In this document: in pieces, positions 1-64,000 of the stretch
Layout of the letters: every line of letters starts with the position of its first letter
How positions within the stretch are numbered: position 1 is the first letter of the stretch
Assembly (NCBI RefSeq): GCF_003594885.1
Contig: NZ_QZEZ01000009.1
Span: forward strand, 1-64,000
Reading direction: 5' to 3'
DNA: 64,000 bases
Source: Vallicoccus soli
GTDB taxonomy: Bacteria; Actinomycetota; Actinomycetes; Motilibacterales; Motilibacteraceae
Program-made: the position numbers and the translations under genes
Notes under the pieces: generated by a model
Databases searched by the model: none
Told to the model about the DNA's origin: nothing
The model's input: only the letters and a program-made list of their open reading frames with translations

Positions 1-186
1 GGGGTCCCCGGAGGCCACCCCGAGGGTGAACGGGTCACCGACCAGCCGCCGCGAACGCGCACCCGCACCAGCAGCGGCTGTGGCGGGCGTGGAGGCACCG
101 GCGCCCAGCGCGGCCGCACCGGCGGCGCCGGCACCGGCGACCAGGAAGCCGCGACGGGACAGGGCGGGGAGGGGGGTCTGCTGCAC
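1..186 (-). CDS. phoD: PhoD-type alkaline phosphatase, N-terminal part only
   Basis: Only the first 62 codons are inside the window; the gene continues past the left edge. The peptide opens with a Tat signal (twin arginine in LSRRGFLVAG at residues 9-18, then an Ala/Gly-rich hydrophobic stretch), followed by DPFTLGVASGDP, the characteristic start of the mature PhoD family (extracellular, Ca/Fe-dependent phosphodiesterase/phosphomonoesterase). I chose the GTG at 186 because GGAGG lies 8 nt upstream (195-199) and the signal peptide begins at once. A PHO box lies upstream, so phosphate-starvation control by PhoP is likely. The catalytic residues are outside the window, so activity cannot be judged. 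Confidence 0.85.
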   Translation of the reverse strand, partial: MQQTPLPALSRRGFLVAGAGAAGAAALGAGASTPATAAAGAGARSRRLVGDPFTLGVASGDP

Positions 187-263
187 GGGAGGTTCCTCCG
201 GCTCGGCGAGGGGCTACGGCCGAGGACTCTGGCGCGGTGCCGGGAACGCCCGCTTCCTCCCCG

Positions 264-292
264 GGTCAACACGGGGCGAACAGCTGGCGACA
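264..292 (-). promoter_or_regulatory. PHO box (PhoP-binding direct repeats) upstream of phoD
   Basis: Read on the minus strand, three 7-nt units recur every 11 nt: TGTCGCC, GTTCGCC and GTTGACC (starting at 292, 281 and 270), separated by AGCT and CCGT. This is the layout of the actinomycete PHO box (GTTCACC-like units with 11-nt period). The site lies about 80-105 nt before the phoD start. The -10 hexamer is not obvious; CAGAGT at 226-231 is a candidate. Confidence 0.65.
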
Positions 293-318
293 CGCAGCGC
301 GACGAGTGGCCCGCGGCC

Positions 319-3312
319 TCAGAGCAGCCCGCGCCGGTGCGCGGCGCCCACCGCCTCCGCGCGGCTGGCGACGCCGAGCTTGGCCAGGATGCGCGAGACG
401 TGCACGCTCGCCGTCTTCTCGCTGATCCGCAGCCGGCTCCCGACCTGCCGGTTGGTGAGGCCCTGCGCGACGAGGGCCAGCACCTGCGCCTCGCGCGCCG
501 TGAGCGGACCGGCCGCCGGCGCCGGCGCCGGTGCCTCGACCGGCGCCAGCCGACCCCGGCGCAGCAGCGCCTCCACCGCGCGGCGCAGCGGCTCCGCCCC
601 CAGCGCGCGCGCCTCGCGCAGCGCGGCGGTGCCCTCGCGCGCCGCGGCCTCGCGCTCGCCCGCCTCGAGCAGCGCCTCGGCGAGCCGCCAGCGGGTGCGG
701 GCGGTCTCGGGCGCGTGGCCGTACCCGAACGCCTCGAGCGCCGCGCGCCACGCCGGGACCGCGGCCGCCGGGTCGACGAGGCGCGCGTGCTCCGCCTCCG
801 CCCGGCGCAGCCACGCCCGGCCCTCGGGCCCGAGCCGGCCGGCCCGCGGGCGCCCCCGCTCCGCGGTCGTCCGGGCCCTCAGCAGCAGCGCGTCGCCCTG
901 CGCCCGAGCCCGGGCCAGCGCCGCCGCGTCACCGCGGGTGCGGGCGCGGGCCGCCGCGTCGGCGAGGGCGGCCAGGCCGAGCGCGCACAGCCAGATGCCG
1001 CCCAGCGACCAGGCGCCCCACTCCCGCTCCACCGCGTCGAGCGCCTCCTGCACCACGTCGAGGGCCCCGGCGAGGTCGCCCTCGGCGGTGCGCCGGTCCG
1101 CCTCGCAGCCGCCGGCGATGAGGGCGATCTGCGGGTCGTGGTGCCAGGCGTCGCGCAGCCGCTCGACCTGCTCGGCCGCGTCAGGCGCGCCCCGGGCCAC
1201 GGCCGCGTGCAGCCGGGCCGCGGCGAGGCGCGCCAGCACCGGGACGGGCGGGCGGTCCCCGGCCGGGCCGGCGAGGTCGGCCGCGCGCTCGCTGCCCGCG
1301 AGGTCCCCCGCCACGGCGAGCGCGACGACCTGCAGCACCCGCAGCTCGATGCCGTACGGGCTCCAGGCCAGGCCCAGGGCCGCCGAGCGCGGCACCCCCG
1401 CGGCGAGGGCGGCGAGCGCCCCGGCGACGTCCCCGGCGTACCACCGGTGGGCGGCCAGGCTGTAGTGGGCGCGGACCTCGGTCGTCGCGTCGCCGGCGGC
1501 GACCGCCCGCTCCAGCGAGGCCTGCAGGTGCCGGGCCGCGGCCGCGACGTCCCCGGCGCCCTCGTCGAGCACGGCCAGCGTCGCCAGCAGGTCGGCCTCG
1601 GCGTCCGGTAGCCCCTGCGCGCGCGCCACCTCCAGCCCCTCCTCGGCCGCCGCGCGGGCCTCGTCGTACCGCTCGAGGAAGAGCGCGACGCGCGCCAGGG
1701 CGGCGCGGGTCCAGGTGCGCGCCGCCGACGGCGGCCCGTCCTGCGCGAGCGCCTCGCGCGCGAGCTCGTGCGCCTCGGCGTCGTGCTCGGCGTCGGTGAG
1801 GTGGTGCACGAGGACGTAGCGCGCCGCCACCGCGGCGGGCGAGCCCGCGGGGGCGCGCTCCGCGGCGTCGCGGGCGTGCGCCACCGCGCGCTCGGGCTCG
1901 CCGCAGCGGCTGGCCAGCGCCGCGGCCACGAGCGCCAGGCGCAGGCCCTCGTCGGCGGGCCCGGCGAGGACGACCGGGCGCAGCCGCTCCTCGAGCCGGC
2001 CCAGCGGCGCGCGCAGGGCGTCCCGCGCCGCCGCGGCGGGGACCGCGGGCAGCAGCTCGAGGGCCTGCTCGACCTGGCGCAGGGCCTCGCCCGGGGCGAG
2101 CAGCGCGGCGGCCTCGTCGGCGGCGCGGACCGCCGCGACGAGGGCGAGCGGCAGGTCGCGCGCGGCGAGCGCGTGGTGCGCCAGCTCCGCGGCGGCCACC
2201 CCGGCGCCCGCCGCGCCCTGCAGCGCGGCGGCGAAGGCGGCGTGCCGGCGCACCCGCTCGCCGGGGAGCAGGTCGCCGTGCACCGCCTCCTGCAGGAGCG
2301 CGTGGCGGAAGGCGTACCCCTCGCCGTCGGCCACGAGCACCTGCCCCGCCACCGCCTCGCGCAGCGCGGCCTCGAGCTCCACGGCCGGGGTGCCCGCGAC
2401 GGCCTGCAGCAGCGCGTCGCCCACCCGCCGGCCGGCGACGGCGACGGTGCGCACCACCTCCTGCGCCGGCGCGGGCAGCCGCTCGACCCGGGCCAGCAGC
2501 ACGTCGGCCAGGCCGTCGGGGAGCGGGCCCCCGGTGCCGCCGGAGCGGGCCGCGAGCAGCTCCTCGGCGTAGTACGCGTTCCCCTCGCTGCGCCGTGCGA
2601 CCTCGGCCAGCAGCCCGCCCGGCAGCGGGCCGCCGTGCAGCGCCGTCAGGTGCTCGCGCAGCTCGTCGTCGTCGAACGGCGGCACCTCGAGGTGCTCGAC
2701 GACCGGCAGCCGGCGCGCCTCGGCCAGGAGGGGGCGCAGCGGGTGGCGCCGGTGCAGCTCGTCGGTGCGGTAGGACGCCACGACCAGCACCCGCTCGTCG
2801 GCGAGCCGGGCGCCGAGGAAGCGCAGCAGGTCGAGCGTGGAGCCGTCGGCCCAGTGCACGTCCTCGAGCTCCAGGAGCACCGGCGCGTCGGCGCCCGCCT
2901 CGCCGAGCAGGCCCGCGACGGCCTCGAAGAGCTGCAGGCGCACCGCCCCGTCCTCGGGCCCGGGGGCCCGGTCGCCGCCGGTCAGCCGCTGCGCCGCGGG
3001 GTGGCGCGCCAGGGCCTGCGCCAGCGCGGGCCGGGCCGCCGACGCCGCGGCGAGGCCGCGCAGGGCCTCGACCACGGGCAGGTAGGGCAGCCCGGCGCCG
3101 CCGAGGTCCACGCAGTGCCCGACCAGGACCGCCGCACCCTCGGCCCGGGCCCGGTCGGCGAGGGCCCCCAGCAGCCGCGTCTTGCCCACGCCCGCCTCGC
3201 CCCCGACGAGCACGAGCCCGGCCCGCCCCCCACGGGCGGCGCGGAGCCCGGCCGCGAGCCGGGACAGCTCCCGCTCGCGGCCGACGAGCGGGGTCGCCCC
3301 GGGCCGCGGCAC
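319..3312 (-). CDS. Large ATPase/LuxR-family transcriptional regulator (LAL-like)
   Basis: A 997-residue regulator. The N-terminus holds an AAA-type ATPase (Walker A GEAGVGKT near residue 42, after the family hallmark PLVGRERELS). The middle is a long Ala/Leu-rich helical-repeat (TPR-like) region. The last about 60 residues are a LuxR/GerE helix-turn-helix: LTAREAQVLALVAQGL, then a NRQVG...SVHVSRILAKL recognition region. The frame stays open upstream into menA, but similarity begins at VPRPGATPLVGRE, so I use the GTG at 3312. CACGAT sits 7 nt before it, which fits a leaderless start. Proteins of this type usually respond to a ligand bound by the repeat region; the ligand and targets are unknown here. 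The next gene downstream on the strand is phoD. Confidence 0.85.
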   Translation of the reverse strand: MPRPGATPLVGRERELSRLAAGLRAARGGRAGLVLVGGEAGVGKTRLLGALADRARAEGAAVLVGHCVDLGGAGLPYLPVVEALRGLAAASAARPALAQALARHPAAQRLTGGDRAPGPEDGAVRLQLFEAVAGLLGEAGADAPVLLELEDVHWADGSTLDLLRFLGARLADERVLVVASYRTDELHRRHPLRPLLAEARRLPVVEHLEVPPFDDDELREHLTALHGGPLPGGLLAEVARRSEGNAYYAEELLAARSGGTGGPLPDGLADVLLARVERLPAPAQEVVRTVAVAGRRVGDALLQAVAGTPAVELEAALREAVAGQVLVADGEGYAFRHALLQEAVHGDLLPGERVRRHAAFAAALQGAAGAGVAAAELAHHALAARDLPLALVAAVRAADEAAALLAPGEALRQVEQALELLPAVPAAAARDALRAPLGRLEERLRPVVLAGPADEGLRLALVAAALASRCGEPERAVAHARDAAERAPAGSPAAVAARYVLVHHLTDAEHDAEAHELAREALAQDGPPSAARTWTRAALARVALFLERYDEARAAAEEGLEVARAQGLPDAEADLLATLAVLDEGAGDVAAAARHLQASLERAVAAGDATTEVRAHYSLAAHRWYAGDVAGALAALAAGVPRSAALGLAWSPYGIELRVLQVVALAVAGDLAGSERAADLAGPAGDRPPVPVLARLAAARLHAAVARGAPDAAEQVERLRDAWHHDPQIALIAGGCEADRRTAEGDLAGALDVVQEALDAVEREWGAWSLGGIWLCALGLAALADAAARARTRGDAAALARARAQGDALLLRARTTAERGRPRAGRLGPEGRAWLRRAEAEHARLVDPAAAVPAWRAALEAFGYGHAPETARTRWRLAEALLEAGEREAAAREGTAALREARALGAEPLRRAVEALLRRGRLAPVEAPAPAPAAGPLTAREAQVLALVAQGLTNRQVGSRLRISEKTASVHVSRILAKLGVASRAEAVGAAHRRGLL

Positions 3313-3367
3313 GCGCAGGATCGTGCCACCGCCCCCCGGCACCCCGCACCGGCGTTCCCGCCGCGCC

Positions 3368-3410
3368 CCCGCACGATCACCGCAGGCGCTTCCTGCCGTG
3401 GTCGTGCGGG
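3368..3410 (-). terminator. Long hairpin downstream of menA
   Basis: Inverted repeat with two 19-nt arms (3368-3386 and 3392-3410), two mismatches and a 5-nt CGCTT loop. It lies between the menA stop and the regulator start. No U-tract follows, which is usual for high-G+C actinobacterial terminators. One arm carries GCACGATCAC, related to the core motif of the tandem array at 47.9 kb. Confidence 0.6.
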
Positions 3411-3422
3411 GAGGGCGGGCGC

Positions 3423-4295
3423 TCAGCCGAGGGCGAGCCCGAGGCCGAGCAGGAGGCCGTACGCGAGGAGGAGGCGGCCGGTGCCGCCGAGCACCGGGAC
3501 GAGGTCGCGCCCGGAAGCGCCCGCGAGCACGGCGCGCACCGGGCGCACCGCCAGGGCGAACGGGACGAGCCCGAGCAGCGACCAGGGCGAGAGGACCCCG
3601 GCGGCGAGCACGACGAGGGCGGCGACCGCGACGAGCGCGGCGTACAGGACGCGGGTGCGGGTGTCGCCGAGCAGCACGGCGAGGGTGCGCTTGCCGGCCA
3701 CCGCGTCGGTGGGGATGTCGCGCAGGTTGTTCGCGACGAGCACCGCGCAGGCCAGCGCCCCGCAGCCGACGCCGCCGAGCACCTCGGCGGCGTGCAGGTC
3801 GAGCGTCTGCACGTAGTTCGTGCCCACGGTCGCGACGAGGCCGAAGAACACGAAGACGCTGACCTCGCCGAGGCCGGAGTAGCCGTAGGGGCGGCTGCCG
3901 CCGGTGTAGTACCAGGCGGCGGCGATGCAGGCGGCGCCGACGAGCAGCAGGGCCCAGGCGCCCGAGGCCACCACGAGGGCGAGCCCGGCGACCGCCGCCA
4001 CCGCGAAGCTCGCGAGGGCCGCCCGCTTCACCGCGGCCGGGGCCGCCGCCCCGGAGCCGACGAGCCGCAGGGGGCCGACCCGGTCGGCGTCGGTGCCGCG
4101 CACGCCGTCGGAGTAGTCGTTGGCGTAGTTGACGCCGACCTGCAGCGCGAGGGCGACGACGAGGCAGACGCCCGCCCGCCACCAGACGGCGCCGTCGACG
4201 TGCACGGCCGCGCCGGTGCCGACGGCGACCGGGGCGACCGCCGCGGGCAGGGTGCGGGGGCGGGCCCCCTCGACCCACTGGGCGGCGGTGGCCAT
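3423..4295 (-). CDS. menA: 1,4-dihydroxy-2-naphthoate polyprenyltransferase
   Basis: Integral-membrane UbiA-family prenyltransferase of 290 residues that joins the polyprenyl chain to 1,4-dihydroxy-2-naphthoate, giving demethylmenaquinone. The N-terminus WVEGARPRTLPAAVAPV is typical of MenA. The first Asp-rich motif is NYANDYSDGVRGTD (near residue 60) and the second includes DIPTD (near residue 190). About eight hydrophobic helices are visible. The ATG at 4295 is supported by AGGAG about 11 nt upstream and by the family N-terminus; the open frame upstream overlaps the amidohydrolase and is a shadow. It lies with menE and menB, so its role in menaquinone synthesis is secure. Confidence 0.93.
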   Translation of the reverse strand: MATAAQWVEGARPRTLPAAVAPVAVGTGAAVHVDGAVWWRAGVCLVVALALQVGVNYANDYSDGVRGTDADRVGPLRLVGSGAAAPAAVKRAALASFAVAAVAGLALVVASGAWALLLVGAACIAAAWYYTGGSRPYGYSGLGEVSVFVFFGLVATVGTNYVQTLDLHAAEVLGGVGCGALACAVLVANNLRDIPTDAVAGKRTLAVLLGDTRTRVLYAALVAVAALVVLAAGVLSPWSLLGLVPFALAVRPVRAVLAGASGRDLVPVLGGTGRLLLAYGLLLGLGLALG

Positions 4296-4354
4296 GCGGC
4301 GCGGTGCTCCTGACGTGCGGCGGCGGCGGACCGCCCCAGTCTGCCGGGTGCGCG

Positions 4355-5485
4355 TCAGGGGGCGGGTACGGCGGTGGCGGCCGCGCCGGGGAGGGCCCGC
4401 CCGCGGAGCACGACGAGGCGCGGGCGCTGCAGGACCCGCACGTCCTCGCGCGGGTCGGCGTCGAGCACCACGAGGTCGGCCGGGTCGCCCTCCTCGAGCC
4501 CGGGGTGCCCGAGCCACGCGCGCGCGTCCCACGTCGCGGCGGCGAGCGCCGCGCGCGTCGGCAGGCCGGCGCGGACCAGCTCCGCGACCTCGTGGGCGAC
4601 GATCCCGTGCGGCAGCGAGCCCCCGGAGTCCGACCCGGCGTAGACCGGCACGCCCGCCTCCCACGCCGTGCGGACGGTGTCGTACCGCCGGGCGTGCAGG
4701 CGGCGCATGTGCGCGGCGTAGCGCGGGAACTTCGCCTCGCCCCGCGCGGCGATGCCCGGGAACGTGCCGATGTTGACGAGCGTCGGCACGATCGCGACGC
4801 CGCGGTCGACGACGAGCCGCAGCGTCTCGTCGGTGAGCCCGGTGGCGTGCTCGAGGCAGTCGATGCCGGCCTCGAGCAGGTCGCGCAGCGCGTCCTCGCT
4901 GAAGGTGTGCGCCGTGACCCGCGCGCCCTCCTCGTGGGCGGCCGCCATCGCGGCCTCGAGCGCGTCGCGCGGCCACAGCGGGGCCAGGTCGCCGAGGTCG
5001 CGGTCGATCCAGTCGCCCACGACCTTCACCCAGCCGTCGCCCGCCCGCGCCTGCTCGCGGACCGTGGCCGCCAGCTGCTCCGGCTCGACCTCGTGGGCGT
5101 AGCCGCGCAGGTACCGCCGGGGGCGCGCGATGTGCCGCCCCGCCCGCACCAGGCGCGGCAGGTCCTCGCGCCCCTGCACCCAGCGGGTGTCGGCGGGGGA
5201 GCCCGCGTCGCGCAGCAGCAGCGCGCCGGTGCCCCGGTCGGTGAGCGCCTGCTGCTCCGTCGTCGCCTCGTCGACCGCGCCGTGCGCGGCGAGGCCGACG
5301 TGGCAGTGCGCGTCGGCGAGGCCGGGCAGCACCCACCCGTCGACCGGCTGGACGCGCCGCGCGGGGAGCGCCGGGCGCTCGTACGTGACCCGGCCCCCGA
5401 CCACCCAGGCCTCGGGCCGGACGTCGTCGGGGCCGACGAGCACCCCGCCGCGGACGTGCAGGACCTCGGCGCCGGAGTCAGCCAC
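4355..5485 (-). CDS. Amidohydrolase family protein (imidazolonepropionase-like)
   Basis: A 376-residue metal-dependent hydrolase of the amidohydrolase superfamily. The expected ligands are visible: HCH in LADAHCHVGLA (near residue 60), a Lys in GWVKVVGDW that could be the carboxylated bridge, His in VTAHTFSEDA and CLEHATG, and the final Asp in YAGSDSGGSLPHG. The C-terminus (EGDPADLVVLDADP) is the usual closing beta-sandwich segment. Its first 8 nt overlap the end of menE, so the two are probably co-transcribed. Nothing in the menaquinone pathway needs such an enzyme and the substrate is unknown; similar proteins include prolidase-like and imidazolonepropionase-like hydrolases. Confidence 0.8.
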   Translation of the reverse strand: MADSGAEVLHVRGGVLVGPDDVRPEAWVVGGRVTYERPALPARRVQPVDGWVLPGLADAHCHVGLAAHGAVDEATTEQQALTDRGTGALLLRDAGSPADTRWVQGREDLPRLVRAGRHIARPRRYLRGYAHEVEPEQLAATVREQARAGDGWVKVVGDWIDRDLGDLAPLWPRDALEAAMAAAHEEGARVTAHTFSEDALRDLLEAGIDCLEHATGLTDETLRLVVDRGVAIVPTLVNIGTFPGIAARGEAKFPRYAAHMRRLHARRYDTVRTAWEAGVPVYAGSDSGGSLPHGIVAHEVAELVRAGLPTRAALAAATWDARAWLGHPGLEEGDPADLVVLDADPREDVRVLQRPRLVVLRGRALPGAAATAVPAP

Positions 5486-6653
5486 GGTCCGGCATCCTGC
5501 CAGCCGCGAGCAGGGCCGCGACGGCGCGCCGGTCCGGCTTGCCGACCCCGAGCAGCGGCAGGGCGGGGACGACGGCGAGCGCGCGCGGGGCCGCCGCCCG
5601 GCCCAGGCGGCCGGCCACGAGGGCGCGCAGGGCGTCGAGGTCCGGCGGGTCGCCCGCCGTGGCGACGACCGCCACCCCGACCACCTGCCCCCACTCCGGG
5701 TCCGCCAGCCCGGCCGCGCACGCCTCGCGCACGCCCGGGTGCTCGGCGACGACCGCCTCGACCGCGGCCAGCGGCACGTTCTCCCCGCCGCTCACCAGCA
5801 CGTCGTCGGCGCGGCCGAGCACCTCCAGGCGCCCGTCCGCGCCCCACCGCCCCAGGTCGCCCGTGGTGAACCGCCCGCCGTGCAGCACCTGCGCGGTGAG
5901 GTCGGGGCGCAGCCGGTAGCCCGCCATGAGCACCGGCCCGGCGAGGGTGATCCGCCCGTCGGCGCGCAGCGCGACGTCGACCCCGTCGAGCGGTGCCCCG
6001 TCGTAGACGCACCCGCCGCACGTCTCGCTCATCCCGTACGTCGTCACGACCCGCGCCCCCGCGTCGCCCGCCCGCTCGAGCAGGGGGCGGGCGGCGGCGG
6101 CGCCGCCGACGAGCACCGCGTCGTACGTCGCGAGGGCCCGCCGCCCCGCGGCGTCGTCGAGGACGCGCCCGAGCTGGGTGGGGACGAGGGACGTGAGGCG
6201 CGGCCCGCCGCCGAGGCGGTCCGTCGCCGCGGCGAAGCCCGCCGCGGTGAAGCCGCCGGCGAGGTCCTGCACCACCGGCGCGGTCCCGGCGAGCGCCGAC
6301 CGGCAGAGCACCTGGAGCCCCGCGACGTGGTGCAGCGGCAGCGCCAGCAGCCAGCGCCCGGTGCCGACGCGGGCGGCCGTCGCGGCGCCGGAGGCGCGCA
6401 GCGCGGCGGCCGTGAGGACGACCCCCTTCGGCCCGCCCGTCGAGCCCGACGTCCCCACGACGAGGGCCGCACCGGGGTGCTCGAGCGGCTCGTCGGGGCG
6501 TACGGCGTCCAGGAGGGCCCGCGCGGCCGCCGGCTCCGGCGGCAGGGCGAGCAGCGCCGGCCCGCCGTCGAGGGCGCGCGCGACGGCGGCGAGGGCGGCG
6601 CGCGGGTCGCGGGGGAGCTCGGCGAGGGGCGGCGCGGGGGGCGCGGGCGGCAC
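5478..6653 (-). CDS. menE: o-succinylbenzoate-CoA ligase
   Basis: Adenylate-forming enzyme (391 residues) that activates o-succinylbenzoate to its CoA thioester. The P-loop-like A3 motif is VVGTSGSTGGPKGVVLT (near residue 66), the A5-type motif TTYGMSETCGG, the hinge Asp is in TTGDLGRWGADG and the C-terminal catalytic Lys in LGVGKPDRRAV. It is shorter than Bacillus MenE (about 490), as is common in actinobacteria. The GTG start at 6653 lies 8 nt after a TAGGCT hexamer, so the message probably has little or no leader. Neighbours menA, menB, menC and menD support the call. Confidence 0.9.
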   Translation of the reverse strand: MPPAPPAPPLAELPRDPRAALAAVARALDGGPALLALPPEPAAARALLDAVRPDEPLEHPGAALVVGTSGSTGGPKGVVLTAAALRASGAATAARVGTGRWLLALPLHHVAGLQVLCRSALAGTAPVVQDLAGGFTAAGFAAATDRLGGGPRLTSLVPTQLGRVLDDAAGRRALATYDAVLVGGAAAARPLLERAGDAGARVVTTYGMSETCGGCVYDGAPLDGVDVALRADGRITLAGPVLMAGYRLRPDLTAQVLHGGRFTTGDLGRWGADGRLEVLGRADDVLVSGGENVPLAAVEAVVAEHPGVREACAAGLADPEWGQVVGVAVVATAGDPPDLDALRALVAGRLGRAAAPRALAVVPALPLLGVGKPDRRAVAALLAAGRMPDRG

Positions 6654-6721
6654 GGCGGACCAGCCTAGGTCGGGACGGATCGGGGTAGGCCGGGCGGGAC
6701 GAGCTCGAGACGGGAGACGAC

Positions 6722-7408
6722 GTGGCCGACGGCGCGCAGCAGAACACGACCTTCCCCAGCGGCGGCACCACCGCCCACGGCTACCTGGAGCTGCCCGAGT
6801 CCGGCAGCGGCCAGGGCGTCGTGGTGGTCCAGGAGTGGTGGGGCCTCACCACGCACGTCGCGGACGTCGTGCGCCGCCTGGCCGCGGAGGGCTTCGTGGC
6901 GCTGGCGCCGGACCTCTACGGCGGGGCGACGACCCACGACGCCCCCGAGGCGATGCGCATGATGCAGGAGCTGCCGCCCGAGCGGGCCGCGCGCGACCTC
7001 GCGGGCGCGGTCGACCACCTCGTCGGGCACCCCGCGGTGACGTCCCCGACGGTGGGCGCGATCGGCTTCTGCATGGGCGGCGGCTTCGTGCTGTCGCTCG
7101 CCGCGCAGCAGGGGGAGCGCGTGTCGGCGGCGGTGCCGTTCTACGGGCTGCCGCAGGGCGCGGACCTCACCGCGATCCGCGGCGCGGTGCAGGGCCACTA
7201 CGGCGAGCAGGACGGGAGCGTCCCGCTCGACGCGGTGCGCGAGGCCTTCGCGACGATGCGCGGCGCCGGGGTCGAGGCCGAGCTGCACACGTACCCGGCG
7301 GGCCACGCGTTCTACAACGACGAGGACCTCATCGGCACGTACGACCCCGAGCAGGCGGGGATCGCCTGGGGGCGGGCGGTCGCGTTCCTGCGCGACCACG
7401 TGCGCTGA
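6722..7408 (+). CDS. Dienelactone hydrolase family protein
   Basis: An alpha/beta hydrolase of 228 residues. The Cys-Asp-His triad of dienelactone hydrolase is complete: nucleophile in IGFCMGGGF (near residue 118), Asp in YGEQDGSVP and His in PAGHAFYNDED. The N-terminal GYLELPESGSGQGVVVVQEWWGL is also typical. The GTG start follows GGGAGA by 6 nt. It is divergent from menE and convergent with the flavoprotein gene. Its position inside the men locus could tempt one to call it MenH, but MenH uses a Ser nucleophile. The true substrate is unknown. Confidence 0.85.
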   Translation: MADGAQQNTTFPSGGTTAHGYLELPESGSGQGVVVVQEWWGLTTHVADVVRRLAAEGFVALAPDLYGGATTHDAPEAMRMMQELPPERAARDLAGAVDHLVGHPAVTSPTVGAIGFCMGGGFVLSLAAQQGERVSAAVPFYGLPQGADLTAIRGAVQGHYGEQDGSVPLDAVREAFATMRGAGVEAELHTYPAGHAFYNDEDLIGTYDPEQAGIAWGRAVAFLRDHVR

Positions 7409-7424
7409 CCCCGGCCCCGCGTGG

Positions 7425-8438
7425 TCATCGCGCGAGCACCCGCCGCGCCACCCACGCGGCGTCGTGCCCGACGAACCCGAGGAGCGCCGAGCCGCGCATG
7501 CGCATCCCCGGGAGCCCGAGCACGTGCAGCCCGGGCACCGGGACCGCGCCGCGCTCGTGGACGAGGCGGCCGCCGCGCACCGCGCCGGGCACGTCGAACC
7601 AGCCGTGCTCGGTGCGCCAGCCGGTGGCCCAGACGACGGCGTCGGCCTCGACCGGCCCGTCGGCGAGCTCGACGACCCGCCCGCGGGCCGCGACCGCCCT
7701 CCCGCGCAGCGCCAGTTCGCGGCCCAGGGCGCGCCACGAGGGCCCCACGACGACGTCGGGGATGCGCGGGCCCGGCGCGTCCGAGGGGCGCGTGACGAGG
7801 CCGGTGCGCGTCAGCCACCAGTAGAGGTCGCGCCCGAGCGGGCGCTGCGGCACGCGGCGCAGCCGTCGGCCGACGGCGACCGTGACGACCCGCCCGGCGC
7901 GCGCGAGCTCCAGCGCCACCTGCAGGCCGCTGTTGGCGGCCCCGACGACGAGCACGCGCCGCCCCGGCACGTCGGACGGGCGCCGGTACGCGCCCGTGTG
8001 CAGGTGCGGGACGTCCAGGCCCGCGGCGAGCGCCGGGACGCGCGGGACCTGGAACGGCCCCGTGGCGACGACCACCTGGCGGGCCCGGACCGTGCCCGTG
8101 GGGGTCTCGGCGGCGAAGCCGCCCGGTGCCGGGGCGAGCCGGTGGACCGGCGTCCCGGTCCGCACCGGCAGCCCCTGCGCGTACGCCGCGAGGTAGCCCG
8201 CCACGGCGTCCTTGCCCGGGTACGACCCGCGGGGCGCGGGGAACGCCCGCCCGGGCAGCGCGTCGTGCTCGGCGGAGGTGAAGAGGCGCAGCGAGTCCCA
8301 CCGCGCGCGCCAGGAGTCGCCGACGGCGCCGGCGGCGTCCACGAGCAGCAGGTCGGCCCCGCGGTCGGCCAGCGCCCGGCCCACGGCGAGCCCGGCCTGG
8401 CCGGCGCCGACGACGAGCACGTCGAGCACCGGCCCCAC
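7425..8438 (-). CDS. FAD/NAD(P)-dependent flavoprotein monooxygenase-like oxidoreductase
   Basis: A 337-residue CzcO/TrkA-type flavoprotein with two Rossmann motifs: FAD-binding VVGAGQAGLAVG at residues 8-19 and NAD(P)-binding LVVGAANSGLQVAL near residue 170. The linker GPFQVPRVP and the C-terminal ATGW signature (VVWATGWRTEHGW) match the group that includes Baeyer-Villiger/YUCCA-like monooxygenases. The start is uncertain: the GTG at 8438 gives MGPVLDVL, while the next GTG (three codons later) would begin VLDVLVVGAG. It lies 7 nt after menB on the same strand, so co-transcription is likely. The substrate is not predictable. Confidence 0.8.
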   Translation of the reverse strand: MGPVLDVLVVGAGQAGLAVGRALADRGADLLLVDAAGAVGDSWRARWDSLRLFTSAEHDALPGRAFPAPRGSYPGKDAVAGYLAAYAQGLPVRTGTPVHRLAPAPGGFAAETPTGTVRARQVVVATGPFQVPRVPALAAGLDVPHLHTGAYRRPSDVPGRRVLVVGAANSGLQVALELARAGRVVTVAVGRRLRRVPQRPLGRDLYWWLTRTGLVTRPSDAPGPRIPDVVVGPSWRALGRELALRGRAVAARGRVVELADGPVEADAVVWATGWRTEHGWFDVPGAVRGGRLVHERGAVPVPGLHVLGLPGMRMRGSALLGFVGHDAAWVARRVLAR

Positions 8439-8445
8439 CTCCCGG

Positions 8446-9345
8446 TCAGTAGTAGTACGGGAAGCCGGACCAGTCCGGGGCGCGCTTCTCGAGGAACGCG
8501 TCGCGGCCCTCGACCGCCTCGTCGGTCATGTACGCCAGCCGGGTCGCCTCGCCGGCGAACACCTGCTGGCCGACCATGCCGTCGTCCACCGCGTTGAAGG
8601 CGTACTTGAGCATGCGCTGCGCCGTCGGCGACTTGCCGAGGACCGCGCGGGCCCACTCGACGCCGACCCGCTCGAGGTCCTCGTGCGGGACGACCTCGTT
8701 GACCATGCCCATGCGGTGCGCGGCCTCGGCGTCGTACTCGCGGCCGAGGAAGAACACCTCGCGGGCGAGCTTCTGGCCGACCTGCCGGGCGAGGTACGCC
8801 GAGCCGTACCCGCCGTCGAAGGAGCCCACGTCGGCGTCCGTCTGCTTGAACCGGGCGTGCTCGCGCGAGGCGAGGGTGAGGTCGCAGACGACGTGCAGCG
8901 AGTGCCCGCCGCCGGCGGCCCAGCCGGGCACCAGGCAGATGACGACCTTGGGCATGAACCGCACGAGCCGCTGCACCTCGAGGATGTGCAGCCGCCCGGC
9001 GCGGGCGGGGTCGACGGTGTCGGCGGTCTCGCCCGCGGCGTACTGGTAGCCGGCCCGTCCGCGGACGCGCTGGTCGCCGCCGGAGCAGAACGCCCAGCCG
9101 CCGTCCTTCGGCGACGGTCCGTTGCCGGTGAGCAGGACGCACCCGACGTCGGGGGACCGCCGGGCGTGGTCGAGCACCCGGTAGAGCTCGTCCACGGTGT
9201 GCGGGCGGAAGGCGTTGCGCACCTCCGGCCGGTCGAACGCGACCCGCACGGCACCGAGGTCCACGTGCCGGTGGTAGGTCACGTCGGTGAGGTCGAAGCC
9301 CTGCACCGCCCGCCAGGAGCCTGCGTCGAAGAGGGGGCTGACCAC
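8446..9345 (-). CDS. menB: 1,4-dihydroxy-2-naphthoyl-CoA synthase
   Basis: Crotonase-fold enzyme of 299 residues that cyclises o-succinylbenzoyl-CoA to 1,4-dihydroxy-2-naphthoyl-CoA. The family signatures are clear: RPEVRNAFRPHTVDEL, the oxyanion/active-site segment FCSGGDQRVRG (near residue 100), QTDADVGSFDGGYGSAYLAR and the C-terminal KRAPDWSGFPYYY. Length and ends match actinobacterial MenB. The GTG start is exactly 7 nt from the last base of a TAGCCT hexamer, so transcript and protein probably begin together. It is divergent from menC across 17 nt. Confidence 0.95.
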   Translation of the reverse strand: MVSPLFDAGSWRAVQGFDLTDVTYHRHVDLGAVRVAFDRPEVRNAFRPHTVDELYRVLDHARRSPDVGCVLLTGNGPSPKDGGWAFCSGGDQRVRGRAGYQYAAGETADTVDPARAGRLHILEVQRLVRFMPKVVICLVPGWAAGGGHSLHVVCDLTLASREHARFKQTDADVGSFDGGYGSAYLARQVGQKLAREVFFLGREYDAEAAHRMGMVNEVVPHEDLERVGVEWARAVLGKSPTAQRMLKYAFNAVDDGMVGQQVFAGEATRLAYMTDEAVEGRDAFLEKRAPDWSGFPYYY

Positions 9346-9349
9346 GGCC

Positions 9350-9358
9350 CTAGGCTAG
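9350..9358. promoter_or_regulatory. Symmetric bidirectional -10 element between menB and menC
   Basis: The 17-nt gap between the two divergent GTG codons contains CTAGGCTAG, palindromic except for its central base. On the plus strand TAGGCT (9351-9356) ends 7 nt before the first base of the menC GTG (9363). On the minus strand TAGCCT (9357-9352) ends 7 nt before the menB GTG (9345). Both hexamers fit TAnnnT and both spacings fit a start site on the first base of the codon, so a single palindrome would drive two leaderless messages. Confidence 0.65.
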
Positions 9359-9362
9359 TGCG

Positions 9363-10346
9363 GTGAGCGAGGCGCCCGGTCAGCCCGGTCAGCACGTGTG
9401 GGCGCTCCCGATGCGCACCCGCTTCCGCGGCCTGCTGGTCCGCGAGGGGGTCCTGCTGCGCGGGCCGGCCGGGTGGGGCGAGTTCAGCCCGTTCTGGGAC
9501 TACGGCCCGCGCGAGTCCGCGCCCTGGCTGCGGGCGGCCCGCGAGGCGGCGTACGACGGCTTCCCGCCGCCGGTCCGCGACCGGGTGCCGGTCAACGCCA
9601 CCGTCCCGGCGGTCGGTCCCGAGCGCGCCCACGAGGTCGTTGCGCAGTCCGGCGGCTGCACCACGGCGAAGGTGAAGGTCGCCGAGCCCGGGCAGGGCGA
9701 GGCGGACGACCTGGCCCGGCTCGAGGCGGTGCGCGACGCGCTCGGCCCGGCCGGGCGGGTGCGCATCGACGTCAACGGCCTGTGGGACGTCGACGAGGCC
9801 GTGCGGCGCCTGCCCGCGTACGACCGCGCGGCCGGCGGGCTCGAGTACGTCGAGCAGCCCTGCCGCACCCTCGACGAGCTCGCCCGGGTGCGCCGCGCCG
9901 TCGACGTGCCGGTCGCGGCGGACGAGTCGATCCGCCGGGCCGAGGACCCGCTGCTCGTGGCGCTCGCGGGGGCCGCGGACGTCGCGGTGCTCAAGGTGCA
10001 GCCGCTGGGCGGCGTACGGGCCTGCCTCGAGCTCGCCGAGCGCTGCGGCCTCCCCGTGGTCGTGTCGTCGGCGCTGGAGACGAGCGTGGGGATCGCCGCC
10101 GGCGTCGCCCTCGCCGCGGCCCTGCCCGAGCTGCCGTACGCCTGCGGGCTCGCCACCGTCCAGCTGCTGCGGCACGACCTCGTCGACGACCCGCTGCTGC
10201 CGGTCGACGGGGCCCTCGCGGTGCGCCGCCCGCAGCCGTCCCCGGCGCGGCTGGCCGAGCACGACGCGGGGGTCGACGCGGGCTGGCGGTGGCGCCAGCG
10301 CCTGGACGCGGTCGGGCGCGCCGCCGCCGGGGGCGGCGCCGCGTGA
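9363..10346 (+). CDS. menC: o-succinylbenzoate synthase
   Basis: Enolase-superfamily enzyme of 327 residues that dehydrates SHCHC to o-succinylbenzoate. The catalytic set is present: Lys pair in TAKVKV (near residue 102), metal ligands in RIDVNGLWD, YVEQPC and VAADESI, and the second Lys in VAVLKVQPLGG, followed by SALETSVG. The N-terminus MRTRFRGLLVREGVLLRGP agrees with the actinobacterial MenC type. The GTG at 9363 is placed by the -10 element 7 nt upstream; an internal ATG at 9411 (MRTRF) is an alternative. It overlaps menD by 4 nt (GTGA). Confidence 0.93.
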   Translation: MSEAPGQPGQHVWALPMRTRFRGLLVREGVLLRGPAGWGEFSPFWDYGPRESAPWLRAAREAAYDGFPPPVRDRVPVNATVPAVGPERAHEVVAQSGGCTTAKVKVAEPGQGEADDLARLEAVRDALGPAGRVRIDVNGLWDVDEAVRRLPAYDRAAGGLEYVEQPCRTLDELARVRRAVDVPVAADESIRRAEDPLLVALAGAADVAVLKVQPLGGVRACLELAERCGLPVVVSSALETSVGIAAGVALAAALPELPYACGLATVQLLRHDLVDDPLLPVDGALAVRRPQPSPARLAEHDAGVDAGWRWRQRLDAVGRAAAGGGAA

Positions 10347-12109
10347 ACCCGTCGACCGCGCTCGCCCGGGTCCTCGTCGACGAGCTGGTCCGCGGCGGCG
10401 TCCGCGAGGTCGTCCTGTCGCCCGGCTCGCGCAACGCCCCGCTGTCCGTCGCCCTGCACACGGCCGACGCCGCGGGGGCCCTGCGCCTGCACGTGCGCGT
10501 CGACGAGCGCTCGGCGGGCTTCCTCGCCCTCGGGCTGGCCAAGGCCTCGCAGGTGCCGGTCCCGGTCGTCTGCACCTCGGGCACGGCGGTGGCGAACCTG
10601 CACCCGGCCGTCCTCGAGGCCTCGCACGCCGGGGTGCCGCTCGTCGCGGTGACGGCGGACCGCCCGGCGGAGCTGCGCGGCACGGGGGCGAACCAGACGA
10701 CCGAGCAGCCCGGGGTGTACGGCGCCGCGGTGCGCCTGGCCGTCGACCTGCCGGCGCCCGAGGCGCGCGCGGGGCAGGTGGCGCCGTGGCGCGCCACCGT
10801 CTGCCGCGTCCTGGCCGCCGCGGCGGGCGAGCTCGACGACGACCCGGGCCCGGTGCACCTCGACGTCGCCTTCCGCGAGCCCCTGCTGCCCGACGGCACC
10901 GACGCCTGGCCCGAGCCGCTCGACGGGCGCGCCGACGGCGGGCCGTGGACCCGGGTGTCCATCGCCCCGCCGGTGTGGACCGGCCCCTTCGACGGCCCGC
11001 GCGCGCTGGGCACCGGGCTCGAGCGCACCCTCGTCGTCGTCGGGGACGCGCCGCCGGAGCTGGCGCGCGACGCCGGGCTGCTGGCGCAGCGGCGCGGGTG
11101 GCCGGTGGTGGCCGAGCCGAGCGCGGGCGTGCCGCAGGCGCTGGCGCACGGCCCGCTGCTGCTCGGGGCGGAGGCGTTCGTCGCGGCCGAGCGCCCGCAC
11201 CGGGTGCTCGTCGTGGGCCGCCCGACGCTCGCCCGCCCGGTGCAGCGGCTGCTGCGCGACCCCGAGGTGGTCGTCGAGGTCGTCACGTCGTCGCCGCGCT
11301 GGGCGGACCCGGGCGCGGTCGCGACGGCCGTGCACCACCCCTCGTGGGTCGCGGCGGGCCTGCGCGAGCCCGCGGAGCCGCCGCCGGGGGCGTGGCGCCC
11401 GCTCGCCGGCGACCCGGCGGTCGCGGACGCGGCGTGGGCCCGGCGCTGGCAGGAGGCGGCGGCGTCGGCCGCGCGCGCGGTGGCGCAGGTGCTGGACGAC
11501 GCCCCGCTGAGCGGGCCGGCGGTGGCGCGCGCGCTCGTCGAGGCGCTGCCGGACCGCTCGCTGCTCGTCCTGGGCTCGTCGAGCCCGGTGCGCGACGTGG
11601 ACCTCGCCGCGGCGCCGCGGGAGGGGCTCGCGGTGCTCGCGAACCGGGGCCTCGCGGGCATCGACGGCACGGTGTCCACCGCGCTCGGGGCGGCCCTGGC
11701 GCACCGCGGCCCGGCGTACGCCCTGCTCGGCGACCTCACCCTCCTGCACGACGCGAACGGCCTGGTCCTCGGGCCGCAGGAGCCGCGCCCGGACCTCGTC
11801 CTCGTCGTCGTCAACGACGACGGCGGCGGCATCTTCACGCAGCTCGAGCAGGGCGCGCCCGAGCACGCCGCCGGCTTCGAGCGGGTCTTCGGCACCCCGA
11901 CCGGCGTGGACCTCGAGGCGCTGTGCCTGGCGCACGGCACGCGGTACGAGCTCGTGCGCGACCTCGACGCCCTGCGCGCCGCGCTCGCCCCGGCCCCCGG
12001 GCTGCGCCTCGTCGAGGTGCCCGTGGACCGCTCGGCCACCCGCGCCCTGCACGCGCGGCTCCGCGCCGCCGTCGCCGCGGCCGTCTCCCCGCCCGGCTGG
12101 TGCTCGTGA
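10343..12109 (+). CDS. menD: 2-succinyl-5-enolpyruvyl-6-hydroxy-3-cyclohexene-1-carboxylate synthase
   Basis: ThDP-dependent MenD of 588 residues; it condenses isochorismate with 2-oxoglutarate. N-terminal VLSPGSRNAPLSVAL and DERSAGFLALGLAK (catalytic Glu region) are diagnostic, as is TADRPAELRGTGANQTTEQ. The ThDP/Mg motif is GDLTLLHDANGL...NDDGGGIF (near residue 455). The start is the GTG whose last two bases and following A form the menC stop (GTGA), so the pair is translationally coupled. A cluster of strong hairpins follows the stop. Confidence 0.95.
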   Translation: MNPSTALARVLVDELVRGGVREVVLSPGSRNAPLSVALHTADAAGALRLHVRVDERSAGFLALGLAKASQVPVPVVCTSGTAVANLHPAVLEASHAGVPLVAVTADRPAELRGTGANQTTEQPGVYGAAVRLAVDLPAPEARAGQVAPWRATVCRVLAAAAGELDDDPGPVHLDVAFREPLLPDGTDAWPEPLDGRADGGPWTRVSIAPPVWTGPFDGPRALGTGLERTLVVVGDAPPELARDAGLLAQRRGWPVVAEPSAGVPQALAHGPLLLGAEAFVAAERPHRVLVVGRPTLARPVQRLLRDPEVVVEVVTSSPRWADPGAVATAVHHPSWVAAGLREPAEPPPGAWRPLAGDPAVADAAWARRWQEAAASAARAVAQVLDDAPLSGPAVARALVEALPDRSLLVLGSSSPVRDVDLAAAPREGLAVLANRGLAGIDGTVSTALGAALAHRGPAYALLGDLTLLHDANGLVLGPQEPRPDLVLVVVNDDGGGIFTQLEQGAPEHAAGFERVFGTPTGVDLEALCLAHGTRYELVRDLDALRAALAPAPGLRLVEVPVDRSATRALHARLRAAVAAAVSPPGWCS

Positions 12110-12117
12110 CCACGTGA

Positions 12118-12197
12118 GGCACCCGTACGGGTGCCCCGCGAGGCCAGGAGGCCTCGTGGGGCACCCGTGCGCCTCGTCCGGCGGCACCGGACGAGGC
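12118..12197 (+). terminator. Three overlapping hairpins after menD
   Basis: Beginning 9 nt after the menD stop there is an 18-bp perfect palindrome (12118-12135). Its right half is also the left arm of a 19-bp stem (12127-12145 with 12150-12168, one G-U pair, loop AGGA). A third stem of 11 bp follows (12171-12181 with 12187-12197). The first two cannot form together. They most simply terminate menCD transcription. No U-tract is present. Confidence 0.6.
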
Positions 12198-12236
12198 ACC
12201 GGCACCGGTCGGGCGCGGGTCGGGGTCGAGGGCCCC

Positions 12237-12470
12237 TCAGTGGCGGCGGAACGCGTACGCGCGCCGCCCGCCGCCGGCGGGGGAGGTGCTCGGGTGCCCG
12301 GCGGCGCCCTCGCGCCGGTGCCCGCGCCCGCCCCGCCCCGCGGGGGCGGGTGCGGCGGCCAGGCCCGGCAGCACCGGGCGGTCGGGGCCCGGGGCGGGCC
12401 GGGCGTCGGGAGCGGTGGGGGTGAGCGTGAGCTCGGTGGTGGGCAGGTGCGGGACGGGACGGGCAGCCAT
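12237..12470 (-). CDS. Small proline/alanine-rich hypothetical protein
   Basis: A possible 77-residue protein starting at the ATG at 12470, with AGGAGG 5 nt upstream (12476-12481), one of the best ribosome-binding sites here. The sequence (MAARPVPHLPTTELTLTPTA at the N-terminus, YAFRRH at the end) is rich in Pro, Ala, Gly and Arg, with no membrane segment or known motif. The frame is open further upstream, but that part looks like composition-driven noise. It could be a short disordered protein. I do not recognise a family, and spurious coding in high-G+C DNA cannot be excluded. Confidence 0.4.
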   Translation of the reverse strand: MAARPVPHLPTTELTLTPTAPDARPAPGPDRPVLPGLAAAPAPAGRGGRGHRREGAAGHPSTSPAGGGRRAYAFRRH

Positions 12471-12481
12471 GCGGGCCTCCT

Positions 12482-12831
12482 CGGGCAGCGAGGACGGTGC
12501 GGCAGCGCCGGCGCCCGCCGGGGCGGGCGCTGCGCGCGGGGGAGCGCCTGGGGCGCGGGGGCGCCGCGCCGTCCCGGGCCCGGTGGTCGGGCCCGCAGGG
12601 ACGTGCGGCGCGGTGCGACGAGCGGTGCGGGTCACCGGCCTGCGCGCCGGTGCCGGTCGGGGCGGTGGCCTCACGCCCCCGGGTGGCTCAGCTGATCATG
12701 CGCAGGACCGTACGCCCCGCCCGGCGCGGGGCGCCACGGCTTTCCCGCGCCGCCGTCGGCGACCGCCCGCCGCTGCTGGATCACCCGGACGGGTGATGCG
12801 CGGGTGCGCCCCCGCAGGCACCCTGGGTGAC
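12482..12831. other. Intergenic region with palindrome, no convincing gene
   Basis: About 350 nt without a supportable gene, between two divergent small ORFs. It contains several G+C-rich hairpins, a single TGATCATGCGC motif at 12693-12703 like the core of the 47.9-kb array, and a perfect inverted repeat ATCACCC-GGAC-GGGTGAT at 12780-12797, 34 nt before the next start codon. The last could be an operator or a small hairpin. Confidence 0.4.
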
Positions 12832-13020
12832 ATGTTCGTCGCCGCGACCCCGGACACCGTCCAGCTCATCGTGCTGCGCCGGGCCCTCGACGGGCCGCGG
12901 ACCGTCGCCGACGGCTCGCTGACCGTCGCGGCGGTCCCCGCCGCACCGGTGGTGCGGGCGGGGACCCCGCGGGTCGAGCGGGTCGAGCGGGTCGGCGACC
13001 GGCTCGACCTCTACCTGTAG
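12832..13020 (+). CDS. Small hypothetical protein, 62 residues
   Basis: ATG-initiated 62-residue ORF (MFVAATPDTVQLIVLRRALD at the N-terminus, RVERVGDRLDLYL at the end). It has a mixed hydrophobic/charged pattern compatible with a small beta-rich domain, without cysteines or a membrane helix. Support for being real: CACCCT ends 7 nt before the ATG, the spacing seen at other leaderless starts here, and a strong hairpin begins right after the stop. No family recognised. Confidence 0.5.
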   Translation: MFVAATPDTVQLIVLRRALDGPRTVADGSLTVAAVPAAPVVRAGTPRVERVERVGDRLDLYL

Positions 13021-13062
13021 GCGCCCGGGCCGCCCGGGCGGCGGACCGCCCGGGCCGGGCGC
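13021..13062. terminator. Bidirectional terminator hairpin
   Basis: Inverted repeat with outer arms 13021-13027/13056-13062 and an inner 10-bp stem 13032-13041/13046-13055 around a CGGA loop. It lies between the convergent 62-residue ORF and the iron-siderophore binding protein gene, so it can serve both. Confidence 0.65.
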
Positions 13063-13072
13063 CCGGCGCCGC

Positions 13073-14074
13073 TCAGGCGACGTCGCGCGCCTGCTCCAGG
13101 TGGCCGGCGAGCTCCTGCGCCCACGCCGCCTGGGCCTTCGAGTCCAGCGCGGCGAACACCCAGCGGTGGACCTGGTCCGAGGACGCGGCGGGGGTGCGCG
13201 CGAAGGTGGGCTGGCGCTGCATCTCCTCGACCGGCATCGCGCGCTCGGACTCCAGCACCACGTCCGCGGGGAGGGTGCCGATGTTCTCCCAGCTCAGCGT
13301 CTCCCAGTAGTAGCCCTCGCCGCCCGGGTCGACGAAGTCGACCCCCAGGTCGCCGAAGGCGCGCAGCACCGGGTCGTCCTGCGCCTTGGCGACGTACACG
13401 CCCTCGCCCGGGTAGGCGGCGCCGACGAGCACGTCGAGGTCGCGCTCGCCGGCGGCGCGCAGCCGCTCGGCCGCGGCGGCGTACTCCTCGCGGGCCGCGT
13501 CCACGTCGGCCCGGTCGGCCCCGAGCGACACCGCGAGCTCCTCGGTGCGCTCCACGACGTCCACGGCGCTGCCGCGCATCGCGACCGCCACGATCGGGGC
13601 GATCTCGGCGGCCGCCTCCTGCTGGGCGAGGTCGGTGAAGCCGTACAGCGGCTTGGTGTCGTCGATCGTCCCCTCGCTGTCCACCGGGTAGGCGTGGGTG
13701 ACGATCACGTCGGGGTCGGCGGCCGCGAGCTGCTCGAGGTCGATCTCGCCGTAGGCCGTGCCGAGGTCGGTGGTCCCCGAGGTGTCGAAGCCCTCGAAGC
13801 GGCTGTCCGCCGCGAGGGCGCTCCAGCCGAAGGTGGCGACGGGGGCGACGTCGTACGCGAAGAGGCTGGCCGCCACGTCGGTGAGGGCGACGACGCGGTC
13901 GGGCCGCTCGTCGAGCTCGAGCGTCGTGCCGAGGTCGTCGGTGAAGGACCAGCCGGTGGCCTCCCCGCCGGCCGCGGCGCTGCCGGTGGTGTCGTCGGAA
14001 CCGCCGCAGGCGGCCAGCAGCAGGGCGGCGAGGGCGGCGCCGGCGAGGCGGGGCGCGGGACGGCGTGCGGTCAT
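13073..14074 (-). CDS. Iron-siderophore ABC transporter substrate-binding lipoprotein
   Basis: A 333-residue periplasmic-binding-protein-like lipoprotein (FepB/FecB class). It has a lipoprotein signal with lipobox LLAACGG (Cys at residue 22), then a Thr/Gly-rich linker and the family pattern LELDERPDRVVALTDVAASLFAYDVAPVA, YGEIDLEQLAAADPDVIV and ENIGTLPADVVL. It would capture a ferric siderophore at the outer face of the membrane and deliver it to a permease; no permease or ATPase gene is adjacent. The ATG follows GGAGAG by 6 nt. A DtxR/IdeR box covers the predicted -10, so it is very likely iron-repressed. Confidence 0.88.
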   Translation of the reverse strand: MTARRPAPRLAGAALAALLLAACGGSDDTTGSAAAGGEATGWSFTDDLGTTLELDERPDRVVALTDVAASLFAYDVAPVATFGWSALAADSRFEGFDTSGTTDLGTAYGEIDLEQLAAADPDVIVTHAYPVDSEGTIDDTKPLYGFTDLAQQEAAAEIAPIVAVAMRGSAVDVVERTEELAVSLGADRADVDAAREEYAAAAERLRAAGERDLDVLVGAAYPGEGVYVAKAQDDPVLRAFGDLGVDFVDPGGEGYYWETLSWENIGTLPADVVLESERAMPVEEMQRQPTFARTPAASSDQVHRWVFAALDSKAQAAWAQELAGHLEQARDVA

Positions 14075-14099
14075 GCGGGGCTCTCCAGGCTCGAGGAAC

Positions 14100-14118
14100 T
14101 CAGGTGAGGCTCACCTTA
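14100..14118 (-). promoter_or_regulatory. DtxR/IdeR iron box over the promoter of the siderophore-binding lipoprotein
   Basis: TCAGGTGAGGCTCACCTTA (plus strand) matches the 19-bp DtxR/IdeR consensus TTAGGTTAGGCTAACCTAA at 15 positions and is nearly symmetric. On the minus strand TAAGGT (14118-14113), a TAnnnT-type -10, lies inside it, about 39 nt before the ATG. Iron-loaded DtxR/IdeR bound here would block polymerase. Confidence 0.75.
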
Positions 14119-14166
14119 CCCACACCTCGACGGGTGCTCCGGCGCCCGGTGGGGGAAGGTTGTCCC

Positions 14167-15087
14167 ATGCACAGGGGCACGCCCACGGGGGAGCAGCACG
14201 CGCTGGCGGCCGGGCCGTACCGCGCGGTGGCGGTGGAGGTCGGCGGCGGGATCCGGTCGCTGGTGCACGACGGGCGCGACCTGCTCGACGGGTACGCCGA
14301 GGACGCCCTGCCCGACGGCGGGCGCGGGCAGGTGCTCGCGCCGTGGCCCAACCGGCTGCGCGACGGGCGCTGGACCTGGCGGGGCCGCACCCTGCAGCTG
14401 CCCCTCACCGAGGTGGCCCGGGCGACCGCGAACCACGGGCTCGTGCGCTGGGCCGGGTGGAGCGCCCTGGAGCGCTCGCCGGAGCGCGTCGTCCTGGCCC
14501 ACCGGCTGCACCCGCAGCCGGGCTACCCGTTCCGCCTGGACCTGCGGGCGGCGTACGCCGTCGACGCCGTCGAGGGGCTCGCCGTCGAGCTGGCGGCGAC
14601 GAACGCCGGCGACGAGGAGGCCCCCGTCGCGCTGGGCCAGCACCCGTACCTCGCCGCGCCCGGCGGCGGCACCGTCGACGGGTGCCGCCTCGCCGTGCCC
14701 GCGGCCACCCGCCTCGTCGTCGACGACCGCGGCACCCCGGTGGGGCGCGAGGCGGTCGAGGGGACGCCGTACGACCTGCGGCAGGGGCGCGCGCTCGGTG
14801 AGCAGGTGGTGGACGACACGTTCACGGACCTCGTCCCGGGGCAGTCGGGCCGGGTGCGCGTGGAGCTGCGGGGGCCGGACGGCTCGGGGACGGTGCTGTG
14901 GACCGAGCGGCCGGCCGGCTGGCTGCAGGTGTTCACCGGCGACACGCTCGCCGAGGGGCGGCGGCGACGCGGTGTGGCCGTGGAGCCGATGACCGCGCCC
15001 GGGAACGCGCTTGCCAGCGGGACGGGCCTCCAGGTCCTCGCTCCGGGGGAGACCCTCGCGCTGCGGTGGGGCGTGGCGGCGCTGTGA
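14167..15087 (+). CDS. Aldose 1-epimerase family protein
   Basis: Galactose-mutarotase-like protein of 306 residues. Recognisable positions are LAPWPNRLRDGRW (near residue 60), the His in TANHGLVRW, the His-Pro-Tyr motif LGQHPYLAAPGG (near residue 158) and the catalytic Glu in VAVEPMTAPGNAL near the end. It would interconvert the anomers of a hexose; specificity cannot be read. The ATG at 14167 is preceded by GGAAGG and sits just before the typical N-terminus; the ORF upstream overlaps the iron-box region. Its stop overlaps the next gene by 4 nt (GTGA). Confidence 0.88.
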   Translation: MHRGTPTGEQHALAAGPYRAVAVEVGGGIRSLVHDGRDLLDGYAEDALPDGGRGQVLAPWPNRLRDGRWTWRGRTLQLPLTEVARATANHGLVRWAGWSALERSPERVVLAHRLHPQPGYPFRLDLRAAYAVDAVEGLAVELAATNAGDEEAPVALGQHPYLAAPGGGTVDGCRLAVPAATRLVVDDRGTPVGREAVEGTPYDLRQGRALGEQVVDDTFTDLVPGQSGRVRVELRGPDGSGTVLWTERPAGWLQVFTGDTLAEGRRRRGVAVEPMTAPGNALASGTGLQVLAPGETLALRWGVAAL

Positions 15088-16352
15088 GGTACGCGACGGG
15101 GAGCGGCTGGGTGGAGTCGGCCGCGGCGCGGGCGCACGGCGGTCTGCTGCGCAGGGCGCACCTCTGCTCGCCCGCGGACTTCACCACCATCGCCGTGGAG
15201 GAGGCGCGGGCCCTCGGTGTCGACGAGCTGGTCATCTACCTCGCCGACCACGTCGAGCGCACGCTGGTGCCCATGCCCGGCCGGCACACCGCGGACCGGC
15301 AACCGCTGTCCGTCGAGGGGACGCTCGGCGGGCGCGCGTACAGCACGAGCTCCGTGCTCGAGGTGGGAAGCGGTAGTCCGCTGCAGACCCGGCTGTGGAT
15401 CCCGCTGCTGGACGGCACCCACCGGCTGGGCGTCGTCGAGGTCGGCCTGCGGCCCGCGCTGGGCGAGGTGTCGGACGCGCTCGTGGAGGCCTGCGAGCGC
15501 TACGTGCACCTCCTGGCGCAGGTCTCGGTGAGCAAGGCCGCGTACGGCGACATCGTCGAGTTCGTGCGGCGCACCCGCCCGCTGTCGGTCGCCGGCGAGC
15601 TCCAGCGCGCCCAGCTGCCGCCGGCGACCTTCGCCACCGACCGGCTGGCGCTCGCGGCGCTGCTCGAGCCGGTCGAGGCGGGTGGCGGTGACGGCTACGA
15701 CTACGCGGCCAACGGCGACACCGCCCACCTCGCGGTCCTCAGCGCCCACGGCGAGGGCGTGGCCGCCGCGACGTCGACGGCGCTGGCGCTCGCGGCGTAC
15801 CGCAGTGGGCGGCGCGCGCTGCTCGGGCTCGAGGAGACCTGGTCGCTCGTCGACGGCGCGCTCACCGCGGCGCCCCGCCCGGTGACCGCGGTGCTCGCGG
15901 AGCTCGACCTGGGCTCCGGCCAGCTGCGCTGGCTGTCGGCGGGGCACGCCGCACCGTCGCTGCTGCGCGGCGGGCGACCGGTGCGGGCCGGGGACGCCCC
16001 GGCGGGCCCCCCGCTCGGTGCCGGCGCGGGGGCCGTGCGCGCCGGCGAGCCCGCCGTCGTCCGCTGGGCGCTGGAGCCGGGCGACCGCCTGCTGCTGCAC
16101 ACCCCCGGGCTCGCGACCGCCACGACGCCGCAGGGCGAGCGCCTCGACCGCGACGCGCTGTGCCGGCTCGTGGAGCGGTACGACGCCGCGCAGGGCCCGG
16201 CGGAGACGCTGCGGCGGCTGCGCCACGCCGTGCTCGGCCCGGGCAGCGCGCTCGCGGGCGACGCGACGGCCCTGCTGCTCGAGTGGCGCGGCGGGCACGA
16301 GCGCACCCTGGTGCCGGCCCTGCCCCGCCGGGCCCGCCAGCCCGTCGGCTGA
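15084..16352 (+). CDS. GAF-like plus SpoIIE/PP2C-type phosphatase domain protein, probably inactive
   Basis: A 422-residue protein of the actinobacterial SpoIIE-phosphatase group. Residues about 20-150 look like a GAF-type sensor (DELVIYLADHVERTLVPMPG). The rest follows the PP2C-like fold: GGDGYDYAANGDTAHLAVLS, LAAYRSGRRALLGL, VTAVLAELDLGSGQLRWLSAGHAAPSLLRGG and LEPGDRLLLHTPGL. Two metal-binding Asp positions are altered: the usual FDAMGH is LSAHGE, and the usual YTDG is HTPG, while the last Asp (GDATALLLEW) remains. It is therefore likely a pseudophosphatase that binds rather than hydrolyses phosphoprotein. The start is the GTG overlapping the epimerase stop. Confidence 0.8.
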   Translation: MRYATGSGWVESAAARAHGGLLRRAHLCSPADFTTIAVEEARALGVDELVIYLADHVERTLVPMPGRHTADRQPLSVEGTLGGRAYSTSSVLEVGSGSPLQTRLWIPLLDGTHRLGVVEVGLRPALGEVSDALVEACERYVHLLAQVSVSKAAYGDIVEFVRRTRPLSVAGELQRAQLPPATFATDRLALAALLEPVEAGGGDGYDYAANGDTAHLAVLSAHGEGVAAATSTALALAAYRSGRRALLGLEETWSLVDGALTAAPRPVTAVLAELDLGSGQLRWLSAGHAAPSLLRGGRPVRAGDAPAGPPLGAGAGAVRAGEPAVVRWALEPGDRLLLHTPGLATATTPQGERLDRDALCRLVERYDAAQGPAETLRRLRHAVLGPGSALAGDATALLLEWRGGHERTLVPALPRRARQPVG

Positions 16353-16367
16353 GCGGTGCCGGCGGGG

Positions 16368-17675
16368 TCAGGCCGCGGGGAGCGGGCCCGGTCGGGCGAA
16401 GAGGAAGCCCTGCCCCAGGGGCACCCCGAGCTGCTGGAGCGCGTCGCGCCCCGGCGGGGTCTCGACGCCCTCCGCGACGAGCCGCGCGCAGAGGCTGTCC
16501 GAGAGGTCGACGAACGAGCGCACCATCGCCGCCCGGGCCGGGTCGGCCTCCACGTCGCGGCAGATGCTGATGTCCAGCTTGATGAGGTCCGGGCGCAGCA
16601 GCAGGATGTGGCGCATGCTCGCGTAGCCCGCCCCCGCGTCGTCCACCGCGAGGCGCCCGCCGCCCGCCCGGAAGGCGGAGAGCACCCGCTCGATGGAGGG
16701 GTAGTCCTCGACGACGACGTGCTCGGTGAGCTCGAGCACCACCCGCTCCAGGGGCGCCCCGTCCAGCGCCTCCCAGAGCGCGTCGTCGAGCAGCGCCCGC
16801 GGTGACACGTTGATGCTGAGGTAGCAGCCCGCCGGGACCTCGTCGAGCCGCGCGAGCGCGTGGCGGACCGCGCACACCTCCGCCTCGGTGCCGCGGCCGA
16901 GGGCCTCGGCCTCGGCGAACCAGACGTCGGGGCGCGTCGCGTCCGGCAGGCGGCTCAGCGCCTCGTACCCGACGGTGCGCCCCGAGCAGAAGTCGACGAT
17001 GGGCTGGAAGACGGTGGTCAGCAGGCCGTCCTCGAGGACCTGCTCGACCCGCGCGACGCGGCGGGACCTCGTGAGCTCCGCCTCCTCGAGGCGCTCGAGG
17101 GCGGGGGCGACGAGCTCGGCGAGCATCTCCACCACCGCGAGGTCCCGCTCGCGCAGCTGCGGGGCCGGCGCGGTGCTGAAGCAGCAGAAGGTCCCGTACA
17201 CCCGCCCGTCGCTGAACCGGATCGGGACGCTGACGTGCGCCCCGACGGGGAACGCGGTGGTCACGGGGAGGTCGCGCACCTCCGGGTGCTCGCGCGGGTC
17301 GCGCACGAGGCGCGGCAGGCGCCCGTCGACGACGCGCTGGCAGTACGTCTCCTCGAGCGGGTCCGAGGCGCCGACCCGCACGCCCGCGGGGGCGCCGGGC
17401 ACGGCGTCGACGAAGCGGAAGGTGCGCCGCCCGTCGGCGAACCGGCCCACGAAGCCGATCTCCATGCCGAGGTGGCTGCGGGCGGCGGCGAGCATGACCT
17501 GCACGACGTCGCTGTCGTCCCCGCCGCCGGCGAGGGCGCCCAGGGCGCTCCCGGGGCGGGCGGGCTGCGGCAGGTCCGGGCGGGGTCCGGCGCCCGGCGC
17601 CGGCCCGGGCTCGTCGGCCAGCGCCGTCGCGCAGCCGCCCTGCTCCTCCACGTCCGACACCGGCCCCCCTGGCAC
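16368..17675 (-). CDS. GAF-EAL cyclic-di-GMP phosphodiesterase
   Basis: Cytosolic two-domain protein of up to 435 residues. Residues about 50-195 form a GAF sensor (MEIGFVGRFADGRRTFRFVD, HVSVPIRFSDGRVYGTFCC). Residues about 215-430 form an EAL domain with the active-site set intact: YEALSRLP, LSINVSP, ELTEHVVVEDY, VDDAGAGYASM, PDLIKLD, AEGVET and GQGFLFARP. It should hydrolyse c-di-GMP. The start is ambiguous between the GTG at 17675 and one at 17660, which follows AGGGGGG. It is convergent with the phosphatase-like gene. A GGDEF protein lies 3 kb away. Confidence 0.9.
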   Translation of the reverse strand: MPGGPVSDVEEQGGCATALADEPGPAPGAGPRPDLPQPARPGSALGALAGGGDDSDVVQVMLAAARSHLGMEIGFVGRFADGRRTFRFVDAVPGAPAGVRVGASDPLEETYCQRVVDGRLPRLVRDPREHPEVRDLPVTTAFPVGAHVSVPIRFSDGRVYGTFCCFSTAPAPQLRERDLAVVEMLAELVAPALERLEEAELTRSRRVARVEQVLEDGLLTTVFQPIVDFCSGRTVGYEALSRLPDATRPDVWFAEAEALGRGTEAEVCAVRHALARLDEVPAGCYLSINVSPRALLDDALWEALDGAPLERVVLELTEHVVVEDYPSIERVLSAFRAGGGRLAVDDAGAGYASMRHILLLRPDLIKLDISICRDVEADPARAAMVRSFVDLSDSLCARLVAEGVETPPGRDALQQLGVPLGQGFLFARPGPLPAA

Positions 17676-17727
17676 TCGATCGTCTACGCAGCGTGTGCTT
17701 CGAGTAACAGGGTGCCATGGTCACCGG

Positions 17728-18135
17728 TCAGTGCGCACGCGGGCGGTAGCCCCCGTCCTCCAGCCCGGCCTCGACCTCGTACCGGTTGCGGGCGGCGGAC
17801 CGGCCGGCCAGCAGGTAGAGCAGCGCGAAGCGGTAGCCGTGCCGGCGCCACTGCTGCGCGTGCACGGCCTCGTGGCGCAGCCGCGCGGGGGACCGCGCCG
17901 CGGGCCGGTCGCCCGTGAGGTACGCGTCCCCCCAGGTCACGCCGCCGCGGGGGTAGGCCCGGCGCGGCAGCCCCCAGAGCACCACGAGGTCGCCGTGGCG
18001 CTCCTCGCGGGCGCCCAGCAGGAGCGCGTACGCGCGCGCCGCCCGCCCGACGCGGGCCGCCTGCCGGGCCCGACGGGCCGCCCGTCGGGCAGCCCGGCCC
18101 GCCCGCCGCTGCGCCGCCCGGTCCCGTGCCGCCAC
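17728..18135 (-). CDS. Small HExxH-motif protein, putative metallopeptidase-like
   Basis: A 135-residue protein with an Arg/Ala-rich N-terminus (about residues 1-40), then a compact domain containing RLRHEAVHAQQWRRHG near residue 90. This is an HExxH zinc motif followed by QW, as in small DUF4157-like or minigluzincin-type proteins. RNRYEVEAGLEDGGYRP near the end could supply a third ligand (Glu). There is no signal peptide. The GTG at 18135 is exactly 7 nt after TACGGT (TAnnnT), favouring a leaderless start there rather than in the long upstream frame. Proteolytic activity is not established; the fold class is inferred from the motif only. Confidence 0.65.
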   Translation of the reverse strand: MAARDRAAQRRAGRAARRAARRARQAARVGRAARAYALLLGAREERHGDLVVLWGLPRRAYPRGGVTWGDAYLTGDRPAARSPARLRHEAVHAQQWRRHGYRFALLYLLAGRSAARNRYEVEAGLEDGGYRPRAH

Positions 18136-18262
18136 CCGGCGACCGTAGCCCGCGCGCGGCGCGGCGAGGGCCCTGGCCGGCGGCGCCGCGCGGGTGCACC
18201 GTCGACCTCCCCGCGGCCGTGCGCGGGGCGGGCGCGGGGGACGCGCGAGCAGGGGGGCGGAC

Positions 18263-18410
18263 GTGGACGACGACCGGGAGGAGCGGGTCGACCGCGAGCT
18301 CATGGAGCTGCTGCAGGGGCTGCCGTCGCCACGACGGGCGCGCAGGTGCTCGTCGCGTCCCTGCTCACCGTGCCGTTCCCCGCCGGCTCCCGGCCGCAGG
18401 ACCGCGTGCG
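18263..18410 (+). pseudogene. Frameshifted, truncated remnant of a DUF6328 membrane protein gene
   Basis: From the GTG at 18263 (after GGGGGG) the frame reads a charged leader, then ERVDRELMELLQGL, then nonsense. In the next frame the sequence continues ATTGAQVLVASLLTVPFP. DUF6328 proteins have ELLQELRVAQTGVQILFAFLLTLPF in one frame, so the two pieces join if one G is restored in CTGCCGTCGCC near 18323. After PFP the similarity fades and the remaining helices are missing. This looks like a dead gene. The family recognition is from memory and was not searched. The end coordinate is approximate. Confidence 0.5.
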
Positions 18411-18446
18411 TCGCCCGGGCCCGGCTCGCGCCCGTGCGCCGGTGCG

Positions 18447-19997
18447 TCAGGCGCGGGCGGCGCCGGCCGTGCGCCGGCGCCAGCGCACCCGGGCCCAGAC
18501 CTCCTTGCCCCCGCCGGGGCGCGGGGTCGTCCCGTGCTCGTCGACGAGCGCGGCGAGGACGGCGAGGCCGCGCCCCGTCTCGGCCCAGCCGTCGCCGGCG
18601 CGCGCGGCCGGCTCGGGGACCCGCTCGTCGTCGTCGGTGACCGACAGCAGCAGCCCGTCGGGCTCGTCCTCGACGACGACCTCGACCTGCTCGTGGGCGT
18701 GGCGCACCGCGTTGGACAGCAGCTCCGCCGCGGCCAGGGAGACCTCGTCGCGCACCCCGGGGGGAGCGTCGGCCGGGAGGGCGGCGGCCACGAACTGCCG
18801 GCCGAGCCGGGCGGCGACCGGGCTCGAGGGCAGCGTGCGCCCGCGCCGCCGCAGGTCCGGGCGTCCCGACGCCACGACGACCAGGAGGCCGCGCACCGGG
18901 GCGTCGAGCCCGGCGGCCGCCAGCGCGCGCTCGAGGTCGTGGGCCAGGTCGAGCGCCAGGTCGGCGGCGGGGTCGGGCGCGCCGGCGGCCGGGGCGGGCG
19001 CGCCGGCGGGGGGCTCGGGCTGGGCTTCGGCGGGGCGCAGCGGGCGCGCGAGGCAGCCGGCGAGCACGTCGTGGACGGCCTGCGCGGTGCCGGCGTCGGC
19101 ACCCGGGTCGATCGCCGCGGCGGCCACCGCGACCGGCTCGGCGCGGGCGAGCAGCAGCCGCTCGCCGGCCAGGCGGTCCGCCGCGGGCGGGCGCGGGTCC
19201 CCCTCGCCCCCGGGGGTGGTCGCGACGACGACGGCGTGGTCGAGCGGGGCCACGGCGAGCCAGGCGCTGTCCGGGCACGCCTCCACGTGCGCGCCGAAGA
19301 CCTCCGCGTCCAGGTCCGGCGCCAGCTCGGCGACGGCCTTGCCGACGAGCGCCGGAGGGGTGCTGCGGCGCCGGGCGAGGGCGAGCACGCCCCGGACCGC
19401 GTCCAGCGGGGCCGAGCCGAGGCCCAGCGGGCTGTCCAGCAGCGTGGCGAAGGCGTCGCCGTGGGCGCCGGGGGCGCTGACCGCGCAGCGGGCCCCGCCG
19501 GGGCGCGCCGCGCACGCCACCCCGACGCCGGCGGGTGCCGGGTGCGCGTGGTGGCGCAGGCCGCGCCCGAGCGGGGAGGGGGCCGGCGCGACCGCCGCGA
19601 CGAGGGCGGCGAGCGCGCCGAGCGCGTGGCGCTCCGGGCCGTCCGCCGGGTGCGGCCCGTCCCACGACAGGCCCAGCGCGCCCACGACCTCGCCCTCGCG
19701 CAGCAGGGGCACCGCCGCCCGGCCGGGGCCGGTGCCGCCGGGCCACTGCGCCACGCCGTCGCGCGCCGCCCGGACCAGGGTGCCGTCGAGCGGCGGGGGC
19801 GCGCCGGGGGGCTCGGTCGCGACCACGCGCAGGTCGCCGTCGGCCGAGCCCAGGGCCAGCACCGCCCCGCGGGCGGCGAGGGCGCGGACGAGCGAGGGCA
19901 GGACGTCGGCCGTGACCGCGGCGTCGCGGCCCGTCGCGGCGAGGCGCTCAGCGGCGCCGGCCACGAGGGCGAGCAGGGCGTGCGGGTCCGACCCCAT
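18447..19997 (-). CDS. GAF and HATPase (anti-sigma-factor-like kinase) domain protein
   Basis: A 516-residue signalling protein. Residues 1-130 resemble a GAF sensor (AVLALGSADGDLRVVATEPPG). The middle (about 150-370) is low in clear motifs and may be a decayed PP2C domain. The C-terminal about 130 residues form a GHKL ATPase of the RsbW/SpoIIAB type: N-box DEVSLAAAELLSNAVRHAHE, G1-like VTDDDERVPE and G2 GRGLAVLAALVDEHG. Such domains phosphorylate anti-sigma antagonists or act as anti-sigma factors; no STAS partner or sigma factor is adjacent. The ATG at 19997 has CGAGGAG about 10 nt upstream. Confidence 0.75.
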   Translation of the reverse strand: MGSDPHALLALVAGAAERLAATGRDAAVTADVLPSLVRALAARGAVLALGSADGDLRVVATEPPGAPPPLDGTLVRAARDGVAQWPGGTGPGRAAVPLLREGEVVGALGLSWDGPHPADGPERHALGALAALVAAVAPAPSPLGRGLRHHAHPAPAGVGVACAARPGGARCAVSAPGAHGDAFATLLDSPLGLGSAPLDAVRGVLALARRRSTPPALVGKAVAELAPDLDAEVFGAHVEACPDSAWLAVAPLDHAVVVATTPGGEGDPRPPAADRLAGERLLLARAEPVAVAAAAIDPGADAGTAQAVHDVLAGCLARPLRPAEAQPEPPAGAPAPAAGAPDPAADLALDLAHDLERALAAAGLDAPVRGLLVVVASGRPDLRRRGRTLPSSPVAARLGRQFVAAALPADAPPGVRDEVSLAAAELLSNAVRHAHEQVEVVVEDEPDGLLLSVTDDDERVPEPAARAGDGWAETGRGLAVLAALVDEHGTTPRPGGGKEVWARVRWRRRTAGAARA

Positions 19998-20165
19998 GGG
20001 TCCGTGGCTCCTCGGGCGATGAGGCAGGCCGGCTGCTCGACCTGTGCGCACCGGGTCGGTCCGCGGCACGGACGTACCCCGCCTACCACCCCGCCACCCC
20101 TCGCGCCACCCCTCGCACCCGCCCGTCCGCCCGCGAGCCGGGGGCGGGCGGGGCAGGATGGGCCC

Positions 20166-20522
20166 GTGGCCGACGGAGAGCAGGGCAGCGGGCAGGCGGG
20201 CGACCAGGGCGGCGGGGCCCCCGTGGTGCGCGACGCGCCGGAGCGGGACCGCTACGAGGTGCACGACGAGCAGGGGCGGCTGGCGGGCTTCGCCGCGTAC
20301 CAGCGCGCCCGCGGGCTGGTGGTGATGACGCACACCGAGGTCGACCCCGCGTACGAGGGCCGCGGGCTGGGGTCCGCGCTCGTGCGCGGCGCGCTCGACG
20401 ACCTGCGCGCTCAGGGGACCGCGGTGCTCCCGCTCTGCCCGTTCGTGGGCGCGTACATCGCGCGGCACCCGGAGTACCGGGACGTGGTCTACCGCGCCCC
20501 GGCGTCGCGCGGCACGGACTGA
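20166..20522 (+). CDS. GNAT family N-acetyltransferase (YjdJ-like, short)
   Basis: Short acetyltransferase-fold protein of 118 residues. After a Gly/Gln-rich N-terminus comes RDAPERDRYEVHDEQGRLAG, then HTEVDPAYEGRGLGSALVRG (acetyl-CoA loop, about residue 70) and VLPLCPFVGAYIARHPEYRD. This pattern is that of the small single-domain GCN5-like family (COG2388). The GTG at 20166 is 7 nt after the last base of CAGGAT, the same geometry as several other leaderless starts here. The acceptor substrate is unknown. Confidence 0.85.
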   Translation: MADGEQGSGQAGDQGGGAPVVRDAPERDRYEVHDEQGRLAGFAAYQRARGLVVMTHTEVDPAYEGRGLGSALVRGALDDLRAQGTAVLPLCPFVGAYIARHPEYRDVVYRAPASRGTD

Positions 20523-20547
20523 GGCGCCGGCGGGCCCGCCGGGGGGC

Positions 20548-22119
20548 TCAGCCCCAGCGCTCGGCGAGCCCGGCGCGCCGGCGGGCCTTGACGGCGTACA
20601 TGGACCGGTCCGCCGCGCGCACGAGCGCCTCCGCGACGGCCGCCGCCGGCCCCTCGTCGGGCACGTCGGCGAGGTCGCAGGCGCCCACGCTGGCCGCGAG
20701 CGGGACGTCGCGCCCGTCCACCCGCAGCGGCGGCACGAGCGCCGCGGCGAGCCGGCCGGTGACGACCGCGGGGCACGAGCCGGCGGCGAGCACCACGGCG
20801 AACTCGTCGCCGCCGAGGCGCGCGACGGTGTCGACGGCGCGCACCTGCGTGCGCAGCCGCGCCGCGACCTCGACGAGCACCGCGTCCCCCGCGGCGTGCC
20901 CGAGGGTGTCGTTGACCCGCTTGAAGCCGTCGAGGTCGACGAAGAGGACGGCCCCGCCGCCGCCGTCGCGGCGGTGCTGCTCGACGAGCCGCTCGACGCG
21001 GTCGAGGAAGAGGGCGCGGTTCGCGGCGCCGGTGAGCGGGTCGTGGAACGCGAGGCGCTGCAGCTCGGCCTCGCGCGCGCGCAGCCGCTCGACGAGGGCG
21101 CGGTGGTCCAGGAGCACCAGCGCCTGCCGCACCAGCATGAGGACGACGAGGACGAGCCCGAGCAGCACCATCCACAGCGGCGCCGCGGCGGCGTCCTCCA
21201 CGAGGCGGTCCACGAGCACGGCCTCGGCCCCGACGACGGGCAGGTAGGGCAGCGCGAGGCGCAGCCACCCCGCCTGGAGCGCCGGGTCACCCGGCTCGCG
21301 CAGGGGGAGGCACGCGGGCAGGCGGCGCGCGGTCCCCGCCGCCGACGCGACGAGGAGGAAGCCGCTCACCCAGCCGGCGCTGGTCGCGCTGCCCGTCGCG
21401 TACGAGCCCGTGCTGCCGAGGTAGACGTACAGCGAGTCCGCGACCGCCAGGGAGCCCAGGCCCGCGGCGAGCTGGAGCAGCGGCCCCCGGCTCTGCGCGG
21501 TGGAGCGGCTCAGGGCCAGCAGGACGAGGGTCGCGAGGACGACGTCGCCGACCGGGTACGCCGTCGACAGGGCCAGCGGCAGCAGCGGCCCGCCGGCCCC
21601 GAGCACGGTGTCGAGGCAGGCGGCCCAGGAGAGCATGAGCAGGGCGCCGGCGATGAGGGCCCCGTCGAGCACGTCGCGCACGCGCTCGCGCGCCGCCGAG
21701 CCGGAGTGCAGCCAGAGCAGCAGGCCGGCGGCGGTGAGCAGGGGGAAGGCGAGGAAGCCGGCGTCGGATGGCGAGGGGAAGGGCAGCTCGCGCCCGCGGG
21801 CCACCTCCTGCCAGGACCACAGCGCCTGGCCGGCCGTCCAGCTGCCGGTGCCGGCCGCCACGAGCAGCCAGGCCCGCCTCCGGGTCCCGCTGCGCCGGGC
21901 CGCGGCGCGCACGCAGGCGACGCAGGCCGTCGCGGCGGCCGCGAGCTGGGTCAGGTCGTCGACGGCGAGGACGGCGCGCCGCGGCGCGTCGGCGAGCGCG
22001 CCCAGGACCAGCAGGTGCAGGGCGCCGGCGAGCACGGCGAGCAGCGCGCCCGTGCGCCAGGGGCGGGCGCGCGGCCGCGGCGGCGCGGCGTCCGGTGCGG
22101 CCGCCGTGTGCTGGCTCAC
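20548..22119 (-). CDS. Membrane-bound GGDEF diguanylate cyclase
   Basis: About 523 residues if started at the GTG at 22119. The first about 330 residues contain eight or nine hydrophobic helices (for example WRTGALLAVLAGALHLLVLG and WMVLLGLVLVVLMLV), without a recognisable ligand pocket. A short helical linker (LRAREAELQRLAFHDPLTG) leads into a full GGDEF domain: LFVDLDGFKRVNDTLGHAAG and RLGGDEFAVVLA. The active-site motif is intact, so c-di-GMP synthesis is expected; no RxxD inhibitory site is evident. The open frame extends past 22208 and overlaps the divergent PRC-barrel gene, so I prefer the internal GTG. Confidence 0.85.
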   Translation of the reverse strand: MSQHTAAAPDAAPPRPRARPWRTGALLAVLAGALHLLVLGALADAPRRAVLAVDDLTQLAAAATACVACVRAAARRSGTRRRAWLLVAAGTGSWTAGQALWSWQEVARGRELPFPSPSDAGFLAFPLLTAAGLLLWLHSGSAARERVRDVLDGALIAGALLMLSWAACLDTVLGAGGPLLPLALSTAYPVGDVVLATLVLLALSRSTAQSRGPLLQLAAGLGSLAVADSLYVYLGSTGSYATGSATSAGWVSGFLLVASAAGTARRLPACLPLREPGDPALQAGWLRLALPYLPVVGAEAVLVDRLVEDAAAAPLWMVLLGLVLVVLMLVRQALVLLDHRALVERLRAREAELQRLAFHDPLTGAANRALFLDRVERLVEQHRRDGGGGAVLFVDLDGFKRVNDTLGHAAGDAVLVEVAARLRTQVRAVDTVARLGGDEFAVVLAAGSCPAVVTGRLAAALVPPLRVDGRDVPLAASVGACDLADVPDEGPAAAVAEALVRAADRSMYAVKARRRAGLAERWG

Positions 22120-22207
22120 GCAGGGGGCATCGGCAGGAGGGGGCCCGGCCTGGAGCCCCCGGCCGGCGCGCGTTTCCCGCGGGGGGCGCCCGGGGACGGG
22201 GAGCGGC

Positions 22208-23719
22208 ATGACGCTCCCCGACCTCGACGCCGCCAGCAGCTGGATCGGCCGCCCCGTGCTGGACCGCGACGGCGAGTCCGTCGGCACCTGCGTGCGGGTG
22301 CTCGCGGACGACGCCACCGGGACCCCGGAGTGGCTGTCGGCCGAGCTCCCCGACGGCACCCGGCGCATCGTCCCGCTCGTCGACGCCACGCCCTCGGCCG
22401 ACGCCGTGCGCGTCAGCGTCACCCGCCGCTCGGTCGTCGACGCGCCGGCCGACCTCTCCGACCAGCACGTCAGCGCCGAGCAGGAGCGCTCGCTCTACGC
22501 GCACTACGGCGTGGCCGCCTCGACGGCCGCCTCGCCGACCGTGCTCCCCGCGGTCGAGAGCGCGCCTGCCACGGGCCCGGCCCGGCTCGGCGCCCCGGTG
22601 CGGGACCACCGCGCGCAGGCGGCGGGCGCGGCCGCCGTGGCGCTGGCCCTCGGAGCGGCCGCCGTCGGCGTGGTCGTCGCGGTCCGGGCCCGGCGCCGGC
22701 CGGCGACGCCCGCCGAGCGGATCGCCGCCGCCGCACGGCTGCAGTCCGAGCGGGCCGCCTCGCTCGCCCGGAGCTCGGCCGCCTCGGCGCAGGTCCTCGC
22801 CCGCCAGGGCGCCACCTCGGCCCAGGACGCGACCCGCGACCTCCGGCGCACCGCGGCCCCGGCGCTCGCCGCGGCGGCGGAGCGCACCGGCGAGGTCGCC
22901 CGCCGCGCCGGCGAGGGGGCGCTCGGCGCCGCCACGACCACCGCCGCGCTCGCCGTGATGGGCGGGCAGGCCGCCGTACCCGCCGCGGAGCGGGCCGCCG
23001 AGGGCCTCGCCCGCGCCGCCGGCCACGCCGGCGGGGCGCTGGCCGCCGGGGGCGCGGCCGTCGCGGGCGGCGCCCACGCCCTCGCCGGGTCCGGCGGCGC
23101 CGCCCTCACGGCCGCCCGGCCGGTCGTCGCCGCGCAGGGCGCCGCGCTCGCCGGGCGCGCCGCGGAGCTGGGGAGCCGCGCGGCCGAGCTCGGGGCGGCC
23201 GCCTCGCCGGTCGCCGGGCAGGCGGCGCAGCGGGTCGCGGAGGCGGCGCGCACCGTCGCCACCGAGGCCGGCACCGCGGGCCTCGTCGCGGCCGCCGGCG
23301 CCCGCTCCGCCGGCGCCGCCCTCGGCGGCGCGGCGGCGGACGTCGCCGACGCCGCGGCCGACAGCGCCGCGGCGGTCGTCTCGACGTGGCGCCGCACGCA
23401 GCGCCGGCTCGCCCTGCTCGCCGGGCTCGCGGGGGGCTACGTCCTCGGGGCGCGCGCCGGGCGCGGCCGGTACGAGCAGCTCAAGGGCCGCGCCGAGCCG
23501 CTGCTGCACCGCCCCGAGGTGGAGCGGGTCGTGCAGCGGGCGCAGGAGGGCGTCGACGCCGTCATCGCGAAGGTCACCGGGGCGGCGGGCTCCGGGGCCG
23601 GCCCGGGGGGCGGGGGGACCGGTGGCGCAGCGCCCGCGGGCGGCGCGCCGGCAGGAGCGGCACCCGTGGTCGGCCCGGACGGGCACGTGGGGCTAGCCGG
23701 CGGCGGTGACGCGGGCTGA
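22208..23719 (+). CDS. PRC-barrel domain protein with long Ala-rich helical region
   Basis: A 503-residue protein. Residues about 8-95 form a PRC-barrel (SWIGRPVLDRDGESVGTCVRV, PEWLSAELPDGTRRIVPLV). A hydrophobic segment near 137-158 is a likely membrane helix. Residues about 165-390 are an extremely Ala-rich, Gly-containing region predicted to be helical. A second hydrophobic element [20 protein letters not shown] (near 400-420) resembles YtxH-like actinobacterial proteins; the C-terminus is Gly/Ala-rich. Function is unknown; PRC-barrels often bind RNA or protein partners. The ATG follows GGGGAG. Confidence 0.75.
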   Translation: MTLPDLDAASSWIGRPVLDRDGESVGTCVRVLADDATGTPEWLSAELPDGTRRIVPLVDATPSADAVRVSVTRRSVVDAPADLSDQHVSAEQERSLYAHYGVAASTAASPTVLPAVESAPATGPARLGAPVRDHRAQAAGAAAVALALGAAAVGVVVAVRARRRPATPAERIAAAARLQSERAASLARSSAASAQVLARQGATSAQDATRDLRRTAAPALAAAAERTGEVARRAGEGALGAATTTAALAVMGGQAAVPAAERAAEGLARAAGHAGGALAAGGAAVAGGAHALAGSGGAALTAARPVVAAQGAALAGRAAELGSRAAELGAAASPVAGQAAQRVAEAARTVATEAGTAGLVAAAGARSAGAALGGAAADVADAAADSAAAVVSTWRRTQRRLALLAGLAGGYVLGARAGRGRYEQLKGRAEPLLHRPEVERVVQRAQEGVDAVIAKVTGAAGSGAGPGGGGTGGAAPAGGAPAGAAPVVGPDGHVGLAGGGDAG

Positions 23720-23746
23720 CGCGGGCTGACGCGGGCTGACGCGGGG
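23707..23746 (+). repeat. Four direct 10-bp repeats carrying stop codons in all frames
   Basis: The decamer TGACGCGGGC occurs three times and a fourth copy differs in its last base (starts at 23707, 23717, 23727, 23737). Because 10 is not a multiple of 3, the TGA of successive copies falls in different frames; the copy at 23717 is the actual stop of the PRC-barrel gene. Slippage could change copy number without harming termination. Confidence 0.8.
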
Positions 23747-23766
23747 AGGGCCCGCCCCGCGGCGGC

Positions 23767-25668
23767 TCAGCCGCGGGGCGCGAAGGAACCCGCCATGTCG
23801 TCGAAGACGGGCTCGCTCGCGGCCCACTCCTCCGGCGGCGCCGCCGCGTACAGCGCGTACGCCCTGTCGTCCGCCACGAGGTTCCGGTTCCGGACCCGCA
23901 GCGGCCCGCCGTCCGCCTCGTACGTGAACTCCCAGTCGGCGAGGTCGAACTCCGGGTGGTCGACCCGCTGGATGCCGAGGAGCTGGTAGCCCGGGAGGCG
24001 CTGCGACACCGTCGCCTCCTGGCGCTCCCAGTCCTCGAGGGGGTCGCCGACCGGCGCGCCGCCGCCCTCCACGAAGAAGAACCGCCGCGAGGCGGGGTCG
24101 GAGAACGTCGTGCGGCCCCCGTCGGTGCTCGCGGACCAGCCCTCGGGCACCGCCACCCGGAACCCGTCGTCCTCGTGGACCTCGAAATCCTCCGGGACCC
24201 CGCTCGCCGCCCCGTCCGGGCCGCCGCCCTCGCCCGTCGCGCCGTCCTCGTCGCCAGCGCCCTCCTGCGCGGCACCGCCCTCGTCCGCGGTGCCGCCGGT
24301 CCCCTGCCCGGCGCCGTCGTCCGCGGTGCCGCTCCCGCCGCTGCCTCCCCCCTCGCCGGTGGTCCCGTCGTCCGCGCCGCCGCCCGCCCCGCCGCCCGCC
24401 CCGCCGCCCGTGCCGCCGGGTGCGGCCCCGGAGGGCTCGGACGGCTCGGAGGGCCCGGAGGGCGCCGACGGTGACGGCGAGCCGGTGGCCGGCGGGGCGG
24501 GCGACGCCGTGGTCCCGGGGTCGTCCTCGTCGAGGACGAGCGCCACGGCCCCGGCCGCCGCGACGGCGGCGAGCCCGCCCGCGGCGAGCGCCCGGCGCAG
24601 GCGGCGCCCCCCGCGGCGCGCGCCGAGCGACCCCCCGCCGCGAGCGGCGCGGTCGCCGTCGTGCCCGCCGGCCGCGACGGGCAGGGGCACGGGTAGGGGC
24701 AGGGCCTGCGTACGGGCCGCGCCCTCGTCCTCCTCCAGCCGCGGGCCCGGCGCCGAGCCCGGCGACGGGGCCGCGGCGGCGACCGCCGGTGCGGCCGGGG
24801 CGGGCGGGGGGCCGGCGGCCACCTCGCGGAGCATGGCGCCGGCGGTGGCCGCGTCCAGCCGCTCGGCGGGGTCCTTCTGCAGCAGCCCGTCGACCACCGC
24901 GCCGAGCGAGCCGGCGAGCGCCCGGTCCGGGGGCGGGTCCTCGAGCACGGCGACGAGCGTGGCCATGGGGGTGTCGCGCTCGAACGGCGAGCGGCCGACC
25001 ACCGCGGCGGCCAGCGTCACGCCGAGGGACCAGAGGTCGGCCGCGGCGGTGGGGACCTGCCCGCGGGCGCGCTCGGGGGCGACGTACCCCGGCGACCCGA
25101 CGATCGTCCCCGTCGTCGTCAGGGAGGGGTCGCCCTCGAGCGAGGCGATCCCGAAGTCCGTGAGCACCGCGCCGCCGACGGCGTCGAAGAGCACGTTGGC
25201 CGGCTTCACGTCGCGGTGCAGGACGCCCGCCGCGTGCGCGGCGACGAGGGCGTCGAGCACGCGCAGGCCGGTGCGGGCCGCGTCCTGCGGCGCCAGCGGC
25301 CCCTCCTCGCGCAGGACGTCGGCCAGGGACCGCGGCCGCAGCAGCTCCATGACGATCCACGGCCGGCCGTCCTCCTCGACCACGTCGAACACGGTGACCG
25401 CCGCGGTGCTGCGGATCCGCGCGGCCGCCCGGGCCTCGCGCAGCGTCCGCACCCGCAGCTGCTCGGCCTGCTCCGGCGTCAGGCCCGGCGGCGGGGTGAC
25501 CTCCTTGACGGCGACGCCGCGGCCGAGCACCTCGTCGCGCGCGGACCAGACGACGCCCATCCCGCCCCGGCCCAGCGGCTGCAGGAGCCGGTAGCGGCCG
25601 ACGACCAGCCGCCCGTCGCCGCGCGGTCCGGGGTCCGGGGTCGGGTCCTGCGTCGTCGGGGGTGCCAT
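23767..25668 (-). CDS. PknB-type serine/threonine protein kinase with extracellular domain
   Basis: A 633-residue Hanks-type kinase. Catalytic domain (about 24-275): glycine loop LGRGGMGVVW, Lys in VAVKEV, catalytic HRDVKPANVLFD, DFGIASLEGD and GSPGYVAPERARG. A proline/alanine-rich juxtamembrane part leads to one membrane helix (LAAGGLAAVAAAGAVALVL, about 365). Outside lies a long Ser/Gly/Asp low-complexity linker, then a globular C-terminal about 150 residues (EDDGFRVAVPEGW, WERQEATVSQRLPGYQLLGI) lacking PASTA repeats. The ATG is 6 nt after TAGGGA, so it may be leaderless. Targets and ligand are unknown. Confidence 0.9.
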   Translation of the reverse strand: MAPPTTQDPTPDPGPRGDGRLVVGRYRLLQPLGRGGMGVVWSARDEVLGRGVAVKEVTPPPGLTPEQAEQLRVRTLREARAAARIRSTAAVTVFDVVEEDGRPWIVMELLRPRSLADVLREEGPLAPQDAARTGLRVLDALVAAHAAGVLHRDVKPANVLFDAVGGAVLTDFGIASLEGDPSLTTTGTIVGSPGYVAPERARGQVPTAAADLWSLGVTLAAAVVGRSPFERDTPMATLVAVLEDPPPDRALAGSLGAVVDGLLQKDPAERLDAATAGAMLREVAAGPPPAPAAPAVAAAAPSPGSAPGPRLEEDEGAARTQALPLPVPLPVAAGGHDGDRAARGGGSLGARRGGRRLRRALAAGGLAAVAAAGAVALVLDEDDPGTTASPAPPATGSPSPSAPSGPSEPSEPSGAAPGGTGGGAGGGAGGGADDGTTGEGGGSGGSGTADDGAGQGTGGTADEGGAAQEGAGDEDGATGEGGGPDGAASGVPEDFEVHEDDGFRVAVPEGWSASTDGGRTTFSDPASRRFFFVEGGGAPVGDPLEDWERQEATVSQRLPGYQLLGIQRVDHPEFDLADWEFTYEADGGPLRVRNRNLVADDRAYALYAAAPPEEWAASEPVFDDMAGSFAPRG

Positions 25669-25709
25669 CCGCCGTCCCTACCCCGGGGGGCGCGGGGCGC
25701 ACCCGCCGC

Positions 25710-26948
25710 TCAGGCGCCGAGCGCGTCGCGCATCGGGACGAGCTTGGCCTGCGACTCGGCGAGCTCGGCCTCGGGGTCGGAGCCCGCGACGATGCCGCAG
25801 CCGGCGTAGAGGGTGAGCCGGCGGGGGTCGTCGGGGTCGAGCGCCGCGCTGCGCAGGGCGATGCCCCACTCGCCGGCGCCGGTGGCGTCGACCCAGCCGA
25901 CCGGACCGGCGTACCGGCCGCGGTCCAGGCCCTCGAGGCGGTCGATCGCGGCGAGGGCGAGGTCGCGGGGGGTGCCGCACACGGCCGCCGTCGGGTGCAG
26001 GGCGGCGGCGAGCTCCAGCGAGGAGGAGCGGTCCGCGGCGACGGCGGCGACGTCGGTCGCGAGGTGCATGACGTTCGGCAGGTGCAGGACGAACGGCGTC
26101 TCGGGCACGTTCATGCCGGTGCAGTGCGGGGCGAGGGCGTCGGCGACCGAGCGGACCGCGTACTCGTGCTCCTCGAGGTCCTTGCTGCTGCGGGCCAGCG
26201 ACGCGGCCAGCACGAGGTCGCGGTCGTCGTCCCCCGTGCGCCGGATGGTGCCCGCGAGCACCCGCGAGGTCACGAGGCCGCGCTCGAGGCGCACCAGCAG
26301 CTCGGGCGTCGCGCCCACGAGGCCGTCGACGGCGAACGTCCAGCACGCGGGGTAGCGGGTGGCCAGCCGGCCGAGGAGCCACCGCGGGTCGACCGGCTGC
26401 TCGGCGACGGCCAGCAGGTCGCGGGCCAGCACCACCTTCTCCAGCGGGCTCGCGGCGATGAGCCGGACCGCCTCGGCGACCGCCTCCTCGTAGCGCACGG
26501 GGGACACCGCCCCCTCGCCGTAGACCACCCCGACGGGCGCCGCCACCGGCTCGGGCACCGCGTCGGCCTCGGGCGCGTCACCCACCGTGGTGAGCCAGGC
26601 GCGCCCGCCGCGCCGGCCCAGCACCACGCGGGGCAGGACGAGCACCGAGCGGGTGCCGTCGTCGTCGCCGAACGCGAAGGAGCCCAGCGCGACGGCGCCG
26701 GTCCCCGGCAGCCCGACCGGGTCGTCGACGAGGATCGTGGCGCACACCTCCCGCCACCACCGGGCCGCCTCGGCGAACCGGTCCGGCCCGCTCACCTCGA
26801 GCCGCGCGGCCTCGCCCCACGCCACGAGGCCGTCGCCCCGGCGCACCCAGGCCAGCCCGCCCGCGCCCGGCAGCCGCCCCACGAGCGGGCCGGGGTCCGG
26901 CACGGCCCGGGTGCGCACGAGGGTGGCGGTCAGGGGCAGGGTGCTCAC
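25710..26948 (-). CDS. menF: Isochorismate synthase
   Basis: Chorismate-binding enzyme of 412 residues that makes isochorismate, the first menaquinone-specific step. Conserved stretches: SPLEKVVLARD (catalytic Lys), GATPELLVRLERG, VLAGTIRRTGDDDRD, SSKDLEEHEYAV, LHPTAAVCGTPRD, YAGPVGWVDATGAGEW and LYAGCGIVAGSDPEAELAES (metal-binding Glu). EntC/DhbC-type paralogues for siderophores look alike; the nearby menG and men genes favour MenF. The GTG at 26948 is 8 nt from the end of TACGCT (7-nt spacer), hence probably leaderless. Confidence 0.9.
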   Translation of the reverse strand: MSTLPLTATLVRTRAVPDPGPLVGRLPGAGGLAWVRRGDGLVAWGEAARLEVSGPDRFAEAARWWREVCATILVDDPVGLPGTGAVALGSFAFGDDDGTRSVLVLPRVVLGRRGGRAWLTTVGDAPEADAVPEPVAAPVGVVYGEGAVSPVRYEEAVAEAVRLIAASPLEKVVLARDLLAVAEQPVDPRWLLGRLATRYPACWTFAVDGLVGATPELLVRLERGLVTSRVLAGTIRRTGDDDRDLVLAASLARSSKDLEEHEYAVRSVADALAPHCTGMNVPETPFVLHLPNVMHLATDVAAVAADRSSSLELAAALHPTAAVCGTPRDLALAAIDRLEGLDRGRYAGPVGWVDATGAGEWGIALRSAALDPDDPRRLTLYAGCGIVAGSDPEAELAESQAKLVPMRDALGA

Positions 26949-27033
26949 CCCAGGAAGCGTAGGTGGCCGGCGGGCGAGCGCACGCCGTACGCGGGGCGGC
27001 GCCCGGGTGGCGCGGGCGGTAGGGTCCGGGGCC

Positions 27034-27552
27034 GTGACGGACGGCACCGGAGCGCCGGGCGGCGCCTTCGACGACCTGCTCGCGGCGAACCAGGAGTACG
27101 CGGCGGGCTTCTCCCTGCAGGGCCTCGAGGCCCGCGCGGGGCGCGGCCTGGCGCTGCTGACCTGCATGGACTCGCGGATCGAGCCGCTGGCGATGCTCGG
27201 GCTGCGCCCCGGGGACGCCAAGATCCTGCGCAACGCGGGCGGGCGGGTGACCGACGACGTGCTGCGCACCCTCGCCCTCGGCGCGCACCTGCTGGGCGTC
27301 ACGCGCGTCCTCGTCGTGCCGCACACCCGCTGCCGCATGACCGGTCGCGAGGAGGACCTGCACGCGGCGCTGCGCGAGCGCTCGGGCATGGACACGCGCA
27401 GCCTCGAGCTGCGCACGACCGAGGACGTGCGGGAGGGGCTGCGCCGCGACCTGCAGCGCATCCGCTCCTGGCCCTACCTGCCGTCCGGGCTGCCCGTCGC
27501 CGGCGCGGTGTACGACGTCGACACCGGCCGGGTGGAGCCGCTCGAGGAGTAG
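27034..27552 (+). CDS. Beta-class carbonic anhydrase
   Basis: A 172-residue beta-carbonic anhydrase (CO2 hydration). Zinc ligands are visible as CMDSR (Cys and the Asp-Arg dyad, near residue 47) and HTRC (His and Cys, near residue 100); DAKILRNAGGRVTDDVLRTL is the family core. HTRC replaces the more usual HTDC/HTGC, which need not affect zinc. The GTG start lies after TAGGGT with an 8-nt spacer. It is divergent from menF and precedes menG by about 40 nt. Confidence 0.88.
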   Translation: MTDGTGAPGGAFDDLLAANQEYAAGFSLQGLEARAGRGLALLTCMDSRIEPLAMLGLRPGDAKILRNAGGRVTDDVLRTLALGAHLLGVTRVLVVPHTRCRMTGREEDLHAALRERSGMDTRSLELRTTEDVREGLRRDLQRIRSWPYLPSGLPVAGAVYDVDTGRVEPLEE

Positions 27553-27591
27553 GGCGCGGCGCGCCCGCCCGGGGCGCGCGAGGATGGCCCC

Positions 27592-28287
27592 ATGGCCCGC
27601 GCCCAGCTCGACAAGCAGCCGCACGAGGTCGCCGCGATGTTCGACGGCGTCGCCGAGCGGTACGACCTCACCAACGACGTCCTGTCCCTCGGGCAGGCGC
27701 GGCTGTGGCGGCGCGCCGTGCGCGAGGCGCTCGACGTCCGCCCGGGGGAGCGGGTCCTCGACCTGGCCGCGGGCACCGGCACCTCGAGCGAGCCGCTGCG
27801 GGCCGCCGGTGCCTTCGTCGTCCCGACCGACTTCTCCCTCGGCATGCTGCGCACCGGCAAGCGGCGCCAGCCGCACCTGCCGCTCGTGGCGGGCGACGCG
27901 CTGCGGCTGCCCTTCGCGGACGGTGCCTTCGACGCGGCGACCATCTCCTTCGGCCTGCGCAACGTCGCCGACGTCGACGCCGCCCTGCGCGAGCTGCTGC
28001 GCGTCGTGCGCCCCGGCGGGCGCCTCGTCGTCTGCGAGTTCAGCCACCCGACGTGGGCGCCCTTCCGCACCGTGTACGTGGAGTACCTCATGCGCGCCCT
28101 GCCGCGCGTGGCCCGTGCGGTCTCGAGCGAGCCCGACGCCTACGCGTACCTCGCCGAGTCGATCCGCGCCTGGCCGGACCAGGCGGGGCTCGCGCGCCGG
28201 CTCGCCGCGGCCGGCTGGGGGTCGGTGCGCTGGCGCGACCTCACCGGCGGGGTCGTGGCCCTGCACCACGGGGTCCGCGCGGGCTAG
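27592..28287 (+). CDS. menG: Demethylmenaquinone methyltransferase
   Basis: SAM-dependent MenG/UbiE methyltransferase of 231 residues, last step of menaquinone synthesis. N-terminal [22 protein letters not shown] is diagnostic; the SAM loop is [12 protein letters not shown] (near residue 58), followed by [17 protein letters not shown] and [15 protein letters not shown]. The ATG is preceded by GAGGAT with a 6-nt spacer, suggesting a leaderless message. Its stop TAG is also the first three bases of the -10 hexamer of the next gene. Confidence 0.95.
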
Positions 28288-28297
28288 GGTCCGCGGC

Positions 28298-28990
28298 GTG
28301 GCCCTCGCCCGCTGGAAGGACCTGTGCATCGACGTCGCCGACCCGGCGCGGGCCGCGGCGTTCTGGGCCCTCGCCCTCGGCCTGCGCGCGGAGCCGCGGG
28401 GCGACGACCTCACGAAGCTCGCGGGCGACCCGCCGGAGCGGGTGGTGTGGCTCAACCGGGTCCCCGAGCCCAAGACCGGGAAGTCGCGCGCGCACCTCGA
28501 CCTCGTCCTCGCGGCCGCGGAGGTCGACGCCCTGCTGGCCGCGGGCGGCGCCCGCGTGGCGGAGCACGGGGAGCGCGGCCTGCGCTGGGACGTGCTGGCC
28601 GACCCCGGGGGCGTCGAGCTGTGCGCCTTCGCACCGGTGCAGGACGCGGCGCCCGCGGTGCCCACCGCGCTCGTCGTCGACAGCCTCGACCCCGTGGCCG
28701 ACGCCGCCTGGTGGGCCGGCGTACTGGGCGCGCAGGTCGTCGAGGGCCCGGACGGGCGTCCGCGGTGGCTGTCCGCGGTGCCGGGGCTGCCGTGGGACGT
28801 CTGGAAGTTCGTGCCGGTCGACGACGCCCGGACCGGCAAGAACCGGGTGCACTGGGACGTCTGGTGCGACGACCTCGACGCCCTGCTGGAGCGCGGCGCC
28901 CGCGTGCTGCCGGGCTACCCGGGCGACGAGCACTGGCGCGTGCTGGCCGACCCGGCGGGCAACGAGTTCTGCGCGGCCGTCCCGCGCTGA
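28298..28990 (+). CDS. VOC (glyoxalase/bleomycin-resistance) superfamily protein, two domains
   Basis: A 230-residue protein with two tandem glyoxalase-like halves: WKDLCIDVADPARAAAFW at the start of the first and ALVVDSLDPVADAAWWAGVLG near residue 130 for the second, each ending in ADPGG/ADPAGNEFCA. Repeated H..D/E patterns (RAHLDL, NRVHWDVW) could bind a metal. Function cannot be inferred beyond the fold. The GTG is 7 nt after TAGGGT (28285-28290), whose TAG is the menG stop codon. Confidence 0.82.
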   Translation: MALARWKDLCIDVADPARAAAFWALALGLRAEPRGDDLTKLAGDPPERVVWLNRVPEPKTGKSRAHLDLVLAAAEVDALLAAGGARVAEHGERGLRWDVLADPGGVELCAFAPVQDAAPAVPTALVVDSLDPVADAAWWAGVLGAQVVEGPDGRPRWLSAVPGLPWDVWKFVPVDDARTGKNRVHWDVWCDDLDALLERGARVLPGYPGDEHWRVLADPAGNEFCAAVPR

Positions 28991-29049
28991 GCGGTTGCCC
29001 CCGCGCCGCCGCGGGCAGCCTGCGGGCACGACGACGGAGGGAGCGCGCC

Positions 29050-29220
29050 GTGAGCGGCGAGGACAAGACGCAGAACAAGGTCGACGAGATCCAGGGCCGG
29101 GCCAAGCAGCAGGTCGGCTCCGTCACCGGCGACGAGGACCTGCAGCGCGAGGGCAAGGCCGACGAGAGCAAGGCGAACCTCAAGCAGGCCGGCGAGAAGC
29201 TCAAGGACGCCTTCAAGTAG
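29050..29220 (+). CDS. CsbD family stress-response protein
   Basis: A 56-residue highly charged helical protein beginning VSGEDKTQNKVDEIQGRAKQ, with the QVGSVTGDEDLQREGKADE signature of CsbD/YjbJ proteins. These small proteins accumulate under stress in many bacteria; their biochemical role is unknown. The GTG start has a strong GGAGGGAG site 7 nt upstream. A hairpin terminator follows at 29270. Confidence 0.9.
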   Translation: MSGEDKTQNKVDEIQGRAKQQVGSVTGDEDLQREGKADESKANLKQAGEKLKDAFK

Positions 29221-29269
29221 CCCCGGCGGGCCGGTTCCCGGGCGGGCCCGGACCGGCACGCACCGTCAC

Positions 29270-29299
29270 GACCCCGTCCTCCGCAGCGAGGGCGGGGTC
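29270..29299 (+). terminator. Terminator hairpin after csbD-like gene
   Basis: Stem of 11 pairs (29270-29280 with 29289-29299, one G-U) around an 8-nt loop. It separates the CsbD gene from the promoter of the reductase-nuo operon. Confidence 0.6.
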
Positions 29300-29348
29300 G
29301 TCGGCGTGCCGGGGGACGGGTGCGGGCGACGTCGTGCCGCGGCAGGCA

Positions 29349-29386
29349 TAGGATGCGGTGGACGGACTTCGTGAAACGCATCACAA
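29349..29386 (+). promoter_or_regulatory. Promoter with Rex-like operator ahead of the reductase-nuo operon
   Basis: TAGGAT at 29349-29354 is a good -10; transcription would begin near 29361. Just downstream, TCGTGAA-ACGC-ATCACAA (29369-29386) matches the Rex operator arrangement (TTGTGAA, 4 nt, TTCACAA) with one mismatch per half. Rex, a NADH/NAD-sensing repressor, controls nuo in streptomycetes, which fits the genes that follow. The operator would lie at about +9 to +26, where binding blocks transcription. Confidence 0.55.
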
Positions 29387-29403
29387 GCGGGAGGAGGTGC
29401 GCC

Positions 29404-30690
29404 ATGGCCCAGGACGGCCGGGTGTCCGAGGCCGACGTCGTCGTCGTCGGTGCGGGCCCCGCGGGCTCGACGACCGCCGCGCACCTCGCGCGCAGCGGCG
29501 CCGACGTCGTGCTGCTCGAGAAGTCGCGCTTCCCCCGCGAGAAGGTCTGCGGCGACGGCCTGACGCCCCGCGCGGTGCGCGAGCTCGTCGCCCTGGGCGT
29601 CGACACCAGCCCCGGGGCGGGCTGGCTGCGCAACCGCGGGCTGCGCATCCTCGGCGGCGGCATGCGCCTGCACCTGGAGTGGCCCGAGTCGCCGAGCTTC
29701 CCGTCGTACGGTCTGGTGCGCCCGCGGGCGGACCTCGACGAGACCCTCGCCCGCACCGCGGTCGAGGCGGGCGCCCGCCTGCACGAGGGCACCTCGGTGA
29801 CCGGACCGCTGATCGGGCGCTCCGGACGGGTGGTCGGCGTCGCGGCGCGCGGCGAGGACGGCGAGCCGCTGGAGTTCCGCGCGCCGGTGGTCGTCGCCGC
29901 CGACGGCGGCAGCTCGCGGCTCTCCCTCGCCCTCGGCCTGCACAAGCGCGACGACCGCCCCATGGGCGTGGCCGTGCGCACCTACTACCGCAGCCCGCGG
30001 CACGACGACGACTGGCTCGAGTCCTGGCTCGAGCTGTGGGACCGCTCCGGCGGCGACGGCTCGCAGGACGCGCTGCTGCCCGGCTACGGCTGGGTCTTCG
30101 GCATGGGCGACGGCACCTCCAACGTCGGCCTCGGCATCCTCAACACGAGCAGCGCGTTCGGCCGCACGGACTACCGCCAGCTCCTGCGCACCTGGCTCGA
30201 CGCGACCCCGGAGGAGTGGGGCTTCCGCGAGGAGAACCGCACCGCCCCCGTGCGCGGCGCCGCCCTGCCGATGGGCTTCAACCGCACCCCGCACTACACC
30301 CGGGGGGTCGTCCTCGTCGGCGACTCCGGCGGCATGGTCAACCCGTTCAACGGCGAGGGCATCGCGTACGCCATGGAGTCGGGGCGGCTCGCCGCCGACG
30401 CCGTGGTGCAAGCGCTGTCCCGCACGAGCGACGCCGGTCGGGAGCAAGCGCTTGCTGCGTACCCGCGGGCGGTCCGCGCCGCCTGGGGCGGCTACTACAC
30501 GCTGGGCCGGGTGTTCGTGAAGGCGATCGGGCACCCCGAGGTCATGCGCCTGGCCACCCGGCACGGGCTGCCGCACCCGGTCCTCATGCGCTTCACGCTC
30601 AAGCTGCTCGCCAACCTGCACGAGCCGCACGGCGGCGACGCGATGGACCGGCTCATCGCCACCCTGACCCGGGTGGCGCCCGCCGCCTGA
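29404..30690 (+). CDS. menJ: Geranylgeranyl reductase family flavoprotein (probable menaquinone chain reductase)
   Basis: FAD-dependent reductase of 428 residues. FAD motif VVVVGAGPAGSTTAAHLARSG at the N-terminus, the KSRFPREKVCGDGLTPRAV signature (near residue 42), WVFGMGDGTSNVGLGI, and the GD motif GVVLVGDSGGMVNPFNGEGI (near residue 300). In mycobacteria MenJ saturates one isoprene unit of menaquinone; position directly before nuoA supports a quinone-related role, but chlorophyll/archaeal-lipid reductases are relatives. The ATG has GGAGGAGG 7 nt upstream. Symbol tentative. Confidence 0.82.
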   Translation: MAQDGRVSEADVVVVGAGPAGSTTAAHLARSGADVVLLEKSRFPREKVCGDGLTPRAVRELVALGVDTSPGAGWLRNRGLRILGGGMRLHLEWPESPSFPSYGLVRPRADLDETLARTAVEAGARLHEGTSVTGPLIGRSGRVVGVAARGEDGEPLEFRAPVVVAADGGSSRLSLALGLHKRDDRPMGVAVRTYYRSPRHDDDWLESWLELWDRSGGDGSQDALLPGYGWVFGMGDGTSNVGLGILNTSSAFGRTDYRQLLRTWLDATPEEWGFREENRTAPVRGAALPMGFNRTPHYTRGVVLVGDSGGMVNPFNGEGIAYAMESGRLAADAVVQALSRTSDAGREQALAAYPRAVRAAWGGYYTLGRVFVKAIGHPEVMRLATRHGLPHPVLMRFTLKLLANLHEPHGGDAMDRLIATLTRVAPAA

Positions 30691-30766
30691 CCCGCACCAC
30701 CCGCACGACCAGCACGACCCCCGACCGGGCGACGGAGCCCGGCGACGACCCCGAGGGAGGCCCGCG

Positions 30767-31123
30767 GTGGAGTACCTGCCGATCGTCGCGCTGGGCGCCA
30801 TCGCGCTCGGCTTCGCGGTGTTCTCCGTGGTGGCGGGGGCGCTGTCCGGGCCCGCGCGCTACAACCGGGCCAAGGTCGACGCGTACGAGTGCGGCATCGA
30901 GCCGACCCCGCAGCCCGTCGGCGGCGGCCGCTTCCCGGTGAAGTACTACCTCACCGCCATGACCTTCATCATCTTCGACATCGAGATCGTGTTCATGTAC
31001 CCGTGGGCGGTGCACTTCGACGCGCTCGGCCTGGCCGGGCTCGCCGCCATGGCCCTGTTCATCGCCCTGATCTGCGTCGCCTACGCGTACGAGTGGCGCC
31101 GCGGCGGCCTGGACTGGGACTAG
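30767..31123 (+). CDS. nuoA: NADH-quinone oxidoreductase subunit A
   Basis: Small membrane subunit (118 residues, three helices) of complex I. The loop YECGIEP and [22 protein letters not shown] carry the conserved Cys and acidic residues near the quinone pathway. GTG start with GAGGGAGG upstream. First of fourteen co-oriented nuo genes in the usual A-N order, 76 nt after the reductase gene. Confidence 0.96.
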
Positions 31124-31148
31124 CGGCGGTAGGGAGAGGGGACCCGTC

Positions 31149-31742
31149 ATGGGGCTCGAGGAGAAGCTGCCGAGCGGCTTCCTGCTCACCAGCGTGGAGC
31201 AGCTCGCCGGCTACATGCGCAAGGCGTCGCTGTGGCCGGCGACGTTCGGCCTGGCCTGCTGCGCCATCGAGATGATGACGACGGGCGGGCCGCGCTACGA
31301 CACCGCCCGCTTCGGCATGGAGGTGTTCCGCGCCTCGCCGCGCCAGGCCGACCTGATGATCGTCGCGGGGCGGGTGAGCCAGAAGATGGCACCGGTCCTG
31401 CGCCAGATCTACGACCAGATGGCCAACCCCAAGTGGGTGCTCGCCATGGGCGTCTGCGCCTCCAGCGGCGGCATGTTCAACAACTACGCCGTCGTGCAGG
31501 GCGTCGACCACGTCGTGCCGGTGGACATCTACCTGCCGGGCTGCCCGCCGCGCCCGGAGATGCTCCTCGACGCGATCCTCAAGCTCCACGTGGAGATCCA
31601 GGCCGCCCCGCTCGGCGTCAACCGCGAGCGGGCGGCGCGCCTGGCCGAGGAGGCGGCGCTCGCCGCGCTGCCGACCACGAGCGTGCGCGACCTGCCGCTG
31701 CCGACGGCCGCGCGCCCCGAGCTGCCCGGGCTGGTCCGGTGA
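31149..31742 (+). CDS. nuoB: NADH-quinone oxidoreductase subunit B
   Basis: Peripheral-arm subunit of 197 residues carrying the terminal [4Fe-4S] cluster N2. Ligands: the Cys pair in [17 protein letters not shown] and [12 protein letters not shown] start with GGAGAGG upstream. Its C-terminus extends about 30 residues beyond the core. The last bases overlap nuoC by 4 nt. Confidence 0.97.
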
Positions 31743-32547
31743 GCGAGCGCCCCGTCACCCCCGACGCGGGGCGCGACGCCGTGGCCCCGCGCCCGACCGG
31801 CGGCGCGGCCGACCAGCGCGCCGCCGCGGGCGCCCCGGCGCAGACCCAGCAGCCGGAGGCGCCGCCGGCGCCGCTCGGGGAGCGGCCCGACCGCTCCCAG
31901 GGCGAGACGGTGCGCGTGCAGCGCGGCATGTTCGGCGCGGCGAGCGGCGGCGACACCAGCGGCTACGGCCGGCTCGTGCGGCGCGTGCAGCTGCCCGGGC
32001 AGGCCGAGCGGCCGTACGGGTCGTACTTCGACGAGGTCGCCGACGAGCTCGAGCACTGGCTGCCCGGCTTCGACGACGCCGTCGAGCGGGTCGTCGTCGA
32101 CCGCGGCGAGCTCACCCTCGTCGTGCGCCGCGAGCGCCTCGTCGACGTCATGCGGACCCTGCGGGACCAGCCGTCGCTGCGCTTCGAGCTGTGCCTGGGC
32201 GCGAGCGGCGTGCACTACCCCGAGGACGAGGGCCGCGAGCTGCACGTCGTGTGGCCGCTGCTGTCGATGACGCACAACCGCCGGGTGCGGGTCGAGACGA
32301 CCTGCCCCGACGCCGACCCGCACGTGCCCTCGGTGGTCGCGGTCTACCCGACCGACGACTGGCACGAGCGCGAGACGTGGGACATGTTCGGCGTCCAGTT
32401 CGACGGCCACCCCGCGCTGACCCGCATCCTCATGCCCGACGACTGGCCGGGCCACCCCCAGCGCAAGGACTACCCGCTGGGCGGCATCCCGGTGGAGTTC
32501 GAGGGCGCCGAGATCCCCCCGCCCGACACGAGGAGGGCGTACAGCTG

Positions 32548-32548
<1 letters not shown>
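31739..32548 (+). CDS. nuoC: NADH-quinone oxidoreductase subunit C
   Basis: 269 residues. The first about 60 are a Pro/Ala/Gln-rich extension not needed for the fold. Then come the 30-kDa subunit motifs: [33 protein letters not shown] and the signature [18 protein letters not shown] near residue 210. GTG start overlapping the nuoB stop. Confidence 0.95.
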
Positions 32549-33905
<1,357 letters not shown>

Positions 33906-33909
<4 letters not shown>

Positions 33910-34753
33910 GCGCACCCGTCGAGGGGGCCGCGTTCGAGCACCTGCGCGCCGACGCGCAGGAGGTCATCGCGCGCTACCCGCAGCCGCGCTCGGCGCTGCT
34001 GCCGCTGCTGCACCTCGTGCAGGCCGAGGAGGGCTTCGTCAGCGAGCGCGGGGTCGACTTCTGCGCCGAGCTGCTGGGGCTCACCGCGGCCGAGGTCCAG
34101 GCCGTCGCGACCTTCTACACGATGTACAAGCGCCGCCCCGTCGGGCGCCACCACGTCGGGGTGTGCACCAACACCCTGTGCGCGGTGCTCGGCGGCGACG
34201 AGATCCTCGCCCGGCTGCAGTCCCACCTCGGCGTCGGCAACGACGAGACGACCGAGGACGGCGCCATCACGCTCGAGCACATCGAGTGCAACGCGGCCTG
34301 CGACTACGCGCCGGTCGTCATGGTCGACTGGGAGTTCTTCGACGACCAGACGCCGCAGAGCGCGGTGGAGCTCGTGGACCGGCTGCGCTCCGGCGAGGAG
34401 GTCGTGCCCACCCGCGGCGCGCCCCTGCGCGGCTTCCGCGCCACCGAGCGGCTGCTCGCGGGCTTCTACGACGGCCGCGCCGACGAGGGCCCCTCGGCCG
34501 GGCACGCCTCGCTGGCGGGGGTGTCGATCCACCGGCAGCGCCAGGACGACGGCCGGGAGGACGGGGGCGCGATCGGGCGCAGCGAGCCCGCCGACGCCGG
34601 CCCCGGCCTGAGCACGGGGTACGGCCGCGACGGCGGCCCCAGCGCCGCCGACCCGACGGCGACCGCGGCCTCCGACCCGGCCAACCGCACGCCGCCGGCG
34701 CACGCCGACGACCCGAGCACGTCCCGCACCCGCGCCGAGGGGGGCGCCCCGTG

Positions 34754-34754
<1 letters not shown>
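33906..34754 (+). CDS. nuoE: NADH-quinone oxidoreductase subunit E
   Basis: 24-kDa-type subunit with [2Fe-2S] cluster N1a. The four Cys are in [12 protein letters not shown] and [11 protein letters not shown]. The core ends near residue 190; about 90 extra residues are hydrophilic and rich in Gly, Asp and Pro, making it 282 residues, longer than the usual 160-240. GTG overlaps the nuoD stop by 4 nt. Confidence 0.95.
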
Positions 34755-36057
<1,303 letters not shown>

Positions 36058-36061
<4 letters not shown>

Positions 36062-38562
36062 CGGTCACCACCGGTCCCGGGACGAAGGGCGGGGGCGGCG
36101 AGGTCGCCCCGCAGGAGGACCTCGTCACCGTCACCATCGACGGGCACGAGGTCAGCGTCGTCAAGGGCACCCTGCTCATCCGCGCCGCCGAGCTGCTCGG
36201 CATCCAGGTGCCGCGCTTCTGCGACCACCCGCTGCTCGACCCCGTCGGCGCCTGCCGGCAGTGCCTCGTCGAGGTGCCCGACATGGGCAACGGGCGCGGC
36301 ATGCCCAAGCCCGCCGCGTCGTGCACCACGACGGTCATGCCCGGCATGGTGGTGAAGACCCAGCTCACCTCGCCCGTCGCCGACAAGGCGCAGCAGGGCG
36401 TCATGGAGCTGCTGCTCGTCAACCACCCGCTCGACTGCCCGGTCTGCGACAAGGGCGGGGAGTGCCCGCTGCAGAACCAGGCCATGAGCAACGGCCGCGG
36501 CGAGACGCGCTACGAGGGCGTCAAGCGGACGTACCCGAAGCCGGTGCGCATCTCGACCCAGGTGCTGCTCGACCGCGAGCGGTGCGTGCTGTGCGCGCGC
36601 TGCACCCGCTTCGCCCAGCAGGTCGCCGGCGACCCGTTCATCGAGCTGCTCGAGCGCGGCGCGCTGCAGCAGGTCGGCATCGACGAGGACGAGCCCTTCC
36701 AGAGCTACTTCTCCGGCAACACCATCCAGATCTGCCCGGTCGGGGCGCTGACGAGCGCGGCGTACCGGTTCCGGGCGCGCCCGTTCGACCTCGTGTCGAG
36801 CCCGAGCGTCTGCGAGCACTGCGCGTCGGGCTGCGCGCTGCGCACCGACCACCGCCGCGGCACGGTGGTGCGCCGGCTGGCCGGCGACGACCCGCAGGTC
36901 AACGAGGAGTGGAACTGCGACAAGGGCCGCTTCGCGTTCCGGTACGCCGACACCACGGCCGCCGGCGGGCGCCGGCTCACCACCCCGCTCGTGCGCGACG
37001 AGGACGGCGAGCTCGTGCCGACCTCGTGGCCCGACGCGCTGGCGACCGCGGCCGAGGGGCTGCGGCGCGCCCGCGCCGCGGGCGGCGTCGGCGTGCTGGC
37101 GGGCGGGCGGCTCACCGTCGAGGACGCGTACGCGTACGCCAAGCTCGCCCGCGTCGCGCTGGGCACCAACGACGTCGACTTCCGGGCCCGCCCGCACAGC
37201 GCCGAGGAGGCGGACGTGCTCGGCGCCGTCGTCGCCGGGCGCCTCGTGGGCTCGGCCGGGGCGGTGACCTACGCCGACCTCGAGCGGGCCCCCGCGGTCG
37301 TCCTCGCCGGCCTCGAGCCGGAGGAGGAGTCGCCGATCGTCTTCCTGCGGCTGCGCAAGGCCGCGCGCAGGGGCGGCATGGCCGTCCACGTGCTCGCGCC
37401 GTTCCTCTCCCGGGGCGCGCAGAAGCTCACGGCGGCGCTGCACGAGGTCCTGCCCGGCGCCGAGGCGGAGGCGCTCGACGCGCTCGCCGACGCCACCGGG
37501 TCGGGGCCCGCGTGGGCCGCGCTGCGCGAGCCGGGCGCGGTGCTGCTCGTCGGCGAGCGGCTCGCGGAGGTGCCGGGCGCCCTCACCGCGGCCGCGCACG
37601 CCGCGGCGGCGGCCGGGGCGCGCCTGGCGTGGGTGCCGCGCCGGGCCGGCGAGCGCGGCGCGCTCGAGGCCGGGGCGCTGCCCACGCTGCTGCCCGGCGG
37701 GCGGCCGGTCGCCGACCCCGCCGCCCGGGTCGACGTCGCCACCGCCTGGGGCGTGCCCTCGCTGCCCGCGGCCCCCGGGCGCGACACCGCGGGGATCCTC
37801 GCCGCCGCCGGGGCCGGGGCGCTCGGGGGCCTCGTCGTCGGCGGCGTCGACGTGGAGGACCTGCCCGACCCGGTCGGGGCGCAGGCGGCGCTCGGCGCTG
37901 CCGGCTTCGTCGTGAGCCTCGAGGTGCGGGAGAGCGCTGTCACCGCGCTGGCCGACGTGGTCCTGCCGGTGGCGCCGGTGGTCGAGAAGGCGGGGACGTT
38001 CCTCGACTGGGAGGGCCGCCCCCGGCCCTTCGACCGGGTCCTCCCGCACTCCTCGGCGATGTCCGACGCGCGCGTGCTCGACGGGCTCGCCGGGCTGCTC
38101 GGCGCGCCGCTGGGCGTCGGCGACGTGTCGCGGGCGCGGCGCGAGCTCGACGAGCTCGGGCCGTGGGAGGGTGCGCGCGTGGACCTCCCGCTCCGCTCCG
38201 GCACCGCCGCCGGTGCCACCGGTGCCCCCGGTGCCGCCGCAGCGCCCGGGGCGGGGGAGGCCCTGCTCGCCACCGGGCGGCTGCTCCTCGACGGCGGGCG
38301 CCTCGAGGACGGCGAGCCGTTCCTCGCCGGCACCGCCCGCCCACCGCGGGCCCACCTGAGCCCGGCCACGGCGGCCGAGGTCGGCGTGGCGCCCGGGGAG
38401 CGGGTCCTCGTGCGCGGCGCCCGCGGCGCCGTGCGGCTGCCCGTGGAGGTGGTGCCGATGCCCGACCGGGTCGTCTGGCTGCCCGTCGTGCCGGGCCTGC
38501 GCCGCCAGCTCGCGGCCGCCCCCGGCACCGTCGTCGCCCTCGAGGGCGGTGAGCCGCGGTGA
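36058..38562 (+). CDS. nuoG: NADH-quinone oxidoreductase subunit G
   Basis: 75-kDa-type subunit of 834 residues. N-terminal ferredoxin-like [2Fe-2S] ([15 protein letters not shown]), the His/Cys [4Fe-4S] ([19 protein letters not shown]), a further cluster ([11 protein letters not shown]), and the N7-type set CEHCASGC with a distal NC in [10 protein letters not shown]. The remaining 600 residues follow the molybdopterin-oxidoreductase fold without cofactor residues, with an Ala/Gly-rich insertion near 720. Overlaps nuoF by 4 nt. Confidence 0.96.
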
Positions 38563-39920
38563 CCCCCGTGCAGGAGCTGCTCGCCGACGACCCGTGGTGG
38601 CTCGTCGTCGGCAAGGCGGTCGCGCTCTTCGGCCTGTGCGTGGTCCTCACGCTCTTCAACATCTGGCTCGAGCGCCGGGTCGTCGCCCGGATGCAGCACC
38701 GCAGCGGTCCCAACCGGCACGGGCCGTTCGGGCTGCTGCAGAGCCTCGCCGACGGCGTGAAGCTCGGGCTCAAGGAGGACCTCATCCCCAAGGCCGCCGA
38801 CAAGGTGGTCTTCGTCCTCGCCCCCGTGCTCTCGGTCGTCCCGGCGTTCATGGCCTTCGCCGTCATCCCGTTCGGGCCCGAGGTCTCCATCCTCGGCGAG
38901 CGGACGGCCCTGCAGCTGTTCGACCCGAGCGTCGGCGTGCTCTACGTCCTGGCCATCGCCTCGGTCGGCGTGTACGGCATCGTGCTGGCCGGCTGGGCGT
39001 CCGGCTCGACGTACCCGCTGCTCGGCGGGCTGCGCTCGACCGCCCAGGTGATCTCCTACGAGGTCGCCATGGGCCTGTCCTTCGTCGCGGTCTTCCTCTA
39101 CGCCGGGTCGATGTCGACCTCGCAGATCGTCGCCGAGCAGCAGCGGCTGTGGTTCGCCGTCGCGCTCTTCCCGAGCTTCCTCATCTACGCGGTGTCGATG
39201 GTCGGCGAGACGAACCGCGCGCCGTTCGACCTCGCCGAGGCCGAGGGCGAGCTCGTCGGCGGCTTCCACACCGAGTACAGCTCGCTGAAGTTCGCGCTGT
39301 TCTTCCTCGCCGAGTACATCAACATGGTCACCGTCTCGGCGCTGGCGACCACGCTGTTCCTGGGCGGCTGGCGCGCCCCGGTGCCGCTGAGCTGGTGGGA
39401 CGGCGCCAACGAGGGCTGGGTCCCGCTGGTCTGGTTCTTCGCCAAGGTCTTCCTCGTCATGTTCGTCTTCATCTGGCTGCGCGGCACGCTCCCGCGGTTC
39501 CGGTACGACCAGTTCATGGCGCTGGGCTGGAAGCGGCTCATCCCCGCCTCCCTCGCCTGGATCCTCGTCGTGGCCACCGTGCGCGCGGTCACCCAGAGCA
39601 CGGACGTCAGCCGGCAGGAGCTGCTCACCGTCCTCGGCGTGGCGCTCGCCGTCCTGCTCGCGGGCCTGCTGCTCTGGCCTTCCGGCAAGGACGACGAGGC
39701 CCGCGACGGGGGCGACGCGAGGGCCACCGGCGCCACCGGCCCGGCGGGTTCGGGCGGCGGCGCCGCGCCGGCCGCCGCGGGGCCCGCGTTCGACCCCATG
39801 GCCGGCGGGTTCCCCGTGCCGCCGCTGCCCGGGCAGCAGCTGCCGCCCGCACCGCCCCGCGTACCGGCCGGCGCCCCGGCGCCCGGCGCGCGGACCACCG
39901 AGGAGGAGCCCCGTGCCTGA
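38559..39920 (+). CDS. nuoH: NADH-quinone oxidoreductase subunit H
   Basis: Membrane subunit linking quinone site and proton channels, with eight helices. Conserved loops: [21 protein letters not shown] (residues about 31-51), [32 protein letters not shown] and [16 protein letters not shown]. After about residue 365 there is a hydrophilic Gly/Pro-rich tail of about 85 residues (453 total versus about 325 in E. coli). GTG overlaps nuoG by 4 nt. Confidence 0.96.
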
Positions 39921-40536
39921 CCCCCTCGCCCCGGTCGCCGGCTTCGGCGTCACCTTCAAGCGGATGTTCTCGAAGGTGGTCACCGAGCAGTACCCGGAGG
40001 AGAAGAAGGAGACCGCGCCGCGCTTCCACGGCCGGCACGTCCTCAACCGCTACGCCGACGGGCTCGAGCGGTGCATCGGCTGCGAGCTGTGCGCCTGGGC
40101 CTGCCCCGCGGACGCGATCTACGTCGAGGGCGCGGACAACACCGAGGAGGAGCGCTACAGCCCCGGTGAGCGCTACGGCCGCGTCTACCAGATCAACTAC
40201 CTGCGGTGCATCTTCTGCGGGCTGTGCATCGAGGCCTGCCCGACCCGCGCGCTGACGATGAGCAACGAGTTCGAGCTCGCCGACCGCAGCCGCCAGAGCC
40301 TCATCTTCGACAAGGGCGAGCTGCTCGCGCCGCTGCAGCAGGGCATGGTCCCGCCGCCGCACGCCATGGCGCCCGGCACGAGCGCCGAGGACTACTACCG
40401 CGGCACCGTGCGCGCCGCGCCCGCCGCCGCGGCGGGCGACCCCGACGCGCAGGACCCGACCCGGCGCGCGGCCACCCCCAGCGGCCAGGTGCGCTCGCAG
40501 CTCGCGCAGCCCTACGACACCGGGGGCACGCGGTGA
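39913..40536 (+). CDS. nuoI: NADH-quinone oxidoreductase subunit I
   Basis: 23-kDa ferredoxin-like subunit, 207 residues, clusters N6a and N6b. Two CxxCxxCxxxCP motifs are intact: [12 protein letters not shown] and [12 protein letters not shown]. The acidic stretch [19 protein letters not shown] precedes them. The C-terminus is Ala/Pro-rich. Overlaps nuoH by 8 nt. Confidence 0.97.
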
Positions 40537-41390
40537 GCGGCGTCCTGCTCGCCCAGGCCGTCGAGGGCGCGACGACGACGGTGCAGACGAGCACCGCCGA
40601 GACGGTGGCCTTCTGGGTCCTGGCGCCGGTCACGGTGCTCGCCTCGCTCGGCATGCTCCTCGTGCGCAAGGCCGTGCACAGCGCGCTGCTGCTCGCGGTG
40701 ACCATGATCAGCCTCGCGGTGCTCTACCTCGGCCAGAGCGCGCCGTTCCTCGGCGTCGTGCAGGTCGTCGTCTACACCGGCGCGGTCATGATGCTGTTCC
40801 TCTTCGTGCTCATGCTCGTGGGCGTCGACTCCTCCGACTCGCTCGTGGAGACGATCCGCGGCCAGCGCGTGGCGGCGGTCGTCGCCGGCGTCGGCTTCGG
40901 CGCCCTGCTGCTGCTCGGCCTCGGGCGCGCGGTGGTCGACCCGGCCGGCGACATCGCCGCGGCCAACGCCGGCGGAAACGTCGAGGGCATCGCCGCGCTG
41001 CTCTTCGGCCGCTACGTGCTGGCCTTCGAGGTCACGGCCGCGCTGCTCATCACCGCCGCCATCGCCGCCATGGTCCTCACCCACCGCGAGCGCATCGGCC
41101 CGCGCCAGACGCAGCGCGAGCTGTCCAAGGCCCGGTTCGCCCCCGGCGGGCACCCGACGCCGCTGCCGGCCCCCGGCGTTTACGCCCGGCACAACGCGGT
41201 CGACACCCCCGCGCTGCTGCCCGACGGCTCGCCCGCCGAGGTGTCGGTCAACCGCACGCTCACCGCCCGCGGCGAGACCCGCACGCCGTCCCCCGACGAC
41301 GGGCGCGCCATCGAGCGCCAGCTCGGGCTCGAGCCCGGGCACCAGGGGCCGGTGCGGCGCGCCCGCGGCGACGGCGAGGAGGAGCGCTGA
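40533..41390 (+). CDS. nuoJ: NADH-quinone oxidoreductase subunit J
   Basis: Five-helix membrane subunit in the first about 185 residues ([40 protein letters not shown] with the pi-bulge helix), followed by a hydrophilic C-terminal tail of about 100 residues (285 total) that is not part of the core. GTG overlaps nuoI by 4 nt. Confidence 0.95.
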
Positions 41391-41391
41391 C

Positions 41392-41691
41392 GTGGACCCG
41401 CTGAACTACCTCTACCTCTCCGCGGTCCTCTTCGCGATCGGCGCGGCCGGGGTGCTCCTGCGGCGCAACGCCATCGTCGTCTTCATGTGCATCGAGCTCA
41501 TGCTCAACGCGTCGAACCTCGCCTTCGTCACGTTCGCCCGCACCACGGGCACGCTCGACGGGCAGGTCGCCGCCTTCTTCGTCATGGTCGTCGCGGCCGC
41601 GGAGGTCGTCGTCGGCCTCGCGATCATCGTGACGATCTTCCGCACGCGCCGCTCGGCCTCGGTCGACGACGCCAGCCTGCTGAAGTTCTAG
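41392..41691 (+). CDS. nuoK: NADH-quinone oxidoreductase subunit K
   Basis: Three-helix subunit of 99 residues. The proton-path Glu residues are in [16 protein letters not shown] (helix 2) and [14 protein letters not shown] (helix 3). GTG start 1 nt after the nuoJ stop. Confidence 0.97.
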
Positions 41692-41703
41692 GGGAGGGGG
41701 AGC

Positions 41704-43641
41704 GTGCTGCTCGCCGCCGAGCCCGTCGTCACCGCGGCCGGGCCCGCCACGGGGGTCTTCGACCTCGTCTGGCTGCTCGCCGCCCTGCCCGCGGCGGGCG
41801 CCGCCCTGCTGCTGCTCGGCGGCCGGCGCACCGACCGCTGGGGGCACCTGCTCGCCACGGGCGCCAGCGCCGCGTCCTTCGTGCTCGCCGTGCTCATGTT
41901 CGTGGCGATGCTCGGGCGCGACGCCGAGGAGCGGGTGGTGCGCCAGGTCGCGTACACCTGGATCCCCTCGGTCGGGGACTTCTCGGTCGACGCCGCCTTC
42001 CGGCTCGACCCGCTGTCCATGGCCTTCGTGCTGCTGGTGACGGGCGTCGGCACGCTGATCCACGTCTACTCGATCGGCTACATGGCGCACGACCCCGACC
42101 GGCGCCGGTTCTTCGCGTACCTCAACCTCTTCGTCGCCGCGATGCTGGTGCTCGTCCTCGCCGACGACTACCTCGTGCTCTACCTCGGCTGGGAGGGCGT
42201 CGGCCTCGCGTCGTACCTGCTCATCGGGTTCTGGGGCTACAACCCGGCGTACGCGACCGCGGCCCGCAAGGCGTTCGTCGTCAACCGCGTCGGTGACGTG
42301 GGGCTGTCCATCGCCCTCATGACGATGTTCGCGACCTTCGGCACGCTCTCCTTCTCCGGCGTCCTCGGCGCCGCGGACGGCGCGTCGGAGACCACGCTGA
42401 CCGTCATCGGCCTGCTGCTCCTGCTCGCCGCCTGCGGCAAGTCCGCGCAGGTGCCGCTGCAGTCCTGGCTCGGCGACGCGATGGCGGGCCCGACGCCGGT
42501 GTCGGCGCTCATCCACGCCGCGACGATGGTCACCGCGGGCGTCTACCTCATCGTGCGCAGCGGGCCGATCTTCGACCTGGCACCGGACGCGCGGCTCGCC
42601 GTCGTGGTCGTCGGCGCGGTGACGCTGCTGTTCGGCGCGGTCATCGGCTGCGCCAAGGACGACATCAAGAAGGCGCTCGCCGCCTCGACGATGTCCCAGA
42701 TCGGCTACATGGTGCTGGCGGCGGGCCTCGGCCCCGCCGGGTACGCCTTCGCCATCGCGCACCTGCTCACCCACGGCTTCTTCAAGGCCGGGATGTTCCT
42801 GGGCGCCGGGTCCGTGATGCACGCGATGGACGACCAGACCGACATGCGCCGCTTCGGCGGGCTCTACAGGGCCCTGCCGGTCACGCACGCCACGTTCGTC
42901 CTCGGCTGGCTGGCGATCATCGGCATCCCGCCCTTCGCCGGGTTCTGGACCAAGGACGCGATCATCGAGGCCGCGCTGGCCGAGGAGGGGTGGCGGGCGT
43001 ACGTCTTCGGCGGCGCCGCCCTGCTCGGCGCCGGGCTGACCGCGTTCTACATGACGCGGCTCATGGTCATGACGTTCTGGGGCAAGCGGCGGTGGACGCA
43101 GGGCCAGCACCCGCACGAGGCGCCCTCGACGATGACCGGGCCGATGGTCGTGCTCGCCGCCGGCTCCGCGCTGGCCGGTCTGCTGCTCATCCCCGGCGAG
43201 CGCCTCGTGCACTGGCTCGAGCCGGTGGTCCCGCACAGCGAGCACGAGCTGCCGGTGCCGGTCTGGGTCATCTCGCTCATGACCGTCGCGGTCGTGCTCG
43301 TCGGCGTCGCGCTCGCGGTCGCCCAGTACGCCCGCGGCCGCGACATCCCGCTCACCGCGCCCGTCGCGGTCAGCCCGTTCACCGCCGCCGCGCGCCGCGA
43401 CCTCTACCAGGACGCGGTCAACGAGGCCGTCCTCATGCGCCCCGGGCAGTACCTCACCCGGACCCTGGTGTGGGGCGACAACCGCGGCATCGACGGGCTC
43501 GTCAACACCGTCGCCGCGACGATCGGGGGCACCTCGGGGCGCCTGCGGCGGCTGCAGACCGGCTTCGTGCGCTCGTACGCCCTGTCCATGCTCGGTGGCG
43601 CCGCCCTCGTCGTCGGCGCCCTGCTGATCGTGAGGCTCTGA
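41704..43641 (+). CDS. nuoL: NADH-quinone oxidoreductase subunit L
   Basis: Antiporter-like proton channel, 645 residues, about 16 helices including the C-terminal lateral helix region. Key residues: Glu in [18 protein letters not shown], Arg/Asp in [11 protein letters not shown], Lys in [18 protein letters not shown], the broken-helix [20 protein letters not shown], and Lys in [13 protein letters not shown] start after GGGGAGGGGG. Confidence 0.96.
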
Positions 43642-43642
43642 C

Positions 43643-45229
43643 GTGGACGGCACCGACCTCGCCGCGGCCCCCCTGGAGTCCGGCCCGCTGCTCCTGCTGC
43701 TCTGCCTGCTGCCGCTCGTCGGCGCCGCGGTCGTGGCCGCCGTCCCGGCGCGCGCCGCGGAGGCGGCCAAGCGGCTCGCGGTCGCGGTCGCCCTGGCCAC
43801 GCTCGCCGTGGCGGTCGTCGTGGCGCTGCGCTTCGACCGGGGCGCCGACGCGCCGTACCAGCTGGCCGACCGCTACGACTGGATCCCGCAGTTCGGGGTG
43901 AGCCTCTCGCTCGGCGTCACCGGCATCTCGGTCGCGCTCGTCGCGCTCACCGCGGTGCTCGTCCCGCTGTGCCTGCTGGCCTCCTGGGACGACGGCCGGG
44001 CGTCCTCGCGGCGCCCGCAGACGCACCTCGCGCTCATGCTGGCGCTCGAGGGGCTCATCCTCGCCGCGTTCTGCGCCCGCGACGTCTTCCTCTTCTACGT
44101 CTGCTTCGAGGTCATGCTCATCCCCATGTACTTCCTCATCGGGGGGTACGGCGGGGCGCAGCGCTCGTACGCGGCGGCGAAGTTCCTCATCTACAACCTG
44201 CTCGGCGGGCTCGTCATGCTCGCCGCGCTCATCGGGCTCTACGTGGAGTCCCGCGGCCTGCCGGGCGCCGAGGACGGCACGTTCGACATCACGACGCTCG
44301 CGACGCAGCTCGAGCTCGGGACGACGACCGAGCGGCTGCTCTTCCTCGGCTTCTTCCTCGCCTTCGCCATCAAGGCGCCGCTGTGGCCGCTGCACACGTG
44401 GCTGCCCGACGCGGCGGTGGAGGCGCGGCCGGGCGCGGCGGTCCTCATGGTCTCGGTCATGGACAAGCTCGGCACCTTCGGGATGATCGCGCTGTGCCTG
44501 CCGCTGTTCCCCGCGGCGTCGGTGTGGGCGCGCCCCGTCGTCGTCGCCCTGGCGGTCGTCGGCATCGTGTACGGCGCCCTCGTCGCCATCGGCCAGAGCG
44601 ACCTCATGCGCCTCATCGCGTACACCTCGGTGTCGCACTTCGGCTTCATCATCATGGGGATCTTCGCGATGACGAGCCAGGGCCAGACCGGGGCGACCCT
44701 CTACATGGTCAACCACGGCTTCTCCACCGCCGGGCTGTTCCTCATCGCCGGGATGATGGTGACGCGGCGCGGGTCCCGGCTCATCGCCGACTACGGGGGG
44801 GTGCAGCGGGTCGCGCCGGTGCTCGCCGGCTCGTTCTTCGTCGCCGGCCTGTCGAGCCTCGCCCTGCCGGGCCTGTCGAGCTTCGTCAGCGAGTTCCTCG
44901 TCCTCGTGGGCACCTTCACCCGCTACCAGGCGGCGGCGGTGGTGGCCACGCTCGGCATCGTGCTCGCCGCCCTCTACATCCTGCTCACCGTCACCCGGAC
45001 GCTGAGCGGTCCGGTGCGCCCGGAGACCGAGGGCTTCCGCGACCTGCGCGGGCGCGAGGCGGCGGTCGTCGCCCCGGTGCTGGCCGTCATCATCGCCCTG
45101 GGCTTCGTCCCGGGGCCGCTCATCGACGTCATCGACCACGGCGTCGACGACACGCTCGCCTCGGTGTCGCAGGACGACCCCGCGCCGAGCGTGCCCGCCG
45201 CGCCCGTCGCCGAGGGGAGCCCGGAGTGA
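43643..45229 (+). CDS. nuoM: NADH-quinone oxidoreductase subunit M
   Basis: Antiporter-like proton channel of 528 residues. Conserved Glu in FYVCFEVMLIPMYFLIGGYG, Lys in AIKAPLWPLHTWLPDAAVEA, and LMRLIAYTSVSHFGFIIMGI. GTG start 1 nt after the nuoL stop. Overlaps nuoN by 4 nt. Confidence 0.96.
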   Translation: MDGTDLAAAPLESGPLLLLLCLLPLVGAAVVAAVPARAAEAAKRLAVAVALATLAVAVVVALRFDRGADAPYQLADRYDWIPQFGVSLSLGVTGISVALVALTAVLVPLCLLASWDDGRASSRRPQTHLALMLALEGLILAAFCARDVFLFYVCFEVMLIPMYFLIGGYGGAQRSYAAAKFLIYNLLGGLVMLAALIGLYVESRGLPGAEDGTFDITTLATQLELGTTTERLLFLGFFLAFAIKAPLWPLHTWLPDAAVEARPGAAVLMVSVMDKLGTFGMIALCLPLFPAASVWARPVVVALAVVGIVYGALVAIGQSDLMRLIAYTSVSHFGFIIMGIFAMTSQGQTGATLYMVNHGFSTAGLFLIAGMMVTRRGSRLIADYGGVQRVAPVLAGSFFVAGLSSLALPGLSSFVSEFLVLVGTFTRYQAAAVVATLGIVLAALYILLTVTRTLSGPVRPETEGFRDLRGREAAVVAPVLAVIIALGFVPGPLIDVIDHGVDDTLASVSQDDPAPSVPAAPVAEGSPE

Positions 45230-46776
45230 GCACGCTCGCCGTGGAGGCGGTCGACGGCCCGACCATCGAGTACGCCCACCTCTCGCCCCTGATCGTCGTG
45301 CTCGGCGCCGCCGTGGTCGGGGTGCTCATCGAGGCGTTCGCGCCCCGCGAGCGGCGCCGCGCGCTGCAGCTGGGCCTGGGGGTGCTGGCGCTCGGCGGCG
45401 CCCTCGTCGCCGTGGTCGCGCTGGCCGGCACGGTCGACGTGGCCGCCGAGGGCGCGGTCGCCGTCGACGGCCCGACGCTGTTCCTGCAGGGGACGATCCT
45501 CGCCCTGGCCCTCACCGCGCTGCTCAGCGTGGGGGAGCGCTCGCTCGACCCCGAGGGCGACGCCTTCGCGGCGCAGGCCTCGGCGGTCCCCGGCTCCACC
45601 GCCGAGCGCACCCTCACCCGCGAGGGGGTGACCCAGACCGAGGTCGTCCCGCTCTACCTGTTCGCCGTCGGCGGCATGCTGCTCTTCCCCGCGGCCAACG
45701 ACCTGGTGACGATGTTCGTCGCGCTCGAGGTCCTCTCGCTGCCGCTCTACCTGCTCTGCGCGCTGGCCCGCCGGCGGCGGCTGCTCTCGCAGGAGGCGGC
45801 GCTCAAGTACTTCCTCCTCGGCTCGTTCAGCTCCGCGTTCTTCCTCTACGGCGCCGCGCTGCTCTACGGCTACTCCGGCTCGCTGCGCCTCGGCGGCATC
45901 GCCGAGGCGGTGAGCTCGTCGTCGAGCAACGACGGCCTGCTCCTCGTCGGCACCGCGCTCGTCGGCGTGGGGCTGCTCTTCAAGGTCGGCGCGGTGCCCT
46001 TCCACGCCTGGACGCCCGACGTCTACCAGGGCGCCCCGACGCCCATCACGGGCTTCATGGCCGCCTGCACCAAGGTCGCCGCGTTCGGCGCCCTGCTGCG
46101 CGTCTTCTACGTCGCGCTCGGCGGGGCGGGCTGGGACTGGCGCCCCCTCATGTACGGCGTCGCCGCCCTGACGATGGTCGTGGGCGCGGTCGTCGCGATC
46201 ACCCAGACCGACGTCAAGCGGATGCTCGCGTACTCCTCGGTCGCCCACGCCGGCTTCATCCTCTGCGGCGTCGTGGCCCTGGACCGCGCGGGCGTGTCGA
46301 GCGTGCTGTTCTACCTCGTCGCGTACGGCTTCGCCACCGTCGGCGCCTTCGCGGTCGTCACCCTCGTCCGCGACGCCGCCGGGGAGGCGACCCACCTGTC
46401 GCAGTGGGCGGGCCTCGGCCGGCGGTCCCCGCTCGTCGCCGGGATCTTCGCGCTGTTCCTGCTGTCCTTCGCCGGCATCCCGCTCACCGCGGGCTTCACC
46501 GGCAAGTTCGCGGTCTTCGAGGCGGCGGCCCAGGGCGGCAGCCCGTCGCTCGTCGTCATCGGCGTCCTGACCTCCGCCGTGGCCGCGTTCTTCTACGCCA
46601 AGGTGATCGTCCTCATGTTCTTCAACGACCCGCTGCCGGACGGCCCGACCGTGGCGGTGCCCGGTGTGGGCACCACGGTTGCGGTCGCGCTGGGCGCTGC
46701 CGTTACGGTGGCCCTGGGCGTCGTGCCGCAGGTCGTCCTCGACCTCGCGGACCAGGCGGCGCTCTTCGTCCGCTAG
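45226..46776 (+). CDS. nuoN: NADH-quinone oxidoreductase subunit N
   Basis: Third antiporter-like subunit, 516 residues, 14 helices. Glu in FVALEVLSLPLYLLCALA, Lys in LFKVGAVPFHAWTPDVYQGA, and VKRMLAYSSVAHAGFILCGV. Its stop at 46776 closes the first nuo cluster; the prenyl synthase begins 52 nt later on the same strand. Confidence 0.96.
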   Translation: MSTLAVEAVDGPTIEYAHLSPLIVVLGAAVVGVLIEAFAPRERRRALQLGLGVLALGGALVAVVALAGTVDVAAEGAVAVDGPTLFLQGTILALALTALLSVGERSLDPEGDAFAAQASAVPGSTAERTLTREGVTQTEVVPLYLFAVGGMLLFPAANDLVTMFVALEVLSLPLYLLCALARRRRLLSQEAALKYFLLGSFSSAFFLYGAALLYGYSGSLRLGGIAEAVSSSSSNDGLLLVGTALVGVGLLFKVGAVPFHAWTPDVYQGAPTPITGFMAACTKVAAFGALLRVFYVALGGAGWDWRPLMYGVAALTMVVGAVVAITQTDVKRMLAYSSVAHAGFILCGVVALDRAGVSSVLFYLVAYGFATVGAFAVVTLVRDAAGEATHLSQWAGLGRRSPLVAGIFALFLLSFAGIPLTAGFTGKFAVFEAAAQGGSPSLVVIGVLTSAVAAFFYAKVIVLMFFNDPLPDGPTVAVPGVGTTVAVALGAAVTVALGVVPQVVLDLADQAALFVR

Positions 46777-46828
46777 GCCCGGTCGGCCCGCCGCCCGTAC
46801 GCCTCGCCCTGCCCGTCCTGGAGGACCC

Positions 46829-47842
46829 GTGCCCGACCTCGGCCCCTTCGGCCTGGAGGCGCACGACCTCGACGCGGGGCTCGCCGCCGACCTGCAGGCC
46901 GGCGTCGAGCAGGTCGAGGCGCTGCTGCGCGACGCGGTGAAGAGCGACTACCCCTTCGTGACCGAGGCGTCACGGCACCTCGTCGACGCCGGCGGCAAGC
47001 GCTTCCGGCCGCTCATGGTCCTGCTGGCCGCGCAGTTCGGGGACCCGCAGGCGCCCGGCGTCGTCCCCGCTGCGGTCGTCGTGGAGCTCACCCACCTTGC
47101 GACGCTCTACCACGACGACGTCATGGACGAGGCGACGATGCGCCGGGGCGCCGCCAGCGCCAACCTGCGCTGGGACAACACCGTCGCGATCCTCACCGGC
47201 GACTTCCTCTTCGCCAAGGCCTCCGAGCTGCTCGCCGACCTCGGGCCCGAGGCGGTCCGCCTGCAGGCGCGCACCTTCGAGCGGCTGTGCACCGGGCAGA
47301 TCCGCGAGACGGTGGGCGCGGGTCCCGACGACGACCGCATCGAGCACTACCTCTCGGTCCTCGCCGACAAGACCGGCTCGCTCATCGCGACCTCCGGCCG
47401 CTTCGGCGCGATGCTCTCCGGCGCCGACGACGCCGCGGTCGACGTGCTCACCCGCTTCGGCGAGCGCATCGGCATCGCGTTCCAGCTCGCCGACGACCTG
47501 CTCGACGTGACGAGCGAGTCCGGCCAGTCCGGCAAGACCCCCGGCACCGACCTGCGCGAGGGCGTCGAGACGCTCCCGGTCCTGCAGGCCCGCCGCCTCG
47601 CCGACCCGTCCGACCCCGGCGACGCCCGCCTGCTCGAGCTCCTCGACGGGGACCTCACCGACGACGCCCGCCGCGAGGAGGCCCTCGCCCTGCTGCGCGG
47701 GCACGCCGCCGTCGACGCCGCCCGCAGGGAGCTGCTGCGCTGGGGGAGCGACGCCCGCGCCGTCCTCGACCCCCTGCCCGACGTGCCCGCCAAGCGCGCC
47801 CTGCAGGCCCTCGCCGACGCCACCGTCCGCCGGGTGGGCTGA
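46829..47842 (+). CDS. Polyprenyl diphosphate synthase (menaquinone side chain)
   Basis: Trans-prenyltransferase of 337 residues. It has GGKRFRPLMVLLAAQFGD, the first Asp-rich motif DDVMDEATMRRG (near residue 93) and the second in FQLADDLLDVTSESGQSGK (near 225). The residues before DDVMD are small-to-medium (HLATLYH), consistent with a long-chain product; exact chain length cannot be read. GTG start with GGAGG 5 nt upstream. Probably read through from nuoN, giving the chain for menA. The 22-bp array begins 15 nt after the stop. Confidence 0.92.
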   Translation: MPDLGPFGLEAHDLDAGLAADLQAGVEQVEALLRDAVKSDYPFVTEASRHLVDAGGKRFRPLMVLLAAQFGDPQAPGVVPAAVVVELTHLATLYHDDVMDEATMRRGAASANLRWDNTVAILTGDFLFAKASELLADLGPEAVRLQARTFERLCTGQIRETVGAGPDDDRIEHYLSVLADKTGSLIATSGRFGAMLSGADDAAVDVLTRFGERIGIAFQLADDLLDVTSESGQSGKTPGTDLREGVETLPVLQARRLADPSDPGDARLLELLDGDLTDDARREEALALLRGHAAVDAARRELLRWGSDARAVLDPLPDVPAKRALQALADATVRRVG

Positions 47843-47856
47843 CGCCCCCCGCCCCC

Positions 47857-48268
47857 TCGGCCGCGATCATGCAGCCGCTCGGCCGTGATCATGCAGCCGC
47901 TCGGCCGTGATCATGCAGCCGCTCGGCCGTGATCATGCAGCCGCTCGGCCGTGATCATGCAGCCGCTCGGCCGTGATCATGCGGCCGCTCGGCCGTGATC
48001 ATGCAGCCGCTCGGCCGTGATCATGCAGCCGCTCGGCCGTGATCATGCAGCCGCTCGGCCGTGATCATGCAGCCGCTCGGCCGTGATCATGCAGCCGCTC
48101 GGCCGTGATCATGCAGCCGCTCGGCCGTGATCATGCAGCCGCTCGGCCGTGATCATGCAGCCGCTCGGCCGTGATCATGCAGCCGCTCGGCCGTGATCAT
48201 GCAGCCGCTCGGCCGTGATCATGCAGCCGCTCGGCCGTGATCATGCAGCCGCTCGGCCGTGATCATGC
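47857..48268. repeat. 22-bp tandem repeat array, 19 core motifs
   Basis: The core GATCATGC recurs every 22 nt at 47865, 47887 and so on to 48261: 19 times without a gap. Each unit combines TGATCA (palindrome), CAGCCGCTC and CGGCCG (palindrome). Only two substitutions are visible: C for T before the first GATC (47864), and G for A after the sixth (47983). There are no spacers, so it is not CRISPR. The period is about two DNA turns, so all TGATCA sites face the same side. Near-identity suggests recent expansion or homogenisation. The function is unknown. Confidence 0.95.
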
Positions 48269-48370
48269 GCGGAGTCGGGCCGCGGGGCGCGTACCCCCAC
48301 TCGCCCTGCCGCGGGGCGCGTACCCCGCCGGCGATCATGCGCGGAGGTCGTGCCGCAGGGCGCGTGCCCC
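48261..48370. repeat. Spaced repeat family next to the array
   Basis: A 19-nt element GCCGCGGGGCGCGTACCCC occurs at 48279-48297 and 48308-48326, and with two changes at 48352-48370. Within each, GGGG and CCCC arms can pair around CGCGTA. The last array unit (48261) and a lone one at 48333 both read GATCATGCGCGGAG and precede copies 1 and 3, so a longer unit of about 38 nt appears twice. Confidence 0.75.
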
Positions 48371-48976
48371 CAGCCACCCGGCCGCGCGGGCCGGGCGGCC
48401 GCCGGTGGGGTGGCGGTCGCCCGCCGCTGCCCGCTCCGCGCACACAGCACAGGGGATGTCCCGGCCGGAGCGGCGCGGCACGCCGTCCCTGCCGGCCCGT
48501 GACGGGTGTGAACCGGGCAGTGCCCCGCGGCGCGGGGCCGGGTCCGGATCCTGCGTCCGGGGGGCCCGAGCCCTGAGGTCACGGGGCTGACGCTGGGCGC
48601 CTTGACGGCGGCAGCGCCCGTACTGCCTGCAGAGCCGCCGGCGAGGCCCGGACTCCGGGTGCCCGCGCAGGGGCTGCGCTGAGGCGGGGGAGCCGTGCGA
48701 GGCATGCCCTGTCCGGTTCGCACCTGCAGTGCACGGCGTGTCCCGGCCCGTCAGGGACGGCACGCCGTCTGCGGCGACCCGTCGTGGGTGCGGGGCGGAC
48801 ACCGCGGTGGCACGCCGCACGCGGTGGGGTGCGGAGCACCGGCTGTGGGCGCGGACGGGACACGCGCGGGCTCAGCCGAGGTGGTGCGCCCCCGGGGCGG
48901 ACCGTCCTCGCCGCCCGCGCGGCGCACCGGGCGGCGGGCGCCCGCTGAGGGACCCGGCGCGACGGCCCCGGGACGG
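48371..48976. other. Non-coding spacer with imperfect direct repeats
   Basis: About 600 nt without a supportable gene; open frames here have biased composition and no good start. A segment of about 40 nt ending in GGCACGCCGTC occurs at 48447-48487 and again, diverged, at 48731-48769. Many short inverted repeats are present. I see no tRNA or known RNA. Confidence 0.4.
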
Positions 48977-49014
48977 CAGGAGGGGCGGGACCCGTGCGGG
49001 TCCCGCCCCTCCTG
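48977..49014 (-). terminator. Strong terminator hairpin after phoX
   Basis: Perfect 18-bp inverted repeat (48977-48994 with 48997-49014) 26 nt beyond the phoX stop on the minus strand. It is the longest perfect stem in the window. No U-tract. Confidence 0.75.
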
Positions 49015-49040
49015 GTGCGCGCTGCGGCGCGGGGTGTGCG

Positions 49041-51167
49041 TCAGGCGCCGACGCGCTTCACGCCGGGGGCCTTGCGCCAGATGGTGCAGACCGTCGGGCG
49101 GGGCATGTCGCCGTACGGGAAGGTCGACAGCGGGTTGTCGACGCTCGCGCCGTCGATCTCGCCGGGGTGCTGGACCGCGATGAGGACCGTGCGCTGGTCC
49201 TCGGTGATCCACGGCCCGCAGCACTCGGCGCCGACCGGGACGGTGGCGAACTGCTTGAGGTGCCCGCGCTCGGGACCGGCGACGGCGACGGCGAAGAGGC
49301 CGTCGTTGGCGCCGAGGGCGTTGCCGTCGGTGGAGATCCACAGGTTGCCGGCGCCGTCGAAGGCCACGTTGTCCGGGCAGGAGATCGGGCTGACCTGGCT
49401 CTTGTCGAACCCGCCGAACCAGGTGCCCGCGTCGGCCGGGTCGCCGGCGACGACGAAGAGCATCCAGGTGAAGCGGTCCGCCGCCGCGTCGCCGCGGCGC
49501 TCGGTGAGCTCGAGGACCTGGCCGTGGCGGTTGGCCGTACGGGGGTTGGCCTCGTCGACGCCGGGGCGGCCCGTCGTGCCGCGCTGGGTGTTGTTGGTCA
49601 GTGCGACGTAGACCTTGCCGTTGACCGGGTTCGGCTCGACGTCCTCGGGGCGGTCCATCTTGGTCGGCGCCTGGCGCACGTCGACCGTGCCGTCGGCGCG
49701 ACGGCCGAGGGCGTCGGCGGCCAGGCGGGTGTGGACGAGCACCTCCTCGACGGTGAAGCCGGGGACCATGCTCTCGCCGTCGAGGACGAGCGGCAGCCAG
49801 CGGCCGGTGCCGTCGAAGGCGCCGTCGGAGGGCAGGGTGCCGGTGCCGTCGATCTCCGCGGCGGGGGAGTCGCCGGTGAGCTGCGCGACGTAGAGGTCGC
49901 CGTCCTCGAGCAGCGTCTTGTTGTGACGGCGCGCGGCCGCCGAGCTGCCCTTGCGGAACGTCTTGCGCGACACGAACTTGTAGAGGTAGTCGAAGCGCTC
50001 GTCGTCGCCCATGTACGCGACGGCGCGGCCGTCCGCGGCGATGCGCACGTTGGCGCCCTCGTGCTTGAAGCGGCCGAGCGCGGTGTGCTTGACGGGGGCG
50101 GCGTCGGGCTCGTACGGGTCGACCTCGACGACCCAGCCGAAGCGGTTGACCTCGTTCGGCTCGCGGCTGATGTCGAAGCGGGCGTCGACCTCCTCGAAGC
50201 GGCGCGAGGTGCTCGTCACCGCGGAGGGCAGGCCGTAGCGGGAGAGCGCGGCGACCTGCTCGGCGTCGGTGACGGCCTCGCTGACGCCGAAGTACTGGTT
50301 GAAGTTCTCCTCGCCGGAGAGGACCGTGCCCCAGGGGGTGACGCCGCCGGCGCAGTTGTTGAGGGTGCCCAGGACGGTGGTGCCCTCGGGGTCGGCGGTG
50401 GTGCGCACGAGCTCGCTGCCGGCGGCGGGGCCGGTGAGGCGGAACGGCGTGCCGACGTGGATGCGGCGGTTGTGCGCGCGGCGGCCGCGGGCCGTGCGCC
50501 GCCACTCACCGGTGCGCCCGACGCGCTCGACCTCGACGACGCTCATGCCGTGGGCGGCCATGGCGATGCGGGCCTGCTCCGGGGTGGACGCGCCGGTCCA
50601 GCCGCGGAACATGAGCTCCTCGTTGGTGTACTCGTGGTTGCACACGAGCAGGCCGCGGTCGTCGTCGCCGTCGAGCGGCAGGAGCGCGGTGAAGTCGTTG
50701 TTGTAGCCGAACTGCTGGGCCTGGGCGGCGGCCGACTGGCGGTCGATGCCGAAGGTCGGGGCGCCGGGGAGCACCGGGTCGCCCCAGCTCATGAGCGGCG
50801 ACCAGTCGTAGCCGTTGGGCACGACGACCGTGTCGAGGGTGTTCGGCGGCACCGACGGGAAGGTCAGCGGGGCCTTCGCGGCCAGCCGCGCCGCGCGCGC
50901 GTCGCCGGTCGCGGCGGCGGCCGGGGAGGCCAGCGGGTCCGTGGAGGCGAAGCCGAGCGCCAGCGCCGCAGCGGCGCCGGCCTTGAGCACGCCGCGGCGC
51001 GACATGCCCTCGGCGACCACGTCGCCGAAGTAGGGGTTCTCGCTGCGGTTCGGCACCGCGTGGTCGCAGGCGTTGCCGCAGCGGAAGAAGCAGGTCATCG
51101 CCGTGCGCCGGCCGCCGGAGTGCCCGGGGACGATCGGCAGGAGGCGACGGGTCGTGCTGGGGTTCAC
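49041..51167 (-). CDS. phoX: PhoX family alkaline phosphatase (DUF839), Tat-exported
   Basis: A 708-residue secreted phosphatase. The long N-region with CFFRCGNACDH (residues 26-36) is usual for this family; the Tat motif MSRRGVLKAGAAAALALGF follows at residues 55-73. The mature part has VPNGYDWSPLMSWGDP, LVCNHEYTNEELMF, LNNCAGGVTPWGTVLSGEEN (family signature), GRFKHEGANV, DRPEDVEPNPVNGKVYVALT and DNVAFDGAGNLWISTDG. PhoX enzymes use iron and calcium and release phosphate from many esters. GTG start with GGAG 7 nt upstream. A PHO box upstream and a strong terminator downstream make it a single-gene unit. Confidence 0.9.
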   Translation of the reverse strand: MNPSTTRRLLPIVPGHSGGRRTAMTCFFRCGNACDHAVPNRSENPYFGDVVAEGMSRRGVLKAGAAAALALGFASTDPLASPAAAATGDARAARLAAKAPLTFPSVPPNTLDTVVVPNGYDWSPLMSWGDPVLPGAPTFGIDRQSAAAQAQQFGYNNDFTALLPLDGDDDRGLLVCNHEYTNEELMFRGWTGASTPEQARIAMAAHGMSVVEVERVGRTGEWRRTARGRRAHNRRIHVGTPFRLTGPAAGSELVRTTADPEGTTVLGTLNNCAGGVTPWGTVLSGEENFNQYFGVSEAVTDAEQVAALSRYGLPSAVTSTSRRFEEVDARFDISREPNEVNRFGWVVEVDPYEPDAAPVKHTALGRFKHEGANVRIAADGRAVAYMGDDERFDYLYKFVSRKTFRKGSSAAARRHNKTLLEDGDLYVAQLTGDSPAAEIDGTGTLPSDGAFDGTGRWLPLVLDGESMVPGFTVEEVLVHTRLAADALGRRADGTVDVRQAPTKMDRPEDVEPNPVNGKVYVALTNNTQRGTTGRPGVDEANPRTANRHGQVLELTERRGDAAADRFTWMLFVVAGDPADAGTWFGGFDKSQVSPISCPDNVAFDGAGNLWISTDGNALGANDGLFAVAVAGPERGHLKQFATVPVGAECCGPWITEDQRTVLIAVQHPGEIDGASVDNPLSTFPYGDMPRPTVCTIWRKAPGVKRVGA

Positions 51168-51208
51168 CAGGTCTCCAGGGGGTATCGCCGCGTGTTGGGC
51201 CGACCCGC

Positions 51209-51263
51209 AACCTAGGCACGCCCTCGGGACCCCTGGTGGCCGCGAGGTGGACGTCAGGTGACG
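51209..51263 (-). promoter_or_regulatory. PHO box and -10 of phoX
   Basis: On the minus strand CGTCACC, GTCCACC and GGCCACC begin at 51263, 51252 and 51241, exactly 11 nt apart with 4-nt linkers: the PhoP direct-repeat layout. About 20 nt further on is TAGGTT (51214-51209), a TAnnnT -10. The box would take the place of the -35, as in PhoP-activated promoters. The leader to the GTG is about 35 nt. Confidence 0.75.
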
Positions 51264-51299
51264 TCCCGCGGGCCTCTCGCCCGGAGCGCCCTGGCGTCC

Positions 51300-52232
51300 C
51301 TAGCCGACGGCGACGCGGGCCGTGGCGGCCGCACGCCGCGTGCTGCGCCCGTGGCGCAGCGCGTCGGCCGTGAGCATCACGAGGGCGAGCCACACGAGCG
51401 CGAAGCCGGCCCACCGCGAGGCCGGCATCGCCTCGTGGAACAGCACGACGCCGATGAGGAACTGGATGACCGGCGCGAGGTACTGCAGGAGGCCGAGCAC
51501 GGACAGCGGCACCCGGATCGCGGCGGCGCCGAAGGCGAGCAGCGGCACCGCGGTGACGACCCCGCTGGCGACGAGCAGCCCGGCGTGCAGCGGGCCCTCG
51601 GCGAGGAACGTGCCGTCGCCGGCGGCCGCGAGCACCACGAGGTAGCCGGCGGCGACCGGCAGCAGCACGAGCGTCTCGACGGTCAGGCTCTCCAGCGCAC
51701 CGACCGAGGCCTTCTTCTTGAGCAGGCCGTACGCGCCGAACGAGCAGGCCAGCGTCAGCGCGATCCACGGCGGTCGCCCGTAGTCGACCGTGAGCACGAC
51801 GACGGCGACCGCGGCGACGGCCACCGCCACCCACTGCGCACGGCGCAGCCGCTCGCCGAGCACGAGCACGCCGAGCAGCACCGTCACGAGCGGGTTGATG
51901 AAGTACCCGAGCGAGGTCTCGACGACGTGGTCCGTCGTCACCCCGTGGATGTACGTCCCCCAGTTGACCGCGATGACGAGCGCGGCCGCCGCGAGCAGCC
52001 CGGTGCGGCGCCACCCCAGCTCGCGCAGCCACCCCCAGCGCCGCCGGGCCCCGAGGAGCACCACGACGACGAGGAGCGACCACACGATCCGGTGGGCCAG
52101 CACCTCCACCGAGCCGCTCGGCTCGAGCAGCGGCCAGTAGAGCGGGAAGAGCCCCCACATCAGGTACGCGGCGACGCCGTACCCGACGCCCTGCCGCTCC
52201 CGGGAGGGGGCGGCAGGGCCGCTCGTGCTCAG
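51300..52232 (-). CDS. rarD: EamA-type transporter RarD, probable CTG start
   Basis: Ten-helix drug/metabolite transporter-superfamily permease. The first helix is GVGYGVAAYLMWGLFPLYWP; NWGTYIHGVTTDHVVETSLGYFINPL and SFGAYGLLKKKASVGALESLTVET are RarD signatures. The first ATG (52160) cuts through helix 1. The reading frame upstream has no ATG/GTG/TTG before a stop, but a CTG at 52232 gives LSTSGPAAPSRERQGVGYGV and overlaps the korB stop as CTGA, imitating the GTGA overlaps elsewhere. That gives 310 residues, close to the usual about 300. Substrate unknown. Confidence 0.75.
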   Translation of the reverse strand: MSTSGPAAPSRERQGVGYGVAAYLMWGLFPLYWPLLEPSGSVEVLAHRIVWSLLVVVVLLGARRRWGWLRELGWRRTGLLAAAALVIAVNWGTYIHGVTTDHVVETSLGYFINPLVTVLLGVLVLGERLRRAQWVAVAVAAVAVVVLTVDYGRPPWIALTLACSFGAYGLLKKKASVGALESLTVETLVLLPVAAGYLVVLAAAGDGTFLAEGPLHAGLLVASGVVTAVPLLAFGAAAIRVPLSVLGLLQYLAPVIQFLIGVVLFHEAMPASRWAGFALVWLALVMLTADALRHGRSTRRAAATARVAVG

Positions 52233-53302
52233 CTCACGACCCAGGTGTCGCGCCCGCGCAGCAGCGTGTCGAGGTCGCCCTCGCCGAGGTCCTGGCGGGC
52301 GTCGGCGAGCTGCTGCGCGACCTGCTCGTCGTAGGTCGGGCGCTGCACGTCGCGGAAGACGCCGATCGGGGTGTGCCCGAGCTCGGACCCGCGGGTGAGG
52401 CGGGACAGGGCGAAGGCGCGCTGCGGGTCCCCGGCCTGGGCGTCGTGCACGACGAGGGCCTCCTCGCCGACCTCGGCGACGTCGGCCACCCGCAGCGTCC
52501 CGTCCGGGTTCGCGACGACCCCGCGGTCCGCGCCGAGGCGCACCGGCTGGCCGTGCTCGAGGCGGATGAGCGCCTCGTCGCGGGTCTCCGGGTTCTTCAG
52601 CAGCTCGAACGCGCCGTCGTTGAAGATGTTGCAGTTCTGGTAGATCTCGACGAGCGCGGTGCCCGAGTGCTCCGCGGCCGCGCGCAGCACCGAGGTGAGG
52701 TGCTGGCGGTCCGAGTCGATGGTGCGCGCGACGAAGGTGGCCTCCGCGCCCAGCGCCAGGGACACCGGGTTGAACGGCGCGTCCACCGAGCCGATCGGGG
52801 TCGACTTGGTGATCTTGCCGACCTCCGAGGTCGGCGAGTACTGGCCCTTGGTGAGCCCGTAGATCCGGTTGTTGAACAGCAGGATCTTGAGGTTCACGTT
52901 GCGGCGCAGCGCGTGGATCAGGTGGTTGCCGCCGATGGAGAGCGCGTCGCCGTCACCGGTGACGACCCACACCGACAGGTCCGGGCGCGACACCGACAGG
53001 CCGGTCGCGATCGCCGGGGCGCGGCCGTGGATCGAGTGCATGCCGTACGTGTCGAGGTAGTACGGGAACCGGCTCGAGCAGCCGATGCCGGAGACGAAGA
53101 CGATGTTCTCCCGGCGCAGGCCCAGCTCGGGCAGGAAGCCCTGGACCGCGGCGAGGATGGCGTAGTCGCCGCAGCCGGGGCACCAGCGGACCTCCTGGTC
53201 GGAGGTGAAGTCCTTCTTGGTCTGCGGGCCGTCGGCCTTGGGGACCAGCGACAGCGCGCGGCCCGGCTGCAGGCCGGTGGGGACGACGGACGGGGCGCTC
53301 AT
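52229..53302 (-). CDS. korB: 2-oxoacid:ferredoxin oxidoreductase, beta subunit
   Basis: 357-residue ThDP-binding subunit. WCPGCGDYAILAAVQ (near residue 41), VSGIGCSSRFPYYLDTYGMH and the ThDP/Mg motif TGDGDALSIGGNHLIHALRRN...NNRIYGLTKGQYSPTS are diagnostic. With KorA it oxidises 2-oxoglutarate (or another 2-oxoacid) to the acyl-CoA and reduces ferredoxin. The ATG overlaps the korA stop (ATGA), so they are coupled. No separate ferredoxin gene is adjacent. Confidence 0.93.
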   Translation of the reverse strand: MSAPSVVPTGLQPGRALSLVPKADGPQTKKDFTSDQEVRWCPGCGDYAILAAVQGFLPELGLRRENIVFVSGIGCSSRFPYYLDTYGMHSIHGRAPAIATGLSVSRPDLSVWVVTGDGDALSIGGNHLIHALRRNVNLKILLFNNRIYGLTKGQYSPTSEVGKITKSTPIGSVDAPFNPVSLALGAEATFVARTIDSDRQHLTSVLRAAAEHSGTALVEIYQNCNIFNDGAFELLKNPETRDEALIRLEHGQPVRLGADRGVVANPDGTLRVADVAEVGEEALVVHDAQAGDPQRAFALSRLTRGSELGHTPIGVFRDVQRPTYDEQVAQQLADARQDLGEGDLDTLLRGRDTWVVS

Positions 53303-55263
53303 CGGGAGCTCGCCTCCTGCTCGACGGTGCGGGGTGCGCGGGGGCCGGAGCCGCGCGGCGGGACGGCGTCGGCCGGGACGTCGTCGGACGCCGGCGCCAG
53401 GGGCTCGTCGAGCTCCTCCAGCAGGCCGGCGACGACGCCCTCCAGCTCGGACGCCTTGAACGGCAGGCCGCGGACCTGCGTGTAGCTGATCGCGTCGACG
53501 AGGTAGGTGCCGCGCAGCAGGAGCGCGAGCTGGCCGAGGTTCATCTCGGGCACGAGCACCTTGTCGTACGAGCGCAGCACCTCGCCGAGGCCCGGCGGGA
53601 ACGGGTTGAGGTGGGTCAGGTGCGCCTGGGCCACCCGGCCGCCGCGGCGGCGGACCCGGCGGCAGGCGGCGCCGATGGGGCCGTACGTCGAGCCCCAGCC
53701 CAGGACGAGCACGCGCGCGTCGCCGGACGGGTCCTCGACCTGCACCGGCGGGACGTCGATGCCGTCGACCTTCGCCTGGCGCAGGCGGACCATCCGGTCG
53801 TGGTTGGCCGGGTCGTACGAGATCGACCCGGTCCCGTCGGCCTTCTCGATGCCGCCGATGCGGTGCGCGAGGCCCGGGGTGCCGGGCACGGCCCAGGGGC
53901 GGGCCAGGGTCTGCGGGTCGCGCTTGTACGGCCAGAACGCCTCGGTGCCGTCCTCGGCGACGTGGTTGGGCGCCGTCGCGAACTCCGTGCGCAGGTCGGG
54001 CAGCTCGTCGGTGGCCGGGACCCGCCACGGCTCCGAGCCGTTCGCGAGGTAGCCGTCGGAGAGCAGGAACACCGGCGTGCGGTAGGTCAGCGCGATGCGG
54101 CACGCCTCGATGGCCGCGTCGAAGCAGTCGCCGGGCGAGCGCGGGGCGACGATCGGGACCGGCGCCTCGCCGTTGCGGCCGAACATGGCCATGAGCAGGT
54201 CGGACTGCTCGGTCTTGGTGGGCAGGCCGGTCGAGGGGCCGCCGCGCTGCACGTCGACGATGACCAGCGGCAGCTCCAGCGACACCGCCAGGCCGATGGT
54301 CTCCGACTTCAGCGCCACGCCCGGCCCGGACGTCGAGGTGACGCCGAGGGCGCCGCCGAAGGACGCGCCGAGCGCCGCGCCGATGCCGGCGATCTCGTCC
54401 TCGGCCTGGAAGGTCGTCACGCCGAAGCGCTTGTGCCGGCTCAGCTCGTGGAGGATGTCCGAGGCCGGGGTGATCGGGTACGCCCCGAGGAACAGCGGCA
54501 GCCCGGCGCGCCCGGCCGCCGCGACGAGGCCGTACGACAGCGCGAGGTTGCCCGAGATGTTCCGGTAGGTGCCGCCGGGGAGCTTGGCCGGCTTGACCTC
54601 GTAGCGGACGCTGAAGCCCTCGGTGGTCTCGCCGTAGTTCCAGCCGGCCTTGAGCGCGGCGAGGTTGGCGCCGAGGATCTCGGGCTTCCTGGCGAACTTC
54701 TGGCGCAGGAAGCGCTCCGTGCCCTCGACCGGGCGGTGGTAGAGCCACGACACGAGCCCCAGCGCGAACATGTTCTTCGCCCGCGAGGAGTCCTTGCGCG
54801 AGAGGCCGAACTCCTTGACGGCCTCCACGGTCATGCCGGTGAGGTCCACCGCGTGCACGTTCCACGGCTCGAGCGAGCCGTCCTCGAGCGGGTTCGCCGC
54901 GTAGCCCACCCGGGCGAGGTTGCGCTTGGTGAAGTCGGCGGTGTCGACGATGACGTCGGCGCCGCGCGGCAGGTCGGGCAGGTTCGCCTTGAGCGCGGCC
55001 GGGTTCATCGCCACCAGCACGTCCGGCGCGTCGCCGGGCGTGAGGATGTCGTAGTCCGCGAAGTGGACCTGGAAGGAGGAGACGCCCGGCAGCGTGCCGG
55101 CCGGGGCGCGGATCTCCGCGGGGAAGTTGGGCAGCGTCGACAGGTCGTTGCCGAAGGACGCCGTCTCGGACGTGAACCGGTCACCGGTCAGCTGCATGCC
55201 GTCGCCGGAGTCCCCCGCGAAGCGGATGATCACCCGGTCGAGCTGCTTGACCTGCTTGGCCAC
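53299..55263 (-). CDS. korA: 2-oxoacid:ferredoxin oxidoreductase, fused gamma-alpha subunit
   Basis: 654 residues. The N-terminal about 190 are the gamma domain (IRFAGDSGDGMQLTGDRF, LPNFPAEIRAPAGTLPGVSS). The rest is the alpha (pyrimidine-binding) domain: GNLALSYGLVAAAGRAGLPLFLGAYPITPASDILHEL in sections, TSTSGPGVALKSETIGLAV, and a C-terminal transketolase-like domain with VLVPEMNLGQLALLLRG. The fusion order is that of actinobacterial KorA. I chose the GTG at 55263 (VAKQVKQLDRVIIRF). Transcribed away from the second nuo cluster. Confidence 0.93.
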   Translation of the reverse strand: MAKQVKQLDRVIIRFAGDSGDGMQLTGDRFTSETASFGNDLSTLPNFPAEIRAPAGTLPGVSSFQVHFADYDILTPGDAPDVLVAMNPAALKANLPDLPRGADVIVDTADFTKRNLARVGYAANPLEDGSLEPWNVHAVDLTGMTVEAVKEFGLSRKDSSRAKNMFALGLVSWLYHRPVEGTERFLRQKFARKPEILGANLAALKAGWNYGETTEGFSVRYEVKPAKLPGGTYRNISGNLALSYGLVAAAGRAGLPLFLGAYPITPASDILHELSRHKRFGVTTFQAEDEIAGIGAALGASFGGALGVTSTSGPGVALKSETIGLAVSLELPLVIVDVQRGGPSTGLPTKTEQSDLLMAMFGRNGEAPVPIVAPRSPGDCFDAAIEACRIALTYRTPVFLLSDGYLANGSEPWRVPATDELPDLRTEFATAPNHVAEDGTEAFWPYKRDPQTLARPWAVPGTPGLAHRIGGIEKADGTGSISYDPANHDRMVRLRQAKVDGIDVPPVQVEDPSGDARVLVLGWGSTYGPIGAACRRVRRRGGRVAQAHLTHLNPFPPGLGEVLRSYDKVLVPEMNLGQLALLLRGTYLVDAISYTQVRGLPFKASELEGVVAGLLEELDEPLAPASDDVPADAVPPRGSGPRAPRTVEQEASSR

Positions 55264-55395
55264 CGTGCTGCCTCTCGTCGCTGCCTGCGGGGGAGCGGGG
55301 GCGCCGCCCACCAGGGTCCAATGCTACGGCGGCGTAGGTCCTTCCCCGGGGTTGCGCAGGTCACCCTGGGGACGACCGGGGCTACCCTGCGGCCT
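55264..55395. promoter_or_regulatory. Divergent promoter region of korAB and the second nuo cluster
   Basis: 132 nt between the two starts. Minus strand: TAGCAT (55326-55321) is a -10 candidate giving korA a leader of about 50 nt, with GAGAGG before the GTG. Plus strand: TACCCT (55383-55388) lies 7 nt before the nuoA2 GTG, predicting a leaderless message. No Rex-like palindrome is visible. Confidence 0.55.
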
Positions 55396-55767
55396 GTGGA
55401 CGGCTACTACGCGGGGTACGGGCTCGTCGCCCTCGTGGTGCTCGCGGGCGCGGCCTTCGTGGCCACCGCCTTCCTCGGCGCGCGGCTGCTCTCGCCCCGC
55501 GTGGCGAGCGCCGAGAAGGTCCTCGCGTACGAGTGCGGGGTCGACCCCGTCGGCGAGGGCTGGGCGCAGACCCACGTCCGCTACTACGTGTACGCGTACC
55601 TCTACGTGGTCTTCGCCGTCGACGCGGTCTACCTCTTCCCCTGGGCCACGGTCTTCGCCGGCCCCGGCTTCGGCGCGGTGACCCTCGTGGAGATGTTCGT
55701 CTTCCTCGGGTTCCTCGCGGTGGGCCTGCTCTACGCGTGGCGGCGGGGGGTCCTGACGTGGGACTGA
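55396..55767 (+). CDS. nuoA2: NADH-quinone oxidoreductase subunit A, second copy
   Basis: 123 residues, three helices. [20 protein letters not shown] keeps the loop Cys; the helix that reads FDIEIVF in the first copy reads [12 protein letters not shown], so the acidic pair is reduced to one Asp. GTG start 7 nt after TACCCT. It overlaps nuoB2 by 10 nt. Confidence 0.92.
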
Positions 55768-56333
55768 CCGACCTGCCCCTGCCGCAGGTGCGCGACACCG
55801 GCAGCGTCGGGCCGCTGCAGCGCCTGGCGCCCGAGCCGCTGCGGGTGGTGCTCAACTGGGGTCGGCGCTACAGCCTGTGGGTCTTCAACTTCGGCCTGGC
55901 CTGCTGCGCGATCGAGTTCATCGCCGCCTCGATGAGCCGGCACGACTTCATGCGCCTCGGGGTCATCCCCTTCGCGCCCAGCCCCCGCCAGGCCGACCTC
56001 ATGGTCGTCTCGGGCACGGTGACGGACAAGATGGCGCCGGCGGTGCGGCGGCTCTACGAGCAGATGCCCGAACCCAAGTACGTCATCTCCTTCGGCGCCT
56101 GCTCGAACAGCGGCGGGCCGTACTGGGACTCGTACAGCGTGACCAAGGGCGTCGACCAGATCGTGCCGGTGGACGTCTACGTGCCCGGCTGCCCGCCCCG
56201 GCCCGAGGCGCTGCTGCAGGGCATCCTCAAGCTCCAGGAGAAGATCGGCGGGGAGTCGCTGGCGCAGCGCTACCCCCGGGCCGACGCCCGCGCGGTGACC
56301 CGCGGGCTCGTCCCGCCGCCCGAGGGCCCCTGA
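55758..56333 (+). CDS. nuoB2: NADH-quinone oxidoreductase subunit B, second copy
   Basis: 191 residues. All four N2-cluster Cys are kept: [17 protein letters not shown] and VPGCPPRPE. The start is the GTG at 55758, inside the end of nuoA2. It differs clearly from NuoB1 outside the motifs (for example [20 protein letters not shown]), so this is an old paralogue, not a recent duplicate. Confidence 0.94.
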
Positions 56334-56334
56334 G

Positions 56335-57000
56335 GTGGGCCCGGAGCGGCTGGCCGAGCGGGTCCTCGTGCGCTTCCCGCAGGCGCAGGTCGAGGAGTCG
56401 TACGGCGACGAGCTCGTCCACGTCGACCCGGGCTCCTGGACCGACCTGCTGGCCTGGGCGCGCGACGAGCTCGGCTGCACGTACCTCGACTGGCTCTCGG
56501 CCGCCGACGAGCTGGAGGAGGGCTTCGCGGTCGTCGCCTGCCTCTGGGACGTCTCCGGCTGCGGCGACGGGGGCGGGGGCCTGCGCCGGGTGCTGCTGCG
56601 CACCCGCGTGCCGCGCGACGCCGCGCGCCTGCCCACGGTGACGCACCTCTTCCGCGGCGCCGGGTGGCACGAGCGCGAGACGGCGGAGATGTTCGGCATC
56701 GCGTTCGACGGCCACCCCTCGCCCGGGCCGCTGCTGCTGCCCGACGGCTTCGAGGGGCACCCGCTGCGCAAGGAGTTCGTGCTGGCCAGCCGGGCGGCCA
56801 AGGCGTGGCCCGGCGCCAAGGAGCCCGGCGAGTCCGACGCCGACGTGGCCGCGTCCGGCGCGCCCGGGCCGGGGCGCGGGGGCGCCTCCCGGCGCCGGCG
56901 CACCCTGCCGCCCGGCGTCCCCGACCCGTCGTGGGGCCCCCGGCCGCCCAGCGACCCCGCCCTCGGCGCGGGCGACGGGCCGGGGCAGCCGCATGGCTGA
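56335..57000 (+). CDS. nuoC2: NADH-quinone oxidoreductase subunit C, second copy
   Basis: 221 residues, without the N-terminal extension of NuoC1 and not fused to a D domain. Signature WHERETAEMFGIAFDGHP (near residue 110); Asp of the usual WDMFG is Glu here. The C-terminal about 60 residues are low complexity. GTG start 1 nt after nuoB2; overlaps nuoH2 by 8 nt. nuoD, E, F and G do not follow. Confidence 0.9.
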   Translation: MGPERLAERVLVRFPQAQVEESYGDELVHVDPGSWTDLLAWARDELGCTYLDWLSAADELEEGFAVVACLWDVSGCGDGGGGLRRVLLRTRVPRDAARLPTVTHLFRGAGWHERETAEMFGIAFDGHPSPGPLLLPDGFEGHPLRKEFVLASRAAKAWPGAKEPGESDADVAASGAPGPGRGGASRRRRTLPPGVPDPSWGPRPPSDPALGAGDGPGQPHG

Positions 57001-57952
57001 GGCCCTCGAGGTCCTGCTGCGCCTCGTCCTCGTGCTCGGCGCCTTCCTCACCCTGCCGCTGCTCGTGGGCCAGGCCGAGCACAAGGTCATGGCGCACATG
57101 CAGGGCCGGCTCGGGCCGATGTACGCCGGCGGCTTCCACGGCTGGGCCCAGCTCGTGGCGGACGGGGTGAAGTTCGCGCAGAAGGAGGACGTGGTCCCCG
57201 CGGGCGCGGACCGGGCGGTCTTCCAGCTCGCGCCGGGCGTCGCCCTGGTGCCCTACCTCGTGGTGCTCGTCGCGATCCCGCTCGGCCCGGGGCTGGTGGG
57301 CCAGGACCTCGACGCGGGGCTGTTCTTCGTGCTCGCGGTCATGGGCGTCGGGGTGCTCGGCGCCCTCATGGGCGGCTGGGCGAGCGCCAACAAGTACAGC
57401 CTGCTCGGCGGGGTGCGGACCGCCGCCCAGCTCATGGCGTACGAGCTGCCCTTCGTCCTGTCCGCCGCCTCGGTCGCGATGGCCGCGGGGACCCTGTCGC
57501 TCAGCGGCATCGTCGAGGCGTGGGAGCCGTGGTGGCTGCTGTGGCAGCTGCCGGGGGCGGTGGTGTTCTTCGTCGCCGGCCTCGCCGAGCTGCACCGCCC
57601 CCCGTTCGACATGCCGGTCGCCGACTCCGAGATCGTCCTCGGCGCCTACACCGAGTACACCGGCCTGCGCTTCGCCTTCTTCCTGCTCGCCGAGTACGCC
57701 GGCATCGTCGTCCTCTGCGCCCTCACCACGGTGCTGTTCCTCGGCGGCTGGGCCGGGCCCCTGCCCGACGGGCTCGGGTGGCTCTGGACGCTGGTGAAGA
57801 CGCTCCTGCTCGCCGTCCTCGTCATCTGGGTGCGCGTCAGCGTGCCGCGCCTGCGGGCCGACCAGCTCCAGCGGCTGGCCTGGCAGGTGCTCGTGCCGGT
57901 GGCGCTCGCCCAGCTCGCGCTGACCGGCGTGGTGAGGGTCACGCTGGGCTGA
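56993..57952 (+). CDS. nuoH2: NADH-quinone oxidoreductase subunit H, second copy
   Basis: 319 residues, eight helices, near E. coli length and without the tail of NuoH1. EHKVMAHMQGRLGPMYAGG replaces the usual QRRxGPNR-like loop, with FAQKEDVVPAGADR, ELHRPPFDMPVADSEIVLGA and TEYTGLRFAFFLLAEY conserved. ATG start. Confidence 0.93.
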   Translation: MAEALEVLLRLVLVLGAFLTLPLLVGQAEHKVMAHMQGRLGPMYAGGFHGWAQLVADGVKFAQKEDVVPAGADRAVFQLAPGVALVPYLVVLVAIPLGPGLVGQDLDAGLFFVLAVMGVGVLGALMGGWASANKYSLLGGVRTAAQLMAYELPFVLSAASVAMAAGTLSLSGIVEAWEPWWLLWQLPGAVVFFVAGLAELHRPPFDMPVADSEIVLGAYTEYTGLRFAFFLLAEYAGIVVLCALTTVLFLGGWAGPLPDGLGWLWTLVKTLLLAVLVIWVRVSVPRLRADQLQRLAWQVLVPVALAQLALTGVVRVTLG

Positions 57953-58013
57953 GCGGGGCTAGCACGCCCGTCCGGGCTGCGGGACGGGGGTCCCGTGGGG
58001 CAGGATCCCGGCC

Positions 58014-58406
58014 GTGCACGACCTGCCCCACCCGCCCCGACGGCGCTGGTCCGACCGGCTCGACGCCGTGGTGGCCGCGCTGCTGCCCAGCCCGCGCACG
58101 CCCGAGCGCGTCCTCGACGCCGAGCGCTACGCCGCGCACGCCCTCGCCCGCCGCGAGCGGGCCCGGCGCACCGGCGCCCGGGTCGTCGCCGTGCGGCTCG
58201 ACGGCGGCGCCGACCCCGAGGCCCTGGCCGCCCGGCTGCGCGGCGCCGTGCGGGCCGGCGACCTCGTGGCCGTGCTCGGCGACGGCGCGGTGGAGGTGCT
58301 CGTCGAGGACCAGTGGGCCGACGCGGAGGCGGTGACGGCCCGTCTCGAGCGGGTGGCCCGCGCCGGCGCGGCGGGGCACCTCGGGGACGCGGCGCCCGCT
58401 GGCTAG
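58014..58406 (+). CDS. Small degenerate GGDEF-like protein within the second nuo cluster
   Basis: 130 residues, soluble. The segment ARRTGARVVAVRLDGG, then LAARLRGAVRAGDLVAVLGDGAVEVLVED lines up with the GGDEF fold (...LDLDGF..., ...RLRAAVRPGDLVARLGGDEFAVLL), but the substrate-binding FKxxND/LGH block is missing and GGDEF is GDGAV. It cannot be an active cyclase; a c-di-GMP- or protein-binding relic is possible. The GTG is 7 nt after CAGGAT, so it has its own promoter. Its TAG stop forms part of the next -10 (TAGCCT). The match is by eye. Confidence 0.55.
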   Translation: MHDLPHPPRRRWSDRLDAVVAALLPSPRTPERVLDAERYAAHALARRERARRTGARVVAVRLDGGADPEALAARLRGAVRAGDLVAVLGDGAVEVLVEDQWADAEAVTARLERVARAGAAGHLGDAAPAG

Positions 58407-58439
58407 CCTGTGGGCCACCTCGAGGACGGTGGTGGCGCG

Positions 58440-58988
58440 GTGGCAGCGACGGACGGCGGGCAGGGCGCGGGCGGGGGGCTCGCCAAGGGCCTCGCGACGA
58501 CGTTCCGCCACCTGACCCAGCGGGCGGTCACGGCGCAGTACCCCGAGGTCGCCCCGGAGCTGCCGCCCCGCAGCCGGGGGGTCATCGGCCTGCTCGAGGA
58601 GAACTGCACCTCCTGCATGCTCTGCGCGCGCGAGTGCCCCGACTGGTGCATCTACATCGACTCGCACAAGGAGGTCCTGCCCGCGGAGGGCGGCGGCCGC
58701 GAGCGCACCCGCAACGTCCTCGACCGCTTCGCCATCGACTTCTCGCTGTGCATGTACTGCGGGATCTGCATCGAGGTCTGCCCGTTCGAGGCGCTCTTCT
58801 GGTCCCCGGAGTTCGAGTACTCCGAGCTCGACATCCGCGACCTGCTCCACGAGAAGGACCGGCTCGCGGAGTGGATGCGCACGGTGCCGCCGCCGGCGCC
58901 GCTCGACCCCGCGGCGGAGGAGCCCAAGGAGGTCGCGACCGCCCGCCGCGCCCTGCCCGCGCCGCCGCCGCCGGCGGACCCCGCGTGA
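58440..58988 (+). CDS. nuoI2: NADH-quinone oxidoreductase subunit I, second copy
   Basis: Ferredoxin-like subunit with both cluster motifs: [12 protein letters not shown] and [12 protein letters not shown], plus an extra Cys in CPDWCIYID. The frame is open from a GTG at 58410, but TAGCCT at 58404-58409 abuts that codon, so transcription would begin after it; the GTG at 58440 (182 residues) is the more likely start. Overlaps nuoJ2 by 4 nt. Confidence 0.9.
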
Positions 58989-59617
58989 GCGCGGCCGCGG
59001 CGGTGACCGACCGCTCGTACCTCGACCCGACGGGCCTGGAGCTGCTCTTCCTGCTCCTCGGGGTGGTCGCCCTGGGCGCGGCGGTGCTCGTCGTCACCAC
59101 GCGCCAGCTCGTGCACGCCGCCCTGTGGCTCGTGCTCGCCCTCGGCGCCCTGGCCGGCTGCTTCCTCCTGCTGTCCGCCGAGTTCGTCGCGTGGGTGCAG
59201 GTGCTCGTGTACGTCGGCGCCGTGGTCGTCCTGCTCCTCTTCGGCCTCATGCTGACCCGCGCGCCGATCGGGCGCTCGGACGACCTCGACGCCCCGCCCG
59301 CGCAGCGCGCGGTGGCCGCCGTCGTCGCGCTCGCCGTCGCCGGGGTGCTCGTCACCGTCGTCGTCGGCGCCTGGCGCACCGCGTGGGTGGAGCTGCCGGG
59401 CGAGGTCGGCACCGCCGAGGCGACCGGCGCCGCGGTCTTCCGGGCCTGGGTGCTGCCCTTCGAGGTGCTCTCGGTCCTGCTGCTCGCCGCGCTCATCGGC
59501 GCGATCGTCCTGTCGCGGCGCGAGATCGGCGACGAGGCGGGCGGCGGGACCGGCGGCGGGACCGGCGACGGGGCGGCGGCGAGCGGCGGCACGCGCCCCC
59601 CGGACGGGGGGCGCTGA
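58985..59617 (+). CDS. nuoJ2: NADH-quinone oxidoreductase subunit J, second copy
   Basis: 210 residues, five helices ([43 protein letters not shown]), with a short Gly-rich tail. GTG overlaps nuoI2 (GTGA). NuoK2 starts on the next base after its stop. Confidence 0.92.
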
Positions 59618-59967
59618 GTGCACCTGGCCTACCCGGCGGTCCTGTCCGCGCTGCTGTTCGCCGTGGGGGTGTCCGGCGTCCTGGCCCGCCGCAACGCCGT
59701 GCTCGTCCTCGCCTCGGTCGAGCTCATGCTCGCCGCGGTGCTGCTCGACCTCGTCGCCTTCGACGCCTACTGGTCCGACGCGCTGCACGCCGGGCAGGTG
59801 ATGACGCTGTTCGTCATCACCCTCGCCGCGGCCGAGGTCGGGGTGGGCCTGGCGATCGTCCTGCTCGTCTACCGCAACCGGGCCACGTCCCAGGTCGACG
59901 AGCTGCGGGCGCTCGGCGAGCGGCAGTGGGACGCGACGGAGCCGACCGCGCCCGACGAGGCCCCCCG

Positions 59968-59971
<4 letters not shown>
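59618..59971 (+). CDS. nuoK2: NADH-quinone oxidoreductase subunit K, second copy
   Basis: 117 residues, three helices. Glu residues of the proton path in [18 protein letters not shown] and [17 protein letters not shown]. About 18 residues longer than NuoK1 at the C-terminus. GTG directly after the nuoJ2 stop; overlaps nuoL2 by 4 nt. Confidence 0.93.
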
Positions 59972-61913
<1,942 letters not shown>

Positions 61914-61917
<4 letters not shown>

Positions 61918-63398
61918 GCGGCGTGCTCGCGCTGCTCCCCGCGCTGCCGCTGGCCGGCGCCGTCGTGCTCCTGCTGCTGCCCGCGGCCCGCCGCGACGCG
62001 GCCGCGCTCGGCCTCGGGCGCGGCGTGGCCGCCGCGGTCCTCGTGCTCGCGGTCCTCGCCCGCGACGCCCCCGACGTGGACGTGCCGTGGGTGCCCGCGC
62101 TCGGGCTGCGCCTGCACCTGGGCGTCGACGGCGTCTCGTGGCCCCTCCTGCTGCTCACCGGCGCGCTCGTCCTGCTGTGCCTGCAGCACCTCGTGCGCGG
62201 GCTGCCCGCGCCGGGCCGGCCCGGCGCGCTCGTCGGCCTCCTGCTGCTCCTCGAGGCGGGCGTCCTCGCGACCTTCCTCGCCCAGGACCTGCTGCTGTTC
62301 TTCGTCGCCTTCGAGACGGTGCTGATCCCGATGTACTTCGTCATCGCGGTGTGGGGCGGGGACGGGCGGGGCAGCGCGCGCCCGGCGGCGCAGGTGTTCG
62401 TCCTCTACACGCTGCTCGGCAGCGTCGTCATGCTCGCCGGCTTCCTCCTCGTTCGGGCGCGCACCGGCACCAGCGACCTGCAGGCCCTCGCCGAGCGCGG
62501 CGGCGCGGGCATGTCGACGACGGTGCAGGTGGTCGCGTTCCTGCTCGTCGGCCTGGGGCTGGCCGTCAAGGCGCCGATGTGGCCGCTGCACACCTGGCTC
62601 CCGGCCGCGCACACCGCCGCGCCCACCGTCGGCTCCGTGCTGCTCGCCGGGGTCCTGCTCAAGCTCGGCACCTACGGCCTGGTCCGCACCGCCCTGCCCG
62701 TCCTGCCGGAGGGCGCGCGGGTCCTCGCGCCGTACCTCGCCGCCCTGGCCGTCGTCGGGATCCTCTGGGGCGCGCTGGCGTGCCTGGCCCAGCGCGACCT
62801 CAAGCGGCTCGTCGCGTACTCCAGCGTCAGCCACATGGGCTTCGTCCTGCTCGGCATCGCCACCCTCACCGAGGCCGGGGTCAACGGGGCCCTGTTCGCC
62901 AACGTCGCGCACGGGCTCATCACCGGCCTGCTGTTCCTCCTCGCCGGCGCGGTGAAGGAGCGGCACGGCACCACCGACATGGACGAGCTCGGCGGCGGCC
63001 TCTACGCCCGCGCCCCCCGCCTCGGCGGCGTGCTGGCCCTCGCCGCCGTCGCGAGCCTCGGGCTCCCGGGCCTGGCCGGGTTCTGGGGCGAGATGCTCGC
63101 CATGCTCGGCGCCTACCGCCCGGCCGAGGGCCTCGACCGCGGCCTCTACCTCGTGCTCATGGCCCTGGCCGGGCTCGGGACGGTGCTCGCGGCCGCGTAC
63201 CTGCTGCGCATGGTCCGCCGCGTGGCGCAGGGGCGGGGTGCGGCGGCCCGGGCCGAGCGGCCGGTGCTCGACGCGGGGCCCGCCGAGGTGGCGCTCTGGG
63301 CGCCGCTCGTCGCGGCGACGCTGCTGCTCGGCCTCTGGCCGGCGCTCCTGCTCGACGTCACGGCGGAGCCGGTGCGCGCGCTGCTGGGCGGTGGCTGA
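61914..63398 (+). CDS. nuoM2: NADH-quinone oxidoreductase subunit M, second copy
   Basis: 494 residues. Glu in FFVAFETVLIPMYFVIAVWG, Lys in AVKAPMWPLHTWLPAAHTAA, and LKRLVAYSSVSHMGFVLLGI are conserved. GTG overlaps nuoL2. The nuoN2 start codon follows the stop without a gap. Confidence 0.94.
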
Positions 63399-64000
63399 GT
63401 GCTGCCGCAGACCGCGCAGAGCGTCGACTGGGCCCTCGTCGGCGCCCCCCTGGCCGCGGCCGTCGCCGCCGTCGTCGTCCTCGTCGCCGACCTGCTCCTC
63501 GGCCCGGCCCGCCGCGGCGCGCTCGGCTGGCTCGCGCTGGCGGGCCTGGCGGTCGCCGGGGCGCTGCTCGTGCCGCTGGCGGGGGAGCGGCGGGGCACGT
63601 TCTGCCTGCCCGGCCCGCCGGCGCAGTCCTGCAGCTACGTCGTCGACGCGCTCACCCTGCCGTTCCAGGCCGTGACGGTGGCCGCCGCGGCGGTCGTCGT
63701 GCTCCTCGCGCTGCCCGTCGTCCCGGCCGAGCGGCTGCCGGCGGGCGAGCACTGGTTCCTGCTGCTGTCGTCGGTGAGCGGGGCGCTCGTCCTCGCGGCC
63801 GCGCGCGACCTCATGACCCTCGTCGTCGCCCTCGAGGTCGTCACCCTGCCGACGTACGCCCTCGTCGCCCTGCGCCGGCACGACGGGCGCTCCAGCGAGG
63901 CCGCGCTCAAGCTCTTCCTCGTCTCCGTCGTGTCGGTCGCGACGATGCTCTACGGCGTCGCCCTCGTGTACGGCGCCACGGGCCAGGTCCTCCTCGACCG
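63399..64000 (+). CDS. nuoN2: NADH-quinone oxidoreductase subunit N, second copy, 3' end outside window
   Basis: The first 200 codons are present; the frame is open to the right edge. It starts with GTG (VLPQTAQSVDWALVGAP) right after the nuoM2 stop. Helices and LMTLVVALEVVTLPTYALVA (conserved Glu) with SSEAALKLFLVSVVSVATML match the NuoN family. The Lys-bearing half lies outside the window. Confidence 0.9.
   Translation, partial: MLPQTAQSVDWALVGAPLAAAVAAVVVLVADLLLGPARRGALGWLALAGLAVAGALLVPLAGERRGTFCLPGPPAQSCSYVVDALTLPFQAVTVAAAAVVVLLALPVVPAERLPAGEHWFLLLSSVSGALVLAAARDLMTLVVALEVVTLPTYALVALRRHDGRSSEAALKLFLVSVVSVATMLYGVALVYGATGQVLLD

Follow-up and report, generated by a model that had tools for sequence, protein, structure and literature searches.

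What kind of element is a block of nineteen nearly identical 22-bp units lying directly behind a conserved gene of Vallicoccus soli, and does it stand alone or belong to something wider? The block was found in a 64,000-nt stretch of DNA (the window; positions 1 to 64,000 of contig NZ_QZEZ01000009.1), where the locus consists of the following features, types A and B being the two unit forms described below:

46829..47842, + strand: polyprenyl synthetase gene, upstream of the array (Pfam PF00348, E 3.8e-61)
47857..48268, + strand: type A tandem array, 19 x 22 bp, consensus CTCGGCCGTGATCATGCAGCCG, with conserved core CGGCSGYGATCATGCR and free spacer
48261..48298, + strand: tail of the last unit, with a type B suffix (GATCATGCGCGGAG...GGGGCGCGTACCCC; from the sequence and the type B family)
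48324..48371, + strand: solitary degenerate type B-like unit (CCCGCCGGCGATCATGCGCGGAGG...GGGCGCGTGCCCCC; from the sequence)
49041..51167, - strand: PhoX-family phosphatase gene, convergent neighbour (PF05787, E 1.7e-156)

TRF placed the array at 47856-48268 of the window with a period of 22, 18.8 copies and a 99% match and, together with a unit-by-unit listing, bears out the original observation of 19 units with an exact 22-bp period and two substitutions (CGGCCGC for CGGCCGT in unit 1, GCGGCCG for GCAGCCG in unit 6). Starting at 47865, the word GATCATGC recurs at intervals of 22 nt as far as 48261, 19 times in all, and there are extra copies at 48333 and 12694, against 0.52 expected by chance in dinucleotide shuffles of the window. 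The array does follow a conserved gene closely, as had been said: 14 nt separate its start from the stop codon of the polyprenyl synthetase gene, and it occupies an intergenic region of 1.2 kb whose right boundary is the stop codon of the convergent PhoX gene. That it is unlike its surroundings is true in part, given that a degenerate related unit is found 72 bp past the last array unit, at 48333. This solitary unit repeats the tail of unit 19, in which the consensus is lost past GATCATGC. The figure of 19 copies is an assembly value, because another array of the same genome contains a run of 10 N (L022, 2561-2571, 0-based) and contigs C2 (L160) and C3 (L161) both terminate just past arrays; in view of the gap in L022, array lengths in this genome may have been misjudged. 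Elsewhere in the window, GATCATGC stands alone at 12694-12701, and a short perfect tandem repeat of TGACGCGGGC (3.9 copies) lies at 23707-23745.

A search of the whole genome (G000, 4.04 Mb) with the array found 41 related places, on both strands. The word CGGCNGYGATCATGC has 97 exact matches there and 661 with two mismatches or fewer; its reversed control gave 113, a number that understates the background because the reversed word contains CTAG, which is rare. The word TGATCATGC occurs 98 times, compared with about 3-4 predicted by base composition. Statistics for this genome come from 61 stretches fetched around the matches (about 375 kb), with genes called by a purpose-written simple codon-usage caller (90% coding, 77% GC). 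Type A units form head-to-tail arrays with the consensus CCCCGGCCGYGATCATGCAGCyCC, and 130 of 147 close neighbours are spaced by 22 bp; type B units share this core but differ in the suffix (CCGCCGYGATCATGCGCnnRnGG), and they are single or in inverted pairs. The unit comprises the 16-bp core CGGCSGYGATCATGCR and a free spacer of ~6 nt, and conservation across loci is confined to about 16 bp, in a profile whose core positions, but not its spacer positions, are inflated by site selection. Similarity between units is 0.80 within loci and 0.71 between them, and for the spacer 0.63 vs 0.44. Since the core is kept while the spacer is not, and since units are more alike within a locus, it follows that growth was local to each array and began with a dispersed element.

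Such growth fits the homogeneous units within a locus, to which extent the earlier suggestion of a VNTR stands. A neutral minisatellite, in which a chance 22-bp sequence was enlarged by slippage and has no role, would also be in keeping with the near-perfect units of this array and with a locally homogenised spacer, and slippage can account for growth from a few units to 19 here. As a full account it is contradicted: slippage alone cannot scatter the core over dozens of loci and both strands, and it cannot explain why the same ten-base core word, GYGATCATGC, is found in unrelated genomes (below). We regard it as very unlikely.

Three further arrangements were seen in G000. At L138 (3230-3450), type B units alternate head-to-head and tail-to-tail in a BIME-like mosaic. 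The two contig ends, L160 (4558-5033, C2) and L161 (4875-5359, C3), share a 480-bp stretch that is 87% identical and contains arrays in both orientations followed by a TTGACG box; this stretch may lie upstream of a repeated operon that is present twice, rRNA for instance. Two degenerate copies of a longer element, L132 (3395-4106) and L140 (2214-3013), each adjoin a type B inverted pair; this shared element was considered as a core-carrying transposon and rejected, as by eye it resembles relics of HNH-endonuclease-type genes instead.

One earlier reading of the array was that its TGATCA palindromes all lie on one face of the DNA, as would suit cooperative binding by a dimeric protein. The palindrome is not what is conserved, for C precedes GATCA in more than half of the units; with either C or T at that place, it is the asymmetric GYGATCATGCR that is conserved as the core. 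Nor is phasing on one helical face general, as the period is 21 bp in two arrays inside genes and spacings vary in another genome of the class, G033. The same-face palindrome model is thus not supported and was rejected. The conservation of the core across loci, and its recurrence in unrelated genomes, make a sequence-specific factor for it plausible. The alternative of a structured transcript gained no specific support at the array: 14% of tandem arrays built from shuffled units fold as stably as the real one. In the type A unit no conserved stem was found and no Y-R covariation within the unit. The view that the unit matches no described element was upheld by the Rfam search of the window, which gave no match, and by the open-access literature, in which no paper on the unit was found (most subscription papers lie outside that body).

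The 67 clusters divide into 35 flanked by convergent, 14 by co-directional and 4 by divergent genes, 9 that overlap a called gene and 5 at edges; some of the overlaps are merely array ends that extend into the tails of called genes. In the 53 scored clusters, convergent positions are in excess (p = 9e-16) and divergent ones in deficit (p = 3e-4). The reference for both values was the composition of the intergenic space in 20 additional 20-kb stretches of G000, which were picked away from the fetched ones and so are poor in core copies and usable only for intergenic make-up. Single-orientation clusters between convergent genes show no preferred direction with respect to the nearer stop codon (12 sense, 11 antisense). 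Two arrays lie inside well-identified genes, where a 21-bp period keeps them in frame: one encodes PGRDHA repeats in the linker that joins the E3-binding domain of a 2-oxoacid dehydrogenase E2 to its catalytic domain, and the other forms part of the C-terminal tail of a tRNA-modifying enzyme of the MnmA type. A DNA element that can persist only at sites where it is nearly harmless would look like this.

Among other genomes, the same array family is absent from 60 relatives and from 84,980 species (records of the genome itself being left out of the latter), and the exact pair pattern produced only scattered single matches in those species and none in viral contigs. At the polyprenyl synthetase locus of eight other genomes no array was found, a weak negative in that only three of the eight stretches extend past the 3' end of the gene, the remaining matches lying on the minus strand. 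The core decamer GYGATCATGC (GTGATCATGC or GCGATCATGC), on the other hand, is enriched in some members of the class. It was counted in 394 genomes, most of which have about 3-20 copies per Mb; G000 has 218 (54/Mb), G033 433 (140/Mb), G004, of the same family as G000 but another genus, 364 (85/Mb), and G257 and G157, which belong to one genus, 145 and 126 (38 and 30/Mb). Enrichment is weak in G316 (161 copies, 26/Mb), and G002, a congener of G004, has only 30 copies. Because the comparison genomes were found through the core search, their enrichment is a selected result; the 394 genomes include no such outlier for the reversed decamer, a control word that contains the rare CTAG. In the sampled stretches, 82 of 90 copies in G033 and all 40 in G004 lie outside called genes, and among intergenic 10-mers that contain A or T the commonest is GTGATCATGC, its place being taken in G004 and G257 by a word that overlaps it. 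No paper found in the open-access literature, which excludes most subscription papers, describes the decamer as a repeat; for either strand, the titles listed gave only chance matches such as primers.

The suffix that follows the decamer differs by lineage, being AATCCCGCCACCC in G033, A[CG][AG]TCCTGGG in G004, ACGCCAGCGCA in G257 and ACGTTCGCCCC in G157. In G033 two or three units often stand head to tail with core spacings of 23, 30, 34-38, 41 or 54-58 bp. Two other repeats occur in that genome: a second unit, GTGATCAGTCGAAAATCCCC, often precedes GTGATCATGCAATCCCGCCACCC units in the same orientation, both containing GTGATCA (L197, L198, L199, L201); and an inverted-repeat element, CAGAATGCTGGGTT...CAGCATTCTG, lies between the two unit sets of several intergenic regions (L171, L181, L183, L188, L199), CAGAATGCTG being among the commonest intergenic 10-mers of the genome.

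In G004, G257 and G157, units often form close inverted pairs, that is, long hairpins beside two stop codons. Two f31 genomes have a 60-bp hairpin in which the outer 11 bp, GTGATCATGCA, are invariant and 11 of 13 inner pairs have changed on both sides yet still pair; none of 500 shuffles scored as high, in a small sample of five elements, four of them from one genome. Such compensatory changes suggest selection on structure, and they count against purely selfish spread, which would not predict them. Set against MITEs, which have terminal inverted repeats, a target-site duplication and a related full-length transposon, the family showed inverted pairs; no obvious target-site duplication was seen by eye at five f31 copies, and no transposon carrying the ends was found.

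Based on the hairpins and the position at 3' ends, the strongest rival explanation is a role in ending transcripts, whereby the units, above all the inverted pairs, would be bidirectional terminators or 3'-protecting hairpins between convergent genes, with the decamer needed for termination or read in RNA. It draws on the placement at gene ends, to within 14-30 nt of both stop codons at five G157 loci, on units that point inward from both genes in 8 of the 11 core-bearing convergent regions of G033, on the long perfect hairpins of G004, G157 and G257, and on the 11 compensated pairs of the f31 hairpin. These hairpins occur in inverted forms only, however, and no U-tract was seen behind them; a terminator would have no need of a fixed decamer, and the unit itself lacks Y-R covariation. 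For type A in particular an RNA role is disfavoured, because its orientation in G000 is random and the stability of the array is unexceptional for a tandem array. On balance we think a role in ending transcripts rather unlikely.

The convergent excess regardless of orientation, and the combination of conserved core and free spacer, would also be expected of protein binding sites that act at the DNA level, where gyrase or a nucleoid protein might bind and relieve supercoiling between convergent genes, with tandem copies raising affinity; E. coli REPs have been proposed as gyrase targets of this kind (PMC3733652). Yet the core is present in a minority of convergent regions (11 of 36 in G033, 5 of 26 in G004), close relatives such as G002 show no enrichment, spacing is unequal among genomes and there is no known factor, so that such a role seems to us quite improbable. 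Still further down the scale is a DNA uptake sequence like those of Neisseria or Haemophilus, in which biased uptake would maintain the word and inverted pairs would also serve as terminators. Copy numbers of 100-430 per genome for a word of ten bases would suit it, as would the inverted pairs at the ends of genes, but known uptake words accumulate inside genes too, and here none of 40 copies in G004 and 8 of 90 in G033 lie within called genes; tandem arrays are likewise atypical of such words. We consider this extremely improbable.

What the family does resemble is REPs. According to Di Nocera et al. 2013 (PMC3733652), REPs lie mostly between convergent or co-directional genes and near 3' ends, and it is the match with this description that makes the placement of the present family REP-like. 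Its units share with REPs and BIMEs a short length, a high copy number and dispersal outside genes near 3' ends; they stand alone, inverted or in clusters, and a number of copies are found inside genes, as is listed for REPs as well (PMC3733652). The GTAG- and CGTC-tagged REPs of that account come mostly from Proteobacteria and Cyanobacteria, and no actinobacterial family is named. The tag here is instead GYGATCATGCR, which is part of the stem in paired forms, and there is no unpaired GTAG or CGTC tag at the unit end: GTAG/CTAC occurs in 4 of 163 units in G000 and in 0-1 in each other genome, and CGTC/GACG in 26 of the 163, as expected of a GC-rich word. REP units are each a palindrome of 20-40 bp; type A units lack palindromy and follow one another head to tail with an exact 22-bp period, long hairpins arising only from inverted pairs. 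GTAG REPs differ also with regard to RAYT, of which G000 (assembly 98.6% complete) has none; the CGTC REPs, which are not associated with transposase genes (PMC3733652), share this feature with the family described here. PF01797 (Y1/RAYT transposase) is absent from G000, G004, G033, G157, G257 and G060, and one copy was found in G316. REP mobility driven by RAYT was accordingly rejected, six of the seven core-rich genomes searched having no Y1 transposase and G316, with one, being only weakly enriched. In sum, the behaviour is that of a REP-like kind of element with a different tag, its points of departure being the tag, RAYT and, for type A, palindromy.

Other known repeats are more remote. 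Mycobacterium MIRU/VNTR loci are also dispersed intergenic tandem repeats of an actinobacterium and are expected to vary in copy number; MIRU units are about 40-100 bp, longer than the 22 bp found here (a comparison by description, not sequence). Cyanobacterial STRRs are short units both in tandem and dispersed between genes, as here, but these are heptamers, unlike the present 22-bp unit, in which the core is conserved and the spacer free. Rickettsia palindromic elements, like intragenic REPs, are tolerated as in-frame copies in gene linkers and tails; the intragenic copies of the present family, again compared by description, are tandem arrays with a period of 21 rather than 22.

We consider it probable that the array belongs to a REP-like family of dispersed extragenic repeats with a new shared tag, as a member that slippage has amplified locally. 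A trans-acting factor would recognise GYGATCATGCR, and through it copies would be spread, used or both; dispersal would proceed by a copying process that uses the same sequence. Copies would persist where genes and promoters are undisturbed, i.e. in 3' flanks, and once two stood in tandem, replication slippage or unequal crossing-over could expand them, in this instance to 19 units.

More tentatively, and with the balance somewhat against it, GYGATCATGC(R) may be a recognition signal common to several families of the class, which anchors lineage-specific suffixes and hairpins at gene 3' ends and is read by one undescribed non-RAYT factor (mobilising or 3'-end processing), the 22-bp arrays being clusters of its sites. 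That the core marks gene-end repeats in several distantly related bacteria of the class points to such an undescribed signal. In this class, Actinomycetes, neither extragenic repeats nor transcript ends have been well mapped, and the decamer offers a direct handle on them, as a single word with which a factor could be pulled down; core-rich and core-poor genomes provide a set in which the responsible gene could be sought by presence and absence. A third REP-like tag, in genomes whose repeats otherwise differ, would, if true, constitute a new super-family.
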